A DNA stretch of 64,000 nucleotides from Crossaster papposus. Taxonomy: Eukaryota > Echinodermata > Asteroidea > Velatida > Solasteridae. A program made the position numbers and the translations under genes. This document shows positions 1-64,000 of this stretch, piece by piece; the first letter of the stretch is position 1, and the number at the start of each line of letters is the position of its first letter. The DNA lies in contig JBAIAA010000516.1 in NCBI GenBank assembly GCA_037893245.1, forward strand, positions 186,001-250,000, given 5' to 3'. The notes under the pieces are model-generated. The model did no database searches. It was not told the origin of the DNA and saw nothing but the letters and a program-made list of their open reading frames with translations.

Positions 1-1849
1 TTTTATTTCGATTTTCTGAAAATGTTAACGTTAACACACGCGTTTCAAATTCGCCATAGGTTTGTGCACACAATCCCCGCCCACAAATAAGGGCATGAAG
101 GAAAGCATGCTCCGGGAAGGGACTGGGTGTTAGGAGATAGAGGGGGGCCTCCAGGAATGGCAAAATTAGAAATTTGACCCGGGGCATGCTTTGTTAGTAT
201 TTTATTTCGATTTTCTGAAAATGTCAACGTTAACACACGCGTTTTAAATTCGCCATAGGTTTGTGCACACAATACCCGCCCACAAATAAGGGCATGAAGG
301 AAAGCATGCCCCGGGAAGGGGCTGGGTGTTAGGAGATAGAGGGGGGGGGGGGCCTCCAGGAATGGCAAAATTAGCAATTTGACCCGGGGCATGCTTTGTT
401 AGTATTTTATTTCGATTTTCTGAAAATGTTATCGTTAACACACGCGTTTCAAATTCGCCATAGGTTTGTGCACACAATCCCCGCCCACAAATAAGGGCAT
501 GAAGGAAAGCATGCCCCGGGAAGGGGCTGGGTGTTAGGAGATAGAGGGGGGCCTCCAGGAATGGCAAAATTAGCAATTTGACCCGGGGCATGCTTTGTTA
601 GTATTTTATTTCGATTTTCTGAAAATTGTAACGTTAACACACGCGTTTCAAATTCGCCATAGGTTTGTGCACACAATCCCCGCCCACAAATAAGGGCATG
701 AAGGAAAGCATGCCCCGGGAAGGGGCTGGGTGTTAGGAGATAGAGGGGGGCCTCCAGGAATGGCAAAATTAGCAATTTGACCCGGGGCATGCTTTGTTAG
801 TATTTTATTTCGATTTTCTGAAAATGTTAACGTTAACACACGCTTTTCAAATTCGCCATAGGTTTGTGCACACAATCCCCGCCCACAAATAAGGGCATGA
901 AGGAAAGCATGCCCCGGGAAGGGGCTGGGTGTTAGGAGATAGAGGGGGGCCTCCAGGAATGGCAAAATTAGCAATTTGACCCGGGGCATGATTTGTTAGT
1001 ATTTTATTTCTATTTTCTGACAATTTTAACGTTAACACACGCGTTTCAAATTCGCCATAGGTTTGTGCACACAATCCCCGCCCACAAATAAGGGCATGAA
1101 GGAAAGCATGCCCCGGGAAGGGGCTGGGTGTTAGGAGATAGAGGGGGGCCTCCAGGAATGGCAAAATTAGCAATTTGACCGGGGGCATGCTTATTTAGTA
1201 TTTTATTTCGATTTTTTGAAAATGTTAACGTTAACATACGCGTTTCAAATTCGCCATAGGTTTGTGCACACAATCCCCGCCCACAAATAAGGGCATGAAG
1301 GAAAGCATGCCCCGGGAAGGGGCTGGGTGTTAGGAGATAGAGGGGGGCCTCCAGGAATGGCAAAATTAGCAATTTGACCCGGGGCATGCTTTGTTAGTAT
1401 TTTATTTCGATTTTCTGAAAATTTTAACGTTAACACACGCGTTTTAAATTCGCCATAGGTTTGTGCACACAATCCCCGCCCACAAATAAGGGCATGAAGG
1501 AAAGCATGCCCCGGGAAGGGGCTGGGTGTTAGGAGATAGAGGGGGGGGGGGCCTCCAGGAATGGCAAAATTAGCAATTTGACCCGGGGCATGCTTTGTTA
1601 GTATTTTATTTCGATTTTCTGAAAATATTAACGTTAACACACGCGTTTCAAATTCGCCATAGGTTTGTGCACACAATCCCCGCCCACAAATAAGGGCATG
1701 AAGGAAAGCATGCCCCGGGAAGGGGCTGGGTGTTAGGAGATAGAGGGGGGCCCCCAGGAATGGCAAAATTAGCAATTTGACCCGGGGCATGCTTTGTTAG
1801 TATTTTATTTCGATTTTCTGAAAATGTTAACGTTAACACACGCGTTTCA

Positions 1850-3840
1850 AATTCGCCATAGGTTTGTGCACACAATCCCCGCCCACAAATAAGGGCATGA
1901 AGGAAAGCATGCCCCGGGAAGGGGCTGGGTGTTAGGAGATAGAGGGGGGCATCCAGGAATGGCAAAATTAGCAATTTGACCCGGGGCATGCTTTGTTAGT
2001 ATTTTATTTCGATTTTCTGAAAATTTTAACGTTAACACACTCGTTTCAAATTCGCCATAGGTTTGTGCACACAATCCCCGCCCACAAATAAGTGCATGAA
2101 GGAAAGCATGCCCCGGGAAGGGGCTGGGTGTTAGGAGATAGAGGGGGGGCCTCCAGGAATGGCCAAATTAGCAATTTGACCCGGGGCATGCTTTGTTAGT
2201 ATTTTATTTCGATTTTCTGAAAATGTTAACGTTAACACACGCGTTTCAAATTCGCCATAGGTTTGTGCACACAATCCCCGCCCACAAATAAGGGCATGAA
2301 GGAAAGCATGCCCCGGGAAGGGGTTGGGTGTTAGGAGATAGAGGGGGGCCTCCAGGAATGGCAAAATTAGCAATTTGACCCGGGGCATGCTTTGTTAGTA
2401 TTTTATTTCGATTTTCTGAAAATGTTAACGTTAACACACGCGTTTCAAATTCGCCATAGGTTTGTGCACACAATCCCCGCCCACAAATAAAGGCATGAAG
2501 GAAAGCATGCCCCGGGAAGGGGCTGGGTGTTAGGAGAAAGAGGGGGGCCCCCAGGAATGGCAAAATTAGCAATTTGACCCGGGGCATGCTTTGTTAGTAT
2601 TTTATTTCGATTTTCTAAAAATGTTAACGTTAACACACGCGTTTCAAATTCGCCATAGGTTTGTGCACACAATCCCCGCCCACAAATAAGGGCATGAAGG
2701 AAAGCATGCCCCGGGAAGGGGCTGGGTGTTAGGAGATAGAGGGGAGCATCCAGGAATGGCAAAATTAGCAATTTGACCCGGGGCATGCTTTGTTAGTATT
2801 TTATTTCGATTTTCTGAAAATGTTAACGTTAACACACGCGTTTCAAATTCGCAATAGGTTTGTGCACACAATCCCCGCCCACAAATAAGGGCATGAAGGA
2901 AAGCATGCCCCGGGAAGGGGCTGGGTGTTAGGAGATAGAGGGGGGCATCCAGGAATGGCAAAATTAGCAATTTGACCCGGGGCATGCTTTGTTAGTATTT
3001 TATTTCGATTTTCTGAAAATTTTAACGTTAACACACTCGTTTCAAATTCGCCATAGGTTTGTGCACACAATCCCCGCCCACAAATAAGTGCATGAAGGAA
3101 AGCATGCCCCGGGAAGGGGCTGGGTGTTAGGAGATAGAGGGGGGGCCTCCAGGAATGGCCAAATTAGCAATTTGACCCGGGGCATGCTTTGTTAGTATTT
3201 TATTTCGATTTTCTGAAAATGTTAACGTTAACACACGCGTTTCAAATTCGCCATAGGTTTGTGCACACAATCCCCGCCCACAAATAAGGGCATGAAGGAA
3301 AGCATGCCCCGGGAAGGGGCTGGGTGTTAGGAGATAGAGGGGGGCCTCCAGGAATGGCAAAATTAGCAATTTGACCCGGGGCATGCTTTGTTAGTATTTT
3401 ATTTCGATTTTCTGAAAATGTTAACGTTAACACACGCGTTTCAAATTCGCCATAGGTTTGTGCACACAATCCCCGCCCACAAATAAGGGCATGAAGGAAA
3501 GCATGCCCCGGGAAGGGGCTGGGTGTTAGGAGAAAGAGGGGGGCCCCCAGGAATGGCAAAATTAGCAATTTGACCCGGGGCATGCTTTGGTAGTATTTTA
3601 TTTCGATTTTCTGAAAATGTTAACGTTAACACACGCGTTTCAAATTCGCCATAGGTTTGTGCACACAATCCCCGCCCACAAATAAGGGCATGAAGGAAAG
3701 CATGCCCCGGGAAGGGGCTGGGTGTTAGGAGATAGAGGGGGGCATCCAGGAATGGCAAAATTAGCAATTTGACCCGGGGCATGCTTTGTTAGTATTTTAT
3801 TTCGATTTTCTGAAAATGTTAACGTTAACACACGCGTTTC
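1850..3840. repeat. higher-order repeat, ~996-bp period (five monomers)
   Basis: Linked rare variants recur 996 bp apart. Examples are the ACACTCGTTTC change (2038 and 3034), AATAAGTGCATG (2088 and 3084), a seven-G run with GGCCAAATTAG (about 2143-2167 and 3139-3163) and GGAGAAAGAGG (about 2534 and 3530). Two copies are visible. The extra base over 5 x 199 comes from the longer G run in one monomer. Confidence 0.8.
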
Positions 3841-4740
3841 AAATTCGCAATAGGTTTGTGCACACAATCCCCGCCCACAAATAAGGGCATGAAGGAAAGC
3901 ATGCCCCGGGAAGGGGCTGGGTGTTAGGAGATAGAGGGGGGCCTCCAGGAATGGCAAAATTAGCAATTTGACCCGGGGCATGCTTTGTTAGTATTTTATT
4001 TCGATTTTCTGAAAATGTTAACGTTAACACACGCTTTTCAAATTCGCCATAGGTTTGTGCACACATTCCCCGCCCACAAATAAGGGCATGAAGAAAAGCA
4101 TGATCCGGGAAGGGGCTGGGTGTTAGGAGATAGAAGGGGGCCTCCAGGAATGGCAAAATTAGCAATTTGACCCGGGGCATGCTTTGTTAGTATTTTATTT
4201 CGATTTTCTGAAAATGTTAACGTTAACACACGCGTTTCAAATTCGCCATAGGTTTGTGCACACAATCCCCGCCCACAAATAAGGGCATGAAGGAAAGCAT
4301 GCCCCGGGAAGGGACTGGGTGTTAGGAGATAGAGGGGGGCCTCCAGGAATGGCAAAATTAGAAATTTGACCCGGGGCATGCTTTGTTAGTATTTTATTTC
4401 GATTTTCTGAAAATGTTAACGTTAACACACGCGTTTCAAATTCGCCATAGGTTTGTGCACACAATCCCCGCCCACAAATAAGGGCATGAAGGAAAGCATG
4501 CCCCGGGAAGGGGCTGGGTGTTAGGAGATAGAGGGGGGCCTCCAGGAATGGCAACATTTGCAATTTGACCCGGGGCATGCTTTGTTAGTATTTTATTTCG
4601 ATTTTCTGAAAATTTTAACGTTAACACACGCGTTTCAAATTCGCCATATGTTTGTGCACACAATCCCCGCCCACAAATAAGGGCATGAAGGAAAGCATGC
4701 CCCGGGAAGGGGCTGGGTGTTAGGAGATAGAGGGGGGCCT

Positions 4741-5100
4741 CCAGGAATGGCAAAATTAGCAATTTGACCCGGGGAAATGCTTTGTTAGTATTGTATTTCG
4801 ATTATCTGAAAATTTTAACGTTAACACATGAGTTTCAAATTCGCCATAGGTTTGTGCACACAATCCCCGCCCACAAATAAGCAATTTGCAATTTGACCCG
4901 GGGCATGCTTTGTTAGTATTTTATTTCGATTTCAAATTCGCCATAGGTTTGTGCACACAATCCCCGCCCACAAATAAGGGCATGAAGGAAAGCATGCCCC
5001 GGGAAGGGGCTGGGTGTTAGGAGATAGAGGGGGGCCTCCAGGAATGGCAAAATTAGCAATTTGACCCGGGGCATGCTTTGTTAGTATTTTATTTCGATTT
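4741..5100. repeat. rearranged satellite segment at a subfamily boundary
   Basis: The GAAATGC/ATTATC subclass first appears here. It is followed by a monomer that jumps from ...CACAAATAAG straight to CAATTTGCAATTTGACCC near 4879, losing most of its second half. Two consecutive 168-bp deleted monomers follow, with junctions at 4932/4933 and 5100/5101. Upstream the array is simple 199-bp repeats; downstream it becomes the mixed HOR zone that runs to 22.97 kb. The segment looks like the start of a differently evolved domain. Confidence 0.7.
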
Positions 5101-5959
5101 CAAATTCGCCATAGGTTTGTGCACACAATCCCCGCCCACAAATACGGGCATGAAGGAAAGCATGCCCCGGGAAGGGGCTGGGTGTTAGGAGATAGAGGGG
5201 GGCCTCCAGGAATGGCAAAATTAGCAATTTGACCGGGGGCATGCTTTGTTAGTATTTTATTTCGATTTTCTGAAAATGTTAACGTTAACACACGCGTTTC
5301 AAATTCGACATAGGTTTGTGCACACAATCCCCGCCCACAAATAAGGGCATGAAGGAAAGCATGCCCCGGGAAGGGGCTGGGTGTTAGGAGATAGAGGGGG
5401 GCCTCCAGGAATGGCAAAATTAGCAATTTGACCCGGGGAAATGCTTTGTTAGTATTGTATTTCGATTATCTGAAAATTTTAACGTTAACACACGCGTTTC
5501 AAATTTGCCATAGGTTTGTGCACACAATCCCCGCCCACAAATAAGGGCATGAAGGAAAGCATGCCACGGGAAGGGTTTGGGTGTTAGGAGATAGAGGGGG
5601 GCCTCCAGGAATGGCAAAATTAGCAATTTGACCCGGGGCATGCTTTGTTAGTATTTTATTTCGATTTTCTGAAAATTGTAACGTTAACACACGCGTTTCA
5701 AATTCGCCATAGGTTTGTGCACACAATCCCCGCCCACAAATAAGGGCATGAAGGAAAGCATGCACCGGGAAGGGGCTGGGTGTTAGGAGATAGAGGGGGG
5801 CCTCCAGGAATGGCAAATTAGCCATTTGACCCGGGGCATGCTTTGTTAGTATTTTATTTCGATGTTCTGAAAATTGTAACGTTAACACACGCGTTTCAAA
5901 TTCGCCATAGGTTTGTGCACACAATCCCCGCCCACAAATAAGGGCATGAAGGAAAGCAT

Positions 5960-8900
5960 GCCACGGGAAGGGGCTGGGTGTTAGGAGATAGAGGGGGGCC
6001 TCCAGGAATGGCAAAATTAGCAATTTGACCCGGGGCATGCTTTGTTAGTATTTTATTTCGATTTTCTGAAAATGTTAACGTTAACACACGCGTTTCAAAT
6101 TCGACATAGGTTTGTGCACACAATCCCCGCCCACAAATAAGGGCATGAAGGAAAGCATGCCCCGGGAAGGGGCTGGGTGTTAGGAGATAGAGGGGGGCCT
6201 CCAGGAATGGCAAAATTAGCAATTTGACCCGGGGAAATGCTTTGTTAGTATTGTATTTCGATTATCTGAAAATTTTAACGTTAACACACGCGTTTCAAAT
6301 TCGCCATAGGTTTGTGCACACAATCCCCGCCCACAAATAAGGGCATGAAGGAAAGCATGCCACGGGAAGGGGCTGGGTGTTAGGAGATAGAGGGGGGCCT
6401 CCAGGAATGGCAAAATTAGCAATTTGACCCGGGGAAATGCTTTGTTAGTATTGTATTTCGATTATCTGAAAATTTTAACGTTAACACACGCGTTTCAAAT
6501 TCGCCATAGGTTTGTGCACACAATCCCCGCCCACAAATAAGGGCATGAAGGAAAGCATGCCACGGGAAGGGGCTGGGTGTTAGGAGATAGAGGGGGGCCT
6601 CCAGGAATGGCAAAATCAGCAATTTGACCCAAATAAGGGCATGAAGGAAAGCATGCCCCGGGAAGGGGCTGGGTGTTAGGAGATAGAGGGGGGCCTCCAG
6701 GAATGGCAAAATTAGCAATTTGACCCGGGGCATCCTTTGTTAGTATTTTATTTCGATTTTCTGAAAATGTTAACGTTAACACACGCGTTTCAAATTCGCC
6801 ATAGGTTTGTGCACACAATCCCCGCCCACAAATAAGGGCATGAAGGAAAGCATGCCCCGGGAAGGGGCTGGGTGTTAGGAGATGGAGGGGGGCCTCCAGG
6901 AATGGCAAAATTAGCAATTTGACCCGGGGCATGCTTTGTTAATATTTTATTTCGATTTTCTGAAAATGTTAACGTTAACACACGCGTTTCAAATTCGCCA
7001 TAGATTTGTGCACACAATCCCCGCCCACAAATAAGGGCATGAAGGAAAGCATGCCCCGGGAAGGGGCTGGGTGTTAGGAGATAGAGGGGGGCCTCCAGGA
7101 ATGGCGAAATTAGCAATTTGACCCGGGGCATGCTTTGTTAGTATTTTATTTCTATTTTCTGAAAATGTTAACATTAACACACGCGTTTCAAATTCGCCAT
7201 AGGTTTGTGCACACAATCCCGCCCACAAATAAGGGCATGAAGGAAAGCATGCCCCTGGAAGGGGCTGGGTGTTAGGAGATAGAGGGGGGCCTCCAGGAAT
7301 GGCAAAATTAGCAATTTGACCCGGGGCATGCTTTGTTAGTATTTTATTTCGATTTTCTGAAAATGATAACGTTAACACACGCGTTTCAAATTCGCCAGAG
7401 GTTTGTGCACACAATCCCCGCCCACAAATAATGACATGAAGGAAAGCATGCCCCGGGAAGGGGCTGGGTGTTAGGAGATAGAGGGGGCCTCCAGGAATGG
7501 CAAAATTAGCAATTTGACCCGGGGCATGCTTTGTTAGTATTTTATTTCGAATTTCTGAAAATTTTAACGTTAACACACGCGTTTCAAATTCGCCATAGGT
7601 TTGTGCACACAATCCCCGCCCACAAATAAGGGCATGAAGGAAAGCATGCCACGGGAAGGGTTTGGGTGTTAGGAGATAGAGGGGGGCCTCCAGGAATGGC
7701 AAAATTAGCAATTTGACCCGGGGCATGCTTTGTTAGTATTTTATTTCGATTTCAAATTCGCCATAGGTTTGTGCACACAATCCCCGCCCACAAATACGGG
7801 CATGAAGGAAAGCATGCCCCGGGAAGGGGCTGGGTGTTAGGAGATAGAGGGGGGCCTCCAGGAATGGCAAAATTAGCAATTTGACCCGGAGCATGCTTTG
7901 TTAGTATTTTATTTCGATTTTCTGAAAATGTTAACGTTAACACACGCGTTTCAAATTCGACATAGGTTTGTGCACACAATCCCCGCCCACAAATAAGGGC
8001 ATGAAGGAAAGCATGCCCCGGGAAGGGGCTGGGTGTTAGGAGATAGAGGGGGGCCTCCAGGAATGGCAAAATTAGCAATTTGACCCGGGGAAATGCTTTG
8101 TTAGTATTGTATTTCGATTATCTGAAAGTTTTAACGTTAACACACGCGTTTCAAATTCGCCATAGGTTTGTGCACACAATCCCCGCCCACAAATAAGGGC
8201 ATGAAGGAAAGCATGCCACGGGAAGGGGCTGGGTGTTAGGAGATAGAGGGGGGCCTCCAGGAATGGCAAAATTAGCAATTTGACCCGGGGAAATGCTTTG
8301 TTAGTATTGTATTTCGATTATCTGAAAATTTTAACGTTAACACACGCGTTTCAAATTCGCCATAGGTTTGTGCACACAATCCCCGCCCACAAATAAGGGC
8401 ATGAAGGAAAGCATGCCACGGGAAGGGGCTGGGTGTTAGGAGATAGAGGGGGGCCTCCAGGAATGGCAAAATCAGCAATTTGACCCAAATAAGGGCATGA
8501 AGGAAAGCATGCCCCGGGAAGGGGCTGGGTGTTAGGAGATAGAGGGGGGCCTCCAGGAATGGCAAAATTAGCAATTTGACCCGGGGCATCCTTTGTTAGT
8601 ATTTTATTTCGATTTTCTGAAAATTTTAACGTTAACACACGCGTTTCAAATTCGCCATAGGTTTGTGCACACAATCCCCGCCCACAAATAAGGGCATGAA
8701 GGAAAGCATGCCCCGGGAAGGGGCTGGGTGTTAGGAGATGGAGGGGGGCCTCCAGGAATGGCAAAATTAGCAATTTGACCCGGGGCATGCTTTGTTAATA
8801 TTTTATTTCGATTTTCTGAAAATGTTAACGTTAACACACGCGTTTCAAATTCGCCATAGATTTGTGCACACAATCCCCGCCCACAAATAAGGGCATGAAG

Positions 8901-9505
8901 GAAAGCATGCCCCGGGAAGGGGCTGGGTGTTAGGAGATAGAGGGGGGCCTCCAGGAATGGCGAAATTAGCAATTTGACCCGGGGCATGCTTTGTTAGTAT
9001 TTGATTTCTATTTTCTGAAAATGTTAACATTAACACACGCGTTTCAAATTCGCCATAGGTTTGTGCACACAATCCCGCCCACAAATAAGGGCATGAAGGA
9101 AAGCATGCCCCTGGAAGGGGCTGGGTGTTAGGAGATAGAGGGGGGCCTCCAGGAATGGCAAAATTAGCAATTTGACCCGGGGCATGCTTTGTTAGTATTT
9201 TATTTCGATTTTCTGAAAATGATAACGTTAACACACGCGTTTCAAATTCGCCAGAGGTTTGTGCACACAATCCCCGCCCACAAATAATGACATGAAGGAA
9301 AGCATGCCCCGGGAAGGGGCTGGGTGTTAGGAGATAGAGGGGGCCTCCAGGAATGGCAAAATTAGCAATTTGACCCGGGGCATGCTTTGTTAGTATTTTA
9401 TTTCGAATTTCTGAAAATTTTAACGTTAACACACGCGTTTCAAATTCGCCATAGGTTTGTGCACACAATCCCCGCCCACAAATAAGGGCATGAAGGAAAG
9501 CATGC
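5960..9505. repeat. higher-order repeat, 1,856-bp period, two copies
   Basis: Copies at about 5960-7650 and 7815-9505 align at a constant offset of 1,856 bp with few differences. They share two GAAATGC monomers, the 96-bp deleted monomer (junctions 6630/6631 and 8486/8487), GGAGATGGAGG, CATAGATTTG, a one-base-short CAATCCCGCCC, GATAACGTTAAC and AATAATGACATG. Edges are approximate. Confidence 0.85.
6541..6730. repeat. 96-bp deleted monomer class (first of four)
   Basis: TTTGACCC is joined directly to AAATAAGGGC at 6630/6631, removing 103 bp (from inside inverted-repeat arm 2 through the GCCCAC before AAATAAG). The same junction occurs at 8486/8487, 18443/18444 and 22688/22689. All four are preceded by the same T-to-C change (AAATCAGC), so they descend from one deletion. 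The event leaves one base of junction homology. Confidence 0.9.
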
Positions 9506-10329
9506 ACCGGGAAGGGGCTGGGTGTTAGGAGATAGAGGGGGGCCTCCAGGAATGGCAAAATTTGCAATTTGACCCGGGGCATGCTTTGTTAGTATTTTAT
9601 TTCGATTTTCTGAAAATGTTAACGTTAACATACGCGTTTCAAATTCGCCATAGGTTTGTGCACACAATCCCCGCCCACAAATAAGGGCATGAAGGAAAGC
9701 ATGCCACGGGAAGGGGCTGGGTGTTAGGAGATAGAGGGGGGCCTCCAGGAATGGCAAAATTAGCAATGTGACCCGGGGCATGCATTGTTAGTATTTTATT
9801 TCGATTTTCTGAAAATTGTAACGTTAACACACGCGTTTCAAATTCGCCATAGGTTTGTGCACACAATCCCCGTTACAAATAAGGGCATGAAGGAAAGCAT
9901 GCCCCGGGAAGGGGCTGGGTGTTAGGAGATAGAGGGGGGCCTCCAGGAATGGCAACATTAGCAATTTGACCCGGGGCATGCTTTGTTAGTATTTTATTTC
10001 GATTTTCTGAAAATGTTAACGTTAACACACGCGTTTCAAATTCGCCATAGGTTTGTGCACAAAATCCCCGCCCACAAATAAGGGCATGAAGGAAAGCATG
10101 ACACGGGAAGGGTTTGGGTGTTAGGAGATAGAGGTGGGCCTCCAGGAATGGCAAAATTAGCAATTTGACCCGGGGCATGCTTTGTTAGTATTTTATTTCG
10201 ATTTTCTGAAAATTGTAACGTTAACACACGCGTTTCAAATTCGCCATAGGTTTGTGCACACAATCCCCGCCCACAAATAAGGGCATGAAGGGAAGCATGC
10301 ACCAGGAAGGGGCTGGGTGTTAGGAGATA

Positions 10330-13300
10330 GAGGGGGGCCTCCAGGAATGGCAAAATTAGCCATTTGACCCGGGGCATTCTTTGTTAGTATTTTATTTCGA
10401 TGTTCTGAAAATGTTAACGTTAACACACGCGTTTCAAATTCGCCATAGGTTTGTGCACACAATCCCCGCCCACAAATAAGGGCATGAAGGAAAGCATGCC
10501 ACGGGAAATGGCTGGGTGTTAGGAGATAGAGGGGGGCCTCCAGGAATGGCAAAATTAGCAATTTGACCGGGGGCATGCTTTGTTAGTATTTTATTTCGAT
10601 TTTCTGAAAATGTTAACGTTAACACACGCGTTTCAAATTCGACATAGGTTTGTGCACACAATCCCCGCCCACAAATAAGGGCATGAAGGAAAGCATGCCC
10701 CGGGAAGGGGCTGGGTGTTAGGAGATAGAGGGGGGCCTACAGGAATGGCAAAATTAGCAATTTGACCCGGGGAAATGCTTTGTTAGTATTGTATTTCGAT
10801 TATCTGAAAATTTTAACGTTAACACACGCGTTTCAAATTCGCCATAGGTTTGTGCACACAATCCCCGCCCACAAATAAGGGCATGAAGGAAAGCATGCCA
10901 CGGGAAGGGTTTGGGTGTTAGGAGATAGAGGGAGGCCTCCAGGAATGGCAAAATTAGCAATTTGACCCGGGGCATGCTTTGTTAGTATTTTATTTCGATT
11001 TTCTGAAAATTGTAACGTTAACACACGCGTTTCAAATTCGCCATAGGTTTGTGCACACAATCCCCGCCCACAAATAAGGGCATGAAGGAAAGCATGCACC
11101 GGGAAGGGGCTGGGTGTTAGGAGATAGAGGGGGGCCTCCAGGAATGGCAAAATTAGCCATTTGACCCGGGGCATGCTTTGTTAGTATTTTATTTCGATGT
11201 TCTGAAAATTGTAACGTTAACACACGCGTTTCAAATTCGCCATAGGTTTGTGCACACAATCCCCGCCCACAAATAAGGGCATGAAGGAAAGCATGCCACG
11301 GGAAGGGGCTGGGTGTTAGGAGATAGAGGGGGGCCTCCAGGAATGGCAAAATTAGCAATTTGACCCGGGGCATGCTTTGTTAGTATTTTATTTCGATTTT
11401 CTGAAAATTTTAACGTTAACACACGCGTTTCAAATTCGCCATAGGTTTGTGCACACAATCCCCGCCCACAAATACGGGCATGAAGGAAAGCATGCCCCGG
11501 GAAGGGGCTGGGTGTTAGGAGATAGAGGGGGGCCTCCAGGAATGGCAAAATTAGCAATTTGACCCGGGGCATGCTTTGTTAGTATTTTATTTCGATTTTC
11601 TGAAAATTTTAACGTTAACACACGCGTTTCAAATTCGACATAGGTTTGTGCACACAATCTCCGCCCACAAATAAGGGCATGAAGGAAAGCATGCCACGGG
11701 AAGGGTTTGGGTGTTAGGAGATAGAGGGGGGCCTCCAGGAATGGCAAAATTAGCAATTTGACCCGGGGCATGCTTTGTTAGTATTTTATTTCGATTTCAA
11801 ATTCGCCATAGGTTTGTGCACACAATCCCCGCCCACAAATACGGGCATGAAGGAAAGCATGCCCCGGGAAGGGGCTGGGTGTTAGGAGATAGAGGGGGGC
11901 CTCCAGGAATGGCAAAATTAGCAATTTGACCCGGGGCATGCTTTGTTAGTATTTTATTTCGATTTTCTGAAAATGTTAACGTTAACACACGCGTTTCAAA
12001 TTCGACATATGTTTGTGCACACAATCCCCGCCCACAAAAAAGGGCATGAAGGAAAGCATGCCCCGGGAAGGGGCTGGGTTTTAGGAGATAGAGGGGGGCC
12101 TCCAGGAATGGCAAAATTAGCAATTTGACCCGGGGAAATGCTTTGTTAGTATTGTATTTCGATTATCTGAAAATTTTAACGTTAACACACGCGTTTCAAA
12201 TTCGCCATAGGTTTGTGCACACAATCCCCGCCCACAAATAAGGGCATGAAGGAAAGCATGCCACGGGAAGGGGCTGGGTGTTAGGAGATAGAGGGGGGCC
12301 TCCAGGAATGGCAAAATTAGCAATTTGACCCGGGGCATGCTTTGTTAGTATTTTATTTCGATTTTCTGAAAATTTTAACGTTAACACACGCGTTTCAAAT
12401 TCGCCATAGGTTTGTGCACACAATCCCCGCCCACAAATACGGGCATGAAGGAAAGCATGCCCCGGGAAGGGGCTGGGTGTTAGGAGATAGAGGGGGGCCT
12501 CCAGGAATGGCAAAATTAGCCATTTGACCCGGGGCATTCTTTGTTAGTATTTTATTTCGATGTTCTGAAAATGTTAACGTTAACACACGCGTTTCAAATT
12601 CGCCATAGGTTTGTGCACACAATCCCCGCCCACAAATAAGGGCATGAAGGAAAGCATGCCACGGGAAATGGCTGGGTGTTAGGAGATAGAGGGGGGCCTC
12701 CAGGAATGGCAAAATTAGCAATTTGACCGGGGGCATGCTTTGTTAGTATTTTATTTCGATTTTCTGAAAATGTTAACGTTAACACACGCGTTTCAAATTC
12801 GACATAGGTTTGTGCACACAATCCCCGCCCACAAATAAGGGCATGAAGGAAAGCATGCCCCGGGAAGGGGCTGGGTGTTAGGAGATAGAGGGGGGCCTAC
12901 AGGAATGGCAAAATTAGCAATTTGACCCGGGGAAATGCTTTGTTAGTATTGTATTTCGATTATCTGAAAATTTTAACGTTAACACACGCGTTTCAAATTC
13001 GCCATAGGTTTGTGCACACAATCCCCGCCCACAAATAAGGGCATGAAGGAAAGCATGCCACGGGAAGGGTTTGGGTGTTAGGAGATAGAGGGAGGCCTCC
13101 AGGAATGGCAAAATTAGCAATTTGACCCGGGGCATGCTTTGTTAGTATTTTATTTCGATTTTCTGAAAATTGTAACGTTAACACACGCGTTTCAAATTCG
13201 CCATAGGTTTGTGCACACAATCCCCGCCCACAAATAAGGGCATGAAGGAAAGCATGCACCGGGAAGGGGCTGGGTGTTAGGAGATAGAGGGGGGCCTCCA

Positions 13301-16300
13301 GGAATGGCAAAATTAGCCATTTGACCCGGGGCATGCTTTGTTAGTATTTTATTTCGATGTTCTGAAAATTGTAACGTTAACACACGCGTTTCAAATTCGC
13401 CATAGGTTTGTGCACACAATCCCCGCCCACAAATAAGGGCATGAAGGAAAGCATGCCACGGGAAGGGGCTGGGTGTTAGGAGATAGAGGGGGGCCTCCAG
13501 GAATGGCAAAATTAGCAATTTGACCCGGGGCATGCTTTGTTAGTATTTTATTTCGATTTTCTGAAAATTTTAACGTTAACACACGCGTTTCAAATTCGCC
13601 ATAGGTTTGTGCACACAATCCCCGCCCACAAATACGGGCATGAAGGAAAGCATGCCCCGGGAAGGGGCTGGGTGTTAGGAGATAGAGGGGGGCCTCCAGG
13701 AATGGCAAAATTAGCAATTTGACCCGGGGCATGCTTTGTTAGTATTTTATTTCGATTTTCTGAAAATTTTAACGTTAACACACGCGTTTCAAATTCGACA
13801 TAGGTTTGTGCACACAATCTCCGCCCACAAATAAGGGCATGAAGGAAAGCATGCCACGGGAAGGGTTTGGGTGTTAGGAGATAGAGGGGGGCCTCCAGGA
13901 ATGGCAAAATTAGCAATTTGACCCGGGGCATGCTTTGTTAGTATTTTATTTCGATTTCAAATTCGCCATAGGTTTGTGCACACAATCCCCGCCCACAAAT
14001 ACGGGCATGAAGGAAAGCATGCCCCGGGAAGGGGCTGGGTGTTAGGAGATAGAGGGGGGCCTCCAGGAATGGCAAAATTAGCAATTTGACCCGGGGCATG
14101 CTTTGTTAGTATTTTATTTCGATTTTCTGAAAATGTTAACGTTAACACACGCGTTTCAAATTCGACATATGTTTGTGCACACAATCCCCGCCCACAAAAA
14201 AGGGCATGAAGGAAAGCATGCCCCGGGAAGGGGCTGGGTTTTAGGAGATAGAGGGGGGCCTCCAGGAATGGCAAAATTAGCAATTTGACCCGGGGAAATG
14301 CTTTGTTAGTATTGTATTTCGATTATCTGAAAATTTTAACGTTAACACACGCGTTTCAAATTCGCCATAGGTTTGTGCACACAATCCCCGCCCACAAATA
14401 AGGGCATGAAGGAAAGCATGCCACGGGAAGGGGCTGGGTGTTAGGAGATAGAGGGGGGCCTCCAGGAATGGCAAAATTAGCAATTTGACCCGGGGCATGC
14501 TTTGTTAGTATTTTATTTCGATTTTCTGAAAATTTTAACGTTAACACACGCGTTTCAAATTCGCCATAGGTTTGTGCACACAATCCCCGCCCACAAATAC
14601 GGGCATGAAGGAAAGCATGCCCCGGGAAGGGGCTGGGTGTTAGGAGATAGAGGGGGGCCTCCAGGAATGGCAAAATTAGCAATTTGACCGGGGGCATGCT
14701 TTGTTAGTATTTTATTTCGATTTTCTGAAAATGTTAACGTTAACACACGCGTTTCAAATTCGACATAGGTTTGTGCACACAATCCCCGCCCACAAATAAG
14801 GGCATGAAGGAAAGCATGCCCCGGGAAGGGGCTGGGTGTTAGGAGATAGAGGGGGGCCTACAGGAATGGCAAAATTAGCAATTTGACCCGGGGAAATGCT
14901 TTGTTAGTATTGTATTTCGATTATCTGAAAATTTTAACGTTAACACACGCGTTTCAAATTCGCCATAGGTTTGTGCACACAATCCCCGCCCACAAATAAG
15001 GGCATGAAGGAAAGCATGCCACGGGAAGGGTTTGGGTGTTAGGAGATAGAGGGAGGCCTCCAGGAATGGCAAAATTAGCAATTTGACCCGGGGCATGCTT
15101 TGTTAGTATTTTATTTCGATTTTCTGAAAATTGTAACGTTAACACACGCGTTTCAAATTCGCCATAGGTTTGTGCACACAATCCCCGCCCACAAATAAGG
15201 GCATGAAGGAAAGCATGCACCGGGAAGGGGCTGGGTGTTAGGAGATAGAGGGGGGCCTCCAGGAATGGCAAAATTAGCCATTTGACCCGGGGCATGCTTT
15301 GTTAGTATTTTATTTCGATGTTCTGAAAATTGTAACGTTAACACACGCGTTTCAAATTCGCCATAGGTTTGTGCACACAATCCCCGCCCACAAATAAGGG
15401 CATGAAGGAAAGCATGCCACGGGAAGGGGCTGGGTGTTAGGAGATAGAGGGGGGCCTCCAGGAATGGCAAAATTAGCAATTTGACCCGGGGCATGCTTTG
15501 TTAGTATTTTATTTCGATTTTCTGAAAATTTTAACGTTAACACACGCGTTTCAAATTCGCCATAGGTTTGTGCACACAATCCCCGCCCACAAATACGGGC
15601 ATGAAGGAAAGCATGCCCCGGGAAGGGGCTGGGTGTTAGGAGATAGAGGGGGGCCTCCAGGAATGGCAAAATTAGCAATTTGACCCGGGGAAATGCTTTG
15701 TTAGTATTGTATTTCGATTATCTGAAAATTTTAACGTTAACACACGCGTTTCAAATTCGCCATAGGTTTGTGCACACAATCCCCGCCCACAAATAAGGGC
15801 ATGAAGGAAAGCATGCCACGGGAAGGGTTTGGGTGTTAGGAGATAGAGGGAGGCCTCCAGGAATGGCAAAATTAGCAATTTGACCCGGGGCATGCTTTGT
15901 TAGTATTTTATTTCGATTTTCTGAAAATTGTAACGTTAACACACGCGTTTCAAATTCGCCATAGGTTTGTGCACACAATCCCCGCCCACAAATAAGGGCA
16001 TGAAGGAAAGCATGCACCGGGAAGGGGCTGGGTGTTAGGAGATAGAGGGGGGCCTCCAGGAATGGCAAAATTAGCCATTTGACCCGGGGCATGCTTTGTT
16101 AGTATTTTATTTCGATGTTCTGAAAATTGTAACGTTAACACACGCGTTTCAAATTCGCCATAGGTTTGTGCACACAATCCCCGCCCACAAATAAGGGCAT
16201 GAAGGAAAGCATGCCACGGGAAGGGGCTGGGTGTTAGGAGATAGAGGGGGGCCTCCAGGAATGGCAAAATTAGCAATTTGACCCGGGGCATGCTTTGTTA

Positions 16301-17450
16301 GTATTTTATTTCGATTTTCTGAAAATTTTAACGTTAACACACGCGTTTCAAATTCGCCATAGGTTTGTGCACACAATCCCCGCCCACAAATACGGGCATG
16401 AAGGAAAGCATGCCCCGGGAAGGGGCTGGGTGTTAGGAGATAGAGGGGGGCCTCCAGGAATGGCAAAATTAGCAATTTGACCCGGGGCATGCTTTGTTAG
16501 TATTTTATTTCGATTTTCTGAAAATTTTAACGTTAACACACGCGTTTCAAATTCGACATAGGTTTGTGCACACAATCTCCGCCCACAAATAAGGGCATGA
16601 AGGAAAGCATGCCACGGGAAGGGTTTGGGTGTTAGGAGATAGAGGGGGGCCTCCAGGAATGGCAAAATTAGCAATTTGACCCGGGGCATGCTTTGTTAGT
16701 ATTTTATTTCGATTTCAAATTCGCCATAGGTTTGTGCACACAATCCCCGCCCACAAATACGGGCATGAAGGAAAGCATGCCCCGGGAAGGGGCTGGGTGT
16801 TAGGAGATAGAGGGGGGCCTCCAGGAATGGCAAAATTAGCAATTTGACCAGGGGCATGCTTTGTTAGTATTTTATTTCGATTTTCTGAAAATGTTAACGT
16901 TAACACACGCGTTTCAAATTCGACATATGTTTGTGCACACAATCCCCGCCCACAAAAAAGGGCATGAAGGAAAGCATGCCCCGGGAAGGGGCTGGGTTTT
17001 AGGAGATAGAGGGGGGCCTCCAGGAATGGCAAAATTAGCAATTTGACCCGGGGAAATGCTTTGTTAGTATTGTATTTCGATTATCTGAAAATTTTAACGT
17101 TAACACACGCGTTTCAAATTCGCCATAGGTTTGTGCACACAATCCCCGCCCACAAATAAGGGCATGAAGGAAAGCATGCCACGGGAAGGGGCTGGGTGTT
17201 AGGAGATAGAGGGGGGCCTCCAGGAATGGCAAAATTAGCAATTTGACCCGGGGCATGCTTTGTTAGTATTTTATTTCGATTTTCTGAAAATTTTAACGTT
17301 AACACACGCGTTTCAAATTCGCCATAGGTTTGTGCACACAATCCCCGCCCACAAATACGGGCATGAAGGAAAGCATGCCCCGGGAAGGGGCTGGGTGTTA
17401 GGAGATAGAGGGGGGCCTCCAGGAATGGCAAAATTAGCAATTTGACCCGG
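10330..17450. repeat. nested higher-order repeats, 2,160-bp unit with 1,961-bp and 797-bp derivatives
   Basis: 10330-12510 and 12490-14680 match at an offset of 2,160 bp with hardly any difference seen, including the 168-bp monomer (junctions 11797 and 13957), GGCCTACAGG, GTTTTAGGAG and CCACAAAAAAGG. From about 14.69 kb the unit recurs one monomer shorter (offset 1,961 bp). A four-monomer block at about 14875-15670 is then repeated at 15672-16470 (offset 797 bp), and the 2,160-bp order resumes to about 17.45 kb with the third copy of the 168-bp monomer at 16715. This nesting fits unequal exchange or loop-based amplification inside the array. Confidence 0.85.
11764..11931. repeat. 168-bp deleted monomer class lacking the palindrome (one of seven)
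   Basis: CGATTT is joined to CAAATTCG at 11797/11798, removing 31 bp that contain GTTAACGTTAAC and ACGCGT. Identical junctions lie at 4932/4933, 5100/5101, 7752/7753, 13957/13958, 16715/16716 and 21756/21757. Three bases (TTT) are shared at the breakpoints. Five of the seven are followed by a monomer with ATTCGACATA, which shows linkage within HORs. None is seen right of the island. Confidence 0.88.
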
Positions 17451-18379
17451 GGCATGCTTTGTTAGTATTTTATTTCGATTTTCTGAAAATTTTTACGTTA
17501 ACACACGCGTTTCAAATTCGACATAGGTTTGTGCACACAATCCCCGCCCACAAATAAGGGCATGAAGGAAAGCATGCCCCGGGAAGGGGCTGGGTGTTAG
17601 GAGATAGAGGGGGGCCTCCAGGAATGGCAAAATTAGCCATTTGACCCGGGGCATGCTTTGTTAGTATTTTATTTCGATGTTCTGAAAATTTTAACGTTAA
17701 CACACGCGTTTCAAATTCGCCATAGGTTTGTGCACACAATCCCCGCCCACAAATAAGGGCATGAAGGAAAGCATGCCACGGGAAGGGGCTGGGTGTTAGG
17801 AGATAGAGGGGGGCCTCCAGGAATGGCAAAATTAGCAATTTGACCCGGGGCATGCTTTGTTAGTATTTTATTTCGATTTTCTGAAAATTTTAACGTTAAC
17901 ACACGCGTTTCAAATTCGCCATAGGTTTGTGCACACAATCCCCGCCCACAAATAAGGGCATGAAGGAAAGCATGCCCCGGGAAGGGGCTGGGTGTTAGGA
18001 GATAGAGGGGGGCCTCCAGGAATGGCAAAATTAGCCATTTGACCCGGGGCATGCTTTGTTAGTATTTTATTTCGATGTTCTGAAAATTTTAACGTTAACA
18101 CACGCGTTTCAAATTCGCCATAGGTTTGTGCACACAATCCCCGCCCACAAATAAGGGCATGAAGGAAAGCATGCCACGGGAAGGGGCTGGGTGTTAGGAG
18201 ATAGAGGGGGGCCTCCAGGAATGGCAAAATTAGCAATTTGACCCGGGGCATGCTTTGTTAGTATTTTATTTCGATTTTCTGAAAATTTTAACGTTAACAC
18301 ACGCGTTTCAAATTCGCCATAGGTTTGTGCACACAATCCCCGCCCACAAATAAGGGCATGAAGAAAAGCATGCCCCGGG

Positions 18380-21300
18380 AAGGGGCTGGGTGTTAGGAGA
18401 TAGAGGGGGGCCTCCAGGAATGGCAAAATCAGCAATTTGACCCAAATAAGGGCATGAAGGAAAGCATGCCCCGGGAAGGAGCTGGGTGTTAGGAGATAGA
18501 GGGGGGCCTCCAGGAATGGCAAAATTAGCAATTTGACCCGGGGCATGCTTTGTTAGTATTTTATTTCGATTTTCTGAAAATTTTAACGTTAACACACGCG
18601 TTTCAAATTCGCCATAGGTTTGTGCACACAATCCCCGCCCACAAATAAGGGCATGAAGGAAAGCATGCCCCGGGAAGGGGCTGGGTGTTATGAGATGGAG
18701 GGGGGCCTCCAGGAATGGCAAAATTAGCAATTTGACCCGGGGCATGCTTTGTTAATATTTTATTTCGATTTTCTGAAAATGTTAACGTTAACACACGCGT
18801 TTCAAATTCGCCATAGATTTGTGCACACAATCCCCGCCCACAAATAAGGGCATGAAGGAAAGCATGCCCCTGGAAGGGTCTGGGTGTTAGGAGATAGAGG
18901 GGGGCCTCCAGGAATGGCAAAATTAGCAATTTGACCCGGGGCATGCTTTGTTAGTATTTTATTTCGATTTTCTGAAAATGTTAACGTTAACACACGCGTT
19001 TCAAATTCGCCATAGGTTTGTGCACACAATCCCCGCCCACAAATAATGGCATGAAGGAAAGCATGCACCGGGAAGGGGCTGGGTGTTAGGAGATAGAGGG
19101 GGGCCTCCAGGAATGGCAAAATTAGCAATTTGACCCGGGGCATGCTTTGTTAGTATTTTATTTCGATTTTCTGAAAATGTTAACGTTAACACACGCGTTT
19201 CAAATTCGCCAGAGGTTTGTGCACACAATCCCCGCCCACAAATAAGGGCATGAAGGAAAGCATGCCCCGGGAAGGGGCTGGGTGTTAGGAGACAGAGGGG
19301 GGCCTCCAGGAATGGCAAAATTAGCAATTTGACCCGGGGCATGCTTTGTTAGTATTTTATTTCGATTTTCTGAAAATTTTAACGTTAACACACGCGTTTC
19401 AAATTCGCCATAGGTTTGTGCACACAATCCCCGCCCACAAATAAGGGCATGAAGGAAAGCATGCCCCGGGAAGGGGCTGGGTGTTAGGAGATAGAGGGGT
19501 GCCTCCAGGAATGGCAAAATTAGCAATTTGACCCGGGGCATGCTTTGTTAGTATTTTATTTCGATTTTCTGAAAATGTTAACGTTAACACACGCGTTTCA
19601 AATTCGCCATAGGTTTGTGCACACAATCCCCGCCCACAAATAAGGGCATGAAGGAAAGCATGCCCCGGAAAGGGGCTGGGTGTTAGGAGATAGAGGGGGG
19701 CCTACAGGAATGGCAAAATTAGCAATTTGACCCGGGGCATGCTTTGTTAGTATTTTATTTCGATTTTCTGAAAATGTTAACGTTAACACACGCGTTTCAA
19801 ATTCGCCATAGGTTTGTGCACACAATCCCCGCCCACAAATAAGGGCATGAAGGAAAGCATGCCCCGGGAAGGGGCTGGGTGTTAGGAGATAGAGGGGGGC
19901 CTCCAGGAATGGCAAAATTAGCAATTTGACCCGGGGCATGCTTTGTTAGTATTTTATTTCGATTTTCTGAAAATTTTAACGTTAACACACGCGTTTCAAA
20001 TTCGCCATAGGTTTGTGCACACAATCCCCGCCCACAAATAAGGGCATGAAGGAAAGCATGCCCCGGGAAGGGGCTGGGTGTTAGGAGATAGAGGGGTGCC
20101 TCCAGGAATGGCAAAATTAGCAATTTGACCCGGGGCATGCTTTGTTAGTATTTTATTTCGATTTTCTGAAAATGTTAACGTTAACACACGCGTTTCAAAT
20201 TCGCCATAGGTTTGTGCACACAATCCCCGCCCACAAATAAGGGCATGAAGGAAAGCATGCCCCGGGAAGGGGCTGGGTGTTAGGAGATAGAGGGGGGCCT
20301 CCAGGAATGGCAAAATTAGCAATTTGACCCGGGGCATGCTTTGTTAGTATTTTATTTCGATTTTCTGAAAATGTTAACGTTAACACACGCGTTTCAAATT
20401 CGCCATAGGTTTGTGCACACAATCCCCGCCCACAAATAAGGGCATGAAGGAAAGCATGCCCCGGGAAGGGCCTGGGTGTTAGGAGATAGAGGGGGGCCTC
20501 CAGGAATGGCAAAATTAGCAATTTGACCCGGGGCATGCTTTGTTAGTATTTTATTTTGATTTTCTGAAAATTATAACGTTAACACACGCGTTTCAAATTC
20601 GCCATAGGTTTGTGCACACAATCCCCGCCCACAAATACGGGCATGAAGGAAAGCATGCCCCGGGAAGGGGCTGGGTGTTAGGAGATAGAGGGGGGCCTCC
20701 AGGAATGGCAAAATTAGCAATTTGACCCGGGGCATGCTTTGTTAGTATTTTATTTCGATTTTCTGAAAATGTTAACGTTAACACACGCGTTTCAAATTCG
20801 CCATAGGTTTGTGCACACAATCCCCGCCCACAAATAAGGGCATGAAGAAAAGCATGCCCCGGGAAGGGGCTGGGTGTTAGGAGATAGACGGGGGCCTCCA
20901 GGAATGGCAAAATCAGCAATTTGACCCGGGGCATGCTTTGTTAGTATTTTATTTCGATTTTCTGAAAATGTTTACCTTAACACACGCGTTTCAAATTCGC
21001 CATAGGTTTGTGCACACAATCCCCGCCCACAAATAAGGGCATGAAGGAAAGCATGCCCCGTGAAGGGGCTGGGTGTTAGGAGATAGAGGGGGGCCTCCAG
21101 GAATGGCAAAATTAGCAATTTGACCCGGGGCATGCTTTGTTAGTATTTTATTTCGATTTTCTGAAAATTTTAACGTTAACACACGCGTTTCAAATTCGCC
21201 ATAGGTTTGTGCACACAATCCCCGCCCACAAATACGGGCATGAAGGAAAGCATGCCCCGGGAAGGGGCTGGGTGTTAGGAGATAGAGGGGGGCCTCCAGG

Positions 21301-22968
21301 AATGGCAAAATTAGCAATTTGACCCGGGGCATGCTTTGTTAGTATTTTATTTCGATTTTCTGAAAATGGTAACGTTAACACACGCGTTTCAAATTCGCCA
21401 TAGGTTTGTGCACACAATCCCCGCCCACAAAAAAGGGCATGAAGGAAAGCATGCCCCGGGAAGGGGCTGGGTGTTAGGAGATAGAGGGGGGCCTCCAGGA
21501 ATGGCAAAATTTGCAATTTGACCCGGGGCATGCTTTGTTAGTATTTTATTTCGATTTTCTGAAAATGGTAACGTTAACACACGCGTTTCAAATTCGCCAT
21601 AGGTTTGTGCACACAATCCCCGCCCACAAATAAGGGCATGAAGGAAAGCATGCCACGGGAAGGGGCTGGGTGTTAGGAGATAGAGGGGGGCCTCCAGGAA
21701 TGGCAAAATTAGCAATTTGACCCGGGGCATGCTTTGTTAGTATTTTATTTCGATTTCAAATTCGCCATAGGTTTGTGCACACAATCCCCGCCCACAAATA
21801 CGGGCATGAAGGAAAGCATGCCCCGGGAAGGGGCTGGGTGTTAGGAGATAGAGGGGGGCCTCCAGGAATGGCAAAATTAGCAATTTGACCCGGGGCATGC
21901 TTTGTTAGTATTTTATTTCGATTTTCTGAAAATGTTAACGTTAACACACGCGTTTCAAATTCGACATAGGTTTGTGCACACAATCCCCGCCCACAAAAAA
22001 GGGCATGAAGGAAAGCATGCTCCGGGAAGGGGCTGGGTGTTAGGAGATAGAGGGGGGCCTCCAGGAATGGCAAAATTAGCAATTTGACCCGGGGAAATGC
22101 TTTGTTAGTATTGTATTTCGATTATCTGAAAATTTTAACGTTAACACACGCGTTTCAAATTCGCCATAGGTTTGTGCACACAATCCCCGCCCACAAATAA
22201 GGGCTTGAAGGAAAGCATGCCACGGGAAGGGGCTGGGTGTTAGGAGATAGAGGGGGGCCTCCAGGAATGGCAAAATTAGCAATTTGACCCGGGGCATGCT
22301 TTGTTAGTATTTTATTTCGATTTTCTGAAAATTTTAACGTTAACACAAGCGTTTCAAATTCGCCATAGGTTTGTGCACACAATCCCCGCCCACAAATACG
22401 GGCATGAAGGAAAGCATGCCCCGGGAAGGGGCTGGGTGTTAGGAGATAGAGGGGGGCCTCCAGGAATGGCAAAATTAGCAATTTGACCCGGGGCATGCTT
22501 TGTTAGTATTTTATTTCGATTTTCTGAAAATGTTAACGTTAACACACGCGTTTCAAATTCGACATAGGTTTGTGCACACAATCCCCGCCCACAAATAAGG
22601 GCATGAAGAAAAGCATGCCCCGGGAAGGGGCTGGGTGTTAGGAGATAGAGGGGGGCCTCCAGGAATGGCAAAATCAGCAATTTGACCCAAATAAGGGCAT
22701 GAAGGAAAGCATGCCCCGGGAAGGGGCTGGGTGTTAGGAGATAGAGGGGGGCCTCCAGGAATGGCAAAATTAGCAATTTGACCCGGGGCATGCTTTGTTA
22801 GTATTTTATTTCGATTTTCTGAAAATTTTAACGTTAACACACGCGTTTCAAATTCACCATAGGTTTGTGCACACAATCCCCGCCCACAAATAAGGGCATG
22901 AAGGAAAGCATGCCCCGGGAAGGGGCTGGGTGTTATGAGATGGAGGGGGGCCTCCAGGAATGGCAAAA
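18380..22968. repeat. 4,245-bp higher-order repeat interval flanking the island insertion
   Basis: The stretch ending at 18723 and the stretch ending at 22968 match over at least 330 bp at an offset of 4,245 bp. Both contain the 96-bp deleted monomer with its linked AAATCAGC change, followed by the rare TGTTATGAGATGGAGG. Differences are few: GGAAGGAGCTG versus GGAAGGGGCTG, and ATTCGCC versus ATTCACC. Sequence after 18723 continues in the right block from 29708. The locus at 18723/18724 is therefore the uninterrupted counterpart of the island's insertion point. Confidence 0.88.
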
Positions 22969-23203
22969 GCTGTTTATGTGCGTAGAGGCATAAACTTAAT
23001 TGTACAAGCCACGATACAGTCGAAATCGAAACGTACCAGTGTATCAATGTACCAAGCACGTCTGGAAATGTATACAATTGGGAAGGCGCATTCTTGGTGA
23101 CCGACATCGCTCAGCGTGTGAGCGTGCGCTGGCTAGCGGGTGAATAACCGTAAGGTAACAATCGATCACTTGCTCCAAACAATTTTCGCTGGTCGGACGC
23201 TCT
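22969..23203 (-). repeat. 235-bp element 3' terminal segment, copy 2
   Basis: This abuts the left satellite block at 22968/22969. It carries the subterminal TTGTACAA (23000-23007) followed on the plus strand by GCCACGAT, paralleling TTGTACAAAGACTCACGAT at the 5' terminus with a short gap. That is the asymmetric terminal inverted repeat. Confidence 0.92.
22972..22995 (-). terminator. 3'-terminal hairpin of copy 2
   Basis: GTTTATG (22972-22978) and CATAAAC (22989-22995) form a 7-bp stem with a 10-nt loop, 3 nt from the element end. In rolling-circle transposons such a hairpin is thought to mark the end of transfer. Read-through past it would generate tandem copies like the pair here. Confidence 0.65.
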
Positions 23204-23703
23204 AGATATTGCTCTCGTGTGAGAAGATTTGAGACAGAATTGGCTCAACGGATTGTTGGCTAAAGTCTGAATTTAGGCAGCGGTCTGATAAGTGAAATTG
23301 AGCTGGGACCAGCATCGTCGACGACAAGATTAGGGAAACAGCAACAGCAAAGCTGAAAGAGGTACCGCAAGTGAGGTGAAGTCGACGGGGAAATAAGACA
23401 ACAACACAATACACTGGTCCGGGCACGAGCACACAGACCGACACTCCGGTAACTGGGGCTCCGGCAGCCATTATTCAGCAGCGATTAGCTGACAAAGTAA
23501 TACCAGCAGCATGTATAGCATAGACCAACCCATCAGCCTGGAGGAGGTCTTATTGCATCGGGAGTCGATCGGATACTCATCATGCACCACAACTTTGCGA
23601 CCGGCGGTGTCTATTACGGGAGCTGCACTACGAGCAGAGACCGGGTGAGCCGCTAACGTTTTTTCTGTAAACACTGTGGTTGGTAATGCATAGTATCGCA
23701 AAC
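23204..23703. other. core of copy 2: unassigned sequence with a possible first-exon fragment
   Basis: Unique sequence without internal repeats. On the plus strand an ATG at 23511 opens a frame of 45 codons closed at 23648, and CCGG|GTGAGC at 23644/23645 resembles a 5' splice donor. On the minus strand two short frames (23701-23471, whose last 20 residues are hydrophobic, and 23471-23202) overlap by one base. None resembles a family I recognise. Capture of a host 5' exon is possible but weakly supported. Confidence 0.25.
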
Positions 23704-23988
23704 TTGTAACCCAAGTTCAGGCTTTGGACAAAATCTCCAACTCATTCCAGCGCCGCTATAACGGGCCCCCCCTTTCAATTTCTGCGCCCAAATGGGGCGC
23801 CCCTAACAGTAACACGGTACCAATTCAGGGCGGTACTTAGAATAGTCCAATACCATGCTGGATTCCCCGCACGGCCAGACGGGATATTTCCTTTAGAATA
23901 AACGCCCACAAAGGGGGCAGGCCAAGGAATTCCCAGATTCTGCGTACCCGTGGTTACGTAGACCCAAATTCACCTTGTAACCTAAGTT
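23704..23988. repeat. 257-bp segment between 14-bp direct repeats
   Basis: TTGTAACCCAAGTT (23704-23717) and TTGTAACCTAAGTT (23975-23988) differ at one base. The enclosed GC-rich segment (23718-23974) differs in composition from its AT-rich right flank. The repeats could be an aged target-site duplication of a small insertion such as a SINE or solo fragment. I see no A/B box, poly-A tail or terminal inverted repeat to say which. Confidence 0.35.
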
Positions 23989-25180
23989 ATTGTTTTTAGC
24001 TGTCGTTCCTTCCGGCAACGTTAGAAAAGTTTACGTCCTTATAATTTAACAAACAGATATTTCATATATAAATAAACAAACACAATAACAAGGTGGCAAT
24101 TCGAAAGGTAGAAATAAGCTGAGGTAAATACCTATTTAAAATATCACTATCACAGTATCAGTCATATTACTTTCGATAGAGCCGCTGGGTATGGGGAGTA
24201 TCTATGTAATGCGTCTTTTGATATTTAGGTTGTAAGCGTGTTTAGAAGCTGAAAGCACGTGTCAAATTTATAAACGTCAACGTTTAATTGCTAAACACTA
24301 TCCACCATCGTGCTGCCGGGCATGGTTGGCATGGAGGCACGTTTTCAAGCTATTGGCGGGAAAGTTGTGTTTACCGGCTGAACTCGGCATTGGAAGTGTA
24401 CTTCGATGGTGTGAGGCGTTGTCAGAAGGTGTAAATGGTTTATTTAAACACGTAAACTTGTAAACACGAGTGAGTGCCTTTATGTCGAAGATATAGTCCA
24501 AATTCAACACAGGGCAATAACGAGATTGAACACATTGCCAAGTGGGCCTTGCTTAAATAATAAACTCTCGCATTTGAAATAAGCCACGGCTGTTACTATT
24601 GTAAACAGATTAATAAACAAATTATAAATTTGTGTAACGCAAGTACGTGTATTGTATTATAATGTTGTGGTTGCAAATTAAATAAAACATTCCTAGGTTG
24701 CCTAACTTGAACAAACTGGCATTTGTACATTCAGACATGGAGCTTGGATTCAGGGTGCCGAATTTAGAAACAGAGCTCTTAGTCTTAAGTAAAAGGACGC
24801 ACACTGCACATTGAACTTCCGTCATACGTAGACATCGCAGATTCGTAGAAATCGCAGTTCAGGTGGCGTCAAGGACATACTATCCTTATAAGCTTATAAG
24901 CAAATTTCTGTGGGTTTCTTTATCATGTTAAAGGAGTTCTGCAAAAGTGTTTAGAAAGGTCAAAAATCGCCTCTTTGTATTCTGGAACTGGTCGCCAGGA
25001 AGTCTAAAATGTAGGGCAGCACTTACGATCATTTAGGGGATCAGTCACTCAGATAATACACGGTGGTAACATATGTTTTGTGACATACTTGTAGGATTCC
25101 AAGGATGCCCTGCGCAGTTCAGAATCAACTTGCACTGGCATTGTCATGGTCTTATGTTGTGATTTAATAAGCACGTACAT
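23989..25180. other. AT-rich core sequence of copy 2, no gene recognised
   Basis: About 1.2 kb of largely AT-rich unique sequence. It contains a 16-bp perfect palindrome CTTATAAGCTTATAAG (24885-24900) and a 17-bp tandem duplication with two differences (24827-24843 and 24844-24860, CGTAGA-ATCGCAG). Two minus-strand frames of about 70 codons (24510-24298 and 24825-24622) are no longer than chance allows and match nothing I know. Confidence 0.4.
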
Positions 25181-25183
25181 TGA

Positions 25184-25429
25184 ATATTAGCGCCAAACGC
25201 GTTGTCCACTCTAGACAGATTAGTAAAGCGTGGTTTAACGTATGTATCTTTTACACCAAATAATCACTCTCGGGTAGGTCAGCCGGGTGATGTATGCATA
25301 GTACGTAATGCTTTCACCAGGGGATCCCAAGTTGGGAAAGATGCACTGAACCCCGTGATCGTGGAACAGTTTATTCAAAATAAGCTCGATTTAGTAAACA
25401 GACACATTCGGGACGGGGAAAAGCATTGA
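25184..25429 (+). other. exon-like open stretch, unidentified
   Basis: Eighty-one stop-free codons follow a TGA at 25181-25183 and end with TGA at 25427-25429. No ATG lies near the start, so this is not a complete gene. An AG at 25189-25190 could be an acceptor. The conceptual product is mixed hydrophilic and amphipathic with a charged C-terminus (...RHIRDGEKH), more protein-like than the neighbouring frames, but I recognise no domain. It is either a captured exon or chance. Confidence 0.22.
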
Positions 25430-25897
25430 AGTATCACACGTTACTCGCGTGAAAAGTTAAGTTCTCAAGCTGAGTGTGGGAAAAGAAATACCCAATCATA
25501 TTGGCGTACAACTTATACCAACTTTGCTATTTCCTTATTGACTAGACATCAAAAAAAGAAAGAAAGTATAACCCCCTAGAAACCGAATAACAACATTTTG
25601 GCTTTAATAGCGACATGGCAAATCAGGAGCACGCATTGCTTCAATTGATGTTAATGGAATGGAAAGAAAGCATGCTAACACATGTAAATGGTTAGATTAT
25701 AAAAGGAAGTTAATTGTTAGATTAGCAAATTAAGTTATCCACTTCTTAGGCGCATATAAATTCATACGACATGGAAATCACGTAATTGAGCTGACGTACT
25801 TTAGCAATTAAAGCAAACGAGAATTTGGAACAGACACCTGTTGAATATATGTTACTAAGAACGCAAAACTGGCTCAGATCTTGTGTATTCCTTTCAG

Positions 25898-26134
25898 CTG
25901 ATGGCGGAGGACATGTCTGAGTTGACGGCGACAGTCTCGATCTATCGGGAGAACAAAGGAAAGCGCCTGCTACTCATGAAGGCAGAACTTGAGAATGCCT
26001 CAATCAGCGGTGACATGGGTGGGGAAAGGAGGAGCAACTATCTGCAGGACCTTCACTTGGTCGGCATTATCACCCGGGCTGTACTATATATCACCCGTTT
26101 ATACTATAGCTTAGAAAGCGTACGTCACAAGTAA
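25898..26134 (+). other. exon-like open stretch after a pyrimidine-rich acceptor, unidentified
   Basis: GTGTATTCCTTTCAG ending at 25897 resembles a 3' splice acceptor. An open frame of 78 codons follows, with ATGs at 25901 and 25913, ending at TAA (26132-26134). The first part encodes an acidic/polar stretch (MAEDMSELTATVSIYREN...), the end is unrelated in character (ITRAVLYITRLYY). Joining the donor at 23644 directly to this acceptor would give a stop at once, so the two are not adjacent exons of one frame. Possible captured 3' exon; no family recognised. Confidence 0.25.
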
Positions 26135-26214
26135 ATATAGATTGTATTGCAAACCGCTTAACAAGTTGCAAAATAACAATGCTGCAGCTCGCTAATGATG
26201 TTGTTATCAGTCTA

Positions 26215-26440
26215 GGGCCGCGTTCGCATTGGACTTAATATTGTCAAATGTTACGGTACGAGATTGTCAAAGTTCACGGTGTTAAATCCTCCGCTAGAAG
26301 CTTGGGCCTGTAGATCTTACTGTTGCGGAGGGTAAAAATGGACAATTTGACAAATGAATGTTACCGCCTGTCCGCATTGGATTTAATTTGGTTCTCCGTA
26401 GGTTTTACCCAAAAAAAAAAAAGTCCAATGCGAACGCGGC
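26215..26440. mobile_element. MITE with 20-bp perfect terminal inverted repeats
   Basis: GCCGCGTTCGCATTGGACTT (26217-26236) is exactly inverted at 26421-26440. The element is about 226 bp, flanked by TA on both sides (26213-26214 and 26441-26442), a possible target duplication. The left end has two extra G residues before the repeat. A degenerate internal copy of the end (CCGCATTGGATTTAAT, from 26372) and an A run next to the right end are present. It has no coding capacity, so it is non-autonomous; the superfamily cannot be fixed from the ends alone. Confidence 0.8.
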
Positions 26441-26697
26441 TATGGTTGTCACTCACAGTTCTCACCTGCGAGCACAAGTACTTTATGTGAGACGGTATTT
26501 TTCTGTCAGTTGCAGATACGGACAGACTCATTGGGATTTTGCAGGGGCTGTGAAATCCTCACAATTTGATCAGGATAATTATTGTACTTATGCATCAAGA
26601 CTGTAACCGGAGTACCCCAATCTCCGGCAATGAAACATAACGAGAAACAACAAATAATAAAAAAAAAAAAAAAAAAAAAAAATGGTTTGGGTTTTGT
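26441..26697. other. short unassigned sequence ending in a poly-A run
   Basis: Unique sequence between the MITE and the conserved 5' segment of copy 2. It ends in AATAATAAAA leading to about 25 A residues (roughly 26659-26682) and a TGGTTTGGGTTTTG stretch. The A run could be the tail of a retroposed sequence or a simple repeat. No gene is visible. Confidence 0.4.
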
Positions 26698-27305
26698 TGG
26701 GGTTGTTTTTTCCCTCTGTGCCCGGGCTTGGCCAGGTGGTCACGAAAGGTGACCAGTTACCGTGGCCAGGCCTTGTCACGGGGTGTCCCGGGACGGGCCT
26801 CGAGACCCCGGGGACCACGGGGATCTCGGCGGAGTAACCATCCGCCGACTGGGCAGCTGACCCAACCTCGCTCAGTCCCGGGAATACCCATGGTAGTTAA
26901 TCGGGAATCTGTTGTTGGCATGCGTTTATAAGCCCCTTCTGGGGGAATACCTGTTAATAGAGTATCGAAGTCAATACGTCATCTTTTGGCTGTCAAAGTT
27001 ACTCAACCTTTTCCATGTGCTTTCGCAATGGACGTTTCAGTCGACTAGTATGACAACTGACGTCATACTTCGGTACTCTATTGCCTATCCACTGTTTAAA
27101 GTGGGCAAGTTTGAAGTTTACTGATATGTTTAGAAAAAGTTAACTGCTTAACAAAAACTAAAACCAGTGATTTTGTGGATGTAAGTTGCTAATGATAATA
27201 TTATGTGATACAATTATAGTGAACGAATAATTGAGACGTCCGACTTGAAAAATAAAAGTTTGGAGGCAAGGTCAACGAACTTTTGGATCGTGAGTCTTTG
27301 TACAA
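26698..27305 (-). repeat. 608-bp element 5' terminal segment, copy 2
   Basis: This is the twin of 29100-29707. Internal structures are a perfect hairpin TGGTCAC-GAAAG-GTGACCA (26737-26755), a hairpin AGTATGAC/GTCATACT with a 7-nt loop (27047-27069) that contains the palindrome TGACGTCA (27058-27065), and a 15-bp inverted repeat with one mismatch (26956-26970 with 27068-27082). Confidence 0.92.
26956..27082. other. imperfect inverted repeat within the element 5' segment
   Basis: AATAGAGTATCGAAG (26956-26970) pairs with CTTCGGTACTCTATT (27068-27082) with one mismatch, spanning 127 bp; the same pair lies at 29358-29372 and 29470-29484. Similarity continues inward (GAAGT..ACGTCA on both arms, with gaps). 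It could be the ends of a small element absorbed into the 5' segment, or a structural motif of the element. Confidence 0.55.
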
Positions 27306-27540
27306 GCTGTTTATGTGCGTAGAGGCATAAACTTAATTGTACAAGCCACGATACAGTCGAAATCGAAACGTACCAGTGTATCAATGTACCAAGCACGTCT
27401 GGAAATGTATACAATTGGGAAGGCGCATTCTTGGTGACCGACATCGCTCAGCGTGTGAGCGTGCGCTGGCTAGCGGGTGAATAACCGTAAGGTAACAATC
27501 GATCACTTGCTCCAAACAATTTTCGCTGGTCGGACGCTCT
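27306..27540 (-). repeat. 235-bp element 3' terminal segment, copy 1
   Basis: This appears identical to 22969-23203 (offset 4,337 bp). The match stops sharply after GGTCGGACGCTCT, where the cores begin. It carries the subterminal TTGTACAA (27337-27344) and the terminal hairpin. Confidence 0.92.
27309..27332 (-). terminator. 3'-terminal hairpin of copy 1, at the tandem junction
   Basis: This has the same stem and loop as the hairpin at 22972-22995. It sits 3 nt from the head-to-tail junction, where on the minus strand CAGC is joined directly to TTGTACAAAGAC. Confidence 0.65.
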
Positions 27541-27760
27541 CCCAACCCGCCCACCCCAAGTTAGAGTTTGGCGGGGATATCCCACAATAACAAAGCGCCC
27601 GTTGAAACGGGAGCCAAAAAGAGGGTTATACAAAATAATTGTTTTCACCTAGTTTTTATTCTATGCTAGTTTGTAGGTGTATGGAATGGTTGGTGTGAGA
27701 TTAGTACAAAACCACAATCAACTGGTTTATATAATTAATTGGACATATTGGTTAGTTGAG
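27541..27760. other. core of copy 1, unassigned left part
   Basis: Begins CCCAACCCGCCCACCCC immediately after the shared 3' segment and has no similarity that I can see to the core of copy 2. It includes GGCGGGGATATCCC and a later T/G-rich stretch. No coding or structural signal is recognised. Confidence 0.4.
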
Positions 27761-28356
27761 TGACCTATGGAGGGAAGAATTTTGTTGGTTCGTTTTCGGC
27801 TTGACAAGTGGTTCCCCCTAATAGGTCCTAGTTTTATGATTTGGTTTGTTGGTTTGGGCTTGATATGGTTGGTTGGTTTGGGCTTGATATACTGGGACCT
27901 ATGGGGGGAAGAATTTTGTTGATTCATTTTAGGCTTGACAGATGATTCCCCCAATGGGTCCTAGTTTGATGATTGGTTGGTTGGTTTGGGCTTGATATGG
28001 TTGGTTGGTTTGGGCTTGATATTGGTTGGTTGGTTTGGGCTTGATATTGGTTGGTTGGTTTGGGCTTGATATTGGTTGGTTGGTTTGGGCTTGATATTGG
28101 TTGGTTGGTTTGGGCTTGATATTGGTTGGTTGGTTTGGGCTTGATATTGGTTGGTTGGTTTGGGCTTGATATACTGGGACCTATGAGGGGAAGAATTTTG
28201 TTGGTTTGTGTTAGGCTTGACAAATGATTCCCCCTAATGGTTCCTAGTTTGATGATTTGGTTGGTTGGTTTGGGCTTGATATTGGTTGGTTGGTTTGGGC
28301 TTGTTATTGGTTGGTTGGTTTGGGCTTGATATTGGTTGGTTGGTTTGGGCTTGAAA
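27761..28356. repeat. nested minisatellite in the core of copy 1
   Basis: Three large units start at about 27761, 27893 and 28173, each with GACCTATG..GGAAGAATTTTGTTG, then GGCTTGACA, GATTCCCC and CCTAGTTT. Each then carries a run of 25-bp units built on GGTTGGTTGGTTTGGGCTTG plus ATATT, with 2, 8 and 4 copies respectively. The unit length of 25 (1 modulo 3) makes all minus-strand frames open and produces a repetitive Asn/Gln/Pro/Lys ORF that is not a gene. Internal tandem repeats are a known habit of Helentron-type elements. Confidence 0.9.
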
Positions 28357-28903
28357 TAGACGGTGTGCCTTCAGACGTCACGTGTTTGCATCTGTGTTCG
28401 GGTGTGCCCGGCTGTGGTGCGCGCGCGTCGTGTTTTGCTTGGGGGGCGACGTCGCGGGTCAGATCGCCTTTGAATTAGGTGACCTCTGATGTCGTCATTT
28501 GACTAGATTGTGTGGGGCGTGATGCGTGCGCGTGTTGCCGGGCGCATTTGGGAACGGATGTGGACAGGGGGCACATGGTCTATACACTTTTAATATTATG
28601 CCAATTGCACTGATCTACGGAGTTGTAACTTGGTTGCCACTGTAAGGTGGAGCCGGATGGGAATTTCCCCTTTTCTTTTTCCTCCCAAAAGGTTTTTTTG
28701 CGGGTTTTCGCCCATCTCGTAAATCAGAATTGGTTTTAGTGTATTGGAATCTTGTAAATATCCTTGTACATCTGTAAATATTTTGTAACTTTCTGTAAAT
28801 GTTGTTGTAATTTTGTGTACTGTTATTGTATTTAATGATGTGTGCAGGGCCCCAATACAAACCAGTTTTAAACTGGCTGGGCACACCCTGGGTAAAGAAA
28901 TGA
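28357..28903 (+). mobile_element. probable 5'-truncated LINE 3' end
   Basis: The stretch interrupts the minisatellite: the repeat stops at GGGCTTGAAATAG and its flanking motif resumes as CAGTCCCCCATTTGGGTCC at 28906. The 3' half has repeated TTTTGTAA/TCTGTAAAT motifs followed by GTGCAGGGCCCCAATACAAA, an AACCAGTTTTAAACTGG hairpin, GGGCACACCCTGG and GTAAAGAAA. From memory this resembles 3' UTRs of CR1/L2-like non-LTR retrotransposons of invertebrates; I could not search it. No reverse transcriptase remains. The 5' limit is uncertain. Confidence 0.4.
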
Positions 28904-29099
28904 CACAGTCCCCCATTTGGGTCCTGGTTTGATGATTACTGGTTGGTGGGTTTAAGCTTTGGTATCCCTGCCTTTGGGGCTAGGGAGGAAAGATGAATAA
29001 TAGTACTATTAACACTTAATTTGTCTCTATACCAGGACAATTAAAGTTAACTCTATTCATCGATTTTATGACCATCTCAAGGCAACTGGTATTGTCTGG
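28904..29099. other. core of copy 1, right remnant
   Basis: A degenerate remnant of the large minisatellite unit (28906-28953, CCCCCATTTGGGTCCTGGTTTGATGATT) is followed by about 145 bp of unassigned sequence up to the conserved 5' segment. No gene. Confidence 0.5.
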
Positions 29100-29707
29100 T
29101 GGGGTTGTTTTTTCCCTCTGTGCCCGGGCTTGGCCAGGTGGTCACGAAAGGTGACCAGTTACCGTGGCCAGGCCTTGTCACGGGGTGTCCCGGGACGGGC
29201 CTCGAGACCCCGGGGACCACGGGGATCTCGGCGGAGTAACCATCCGCCGACTGGGCAGCTGACCCAACCTCGCTCAGTCCCGGGAATACCCATGGTAGTT
29301 AATCGGGAATCTGTTGTTGGCATGCGTTTATAAGCCCCTTCTGGGGGAATACCTGTTAATAGAGTATCGAAGTCAATACGTCATCTTTTGGCTGTCAAAG
29401 TTACTCAACCTTTTCCATGTGCTTTCGCAATGGACGTTTCAGTCGACTAGTATGACAACTGACGTCATACTTCGGTACTCTATTGCCTATCCACTGTTTA
29501 AAGTGGGCAAGTTTGAAGTTTACTGATATGTTTAGAAAAAGTTAACTGCTTAACAAAAACTAAAACCAGTGATTTTGTGGATGTAAGTTGCTAATGATAA
29601 TATTATGTGATACAATTATAGTGAACGAATAATTGAGACGTCCGACTTGAAAAATAAAAGTTTGGAGGCAAGGTCAACGAACTTTTGGATCGTGAGTCTT
29701 TGTACAA
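29100..29707 (-). repeat. 608-bp element 5' terminal segment, copy 1
   Basis: This matches 26698-27305 at a constant offset of 2,402 bp; I found no difference or gap. The inner edge is TGGGGTTGTTTTTT, beyond which the two copies diverge. It contains a GC-rich 170-bp part and, nearer the terminus, an AT-richer part with several inverted repeats. Small ORFs of 67 and 70 codons on the plus strand are the same in both copies but look like no known protein. Confidence 0.92.
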
Positions 29708-31299
29708 TTAGCAATTTGACCCGGGGCATGCTTTGTTAATATTTTATTTCGATTTTCTGAAAATGTTAACGTTAACACACGCGTTTCAAATTCGCCATAG
29801 ATTTGTGCACACAATCCCCGCCCACAAATAAGGGCATGAAGGAAAGCATGCCCCTGGAAGGGTCTGGGTGTTAGGAGATAGAGGGGGGCCTCCAGGAATG
29901 GCAAAATTAGCAATTTGACCCGGGGCATGCTTTGTTAGTATTTTATTTCGATTTTCTGAAAATGTTAACGTTAACACACGCGTTTCAAATTCGCCATAGG
30001 TTTGTGCACACAATCCCCGCCCACAAATAATGGCATGAAGGAAAGCATGCACCGGGAAGGGGCTGGGTGTTAGGAGATAGAGGGGGGCCTCCAGGAATGG
30101 CAAAATTAGCAATTTGACCCGGGGCATGCTTTGTTAGTATTTTATTTCGATTTTCTGAAAATGTTAACGTTAACACACGCGTTTCAAATTCGCCAGAGGT
30201 TTGTGCACACAATCCCCGCCCACAAATAAGGGCATGAAGGAAAGCATGCCCCGGGAAGGGGCTGGGTGTTAGGAGATAGAGGGGTGCCTCCAGGAATGGC
30301 AAAATTAGCAATTTGACCCGGGGCATGCTTTGTTAGTATTTTATTTCGATTTTCTGAAAATTTTAACGTTAACACACGCGTTTCAAATTCGCCATAGGTT
30401 TGTGCACACAATCCCCGCCCACAAATAAGGGCATGAAGGAAAGCATGCCCCGGGAATGGGCTGGGTGTTAGGAGATAGAGGGGTGCCTCCAGGAATGGCA
30501 AAATTAGCAATTTGACCCGGGGCATGCTTTGTTAGTATTTTATTTCGATTTTCTGAAAATGTTAACGTTAACACACGCGTTTCAAATTCGCCATAGGTTT
30601 GTGCACACAATCCCCGCCCACAAATAAGGGCATGAAGGAAAGCATGCCCCGGGAAGGGGCTGGGTGTTAGGAGATAGAGGGGGGCCTCCAGGAATGGCAA
30701 AATTAGCAATTTGACCCGGGGCATGCTTTGTTAGTATTTTATTTCGATTTTCTGAAAATGTTAACGTTAACACACGCGTTTCAAATTCGCCATAGGTTTG
30801 TGCACACAATCCCCGCCCACAAATAAGGGCATGAAGGAAAGCATGCCCCGGGAAGGGGCTGGGTGTTAGGAGATAGAGGGGTGCCTCCAGGAATGGCAAA
30901 ATTAGCAATTTGACCCGGGGCATGCTTTGTTAGTATTTTATTTCGATTTTCTGAAAATGTTAACGTTAACACACGCGTTTCAAATTCGCCATAGGTTTGT
31001 GCACACAATCCCCGCCCACAAATAAGGGCATGAAGGAAAGCATGCCCCGGGAAGGGGCTGGGTGTTAGGAGATAGAGGGGGGCCTCCAGGAATGGCAAAA
31101 TTAGCAATTTGACCCGGGGCATGCTTTGTTAGTATTTTATTTCGATTTTCTGAAAATATTAACGTTAACACACGCATTTCAAATTCGCCATAGGTTTGTG
31201 CACACAATCCCCGCCCACAAATAAGGGCATGAAGGAAAGCATGCCCCGGGAAGGGCCTGGGTGTTAGGAGATAGAGGGGGGCCTCCAGGAATGGCAAAA

Positions 31300-34200
31300 T
31301 TAGCAATTTGACCCGGGGCATGCTTTGTTAGTATTTTATTTTGATTTTCTGAAAATTATAACGTTAACACACGCGTTTCAAATTCGCCATAGGTTTGTGC
31401 ACACAATCCCCGCCCACAAATACGGGCATGAAGGAAAGCATGCCCCGGGAAGGGGCTGGGTGTTAGGAGATAGAGGGGGGCCTCCAGGAATGGCAAAATT
31501 AGCAATTTGACCCGGGGCATGCTTTGTTAGTATTTTATTTCGATTTTCTGAAAATGGTAACGTTAACACACGCGTTTCAAATTCGCCATAGGTTTGTGCA
31601 CACAATCCCCGCCCACAAAAAAGGGCATGAAGGAAAGCATGCCCCGGGAAGGGGCTGGGTGTTAGGAGATAGAGGGGGGCCTCCAGGAATGGCAAAATTA
31701 GCAATTTGACCCGGGGCATGCTTTGTTAGTATTTTATTTCGATTTTCTGAAAATGGTAACGTTAACACACGCGTTTCAAATTCGCCATAGGTTTGTGCAC
31801 ACAATCCCCGCCCACAAATAAGGGCATGAAGGAAAGCATGCCCCGGGAAGGGGCTGGGTGTTAGGAGATAGAGGGGGGCCTCCAGGAATGGCAAAATTAG
31901 CAATTTGACCCGGGGCATGCTTTGTTACTATTTTATTTCGATTTTCTGAAAATGTTAACGTTAACACACGCGTTTCAAATTCGCCATAGGTTTGTGCACA
32001 CAATCCCCGCCCACAAATAAGGGCATGAAGGAAAGCATGCCCCGGGAAGGGGCTGGGTGTTAGGAGATAGAGGGGGGCCTCCAGGAATGGCAAAATTAGC
32101 AATTTGACCCGGGGCATGCTTTGTTAGTATTTTATTTCGATTTTCTGAAAATGTTAACGTTAACACACGCGTTTCAAATTCGCCATAGGTTTGTGCACAC
32201 AATCCCCGCCCACAAATAAGGGCATGAAGAAAAGCATGCCCCGGGAAGGGGCTGGGTGTTAGGAGATAGACGGGGGCCTCCAGGAATGGCAAAATTAGCA
32301 ATTTGACCCGGGGCATGCTTTGTTAGTATTTTATTTCGATTTTCTGAAAATGTTTACCTTAACACACGCGTTTCAAATTCGCCATAGGTTTGTGCACACA
32401 ATCCCCGCCCACAAATAAGGGCATGAAGGAAAGCATGCCCCGGGAAGGGGCTGGGTGTTAGGAGATAGAGGGGGGCCTCCAGGAATGGCAAAATTAGCAA
32501 TTTGACCCGGGGCATGCTTTGTTAGTATTTTATTTCGATTTTCTGAAAATTTTAACGTTAACACACGCGTTTCAAATTCGCCATAGGTTTGTGCACACAA
32601 TCCCCGCCCACAAATACGGGCATGAAGGAAAGCATGCCCCGGGAAGGGGCTGGGTGTTAGGAGATAGAGGGGGGCCTCCAGGAATGGCAAAATTAGCAAT
32701 TTGACCCGGGGCATGCTTTGTTAGTATTTTATTTCGATTTTCTGAAAATGGTAACGTTAACACACGCGTTTCAAATTCGCCATAGGTTTGTGCACACAAT
32801 CCCCGCCCACAAAAAAGGGCATGAAGGAAAGCATGCCCCGGGAAGGGGCTGGGTGTTAGGAGATAGAGGGGGGCCTCCAGGAATGGCAAAATTTGCAATT
32901 TGACCCGGGGCATGCTTTGTTAGTATTTTATTTCGATTTTCTGAAAATGGTAACGTTAACACACGCGTTTCAAATTCGCCATAGGTTTGTGCACACAATC
33001 CCCGCCCACAAATAAGGGCATGAAGGAAAGCATGCCCCGGGAAGGGGCTGGGTGTTAGGAGATAGAGGGGGGCCTCCAGGAATGGCAAAATTAGCAATTT
33101 GACCCGGGGCATGCTTTGTTACTATTTTATTTCGATTTTCTGAAAATGTTAACGTTAACACACGCGTTTCAAATTCGCCATAGGTTTGTGCACACAATCC
33201 CCGCCCACAAATAAGGGCATGAAGGAAAGCATGCCCCGGGAAGGGGCTGGGTGTTAGGAGATAGAGGGGGGCCTCCAGGAATGGCAAAATTAGCAATTTG
33301 ACCCGGGGCATGCTTTGTTAGTATTTTATTTCGATTTTCTGAAAATGTTTACCTTAACACACGCGTTTCAAATTCGCCATAGGTTTGTGCACACAATCCC
33401 CGCCCACAAATAAGGGCATGAAGGAAAGCATGCCCCGGGAAGGGGCTGGGTGTTAGGAGATAGAGGGGGGCCTCCAGGAATGGCAAAATTAGCAATTTGA
33501 CCCGGGGCATGCTTTGTTAGTATTTTATTTCGATTTTCTGAAAATTTTAACGTTAACACACGCGTTTCAAATTCGCCATAGGTTTGTGCACACAATCCCC
33601 GCCCACAAATACGGGCATGAAGGAAAGCATGCCCCGGGAAGGGGCTGGGTGTTAGGAGATAGAGGGGGGCCTCCAGGAATGGCAAAATTAGCAATTTGAC
33701 CCGGGGCATGCTTTGTTAGTATTTTATTTCGATTTTCTGAAAATGGTAACGTTAACACACGCGTTTCAAATTCGCCATAGGTTTGTGCACACAATCCCCG
33801 CCCACAAAAAAGGGCATGAAGGAAAGCATGCCCCGGGAAGGGGCTGGGTGTTAGGAGATAGAGGGGGGCCTCCAGGAATGGCAAAATTTGCAATTTGACC
33901 CGGGGCATGCTTTGTTAGTATTTTATTTCGATTTTCTGAAAATGGTAACGTTAACACACGCGTTTCAAATTCGCCATAGGTTTGTGCACACAATCCCCGC
34001 CCACAAATGAGGGCATGAAGGAAAGCATGCCCCGAGAAGGGGCTGGGTGTTAGGAGATAGAGGGGGGCCTCCAGGAATGGCAAAATTAGCAATTTGACCC
34101 GGGGCATGCTTTGTTACTATTTTATTTCGATTTTCTGAAAATGTTAACGTTAACACACGCGTTTCAAATTCGCCATAGGTTTGTGCACACAATCCCCGCC

Positions 34201-36110
34201 CACAAATAAGGGCATGAAGGAAAGCATGCCCCGGGAAGGGGCTAGGTGTTAGGAGATAGAGGGGGGCCTCCAGGAATGGCAAAATTTGCAATTTGACCCG
34301 GGGCATGCTTTGTTAGTATTTTATTTCGATTTTCTGAAAATGGTAACGTTAACACACGCGTTTCAAATTCGCCATAGGTTTGTGCACACAATCCCCGCCC
34401 ACAAATAAGGGCATGAAGAAAAGCATGCCCCGGGAAGGGGCTGGGTGTCAGGAAATAGAGGGGGCCTCCAGGAATGGCAAAATTAGCAATTTGACCCGGG
34501 GCATGCTTTGTTACTATTTTATTTCGATTTTCTGAAAATGTTAACGTTAACACACGCGTTTCAAATTCGCCATAGGTTTGTGCACACAATCCCCGCCCAC
34601 AAATAAGGGCATGAAGGAAAGCATGCCCCGGGAAGGGGCTGGGTGTTAGGAGATAGAGGGGGGCCTCCAGGAATGGCAAAATTAGCAATTTGACCCGGGG
34701 CATGCTTTGTTACTATTTTATTTCGATTTTCTGAAAATGTTAACGTTAACACACGCGTTTCAAATTCGCCATAGGTTTGTGCACACAATCCCCGCCCACA
34801 AATAAGGGCATGAAGGAAAGCATGCCCCGGGAAGGGGCTAGGTGTTAGGAGATAGAGGGGGGCCTCCAGGAATGGCAAAATTAGCAATTTGACCCGGGGC
34901 ATGCTTTGTTAGTATTTTATTTCGATTTTCTGAAAATGTTAACGTTAACACACGCGTTTCAAATTCGCCATAGGTTTGTGCACACAATCCCCGCCCACAA
35001 ATAAGGGCATGAAGGAAAGCATGCCCCGGGAAGGGGCTGGGTGTTAGGAGATAGAGGGGGGCCTCCAGGAATGGCAAAATTAGCAATTTGACCCGGGGCA
35101 TGCTTTGTTAGTATTTTATTTCGATTTTCTGAAAATGTTTACCTTAACACACGCGTTTCAAATTCGCCATAGGTTTGTGCACACAATCCCCGCCCACAAA
35201 TAAGGGCATGAAGGAAAGCATGCCCCGGGAAGGGGCTAGGTGTTAGGAGATAGAGGGGGGCCTCCAGGAATGGCAAAATTTGCAATTTGACCCGGGGCAT
35301 GCTTTGTTAGTATTTTATTTCGATTTTCTGAAAATGGTAACGTTAACACACGCGTTTCAAATTCGCCATAGGTTTGTGCACACAATCCCCGCCCACAAAT
35401 AAGGGCATGAAGAAAAGCATGCCCCGGGAAGGGGCTGGGTGTTAGGAAATAGAGGGGGCCTCCAGGAATGGCAAAATTAGCAATTTGACCCGGGGCATGC
35501 TTTGTTACTATTTTATTTCGATTTTCTGAAAATGTTAACGTTAACACACGCGTTTCAAATTCGCCATAGGTTTGTGCACACAATCCCCGCCCACAAATAA
35601 GGGCATGAAGGAAAGCATGCCCCGGGAAGGGGCTGGGTGTTAGGAGATAGAGGGGGGCCTCCAGGAATGGCAAAATTAGCAATTTGACCCGGGGCATGCT
35701 TTGTTACTATTTTATTTCGATTTTCTGAAAATGTTAACGTTAACACACGCGTTTCAAATTCGCCATAGGTTTGTGCACACAATCCCCGCCCACAAATAAG
35801 GGCATGAAGGAAAGCATGCCCCGGGAAGGGGCTAGGTGTTAGGAGATAGAGGGGGGCCTCCAGGAATGGCAAAATTAGCAATTTGACCCGGGGCATGCTT
35901 TGTTAGTATTTTATTTCGATTTTCTGAAAATGTTAACGTTAACACACGCGTTTCAAATTCGCCATAGGTTTGTGCACACAATCCCCGCCCACAAATAAGG
36001 GCATGAAGGAAAGCATGCCCCGGGAAGGGGCTGGGTGTTAGGAGATAGACGGGGGCCTCCAGGAATGGCAAAATTAGCAATTTAACCCGGGGCATGCTTT
36101 GTTAGTATTT
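31300..36110. repeat. right-block higher-order repeats, 994/995- and 1,194-bp periods
   Basis: The trio CCACAAATACGGGC, GGTAACG with CCACAAAAAAGGGC, and AAAATTTGC recurs at offsets of 1,194 bp (31.4 to 32.6 kb) and 995 bp (32.5 to 33.5 kb). TGTTTACCTTAAC marks 32350, 33345 and 35140. A second series with GGCTAGGTG, AGGAAATAGAGGGGGCC and TTACTATTTT repeats at 994 bp (about 34.24 to 35.24 kb); the base short of 5 x 199 is due to a shorter G run. Several markers (ATACGGG, AAAAAAGGG, TGTTTACC) also occur near 20.6-21.5 kb, matching the order expected from the interrupted HOR. Confidence 0.8.
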
Positions 36111-39100
36111 TATTTCGATTTTCTGAAAATTGTTACGTTAACACACGCGTTTCAAATTCGCCATAGGTTTGTGCACACAATCCCCGCCCACAAATAAGGG
36201 CATGAAGGAAAGCATGCCCCGGGAAGGGGCTGGGTGTTAGGAGATAGAGGGGGGCCTCCAGGAATGGCAAAATTAGCAATTTGACCCGGGGCATGCTTTG
36301 TTAGTATTTTATTTCGATTTTCTGAAAATGTTAACGTTAACACACGCGTTTCAAATTCGCCATAGGTTTGTGCACACAATCCCCGCCCACAAATAAGGGC
36401 ATGAAGGAAAGCATGCCCCGGGAAGGGGCTGGGTGTTAGGAGATAGAGGGGGGCCGCCAGGAATGGCAAAATTAGCAATTTGACCCGGGGCATGCTTTGT
36501 TAGTATTTTATTTCGATTTTCTGAAAATGGTAACGTTAACACACGCGTTTCAAATTCGCCATAGGTTTGTGCACACAATCCCCGCCCACAAATAAGGGCA
36601 TGAAGGAAAGCATGCCCCGGGAAGGGGCTGGGTGTTAGGAGATAGAGGGGGGCCTCCAGGAATGGCAAAATTAGCAATTTGACCCGGGGCATGCTTTGTT
36701 ACTATTTGATTTCGATTTTCTGAAAATTTTAACGTTAACACACGCGTTTCAAATTCGCCATAGGTTTGTGCTCACAATCCCCGCCCACAAATAAGGGCAT
36801 GAAGGAAAGCATGCCCCGGGAAGGGGCTGGGTGTTAGGAGATAGAGGGGGGCCTCCAGGAATGGCAAAATTAGCAATTTGACCCGGGGCATGCTTTGTTA
36901 GTATTTTATTTCGATTTTCTGAAAATGGTAACGTTAACACACGCGTTTCAAATTCGCCATAGGTTTGTGCACACAATCCCCGCCCACAAATAAGGGCATG
37001 AAGGAAAGCATGCCCCGGGAAGGGGCTGGGTGTTAGGAGATAGAGGGGGGCCTCCAGGAATGGCAAAATTAGCAATTTGACCCGGGGCATGCTTTGTTAG
37101 TATTTTATTTCGATTTTCTGAAAATGTTAACGTTAACACACGCGTTTCAAATTCGCCATAGGTTTGTGCACACAATCCCCGCCCACAAATAAGGGCATGA
37201 AGGAAAGCATGCCCCGGGAAGGGGCTGGGTGTTAGGAGATAGAGGGGGGCCTCCAGGAATGGCAAAATTAGCAATTTGACCCGGGGCATGCTTTGTTAGT
37301 ATTTTATTTCGATTTTCTGAAAATGTTAACGTTAACACACGCGTTTCAAATTCGCCATAGGTTTGTGCACACAATCCCCGCCCACAAATAAGGGCATGAA
37401 GGAAAGAATGCCCCGGGAAGGGGCTGGGTGTTAGGAGATAGAGGGGGGCCTCCAGGAATGGCAAAATTAGCAATTTGACCCGGGGCATGCTTTGTTAGTA
37501 TTTTATTTCGATTTTCTGAAAATGTTAACGTTAACACACGCGTTTCAAATTCGCCATAGGTTTGTGCACACAATCCCCGCCCACAAATAAGGGCATGAAG
37601 GAAAGCATGCCCCGGGAAGGGGCTGGGTGTTAGGAGATAGAGGGGGGCCTCCAGGAATGGCAAATTTAGCAATTTGACCCGGGGCATGCTTTGTTACTAT
37701 TTTATTTCGATTTTCTGAAAATGTTAACGTTAACACACGCGTTTCAAATTCGCCATAGGTTTGTGCACACAATCCCCGCCCACAAATAAGGGCATGAAGG
37801 AAAGCATGCCCCGAGAAGGGGCTGGGTGTTAGGAGATAGAGGGGGGCCTCCAGGAATGGCAAAATTAGCAATTTGACCCGGGGCATGCTTTGTTAGTATT
37901 TTATTTCGATTTTCTGAAAATGTTAACGTTAACACACGCGTTTCAAATTCGCCATAGGTTTGTGCACACAATCCCCGCCCACAAATAAGGGCATGAAGGA
38001 AAGCATGCCCCGGGAAGGGGCTGGGTGTTAGGAGATAGAGGGGGGCCTCCAGGAATGGCAAAATTAGCAATTTGACCCGGGGCATGCTTTGTTAGTATTT
38101 TATTTCGATTTTCTGAAAATGGTAACGTTAACACACGCGTTTCAAATTCGCAATAGGTTTGTGCACACAATCCCCGCCCACAAAAAAGGGCATGAAGGAA
38201 AGCATGCCCCGGGAAGGGGCTGGGTGTTAGGAGATAGAGGGGGGCCTCCAGGAATGGCAAAATTTGCAATTTGACCCGGGGCATGCTTTGTTAGTATTTT
38301 ATTTCGATTTTCTGAAAATGGTAACGTTAACACACGCGTTTCAAATTCGCCATAGGTTTGTGCACACAATCCCCGCCCACAAATAAGGGCATGAAGGAAA
38401 GCATGCCCCGGGAAGGGGCTGGGTGTTAGGAGACAGAGGGGGGCCTCCAGGAATGGCAAAATTAGCAAATTGACCCGGGGCATGCTTTGTTACTATTTTA
38501 TTTCGATTTTCTGAAAATGTTAACGTTAACACACGCGTTTCAAATTCGCCATAGGTTTGTGCACACAATCCCCGCCCACAAATAAGGGCATGAAGGAAAG
38601 CATGCCCCGGGAAGGGGCTGGGTGTTAGGAGATAGACGGGGGCCTCCAGGAATTGCAAAATTAGCAATTTAACCCGGGGCATGCTTTGTTAGTATTTTAT
38701 TACGATTTTCTGAAAATTGTTACGTTAACACACGCGTTTCAAATTCGCCATAGGTTTGTGCACACAATCCCCGCCCACAAATAAGGGCATGAAGGAAAGC
38801 ATGCCCCGGGAAGGGGCTGGGTGTTAGGAGATAGAGGGGGGCCTCCAGGAATGGCAAAATTAGCAATTTGACCCGGGGCATGCTTTGTTAGTATTTTATT
38901 TCGATTTTCTGAAAATGTTAACGTTAACACACGCGTTTCAAATTCGCCATAGGTTTGTGCACACAATCCCCGCCCACAAATAAGGGCATGAAGGAAAGCA
39001 TGCCCCGGGAAGGGGCTGGGTGTTAGGAGATAGAGGGGGGCCTCCAGGAATGGCAAAATTAGCAATTTGACCCGGGGCATGCTTTGTTAGTATTTTATTT

Positions 39101-42100
39101 CGATTTTCTGAAAATGGTAACGTTAACACACGCGTTTCAAATTCGCCATAGGTTTGTGCACACAATCCCCGCCCACAAATAAGGGCATGAAGTAAAGCAT
39201 GCCCCGGGAAGGGGCTGGGTGTTAGGAGATAGAGGGGGGCCTCCAGGAATGGCAAAATTAGCAATTTGACCCGGGGCATGCTTTGTTACTATTTGATTTC
39301 GATTTTCTGAAAATTTTAACGTTAACACACGCGTTTCAAATTCGCCATAGGTTTGTGCTCACAATCCCCGCCCACAAATAAGGGCATGAAGGAAAGCATG
39401 CCCCGGGAAGGGGCTGGGTGTTAGGAGATAGAGGGGGGCCTCCAGGAATGGCAAAATTAGCAATTTGACCCGGGGCATGCTTTGTTAGTATTTTATTTCG
39501 ATTTTCTGAAAATGGTAACGTTAACACACGCGTTTCAAATTCGCCATAGGTTTGTGCACACAATCCCCGCCCACAAATAAGGGCATGAAGGAAAGCATGC
39601 CCCGGGAAGGGGCTGGGTGTTAGGAGATAGAGGGGGGCCTCCAGGAATGGCAAAATTAGCAATTTGACCCGGGGCATGCTTTGTTAGTATTTTATTTCGA
39701 TTTTCTGAAAATGTTAACGTTAACACACGCGTTTCAAATTCGCCATAGGTTTGTGCACACAATCCCCGCCCACAAATAAGGGCATGAAGGAAAGCATGCC
39801 CCGGGAAGGGGCTGGGTGTTAGGAGATAGAGGGGGGCCTCCAGGAATGGCAAAATTAGCAATTTGACCCGGGGCATGCTTTGTTAGTATTTTATTTCGAT
39901 TTTCTGAAAATGTTAACGTTAACACACGCGTTTCAAATTCGCCATAGGTTTGTGCACACAATCCCCGCCCACAAATAAGGGCATGAAGGAAAGCATGCCC
40001 CGGGAAGGGGCTGGGTGTTAGGAGATAGAGGGGGGCCTACAGGAATGGCAAAATTAGCAATTTGACCCGGGGCATGCTTTGTTAGTATTTTATTTCGATT
40101 TTCTGAAAATGTTAACGTTAACACACGCGTTTCAAATTCGCCATAGGTTTGTGCACACAATCCCCGCCCACAAATAAGGGCATAAAGGAAAGCATGCCCC
40201 GGGAAGGGGCTGGGTGTTAGGAGATAGAGGGGGGCCTCCAGGAATGGCAAAATTAGCAATTTGACCCGGGGCATGCTTTGTTAGTATTTTATTTCGATTT
40301 TCTGAAAATGGTAACGTTAACACACGCGTTTCAAATTCGCCATAGGTTTGTGCACACAATCCCCGCCCACAAATAAGGGCATGAAGGAAAGCATGCCACG
40401 GGAAGGGGCTGGGTGTTAGGAGATAGACGGGGGCCTCCAGGAATGGCAAAATTAGCAATTTGACCCGGGGCATGCTTTGTTAGTATTTTATTTCGATTTT
40501 CTGAAAATGTTAACGTTAACACACGCGTTTCAAATTCGCCATAGGTTTGTGCACACAATCCCCGCCCACAAATAAGGGCATGAAGGAAAGCATGCCCCGG
40601 GAAGGGGCTGGGTGTTAGGAGATAGAGGGGGGCCTCCAGGAATGGCAAAATTAGCAATTTGACCCGGGGCATGCTTTGTTAGTATTTTATTTCGATTTTC
40701 TGAAAATGGTAACGTTAACACACGCGTTTCAAATTCGCCATAGGCTTGTGCACACAATCCCCGCCCACAAATAAGGGCATGAAGTAAAGTATGCCCCGGG
40801 AAGGGGCTGGGTGTTAGGAGATAGAGGGGGGCCTCCAGGAATGGCAAAATTAGCAATTTGACCCGGGGCATGCTTTGTTAGTATTTTATTTCTATTTTCA
40901 GAAAATTTTAACGTTAACACCCGCGTTTCAAATTCGCCATAGGTTTGTGCACACAATCCCCGCCCACAAATAAGGGCATGAAGGAAAGCATGCCCCGGGA
41001 ATGGGCTGGGTGTTAGGAGATAGAGGGGGGCCTCCAGAAATGGCAAAATTAGCAATTTGACCCGGGGCATGCTTTGTTAGTATTTTATTTCTATTTTCTG
41101 AAAATTGTAACGTTAACACACGCGTTTCAAATTCGCCATAGGTTTGTGCACACAATCCCCGCCCACAAATAAGGGCATGAAGGAAAGCATGCCCCGGGAA
41201 GGGGCTGGGTGTTAGGAGATAGAGGGGGGCCTCCAGGAATGGCAAAATTAGCAATTTGACCCGGGGCATGCTTTGTTAGTATTTTATTTCGATTTTCTGA
41301 AAATGTTAACGTTAACACACGCGTTTCAAATTCGCCATAGGTTTGTGCACACAATCCCCGCCCACAAATAAGGGCATGAAGGAAAGCATGCCCCGGGAAG
41401 GGGCTGGGTGTTAGGAGATAGAGGGGGGCCTCCAGGAATGGCAAAATTAGCAATTTGACCCGGGGCATGCTTTGTTAGTATTTTATTTCGATTTTCTGAA
41501 AATGGTAACGTTAACACACGCGTTTCAAATTTGCCATAGGTTTGTGCACACAATCCCCGCCCACAAATAAGGGCATGAAGTAAAGCATGCCCCGGGAAGG
41601 GGCTGGGTGTTAGGAGATAGAGGGGGGCCTCCAGGAATGGCAAAATTAGCAATTTGACCCGGGGCATGCTTTGTTACTATTTGATTTCGATTTTCTGAAA
41701 ATTTTAACGTTAACACACGCGTTTCAAATTCGCCATAGGTTTGTGCTCACAATCCCCGCCCACAAATAAGGGCATGAAGGAAAGCATGCCCCGGGAAGGG
41801 GCTGGGTGTTAGGAGATAGAGGGGGGCCTCCAGGAATGGCAAAATTAGCAATTTGACCCGGGGCATGCTTTGTTAGTATTTTATTTCGATTTTCTGAAAA
41901 TGGTAACGTTAACACACGCGTTTCAAATTCGCCATAGGTTTGTGCACACAATCCCCGCCCACAAATAAGGGCATGAAGGAAAGCATGCCCCGGGAAGGGG
42001 CTGGGTGTTAGGAGATAGAGGGGGGCCTCCAGGAATGGCAAAATTAGCAATTTGACCCGGGGCATGCTTTGTTAGTATTTTATTTCGATTTTCTGAAAAT

Positions 42101-45100
42101 GTTAACGTTAACACACGCGTTTCAAATTCGCCATAGGTTTGTGCACACAATCCCCGCCCACAAATAAGGGCATGAAGGAAAGCATGCCCCGGGAAGGGGC
42201 TGGGTGTTAGGAGATAGAGGGGGGCCTCCAGGAATGGCAAAATTTGCAATTTGACCCGGGGCATGCTTTGTTAGTATTTTAATTCGATTTTCTGAAAATG
42301 TTAACGTTAACACACGCGTTTCAAATTCGCCATAGGTTTGTGCACACAATCCCCGCCCACAAATAAGGGCATGAAGGAAAGCATGCCCCGGGAAGGGGCT
42401 GGGTGTTAGGAGATAGAGGGGGGCCTACAGGAATGGGAAAATTAGCAATTTGACCCGGGGCATGCTTTGTTAGTATTTTATTTCGATTTTCTGAAAATGT
42501 TAACGTTAACACACGCGTTTCAAATTCGCCATAGGTTTGTGCACACAATCCCCGCCCACAAATAAGGGCATGAAGGAAAGCATGCCCCGGGAAGGGGCTG
42601 GGTGTTAGGAGATAGAGGGGGGCCTCCAGGAATGGCAAAATTAGCAATTTGACCCGGGGCATGCTTTGTTAGTATTTTATTTCGATTTTCTGAAAATGGT
42701 AACGTTAACACACGCGTTTCAAATTCGCCATAGGTTTGTGCACACCATCCCCGCCCACAAATAAGGGCATGAAGGAAAGCATGCCACGGGAAGGGGCTGG
42801 GTGTTAGGAGATAGACGGGGGCCTCCAGGAATGGCAAAATTAGCAATTTGACCCGGGGCATGCTTTGTTAGTATTTTATTTCGATTTTCTGAAAATGTTA
42901 ACGTTAACACACGCGTTTCAAATTCGCCATAGGTTTGTGCACACAATCCCCGCCCACAAATAAGGGCATGAAGGAAAGCATGCCCCGGGATGGGGCTGGG
43001 TGTTAGGAGATAGAGGGGGGCCTCCAGGAATGGCAAAATTAGCAATTTGACCCGGGGCATGCTTTGTTAGTATTTTATTTCGATTTTCTGAAAATGGTAA
43101 CGTTAACACACGCGTTTCAAATTTGCCATAGGCTTGTGCACACAATCCCCGCCCACAAATAAGGGCATGAAGTAAAGTATGCCCCGGGAAGGGGCTGGGT
43201 GTTAGGAGATAGAGGGGGGCCTCCAGGAATGGCAAAATTAGCAATTTGACCCGGGGCATGCTTTGTTAGTATTTTATTTCTATTTTCAGAAAATTTTAAC
43301 GTTAACACCCGCGTTTCAAATTCGCCATAGGTTTGTGCACACAATCCCCGCCCACAAATAAGGGCATGAAGGAAAGCATGCCCCGGGAATGGGCTGGGTG
43401 TTAGGAGATAGAGGGGGGCCTCCAGAAATGGCAAAATTAGCAATTTGACCCGGGGCATGCTTTGTTAGTATTTTATTTCTATTTTCTGAAAATTGTAACG
43501 TTAACACACGCGTTTCAAATTCGCCATAGGTTTGTGCACACAATCCCCGCCCACAAATAAGGGCATGAAGGAAAGCATGCCCCGGGAAGGGGCTGGGTGT
43601 TAGGAGATAGAGGGGGGCCTCCAGGAATGGCAAAATTAGCAATTTGACCCGGGGCATGCTTTGTTAGTATTTTATTTCGATTTTCTGAAAATGTTAACGT
43701 TAACACACGCGTTTCAAATTCGCCATAGGTTTGTGCACACAATCCCCGCCCACAAATAAGGGCATGAAGGAAAGCATGCCCCGGGAATGGGCTGGGTGTT
43801 AGGAGATAGAGGGGGGCCTCCAGAAATGGCAAAATTAGCAATTTGACCCGGGGCATGCTTTGTTAGTATTTTATTTCTATTTTCTGAAAATTGTAACGTT
43901 AACACACGCGTTTCAAATTCGCCATAGGTTTGTGCACACAATCCCCGCCCACAAATAAGGGCATGAAGGAAAGCATGCCCCGGGAAGGGGCTGGGTGTTA
44001 GGAGATAGAGGGGGGCCTCCAGGAATGGCAAAATTTGCAATTTGGCCCGGGGCATGCTTTGTTAGTATTTTATTTCGATTTTCTGAAAATGGTAACGTTA
44101 ACACACGCGTTTCAAATTCGCCATAGGTTTGTGCACACAATCCCCGCCCACAAATAAGGGCGTGAAGGAAAGCATGCCCCGGGAAGGGGCTGGGTGTTAG
44201 GAGATAGAGGGGGGCCTCCAGGAATGGCAAAATTAGCAATTTGACCCGGGGCATGCTTTGTTAGTATTTTATTTCTATTTTCTGAAAATTTTAACGTTAA
44301 CACACTCATTTCAAATTCGCCATAGGTTTGTGCACACAATCCCCGCCCACAAATAAGGGCATGAAGGAAAGCATGCCCCGGGAAGGGGCTGGGTGTTAGG
44401 AGATAGAGGGGGGCCTCCAGAAATGACAAAATTAGCAATTTGACCCGGGGCATGCTTTGTTAGTATTTTATTTCTATTTTCTGAAAATTGTAACGTTAAC
44501 ACACGCGTTTCAAATTCGCCATAGGTTTGTGCACACAATCCCCGCCCACAAATAAGGGCATGAAGGAAAGCATGCCCCGGGAAGGGGCTGGGTGTTAGGA
44601 GATAGAGGGGGGCCTCCAGAAATGGCAAAATTAGCAATTTGACCCGGGGCATGCTTTGTTAGTATTTTATTTCTATTTTCTGAAAATTGTAACGTTAACA
44701 CACGCGTTTCAAATTCGCCATAGGTTTGTGCACACAATCCCCGCCCACAAATAAGGGCATGAAGGAAAGCATGCCCCGGGAAGGGGCTGGGTGTTAGGAG
44801 ATAGAGGGGGGCCTCCAGGAATGGCAAAATTAGCAATTTGACCCGGGGCATGCTTTGTTAGTATTTTATTTCGATTTTCTGAAAATGTTAACGTTAACAC
44901 ACGCGTTTCAAATTCGCCATAGGTTTGTGCACACAATCCCCGCCCACAAATAAGGGCATGAAGGAAAGCATGCCCCGGGAATGGGCTGGGTGTTAGGAGA
45001 TAGAGGGGGGCCTCCAGAAATGGCAAAATTAGCAATTTGACCCGGGGCATGCTTTGTTAGTATTTTATTTCTATTTTCTGAAAATTGTAACGTTAACACA

Positions 45101-48100
45101 CGCGTTTCAAATTCGCCATAGGTTTGTGCACACAATCCCCGCCCACAAATAAGGGCATGAAGGAAAGCATGCCCCGGGAAGGGGCTGGGTGTTAGGAGAT
45201 AGAGGGGGGCCTCCAGGAATGGCAAAATTTGCAATTTGGCCCGGGGCATGCTTTGTTAGTATTTTATTTCGATTTTCTGAAAATGGTAACGTTAACACAC
45301 GCGTTTCAAATTCGCCATAGGTTTGTGCACACAATCCCCGCCCACAAATAAGGGCATGAAGGAAAGCATGCCCCGGGAAGGGGCTGGGTGTTAGGAGATA
45401 GAGGGGGGCCTCCAGGAATGGCAAAATTAGCAATTTGACCCGGGGCATGCTTTGTTAGTATTTTATTTCTATTTTCTGAAAATTTTAACGTTAACACACG
45501 CATTTCAAATTCGCCATAGGTTTGTGCACACAATCCCCGCCCACAAATAAGGGCATGAAGGAAAGCATGCCCCGGGAAGGGGCTGGGTGTTAGGAGATAG
45601 AGGGGGGCCTCCAGAAATGGCAAAATTAGCAATTTGACCCGGGGCATGCTTTGTTAGTATTTTATTTCTATTTTCTGAAAATTGTAACGTTAACACACGC
45701 GTTTCAAATTCGCCATAGGTTTGTGCACACAATCCCCGCCCACAAATAAGGGCATGAAGGAAAGCATGCCCCGGGAAGGGGCTGGGTGTTAGGAGATAGA
45801 GGGGGGCCTCCAGGAATGGCAAAATTAGCAATTTGACCCGGGGCATGCTTTGTTAGTATTTTATTTCGATTTTCTGAAAATGTTAACGTTAACACACGCG
45901 TTTCAAATTCGCCATAGGTTTGTGCACACAATCCCCGCCCACAAATAAGGGCATGAAGGAAAGCATGCCCCGGGAATGGGCTGGGTGTTAGGAGATAGAG
46001 GGGGGCCTCCAGAAATGGCAAAATTAGCAATTTGACCCGGGGCATGCTTTGTTAGTATTTTATTTCTATTTTCTGAAAATTGTAACGTTAACACACGCGT
46101 TTCAAATTCGCCATAGGTTTGTGCACACAATCCCCGCCCACAAATAAGGGCATGAAGAAAAGCATGCCCCGGGAAGGGGCTGGGTGTTAGGAGATAGAGG
46201 GGGGCCTCCAGGAATGGCAAAATTAGCAATTTGACCCGGGGCATGCTTTGTTAGTATTTTATTTCGATTTTCTGAAAATGTTAACGTTAACACACGCGTT
46301 TCAAATTCGCCATAGGTTTGTGCACACAATCCCCGCCCACAAATAAGGGCATGAAGGAAAGCATGCCCCGGGAAGGGGCTGGGTGTTAGGAGATAGAGGG
46401 GGGCCTCCAGGAATGGCAAAATTAGCAATTTGACCGGGGGCATGCTTTGTTAGTATTTTATTTCTATTTTCTGAAAATTTTAACGTTAACACACGCGTTT
46501 CAAATTCGCCATAGGTTTGTGCACACAATCCCCGCCCACAAATAAGGGCATGAAGGAAAGCATGCCCCGGGAAGGGGCTGGGTGTTAGGAGATAGAGGGG
46601 GGCCTCCAGGAATGGCAAAATTAGCAATTTGACCCGGGGCATGCTTTGTTAGTATTTTATTTCGATTTTCTGAAAATGTTAACGTTAACACACGCGTTTC
46701 AAATTCGCCATAGGTTTGTGCACACAATCCCCGCCCACAAATAAGGGCATGAAGGAAAGCATGCCCCGGGAAGGGGCTGGGTGTTAGGAGATAGAGGGGG
46801 GCCTCCAGGAATGGCAAAATTAGCAATTTGACCCGGGGCATGCTTTGTTAGTATTTTATTTCGATTTTCTGAAAATGTTAACGTTAACACACGCGTTTCA
46901 AATTCGCCATAGGTTTGTGCACACAATCCCCGCCCACAAATAAGGGCATGAAGGAAAGCATGCCCCGGGAAGGGGCTGGGTGTTAGGAGATAGAGGGGGG
47001 CCATCAGGAATGGCAAAATTAGCAATTTGACCCGGGGCATGCTTTGTTAGTATTTTATTTCGATTTTCTGAAAATGTTAACGTTAACACACGCGTTTCAA
47101 ATTCGCCATAGGTTTGTGCACACAATCCCCGCCCACAAATAAGGGCATGAAGGAAAGCATGCCCTGGGAAGGGGCTGGGTGTTAGGAGATAGAGGGGGGC
47201 CTCCAGGAATGGCAAAATTAGCAATTTGACCCGGGGCATGCTTTGTTACTATTTTATTTCGATTTTCTGAAAATGTTAACGTTAACACACGCGTTTCAAA
47301 TTCGCCATAGGTTTGTGCACACAATCCCCGCCCACAAATAAGGGCATGAAGGAAAGCATGCCCCGAGAAGGGGCTGGGTGTTAGGAGATAGAGGGGGGCC
47401 GCCAGGAATGGCAAAATTAGCAATTTGACCCGGGGCATGCTTTGTTAGTATTTTATTTCGATTTTCTGAAAATGTTAACGTTAACACACGCGTTTCAAAT
47501 TCGCCATAGGTTTGTGCACACAATCCCCGCCCACAAATAAGGGCATGAAGGAAAGCATGCCCCGGGAAGGGGCTGGGTGTTAGGAGATAGAGGGGGGCCT
47601 ACAGGAATGGCAAAATTAGCAATTTGACACGGGGCATGCTTTGTTAGTATTTTATTTCGATTTTCTGAAAATGTTAACGTTAACACACGCGTTTCAAATT
47701 CGCCATAGGTTTGTGCACACAATCCCCGCCCACAAATAAGGGCATGAAGGAAAGCATGCCCCGGGAAGGGGCTGGGTGTTAGGAGATAGAGGGGGGCCTC
47801 CAGGAATGGCAAAATTAGCAATTTGACCCGGGGCATGCTTTGTTAGTATTTTATTTCGATTTTCTGAAAATGGTAACGTTAACACACGCGTTTCAAATTC
47901 GCCATAGGTTTGTGCACACAATCCCCGCCCACAAATAAGGGCATGAAGGAAAGCATGCCACGGGAAGGGGCTGCGTGTTAGGAGATAGACGGGGGCCTCC
48001 AGGAATGGCAAAATTAGCAATTTGACCCGGGGCATGCTTTGTTACTATTTTATTTCGATTTTCTGAAAATGTTAACGTTAACACACGCGTTTCAAATTCG

Positions 48101-49440
48101 CCATAGGTTTGTGCACACAATCCCCGCCCACAAATAAGGGCATGAAGTAAAGTATGCCCCGGGAAGGGGCTGGGTGTTAGGAGATAGAGGGGGGCCTCCA
48201 GGAATGGCAAAATTAGCAATTTGACCCGGGGCATGCTTTGTTAGTATTTTATTTCTATTTTCAGAAAATTTTAACGTTAACACCCGCGTTTCAAATTCGC
48301 CATAGGTTTGTGCACACAATTCCCGCCCACAAATAAGGGCATGAAGGAAAGCATGCCCCGGGAATGGGCTGGGTGTTAGGAGATAGAGGGGGGCCTCCAG
48401 AAATGGCAAAATTAGCAATTTGACCCGGGGCATGCTTTGTTAGTATTTTATTTCTATTTTCTGAAAATTGTAACGTTAACACACGCGTTTCAAATTCGCC
48501 ATAGGTTTGTGCACACAATCCCCGCCCACAAATAAGGGCATGAAGGAAAGCATGCCCCGGGAAGGGGCTGGGTGTTAGGAGATAGAGGGGGGCCTCCAGG
48601 AATGGCAAAATTAGCAATTTGACCCGGGGCATGCTTTGTTAGTATTTTATTTCGATTTTCTGAAAATGTTAACGTTAACACACGCGTTTCAAATTCGCCA
48701 TAGGTTTGTGCACACAATCCCCGCCCACAAATAAGGGCATGAAGGAAAGCATGCCCCGGGAATGGGCTGGGTGTTAGGAGATAGAGGGGGGCCTCCAGAA
48801 ATGGCAAAATTAGCAATTTGACCCGGGGCATGCTTTGTTAGTATTTTATTTCTATTTTCTGAAAATTGTAACGTTAACACACGCGTTTCAAATTCGCCAT
48901 AGGTTTGTGCACACAATCCCCGCCCACAAATAAGGGCATGAAGGAAAGCATGCCCCGGGAAGGGGCTGGGTGTTAGGAGATAGAGGGGGGCCTCCAGGAA
49001 TGGCAAAATTTGCAATTTGGCCCGGGGCATGCTTTGTTAGTATTTTATTTCGATTTTCTGAAAATGGTAACGTTAACACACGCGTTTCAAATTCGCCATA
49101 GGTTTGTGCACACAATCCCCGCCCACAAATAAGGGCATGAAGGAAAGCATGCCCCGGGAAGGGGCTGGGTGTTAGGAGATAGAGGGGGGCCTCCAGGAAT
49201 GGCAAAATTAGCAATTTGACCCGGGGCATGCTTTGTTAGTATTTTATTTCGATTTTCTGAAAATTTTAACGTTAACACACGCATTTCAAATTCGCCATAG
49301 GTTTGTGCACACAATCCCCGCCCACAAATAAGGGCATGAAGGAAAGCATGCCCCGGGAAGGGGCTGGGTGTTAGGAGATAGAGGGGGGCCTCCAGGAATG
49401 GCAAAATTAGCAATTTGACCCGGGGCATGCTTTGTTAGTA
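36110..49440. repeat. long higher-order repeats in exact multiples of 199 bp
   Basis: A linked pair of changes, TTGTTACTATTTGATTTCG followed by TTGTGCTCACAATC, occurs near 36700, 39287 and 41675. The spacings are 2,587 bp (13 monomers) and 2,388 bp (12 monomers). CATGAAGTAAAG, CACCCGCG, CCAGAAATGG and TTTGGCCCGGGG mark further overlapping units. For example, TTTGGCCCGGGG lies near 44044, 45238 and 49019, at spacings of 6 and 19 monomers, and continues near 52003 beyond this interval. Because unit length stays at 199, homogenisation here proceeded by whole-monomer exchange. Confidence 0.8.
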
Positions 49441-49463
49441 TTTTATTTCGATTTTCTGAAAAT

Positions 49464-49475
49464 GTTAACGTTAAC
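49464..49475. other. 12-bp perfect palindrome GTTAACGTTAAC in each monomer
   Basis: The motif is a direct doubling of GTTAAC and equals its own reverse complement. It is present in a large share of monomers. Common substitutions at its left half (ATTTTAACG, ATGGTAACG, ATTGTAACG) reduce it to TTAACGTTAA or GTTAAC. It is deleted outright in the 168-bp monomer class. A role as a protein-binding site is possible but unsupported here. Confidence 0.8.
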
Positions 49476-49541
49476 ACACGCGTTTCAAATTCGCCATAGG
49501 TTTGTGCACACAATCCCCGCCCACAAATAAGGGCATGAAGG

Positions 49542-49632
49542 AAAGCATGCCCCGGGAAGGGGCTGGGTGTTAGGAGATAGAGGGGGGCCTCCAGGAATGG
49601 CAAAATTAGCAATTTGACCCGGGGCATGCTTT
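49542..49632. other. 15-bp perfect inverted repeat of the monomer (hairpin/cruciform potential)
   Basis: AAAGCATGCCCCGGG (49542-49556) and its exact reverse complement CCCGGGGCATGCTTT (49618-49632) flank a 61-nt loop. The same pair recurs in most monomers; an early example is 301-315 with 383-397. Because the array is tandem, arm 2 can instead pair with arm 1 of the next monomer across about 108 nt, giving two alternative folds. The GAAATGC subclass breaks arm 2, and the frequent GCATGCCACGGG variant breaks arm 1; I saw no compensating change. Base pairing is read directly from sequence; formation in vivo is inference. Confidence 0.85.
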
Positions 49633-52600
49633 GTTAGTATTTTATTTCGATTTTCTGAAAATGTTAACGTTAACACACGCGTTTCAAATTCGCCATAGGT
49701 TTGTGCACACAATCCCCGCCCACAAATAAGGGCATGAAGGAAAGCATGCCCCGGGAAGGGGCTGGGTGTTAGGAGATAGAGGGGGGCCTCCAGGAATGGC
49801 AAAATTAGCAATTTGACCCGGGGCATGCTTTGTTAGTATTTTATTTCGATTTTCTGAAAATGTTAACGTTAACACACGCGTTTCAAATTCGCCATAGGTT
49901 TGTGCACACAATCCCCGCCCACAAATAAGGGCATGAAGGAAAGCATGCCCCGGGAAGGGGCTGGGTGTTAGGAGATAGAGGGGGGCCTCCAGGAATGGCA
50001 AAATTAGCAATTTGACCCGGGGCATGCTTTGTTAGTATTTTATTTCGATTTTCTGAAAATGTTAACGTTAACACACGCGTTTCAAATTCGCCATAGGTTT
50101 GTGCACACAATCCCCGCCCACAAATGAGGGCATGAAGGAAAGCATGCCCCGGGAAGGGGCTGGGTGTTAGGAGATAGAGGGGGGCCTCCAGGAATGGCAA
50201 AATTAGCAATTTGACCCGGGGCATGCTTTGTTAGTATTTTATTTCGATTTTCTGAAAATGTTAACGTTAACACACGCGTTTCAAATTCGCCATAGGTTTG
50301 TGCACACAATCCCCGCCCACAAATAAGGGCATGAAGGAAAGCATGCCCCGGGAAGGGGCTGGGTGTTAGGAGATAGAGGGGGGCCTCCAGGAATGGCAAA
50401 ATTAGCAATTTGACCCGGGGCATGCTTTGTTAGTATTTTATTTCGATTTTCTGAAAATGTTAACGTTAACACACGCGTTTCAAATTCGCCATAGGTTTGT
50501 GCACACAATCCCCGCCCACAAATAAGGGCATGAAGGAAAGCATGCCCCGGGAAGGGGCTGGGTGTTAGGAGATAGAGGGGGGCCTCCAGGAATGGCAAAA
50601 TTAGCAATTTGACCCGGGGCATGCTTTGTTAGTATTTTATTTCGATTTTCTGAAAATGTTAACGTTAACACACGCGTTTCAAATTCGCCATAGGTTTGTG
50701 CACACAATCCCCGCCCACAAATAAGGGCATGAAGGAAAGCATGCCCCGGGAAGGGGCTGGGTGTTAGGAGATAGAGGGGGGCCTCCAGGAATGGCAAAAT
50801 TAGCAATTTGACCCGGGGCATGCTTTGTTAGTATTTTATTTCGATTTTCTGAAAATGTTAACGTTAACACACGCGTTTCAAATTCGCCATAGGTTTGTGC
50901 ACACAATCCCCGCCCACAAATAAGGGCATGAAGGAAAGCATGCCCTGGGAAGGGGCTGGGTGTTAGGAGATAGAGGGGGGCCTCCAGGAATGGCAAAATT
51001 AGCAATTTGACCCGGGGCATGCTTTGTTACTATTTTATTTCGATTTTCTGAAAATGTTAACGTTAACACACGCGTTTCAAATTCGCCATAGGTTTGTGCA
51101 CACAATCCCCGCCCACAAATAAGGGCATGAAGGAAAGCATGCCCCGAGAAGGGGCTGGGTGTTAGGAGATAGAGGGGGGCCGCCAGGAATGGCAAAATTA
51201 GCAATTTGACCCGGGGCATGCTTTGTTAGTATTTTATTTCGATTTTCTGAAAATGTTAACGTTAACACACACGTTTCAAATTCGCCATAGGTTTGTGCAC
51301 ACAATCCCCGCCCACAAATAAGGGCATGAAGGAAAGCATGCCCCGGGAAGGGGCTGGGTGTTAGGAGATAGAAGGGGGCCTCCAGGAATGGCAAAATTAG
51401 CAATTTGACCCGGGGCATGCTTTGTTAGTATTTTATTTCGATTTTCTGAAAATGGTAACGTTAACACACGCGTTTCAAATTCGCCATAGGTTTGTGCACA
51501 CAATCCCCGCCCACCAATAAGGGCATGAAGGAAAGCATGCCCCGGGAAGGGGCTGGGTGTTAGGAGATAGAGGGGGGCCTCCAGGAATGGCAAAATTAGC
51601 AATTTGACCCGGGGCATGCTTTGTTAGTATTTTATTTCGATTTTCTGAAAATGTTAACGTTAACACACGCGTTTCAAATTCGCCATAGGTTTGTGCACAC
51701 AATCCCCGCCCACAAATAAGGGCATGAAGGAAAGCATGCCCCGGGAATGGGCTGGGTGTTAGGAGATAGAGGGGGGCCTCCAGAAATGGCAAAATTAGCA
51801 ATTTGACCCGGGGCATGCTTTGTTAGTATTTTATTTCTATTTTCTGAAAATTGTAACGTTAACACACGCGTTTCAAATTCGCCATAGGTTTGTGCACACA
51901 ATCCCCGCCCACAAATAAGGGCATGAAGGAAAGCATGCCCCGGGAAGGGGCTGGGTGTTAGGAGATAGAGGGGGGCCTCCAGGAATGGCAAAATTTGCAA
52001 TTTGGCCCGGGGCATGCTTTGTTAGTATTTTATTTCGATTTTCTGAAAATGGTAACGTTAACACACGCGTTTCAAATTCGCCATAGGTTTGTGCACACAA
52101 TCCCCGCCCACAAATAAGGGCATGAAGGAAAGCATGCCCCGGGAAGGGGCTGGGTGTTAGGAGATAGAGGGGGGCCTCCAGGAATGGCAAAATTAGCAAT
52201 TTGACCCGGGGCATGCTTTGTTAGTATTTTATTTCGATTTTCTGAAAATGGTAACGTTAACACACGCGTTTCAAATTCGCCATAGGTTTGTGCACACAAT
52301 CCCCGCCCACAAATAAGGGCATGAAGGAAAGCATGCCCCGGGAAGGGGCTGGGTGTTAGGAGATAGAGGGGGGCCTCCAGGAATGGCAAAATTAGCAATT
52401 TGACCCGGGGCATGCTTTGTTAGTATTTTATTTCTATTTTCTGAAAACGTTAACGTTAACACACGCGTTTCAAATTCGCCATAGGTTTGTGCACACAATC
52501 CCCGCCCACAAATAAGGGCATGAAGGAAAGCATGCCCCGGGAAGGGGCTGGGTGTTAGGAGAAAGAGGGGGGCCTCCAGGAATGGCAAAATTAGCAATTT

Positions 52601-55600
52601 GACCCGGGGCATGCTTTGTTAGTATTTTATTTCGATTTTCTGAAAATGTTAACGTTAACACACGCGTTTCAAATTCGCCATAGGTTTGTGCACACAATCC
52701 CCGCCCACAAATAAGGGCATGAAGGAAAGCATGCCCCGGGAAGGGGCTGGGTGTTAGGAGATAGAGGGGGGCCTCCAGGAATGGCAAAATTAGCAATTTG
52801 ACCCGGGGCATGCTTTGTTACTATTTTATTTCGATTTTCTGAAAATGTTAACGTTAACACACGCGTTTCAAATTCGCCATAGGTTTGTGCACACAATCCC
52901 CGCCCACAAATAAGGGCATGAAGGAAAGCATGCCCCGAGACGGGGCTGGGTGTTAGGAGATAGAGGGGGGCCTCCAGGAATGGCCAAATTAGCAATTTGA
53001 CCCGGGGCATGCTTTGTTAGTATTTTATTTCGATTTTCTGAAAATGTTAACGTTAACACACGCGTTTCAAATTCGCCATAGGTTTGTGCACACAATCCCC
53101 GCCCACAAATAAGGGCATGAAGGAAAGCATGCCCCGGGAAGGGGCTGGGTGTTAGGAGATAGAGGGGGGCCTCCAGGAATGGCAAAATTAGCAATTTGAC
53201 CCGGGGCATGCTTTGTTAGTATTTTATTTCTATTTTCTGAAAATTTTAACGTTAACACACGCGTTTCAAATTCGCCATAGGTTTGTGCACACAATCCCCG
53301 CCCACAAATAAGGGCATGAAGGAAAGCATGCCCCGGGAAGGGGCTGGGTGTTAGGAGATAGAGGGGGGCCTCCAGGAATGGCAAAATTAGCAATTTGACC
53401 CGGGGCATGCTTTGTTTGTATTTTATTTCGATTTTCTGAAAATGTTAACGTTAACACACGCGTTTCAAATTCGCCATAGGTTTGTGCACACAATCCCCGC
53501 CCACAAATAAGGGCATGAAGGAAAGCATGCCCCGGGAAGGGGCTGGGTGTTAGGAGATAGAGGGGGGCCTCCAGGAATGGCAAAATTAGCAATTTGACCC
53601 GGGGCATGCTTTGTTAGTATTTTATTTCGATTTTCTGAAAATGTTAACGTTAACACACGCGTTTCAAATTCGCCATAGGTTTGTGCACACAATCCCCGCC
53701 CACAAATAAGGGCATGAAGGAAAGCATGCCCCGGGAAGGGGCTGGGTGTTAGGAGATAGAGGGGGGCCTCCAGGAATGGCAAAATTAGCAATTTGACCCG
53801 GGGCATGCTTTGTTAGTATTTTATTTCGATTTTCTGAAAATGTTAACGTTAACACACGCGTTTCAAATTCGCCATATGTTTGTGCACACAATCCCCGCCC
53901 ACAAATAAGGGCATGAAGGAAAGCATGCCCCGGGAAGGGGCTGGGTGTTAGGAGATAGAGGGGGGCCTCCAGGAATGGCAAAATTAGCAATTTGACCCGG
54001 GGCATGCTTTGTTACTATTTTATTTCTATTTTCTGAAAATTGTAACGTTAACACACGCGTTTCAAATTCGCCATAGGTTTGTGCACACAATCCCCGCCCA
54101 CAAATAAGGGCATGAAGGAAAGCATGCCCCGGGAAGGGGCTGGGTGTTAGGAGATAGAGGGGGGCCTCCAGGAATGGCAAAATTAGCAATTTGACCCGGG
54201 GCATGCTTTGTTAGTATTTTATTTCGATTTTCTGAAAATGGTAACGTTAACACACGCGTTTCAAATTCGCCATAGGTTTGTGCACACAATCCCCGCCCAC
54301 AAATAAGGGCATGAAGGAAAGCATGCCCCGGGAAGGGGCTGGGTGTTAGGAGATAGAGGGGGGCCTCCAGGAATGGCAAAATTAGCAATTTGACCCGGGG
54401 CATGCTTTGTTAGTATTTTATTTCTATTTTCTGAAAACTTTAACGTTAACACACGCGTTTCAAATTCGCCATAGGTTTGTGCACACAATCCCCGCCCACA
54501 AATAAGGGCATGAAGGAAAGCATGCCCCGGGAAGGGGCTGGGTGTTAGGAGATAGAGGGGGGCCTCCAGGAATGGCAAAATTAGCAATTTGACCCGGGGC
54601 ATGCTTTGTTAGTATTTTATTTCGATTTTCTGAAAACGTTAACGTTAACACACGCGTTTCAAATTCGCCATAGGTTTGTGCACACAATCCCCGCCCACAA
54701 ATAAGGGCATGAAGGAAAGCATGCCCCGGGAAGGGGCTGGGTGTTAGGAGATAGAGGGGGGCCTCCAGGAATGGCAAAATTAGCAATTTGACCCGGGGCA
54801 TGCTTTGTTAGTATTTTATTTCGATTTTCTGAAAATGTTAACGTTAACACACGCGTTTCAAATTCGCCGTAGGTTTGTGCACACAATCCCCGCCCACAAA
54901 TAAGGGCATGAAGGAAAGCATGCCCCGGGAAGGGGCTGGGTGTTAGGAGATAGAGGGGGGCCTCCAGGAATGTCAAAATTAGCAATTTGACCCGGGGCAT
55001 GCTTTGTTAGTATTTTATTTCGATTTTCTGAAAATGTTAACGTTAACACACGCGTTTCAAATTCGCCATAGGTTTGTGCACACAATCCCCGCCCACAAAT
55101 AAGGGCAAGAAGGAAAGCATGCCCCGGGAAGGGGCTGGGTGTTAGGAGATAGAGGGGGGCCTCCAGGAATGGCAAAATTAGCAATTTGACCAGGGGCATG
55201 CTTTGTTAGTATTTTATTTCGATTTTCTGAAAATGTTAACGTTAACACACGCGTTTCAAATTCGCCATAGGCTTGTGCACACAATCCCCGCCCACAAATA
55301 AGGGCATGAAGTAAAGTATGCCCCGGGAAGGGGCTGGGTGTTAGGAGATAGAGGGGGGCCTCCAGGAATGGCAAAATTAGCAATTTGACCCGGGGCATGC
55401 TCTGTTAGTATTTTATTTCGATTTTCAGAAAATTTTAACGTTAACACCCGCGTTTCAAATTCGCCATAGGTTTGTGCACACAATCCCCGCCCACAAATAA
55501 GGGCATGAAGGAAAGCATGCCCCGGGAAGGGGCTGGGTGTTAGGAGATAGAGGGGGGCCTCCAGGAATGGCAAAATTAGCAATTTGACCCGGGGCATGCT

Positions 55601-58600
55601 TTGTTAGTATTTTATTTCGATTTTCTGAAAATGTTAACGTTAACACACGCGTTTCAAATTCGCCATAGGTTTGTGCACACAATCCCCGCACACAAATAAG
55701 GGCATGAAGGAAATCATGCCCCGGGAATGGGCTGGGTGTTAGGAGATAGAGGGGGGCCTCCAGAAATGGCAAAATTAGCAATTTGACCCGGGGCATGCTT
55801 TGTTAGTATTTTATTTCTATTTTCTGAAAATTGTAACGTTAACACACGCGTTTCAAATTCGCCATAGGTTTGTGCACACAATCCCCGCCCACAAATAAGG
55901 GCATGAAGGAAAGCATGCCCCGGGAAGGGGCTGGGTGTTAGGAGATAGAGGGGGGCCCCCAGGAATGGCAAAATTAGCAATTTGACCCGGGGCATGCTTT
56001 GTTAGTATTTTATTTCGATTTTCTGAAAATGTTAACGTTAACACACGCGTTTCAAATTCGCCATAGGTTTGTGCACACAATCCCCTCCCACAAATAAGGG
56101 CATGAAGGAAAGCATGCCCCGGGAAGGGGCTGGGTGTTAGGAGATAGAGGGGGGCCTCCAGGAATGGCGAAATTTGCAATTTGGCCCGGGGCATGCTTTG
56201 TTAGTATTTTATTTCGATTTTCTGAAAATGGTAACGTTAACACACGCGTTTCAAATTCGCCATAGGTTTGTGCACACAATCCCCGCCCACAAATAAGGGC
56301 ATGAAGGAAAGCATGCCCCGGGAAGGGGCTGGGTGTTAGGAGATAGAGGGGGGCCTCCAGGAATGGCAAAATTAGCAATTTGACCCGGGGCATGCTTTGT
56401 TAGTATTTTATTTCGATTTTCTGAAAATGTTAACGTTAACACACGCGTTTTAAATTCGCCATAGGCTTGTGCACACAATCCCCGCCCACAAATAAGGGCA
56501 TGAAGTAAAGTATGCCCCGGGAAGGGGCTGGGTGTTAGGAGATAGAGGGGGGCCTCCAGGAATGGCAAAATTAGCAATTTGACCCGGGGCATGCTTTGTT
56601 AGTATTTTATTTCGATTTTCAGAAAATTTTAACGTTAACACCCGCGTTTCAAATTCGCCATAGGTTTGTGCACACAATCCCCGCCCACAAATAAGGGCAT
56701 GAAGGAAAGCATGCCCCGGGAAGGGGCTGGGTGTTAGGAGATAGAGGGGGGCCTCCAGGAATGGCAAAATTAGCAATTTGACCCGGGGCATGCTTTGTTA
56801 GTATTTTATTTCGATTTTCTGAAAATGTTAACGTTAACACACGCGTTTTAAATTCGCCATAGGTTTGTGCACACAATCCCCGCCCACAAATAAGGGCATG
56901 AAGGAAAGCATGCCCCGGGAATGGGCTGGGTGTTAGGAGATAGAGGGGGGCCTCCAGAAATGGCAAAATTAGCAATTTGACCCGGGGCATGCTTTGTTAG
57001 TATTTTATTTCTATTTTCTGAAAATTGTAACGTTAACACACGCGTTTCAAATTCGCCATAGGTTTGTGCACACAATCCCCGCCCACAAATAAGGGCATGA
57101 AGGAAAGCATGCCCCGGGAAGGGGCTGGGTGTTAGGAGATAGAGGGGGGCCTCCAGGAATGGCAAAATTTGCAATTTGGCCCGGGGCATGCTTTGTTAGT
57201 ATTTTATTTCGATTTTCTGAAAATGGTAACGTTAACACACGCGTTTCAAATTCGCCATAGGTTTGTGCACACAATCCCCGCCCACAAATAAGGGCATGAA
57301 GGAAAGCATGCCCCGGGAAGGGGCTGGGTGTTAGGAGATAGAGGGGGGCCTCCAGGAATGGCAAAATTAGCAATTTGACCCGGGGCATGCTTTGTTAGTA
57401 TTTTATTTCGATTTTCTGAAAATGTTAACGTTAACACACGCGTTTCAAATTCGCCATAGGTTTGTGCACACAATCCCCGCCCACAAATAAGGGCATGAAG
57501 GAAAGCATGCCCCGGGAATGGGCTGGGTGTTAGGAGATAGAGGGGGGCCTCCAGAAATGGCAAAATTAGCAATTTGACCCGGGGCATGCTTTGTTAGTAT
57601 TTTATTTCTATTTTCTGAAAATTGTAACGTTAACACACGCGTTTCAAATTCGCCATAGGTTTGTGCACACAATCCCCGCCCACAAATAAGGGCATGAAGG
57701 AAAGCATGCCCCGGGAAGGGGCTGGGTGTTACGAGATAGAGGGGGGCCTCCAGGAATGGCAAAATTAGCAATTTGACCCGGGGCATGCTTTGTTAGTATT
57801 TTATTTCGATTTTCTGAAAATGTTAACGTTAACACACGCGTTTCAAATTCGCCATAGGTTTGTGCACACAATCCCCGCCCACAAATAAGGGCATGAAGGA
57901 AAGCATGCCCCGGGAAGGGGCTGGGTGTTAGGAGATAGAGGGGGGCCTCCAGGAATGGCAAAATTAGCAATTTGACCCGGGGCATGCTTTGTTAGTATTT
58001 TATTTCGATTTTCTGAAAATGTTAACGTTAACACACGCGTTTCAAATTCGCCATAGGCTTGTGCACACAATCCCCGCCCACAAATAAGGGCATGAAGTAA
58101 AGTATGCCCCGGGAAGGGGCTGGGTGTTAGGAGATAGAGGGGGGCCTCCAGGAATGGCAAAATTAGCAATTTGACCCGGGGCATGCTTTGTTAGTATTTT
58201 ATTTCGATTTTCAGAAAATTTTAACGTTAACACCCGCGTTTCAAATTCGCCATAGGTTTGTGCACACAATCCCCGCCCACAAATAAGGGCATGAAGGAAA
58301 GCATGCCCCGGGAAGGGGCTGGGTGTTAGGAGATAGAGGGGGGCCTCCAGGAATGGCAAAATTAGCAATTTGACCCGGGGCATGCTTTGTTAGTATTTTA
58401 TTTCGATTTTCTGAAAATGTTAACGTTAACACACGCGTTTCAAATTCGCCATAGGTTTGTGCACACAATCCCCGCCCACAAATAAGGGCATGAAGGAAAG
58501 CATGCCCCGGGAATGGGCTGGGTGTTAGGAGATAGAGGGGGGCCTCCAGAAATGGCAAAATTAGCAATTTGACCCGGGGCATGCTTTGTTAGTATTTTAT

Positions 58601-60429
58601 TTCTATTTTCTGAAAATTGTAACGTTAACACACGCGTTTCAAATTCGCCATAGGTTTGTGCACACAATCCCCGCCCACAAATAAGGGCATGAAGGAAAGC
58701 ATGCCCCGGGAAGGGGCTGGGTGTTAGGAGATAGAGGGAGGCCTCCAGGAATGGCAAAATTTGCAATTTGGCCCGGGGCATGCTTTGTTAGTATTTTATT
58801 TCGATTTTCTGAAAATGGTAACGTTAACACACGCGTTTCAAATTCGCCATAGGTTTGTGCACACAATCCCCGCCCACAAATAAGGGCATGAAGGAAAGCA
58901 TGCCCCGGGAAGGGGCTGGGTGTTAGGAGATATAGGGGGGCCTCCAGGAATGGCAAAATTAGCAATTTGACCCGGGGCATGCTTTGTTAGTATTTTATTT
59001 CGATTTTCTGAAAATGGTAACGTTAACACACTCGATTCAAATTCCCCATAGGTTTGTGCACACAATCCCCGCCCACAAATAAGGGCATGAAGGAAAGCAT
59101 GCCCCGGGAATGGGCTGGGTGTTAGGAGATAGAGGGGGGCCTCCAGGAATGGCAAAATTAGCAATTTGACCCGGGGCATGCTTATTTAGTATTTTATTTC
59201 GATTTTCTGAAAATTTTAACGTTAACACACGCGTTTCAAATTCGCCATAGGTTTGTGCACACAATCCCCGCCCACAAATAAGGGCATGAAGGAAAGCATG
59301 CCCCGGGAAGGGGCTGGGTGTTAGGAGATAGAGGGGGGCCTCCAGGAATGGCAAAATTAGCAATTTGACCCGGGGCATGCTTTGTTAGTATTTTATTTCG
59401 ATTTTCTGAAAATGTTAACGTTAACACACGCGTTTCAAATTCGCCATAGGTTTGTGCACACAATCCCCGCCCACAAATAAGGGCATGAAGGAAAGCATGC
59501 CCCGGGAATGGGCTGGGTGTTAGGAGATAGAGGGGGGCCTCCAGAAATGGCAAAATTAGCAATTTGACCCGGGGCATGCTTTGTTAGTATTTTATTTCTA
59601 TTTTCTGAAAATTGTAACGTTAACACACGCGTTTCAAATTCGCTATAGGTTTGTGCACACAATCCCCGCCCACAAATAAGGGCATGAAGGAAAGCATGCC
59701 CCGGGAAGGGGCTGGGTGTTAGGAGATAGAGGGGGGCCTCCAGGAATGGCAAAATTTGCAATTTGACCCGGGGCATGCTTTGTTAGTATTTTATTTCGAT
59801 TTTCTGAAAATGGTAACGTTAACACACGCGTTTCAAATTCGCCATAGGTTTGTGCACACAATCCCCGCCCACAAATAAGGGCATGAAGGAAAGCATGCCC
59901 CGGGAAGGGGCTGGGTGTTAGGAGATATAGGGGGGCCTCCAGGAATGGCAACATTAGAAATTTGACCCGGTGCATGCTTTGTTAGTATTTTATTTTGATT
60001 TTCTGAAAATGGTAACGTTAACACACGCGTTTCAAATTCGCCATAGGTTTGTGCACACAATCGCCGCCCACAAATAAGGGCATGCAGGAAAGCATGCCCC
60101 GGGAAGGGGCTGGGTGTTAGGAGATAGAGGGGGGCCTCCAGGAATGGCAAAATTAGCAATTTGACCCGGGGCATGCTTTGTTACTATTTTATTTCGATTT
60201 TCTGAAAATTTTAACGTTAACACACGCGTTTCAAATTCGCCATAGGTTTGTGCACACAATCCCCGCCCACAAATAAGGGCATGAAGGAAAGCATGCCCCG
60301 GGAAGGGGCTGGGTGTTAGGAGATAGAGGGGGGCCTCCAGGAATGGCAAAATTAGCAATTTGACCCGGGGCATGCTTTGTTAGTATTTTATTTCGATTTT
60401 CTGAAAATGTTAACGTTAACACACGCGTT

Positions 60430-63400
60430 TCAAATTCCCCATAGGTTTGTGCACACAATCCCCGCCCACAAATAAGGGCATGAAGGAAAGCATGCCCCGG
60501 GAATGGGCTGGGTGTTAGGAGATAGAGGGGGGCCTCCAGGAATGGCAAAATTAGCAATTTGACCCGGGGCATGCTTATTTAGTATTTTATTTAGATTTTC
60601 TGAAAATTTTAACGTTAACACACGCGTTTCAAATTCGCCATAGGTTTGTGCACACAATCCCCGCCCACAAATAAGGGCATGAAGGAAAGCATGCCCCGGG
60701 AAGGGGCTGGGTGTTAGGAGATAGAGGGGGCCTCCAGGAATGGCAAAATTAGCAATTTGACCCGGGGCATGCTTTGTTAGTGTTTTATTTCGATTTTCTG
60801 AAAATGTTAACGTTAACACACGCGTTTCAAATTCGCCATAGGTTTGTGCACACAATCCCCGCCCACAAATAAGGGCATGAAGGAAAGCATGCCCCGGGAA
60901 GGGGCTGGGTGTTAGGAGATAGAGGGGGGCCTCCAGGAATGGCAAAATTAGCAATTTGACCCGGGGCATGCTTTGTTACTATTTTATTTCGATTTTCTGA
61001 ACATTTTAACGTTAACACACGCGTTTCAAATTCGCCATAGGTTTGTGCACACAATCCCCGCCCACAAATAATGGCATGAAGGAAAGCATGCCCCGGGAAT
61101 GGGCTGGGTGTTAGGAGATAGAGGGGGGCCTCCAGGAATGGAAAAATTAGCAATTTGACCCGGGGCATGCTTTGTTAGTATTTTATTTCGATTTTCTGAA
61201 AATGTTAACGTTAACACACGCGTTTCAAATTCGCCATAGGTTTGTGCACACAATCCCCGCCCACAAATAAGGGCATGAAGGAAAGCATGCCCCGGGAAGG
61301 GGCTGGGTGTTAGGAGATAGAGGGTGCCTCCAGGAATGGCAAAATTAGCAATTTGACCCGGGGCATGCTTTGTTAGTATTTTATTTCGATTTTCTGAAAA
61401 TGTTAACGTTAACACACGCGTTTCAAATTCGCCATAGGTTTGTGCACACAATCCCCGCCCACAAATAAGGGCATGAAGGAAAGCATGCCCCGGGAATGGG
61501 CTGGGTGTTGGGAGATAGAGGGGGGCCTCCAGGAATGGAAAAATTAGCAATTTGACCAGGGGCATGCTTTGTTAGTATTTTATTTCTATTTTCTGAAAAT
61601 GTTAACGTTAACACACGCGTTTCAAATTCGCCATAGGTTTGTGCACACAATCCCCGCCCACAAATAAGAGCATGAAGGAAAGCATGCCCCGGGAATGGGC
61701 TGGGTGTTAGACGATAGAGGTGGGCCTCCAGGAATGGCAAAATTAGCAATTTGACCCGGGGCATGCTTTGTTAGTATTTTATTTCGATTTTCTGAAAATT
61801 TTAACGTTAACACACGCGTTTCAAATTCGCCATAGGTTTGTGCACACAATCCCCGCCCACAAATAAGGGCATGAAGGAAAGCATGCCCCGGGAAGGGGCT
61901 GGGTGTTAGGAGATAGAAGGGGGCCTCCAGGAATGGCAAAATTAGCAATTTGACCCGGGGCATGCTTTGTTAGTATTTTATTTCGATTTTCTGAAAATTG
62001 TAACGTTAACACACGCGTTTCAAATTCGCCATAGGTTTGTGCACACAATCCCCGCAAACAAATAAGGGCATGAAGGAAAGCATGCCCCGGGAAGGGGCTG
62101 GGTGTTAGGAGATAGAAGGGGGCCTCCAGGAATGGCAAAATTAGCAATTTGACCCGGGGCATGCTTTGTTACTATTTTATTTCGATTTTCTGAACATTTT
62201 AACGTTAACACACGCGTTTCAAATTCGCCATAGGTTTGTGCACACACAATCCCCGCCCACAAATAAGGGCATGAAGGAAAGCATGCCCCGGGAAGGGGCT
62301 GGGTGTTAGGAGATAGAGGGGGCCTCCAGGAATGGCAAAATTAGCAATTTGACACGGGGCATGCTTTGTTAGTATTTTATTTCGATTTTCTGAAAATGTT
62401 AACGTTAACACACGCGTTTCAAATTCGCCATAGGTTTGTGCACACAATCCCCGCCCACAAATAAGGGCATGAAGGAAAGCATGCCCCGGGAAGGGGCTGG
62501 GTGTTAGGAGATAGAGGGGGGCCTCCAGGAATGGCAAAATTAGCAATTTGACCCGGGGCATGCTTTGTTACTATTTTATTTCGATTTTCTGAACATTTTA
62601 ATGTTAACACACGCGCTTCAAATTCGCCATAGGTTTGTGCACACAATCCCCGCCCACAAATAATGGCATGAAGGAAAGCATGCCCCGGGAATGGGCTGGG
62701 TGTTAGGAGATAGAGGGGGGCCTCCAGGAATGGAAAAATTAGCAATTTGACCCGGGGCATGCTTTGTTAGTATTTTATTTCGATTTTCTGAAAATGTTAA
62801 CGTTAACACACGCGTTTCAAATTCGCCATAGGTTTGTGCACACAATCCCCGCCCACAAATAAGGGCATGAAGGAAAGCATGCCCCGGGAAGGGGCTGGGT
62901 GTTAGGAGATAGAGGGGGGCCTCCAGGAATGGCAAAATTAGCAATTTGACCCGGGGCATGCTTTGTTACTATTTTATTTCGATTTTCTGAACATTTTAAC
63001 GTTAACACACGCGTTTCAAATTCGCCATAGGTTTGTGCACACAATCCCCGCCCACAAATAATGGCATGAAGGAAAGCATGCCCCGGGAATGGGCTGGGTG
63101 TTAGGAGATAGAGGGGGGCCTCCAGGAATGGAAAAATTAGCAATTTGACCCGGGGCATGCTTTGTTAGTATTTTATTTCGATTTTCTGAAAATGTTAACG
63201 TTAACACACGCGTTTCAAATTCGCCATAGGTTTGTGCACACAATCCCCGCCCACAAATAAGGGCATGAAGGAAAGCATGCCCCGGGAAGGGGCTGGGTGT
63301 TAGGAGATAGAGGGGGCCTCCAGGAATGGCAAAATTAGCAATTTGACCCGGGGCATGCTTTGTTAGTATTTTATTTCGATTTTCTGAAAATGTTAACGTT

Positions 63401-64000
63401 AACACACGCGTTTCAAATTCGCCATAGGTTTGTGCACACAATCCCCGCCCACAAATAAGGGCATGAAGGAAAGCATGCCCCGGGAATGGGCTGGGTGTTA
63501 GGAGATAGAGGGGGGCCTCCAGGAATGGAAAAAATAGCAATTTGACCCGGGGCATGCTTTGTTAGTATTTTATTTCGATTTTCTGAAAATGTTAACGTTA
63601 ACACACGCGTTTCAAATTCGCCATAGGTTTGTGCACACAATCCCCGCCCACAAATAAGGGCATGAAGGAAAGCATGCCCCGGGAAGGGGCTGGGTGTTAG
63701 GAGATAGAGGGGGCCTCCAGGAATGGCAAAATTAGCAATTTGACCCGGGGCATGCTTTGTTAGTATTTTATTTCGATTTTCTGAAAATGTTAACGTAAAC
63801 ACACGCGTTTCAAATTCGCCATAGGTTTGTGCACACAATCCCCGCCCACAAATAAGGGCATGAAGGAAAGCATGCCCCGGGAATGGGCTGGGTGTTGGGA
63901 GATAGAGGGGGGCCTCCAGGAATGGAAAAATTAGCAATTTGACCCGGGGCATGCTTTGTTAGTAGTTTATTTCTATTTTCTGAAAATGTTAACGTTAACA
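60430..64000. repeat. dimeric higher-order repeat (~398 bp)
   Basis: Two monomer types alternate. One carries GGGAATGGGC and AATGGAAAAATTAG (near 61139, 61538, 62732, 63129, 63527 and 63923). The other carries GGGAAGGGGC with a short G run, AGAGGGGGCC or AGAGGGTGCC. Some dimers also carry CTGAACATTTTAACG and AATAATGGC. The period is 397-398 bp because one monomer is 198 bp. The dimer runs to the window edge. Confidence 0.75.

What the first reader, a model, noticed from the sequence alone, without database searches (positions are those of the whole stretch)
22969..29707. Head-to-tail pair of rolling-circle-like transposons inserted as one unit into a satellite monomer
Seen: the island has the order [3' end - core - 5' end][3' end - core - 5' end] on the plus strand, with the internal junction CAGC|TTGTACAA (minus strand) joining complete termini exactly, and its outer edges rejoining an intact satellite monomer. 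Known: Helitron/Helentron elements can form tandem arrays, explained by read-through of the 3' terminator or by circular intermediates. Inference: the island entered as a tandem or grew in place by a second event at the same site. Two copies with different cores are hard to explain by simple duplication and favour template switching or successive insertion.
Basis: partly seen in the sequence, partly recalled or inferred. Interest (0 to 1): 0.82.

Follow-up and report, generated by a model that had tools for sequence, protein, structure and literature searches.

The report
Two-part transposon with matched repeated ends
The island is one copy of a recurring two-part mobile DNA element, built in the same order in every multi-part copy examined, that enters new sites as a whole and whose repeated end sequences stay nearly identical within a copy although they differ between copies.

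Summary
It is not a one-off. The host genome (1.02 Gb) holds 30 such junctions. A census of ends gives 21 complete multi-unit arrays. All 18 multi-unit loci typed by sequence are B (short core) then A (long core), or B-B-A; none is A-B. Solo A and solo B also exist. Insertions are precise, without target duplication, at N|TTT, shown by empty sites for two dimers and a trimer.

The unexpected part: the two 5' ends, and the two 3' ends, of one copy are nearly identical, while copies differ from each other. No variant is shared between loci at only one of the two positions. This resembles LTRs or the split direct repeats of Ngaro/PAT elements. The termini resemble Helentrons (palindromic TTGTACAA near both ends, 3' hairpin), but no autonomous partner with these ends was found. 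I read it as a non-autonomous Helentron-like composite, with ends re-copied or converted around each transposition. Transposase type and homogenising step are unproven.

The parts
22969..27305 (-). Unit A: 3' end (22969-23203), core A (23204-26697), 5' end (26698-27305)
27306..29707 (-). Unit B: 3' end (27306-27540), core B (27541-29099), 5' end (29100-29707)
26698..27540 (-). Internal 3' end|5' end junction (843 bp), equal to the joined outer ends; the cut point is 27305/27306
22972..22995 (-). 3' terminal hairpin of unit A (7-bp stem, 10-nt loop), 3 nt from the 3' terminus; the same in unit B at 27309-27332
   Evidence: fold not clearly better than shuffles
23000..23007 (.). Palindrome TTGTACAA inside the 3' end of A (same in B at 27337-27344); the same octamer is the first 8 nt of each 5' end (27298-27305, 29700-29707)
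27966..28354 (.). Central tandem repeats of core B, about 25-bp unit, about 15 copies
22950..22968 (.). Left flank: satellite monomer up to the insertion point
29708..29730 (.). Right flank: continuation of the same satellite monomer

Best explanation
The island is one insertion of a non-autonomous composite transposon of fixed layout: 5' end - core B - 3' end | 5' end - core A - 3' end. The whole 6.7 kb enters N|TTT sites in one event, without target duplication (shown by intact empty sites). By its termini it is most like a Helentron (HLE2) non-autonomous element: a Rep/helicase supplied by another element would nick at the outer 5' end, pass the internal 3' terminator and stop at the outer 3' end (inferred). 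Starting and stopping on a linear donor gives B, A or B-A but never A-B, which is what is seen. Homologous ends also allow deletion to solo A or B, duplication to B-B-A, exchange of halves between copies, and re-copying or conversion of one end pair onto the other, so that both pairs stay alike within a copy. That homogenisation is shown as a pattern; when and how it happens is inferred.
For: 30 junctions. Census, parsed: 60 places, of which 19 are complete two-unit and 2 complete three-unit arrays. All 18 multi-unit loci typed by sequence are B then A or B-B-A (17 of the 20 loci, plus the window); they include 16 of the 21 complete arrays. Of the other five, C79 starts with core B and C604's second unit starts with core A, and C395 and the two C474 arrays are typed by unit length only. 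Both outer flanks read at 15 distinct insertions (12 multi-unit, 3 solo B): positions +1 to +3 are T in 15 of 15, position -1 is A in 13 and C in 2. Empty sites: window 199/199, the B-B-A trimer L014 up to 99% over 117 of 120 bases, dimer L017 98% over 120. Solo A at C28, C279/C414 and C129 (both ends only read) and C191; solo B at L026, L027/L032, L033/L034. Ends: substitutions in both copies of two or more loci 13 (5' end) and 6 (3' end), in both copies of one locus 12 and 5, in a single copy 15 and 0, shared between loci at one position only 0 and 0; concordant cells 40 against a mean of 5.4 (maximum 33) in 500 shuffled pairings of the 5' ends. The shared deletions (40, 11 and 4 bp) are in both copies. 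Clade L010/L014/L016/L018 appears in both core trees. Helentron-like termini: against PMC4067079, PMC5148889 and PMC7492417 (passages seen).
Against: No autonomous partner with these ends: none of the 150 listed Rep hits (of 273 candidates) lies within 50 kb of a listed end, coordinates compared by eye. The hairpin is matched or beaten by 34 of 200 shuffles. The octamer is shorter than the 11-15 bp subTIRs described. Without the deep L022/L024 lineage the divergences of core A and core B are not correlated (rho 0.13, 1224 of 5000 permutations), so halves re-pair, and 'one unit inherited intact' is supported only for some clades. Rolling-circle copying alone does not predict matched ends. In L009 the A-unit 3' end differs at one site from its B units.
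Confidence: 0.52

Rival explanations
1. Non-autonomous member of a tyrosine-recombinase retrotransposon group with split direct repeats (A1-B1-A2-B2, as in Ngaro and PAT). The internal 3'|5' junction is the internal circle junction used as template to rebuild both termini in every cycle; a recombinase then joins the circle to a TT in the target. (The templating role is recalled knowledge of DIRS-type elements, not from a call.)
For: Layout A1-core-B1A2-core-B2, internal junction equal to the joined ends, no target duplication, strict order, matched repeats; definition of the repeats in PMC9210276 and PMC4157794 (passages). The genome holds many tyrosine-recombinase-like genes.
Against: No reverse transcriptase or recombinase match in the 9 ORF pieces scanned, of 75 listed. 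Of 142 listed recombinase hits only one lies inside a unit; it is antisense, has a stop, and the unit is enlarged to 22.9 kb. Ngaro has B1, A2 and B2 together at the 3' end, whereas here 3.5 kb separates A2 from B2. The Helentron-like terminal motifs are unexplained.
Confidence: 0.22
2. Helentron dimer whose ends are kept alike only by gene conversion and unequal crossing-over between direct repeats after insertion, unrelated to transposition.
For: Solo A, solo B and B-B-A products exist, as such recombination would give; in the two B-B-A loci the B units are 99.96% and 100% identical.
Against: No allele is shared between loci at only one position (0 of 19 shared substitutions, 0 of 3 shared deletions), although single-copy mutations are about as common as both-copy private ones (15 against 17). 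If conversion were slow, source copies would pass on position-specific variants. The same-flank pair L015/L025 keeps two differences between its 5' ends in each copy. These numbers are small, so this rival is not excluded.
Confidence: 0.2
3. Chance tandem: A and B are independent elements that insert next to each other, because the 3' end of one element followed by TTT is itself a valid target.
For: C|TTT at a 3' boundary fits the N|TTT target; solo A and solo B exist.
Against: 18 of 18 typed multi-unit loci are B-A or B-B-A; matched end variants within a locus; shared clades in both core trees.
Confidence: 0.04
4. Assembly artefact in a satellite array.
For: Satellite arrays are hard to assemble.
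Against: The same structure recurs on many contigs and outside satellites (8 of 16 distinct multi-unit loci show no tandem array at the edge read, though for L021 only 117 bp were read), with empty sites.
Confidence: 0.02

Closest known systems
Helentron / HINE (HLE2, Helitron2) non-autonomous elements, e.g. HINE-Mo, Cg_HINE
   Same: Palindromic short repeat at the 5' terminus and 31 nt inside the 3' terminus, hairpin between that and the 3' end, T-rich target, no target duplication, tandem repeats in core B
   Different: Octamer instead of 11-15 bp; fixed two-unit layout; matched internal and outer ends; no partner with these ends found
Ngaro / PAT split-direct-repeat retrotransposons
   Same: A1-B1-A2-B2 repeat layout, no target duplication (the latter recalled for these groups)
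   Different: No reverse transcriptase or recombinase found; 3.5 kb between A2 and B2; Helentron-like terminal motifs
Tandem Helitron insertions in Metarhizium, bat, Drosophila, rice and maize (reported or cited in PMC5148889, passages)
   Same: Head-to-tail copies
   Different: Here a heterodimer of fixed order recurs at many sites with matched ends
LTR retrotransposons (recalled)
   Same: Repeats identical within a copy, divergent between copies; solo derivatives
   Different: The two outer ends are different sequences; no target duplication; no coding genes found

Membership tests
Helentron/HINE (HLE2) | Short inverted repeat at the 5' terminus and subterminally at the 3' end | tested here: met
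   TTGTACAA at positions 1-8 and at -39 to -32; 8 bp, shorter than the 11-15 bp in PMC4067079 and PMC7492417
Helentron/HINE (HLE2) | Hairpin near the 3' terminus | tested here: inconclusive
   7-bp stem present; 34 of 200 shuffles fold as well
Helentron/HINE (HLE2) | T-rich insertion site, no target duplication | tested here: met
Helentron/HINE (HLE2) | Autonomous partner with Rep, helicase and endonuclease and the same termini | tested here: inconclusive
   150 Rep hits listed of 273 candidates; none within 50 kb of the 78 3' ends or 85 5' ends, compared by eye; termini of the Rep elements were not reached
Canonical Helitron | 5'-TC and CTRR-3' (PMC4067079, passage) | tested here: not met
   5'-TTGTAC, CAGC-3'
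Ngaro/PAT split-direct-repeat elements | A1-B1-A2-B2 repeats | tested here: met
   but A2 and B2 are 3.5 kb apart
Ngaro/PAT split-direct-repeat elements | Reverse transcriptase, RNase H and tyrosine recombinase | tested here: not met
   No Pfam match in 9 ORF pieces scanned of 75 listed; of 142 listed recombinase hits one, antisense, lies in a unit (C79). An autonomous relative elsewhere is not excluded
LTR retrotransposon | Identical outer termini and target duplication | tested here: not met
   Outer ends differ; no duplication

The most novel reading that the evidence does not exclude
A transposon whose life cycle passes through a stage with a single copy of the 3'|5' junction, which is copied to make both the internal junction and the outer termini at each insertion. 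It would be an LTR-like regeneration of ends in an element with rolling-circle-type termini, making the internal junction a functional part, with cores acting as exchangeable cassettes.
Probability: 0.25. Interest if true: 0.85.

Novelty: new variant of a known kind. Interest (0 to 1): 0.6.

Why it matters
Helitron-type transposition is often inferred from termini of single elements. Here a natural set of 21 complete arrays (16 typed by sequence, with one order), solo products, precise empty sites and matched ends constrains the mechanism: a symmetric circle with two identical junctions should give A-B as often as B-A, which is not seen, and plain strand copying would not keep the ends matched. 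It makes the question of how tandem and composite Helentron-like elements arise and persist testable by sequencing, and shows such elements entering satellites and tRNA gene arrays.

Tried and rejected
Partner search: the old C251 array has a 1264-aa open frame (DUF6589 and CXC similarities, both below Pfam's cut-offs) just upstream of its junction and looked like a partner. A second copy at C7 shares its sequence only up to 51 bp before the junction, so I read it as a separate transposon nested in that unit. Long units as possible autonomous copies: C191 (8957 bp) is a solo A carrying extra sequence; C79 begins with core B and the second unit of C604 with core A, but the slices near their far ends matched neither core. 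C223 and C356 begin with core B and C344 with core A; these and C585 were not read in full. A 27-base pattern for more distant 3' ends did not complete. A circular intermediate with two equal junctions is rejected as sole route by the strict order.

Caveats on counts: one search counted gap columns one by one; one search repeats it with substitutions only and is the one used. One search leaves out L021 (interrupted 5' ends), L023 and L025 (same flanks as L022 and L015) and the solo copies: n = 15 loci for 5' ends, 11 for 3' ends; for L009 and L014 the 3' comparison is between two B units. One search compared fixed-length slices and overstates differences; one search replaces it. The last 3' end at C604 is a two-mismatch match 13 kb from its 5' end and is weak.
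Full report
What is there. The island 22969-29707 lies in a 199-bp satellite. Read on the minus strand it is: 5' end (608 bp) - core B (1559 bp) - 3' end (235 bp) | 5' end (608 bp) - core A (3494 bp) - 3' end (235 bp). The two 5' ends and the two 3' ends are identical and the cores are unrelated. The joined flanks equal another monomer of the same array at 199 of 199 positions. Nine ORF pieces (47 to 127 aa, eight of the island and one across its left edge, of 75 listed) gave no Pfam match at E up to 1.

It recurs. The window is part of an unnamed 1.02-Gb assembly. The 21-base junction pattern gave 29 exact matches and one with one mismatch, control 0; two further two-mismatch matches are not counted. 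The 3' terminal 21-mer gave 78 matches and the 5' terminal 21-mer 85, controls 0. Parsing these two lists gives 60 places: 19 complete two-unit arrays, 2 three-unit arrays, 17 single units, the rest incomplete. Some share flanks and are taken as alleles or duplicates (L015/L025, L022/L023, L033/L034, C279/C414). L026 and L027 are solo B; L028 is partial. Of the 21 complete arrays, 16 are typed in this way, C79 and C604 in part, and C395 and two C474 arrays only by unit length. Solo A was typed from both ends at C28, C279/C414 and C129 and in full at C191. No A-B array was seen.

Insertion. At 15 distinct insertions with both flanks read, positions +1 to +3 are T in 15 of 15 and position -1 is A in 13 and C in 2. 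Joined flanks of the trimer L014 match uninterrupted copies of a roughly 106-bp tandem repeat at up to 99%, and those of dimer L017 match a place at 98% over 120 bases. So whole dimers and trimers enter precisely, with no duplication. Eight of 16 distinct multi-unit loci have a tandem array at the insertion edge: five in the 199-bp satellite, one in the 106-bp repeat, two in tandem arrays of tRNA-Leu genes. The genomic share of such arrays was not measured, so a preference is not shown.

Matched ends. Within a locus the B and A 5' ends differ at 0 to 5 sites (most in L013, which also has a deletion in one copy); the 3' ends are identical in 11 of 11 B-A pairs that lie within one fetched locus, two of them same-flank duplicates. 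For three loci whose A end was fetched later, L010 and L014 agree with their B ends and L009 differs at one site. Among 18 loci the 5' ends differ by 0.94% and the 3' ends by 1.32% on average, and lineages carry their own deletions. Substitutions only: 19 alleles are in both copies of two or more loci, 17 in both copies of one locus, 15 in one copy of one locus, and none is shared between loci at one position only. Shuffling which copies are paired gives a mean of 5.4 concordant cells (maximum 33) against 40 observed for the 5' ends, and 3.0 (maximum 13) against 18 for the 3' ends. This is the pattern of LTRs: inherited variants are in both copies, later ones in one.

Inheritance of the halves. 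Some clades appear in both core trees, notably L010/L014/L016/L018. Over 15 loci the divergences of core A and core B correlate (rho 0.62; 10 of 5000 permutations), but without the deep lineage L022/L024 they do not (rho 0.13; 1224 of 5000). Halves therefore seem to re-pair, presumably by recombination in the shared ends, and the ends are nevertheless matched in each copy.

An old copy. At C251 an array has a unit A enlarged to 17.4 kb, whose core A pieces longer than 70 bp are 81-97% identical to the window's, with further open frames of up to 247 aa, and a 3' end reading CACC. Its junction to an upstream 3' end is intact, so the two-unit layout seems older than the young copies.

Which kind of element. 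The termini fit Helentrons as described in PMC4067079, PMC5148889 and PMC7492417 (passages): octamer palindrome at the 5' terminus and 31 nt inside the 3' terminus, hairpin in between (not significant by itself), T-rich target, no duplication, tandem repeats in core B. The layout fits the split direct repeats of Ngaro and PAT (PMC9210276, PMC4157794; passages). Neither set of genes was found with these ends: 150 listed Helitron_like_N hits of 273 candidates, many in frames above 3000 aa, none within 50 kb of an end (compared by eye with 49 and 88); 142 listed phage-integrase-type hits of 840 candidates, one inside an enlarged unit at C79, antisense and with a stop. These lists are capped, so absence is weak.

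Mechanism. Copying from a linear donor, from an outer or inner 5' end to an inner or outer 3' end, yields B, A and B-A but not A-B, matching the census; bypass of a Helitron 3' end is documented experimentally in PMC4778049 (passages). A circle with two equal junctions should give both orders. The matched ends need an extra step: re-copying from one template during transposition (as recalled for split-repeat retrotransposons), or conversion between repeats. Zero position-specific shared alleles favours coupling to transposition, but with 19 substitutions and 3 deletions the upper bound (rule of three) is still about 14%, so conversion is not excluded.

Print. Searches for Helentron or Helitron with tandem, head-to-tail, concatemer, multimer, composite, or concerted evolution (listings, plus passages of the papers named) showed tandem Helitrons, but nothing I saw describes a fixed heterodimer with matched ends; only open-licence PubMed Central papers are held there.

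Noticed in passing
L036 9114-9899 and L037 3-3008 (C251), further copies listed: A multi-copy transposon-like family encoding an open frame of over 1200 aa with DUF6589 (E 1e-5) and CXC (E 6e-4) similarities, both below Pfam's cut-offs; 52 matches were listed (46 of 1736 candidates scored), most without internal stops. No paper in the library names DUF6589.
   Followed up: partly
L016, L024 (dimers), L046/L047 (solo A), L027 (solo B): Insertions in tandem arrays of tRNA-Leu genes (about 217-bp period; ARAGORN on L016 and L024). By flank similarity the solo A at C129 lies at the homologous position, about 20 bp upstream of the tRNA-Leu sequence, and L027 in the same kind of array.
   Followed up: partly
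window 1-22968 and 29708-64000: 199-bp satellite with recurrent shorter repeats (96- and 168-bp spacings) that break the array at intervals, in the left part.
   Followed up: no
G000, one search list; L052, L053: Abundant Helitron_like_N genes in open frames above 3000 aa; the stretches downstream of two of them were 99.95% identical over 3976 bp, suggesting recent activity or duplication.
   Followed up: partly
window 25859-26134 (+), L036 5807-6283 (+): An antisense open frame in core A, longer in the old copy, that could be a captured exon; no Pfam match for the window version.
   Followed up: partly
C19:625262, C164:170973, C251:511894 and 529298, C800:953356: A diverged form of the 3' end ending in CACC instead of CAGC, with short units of 1.7-1.9 kb at C19 and C164; the C164 one carries core B.
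   Followed up: partly
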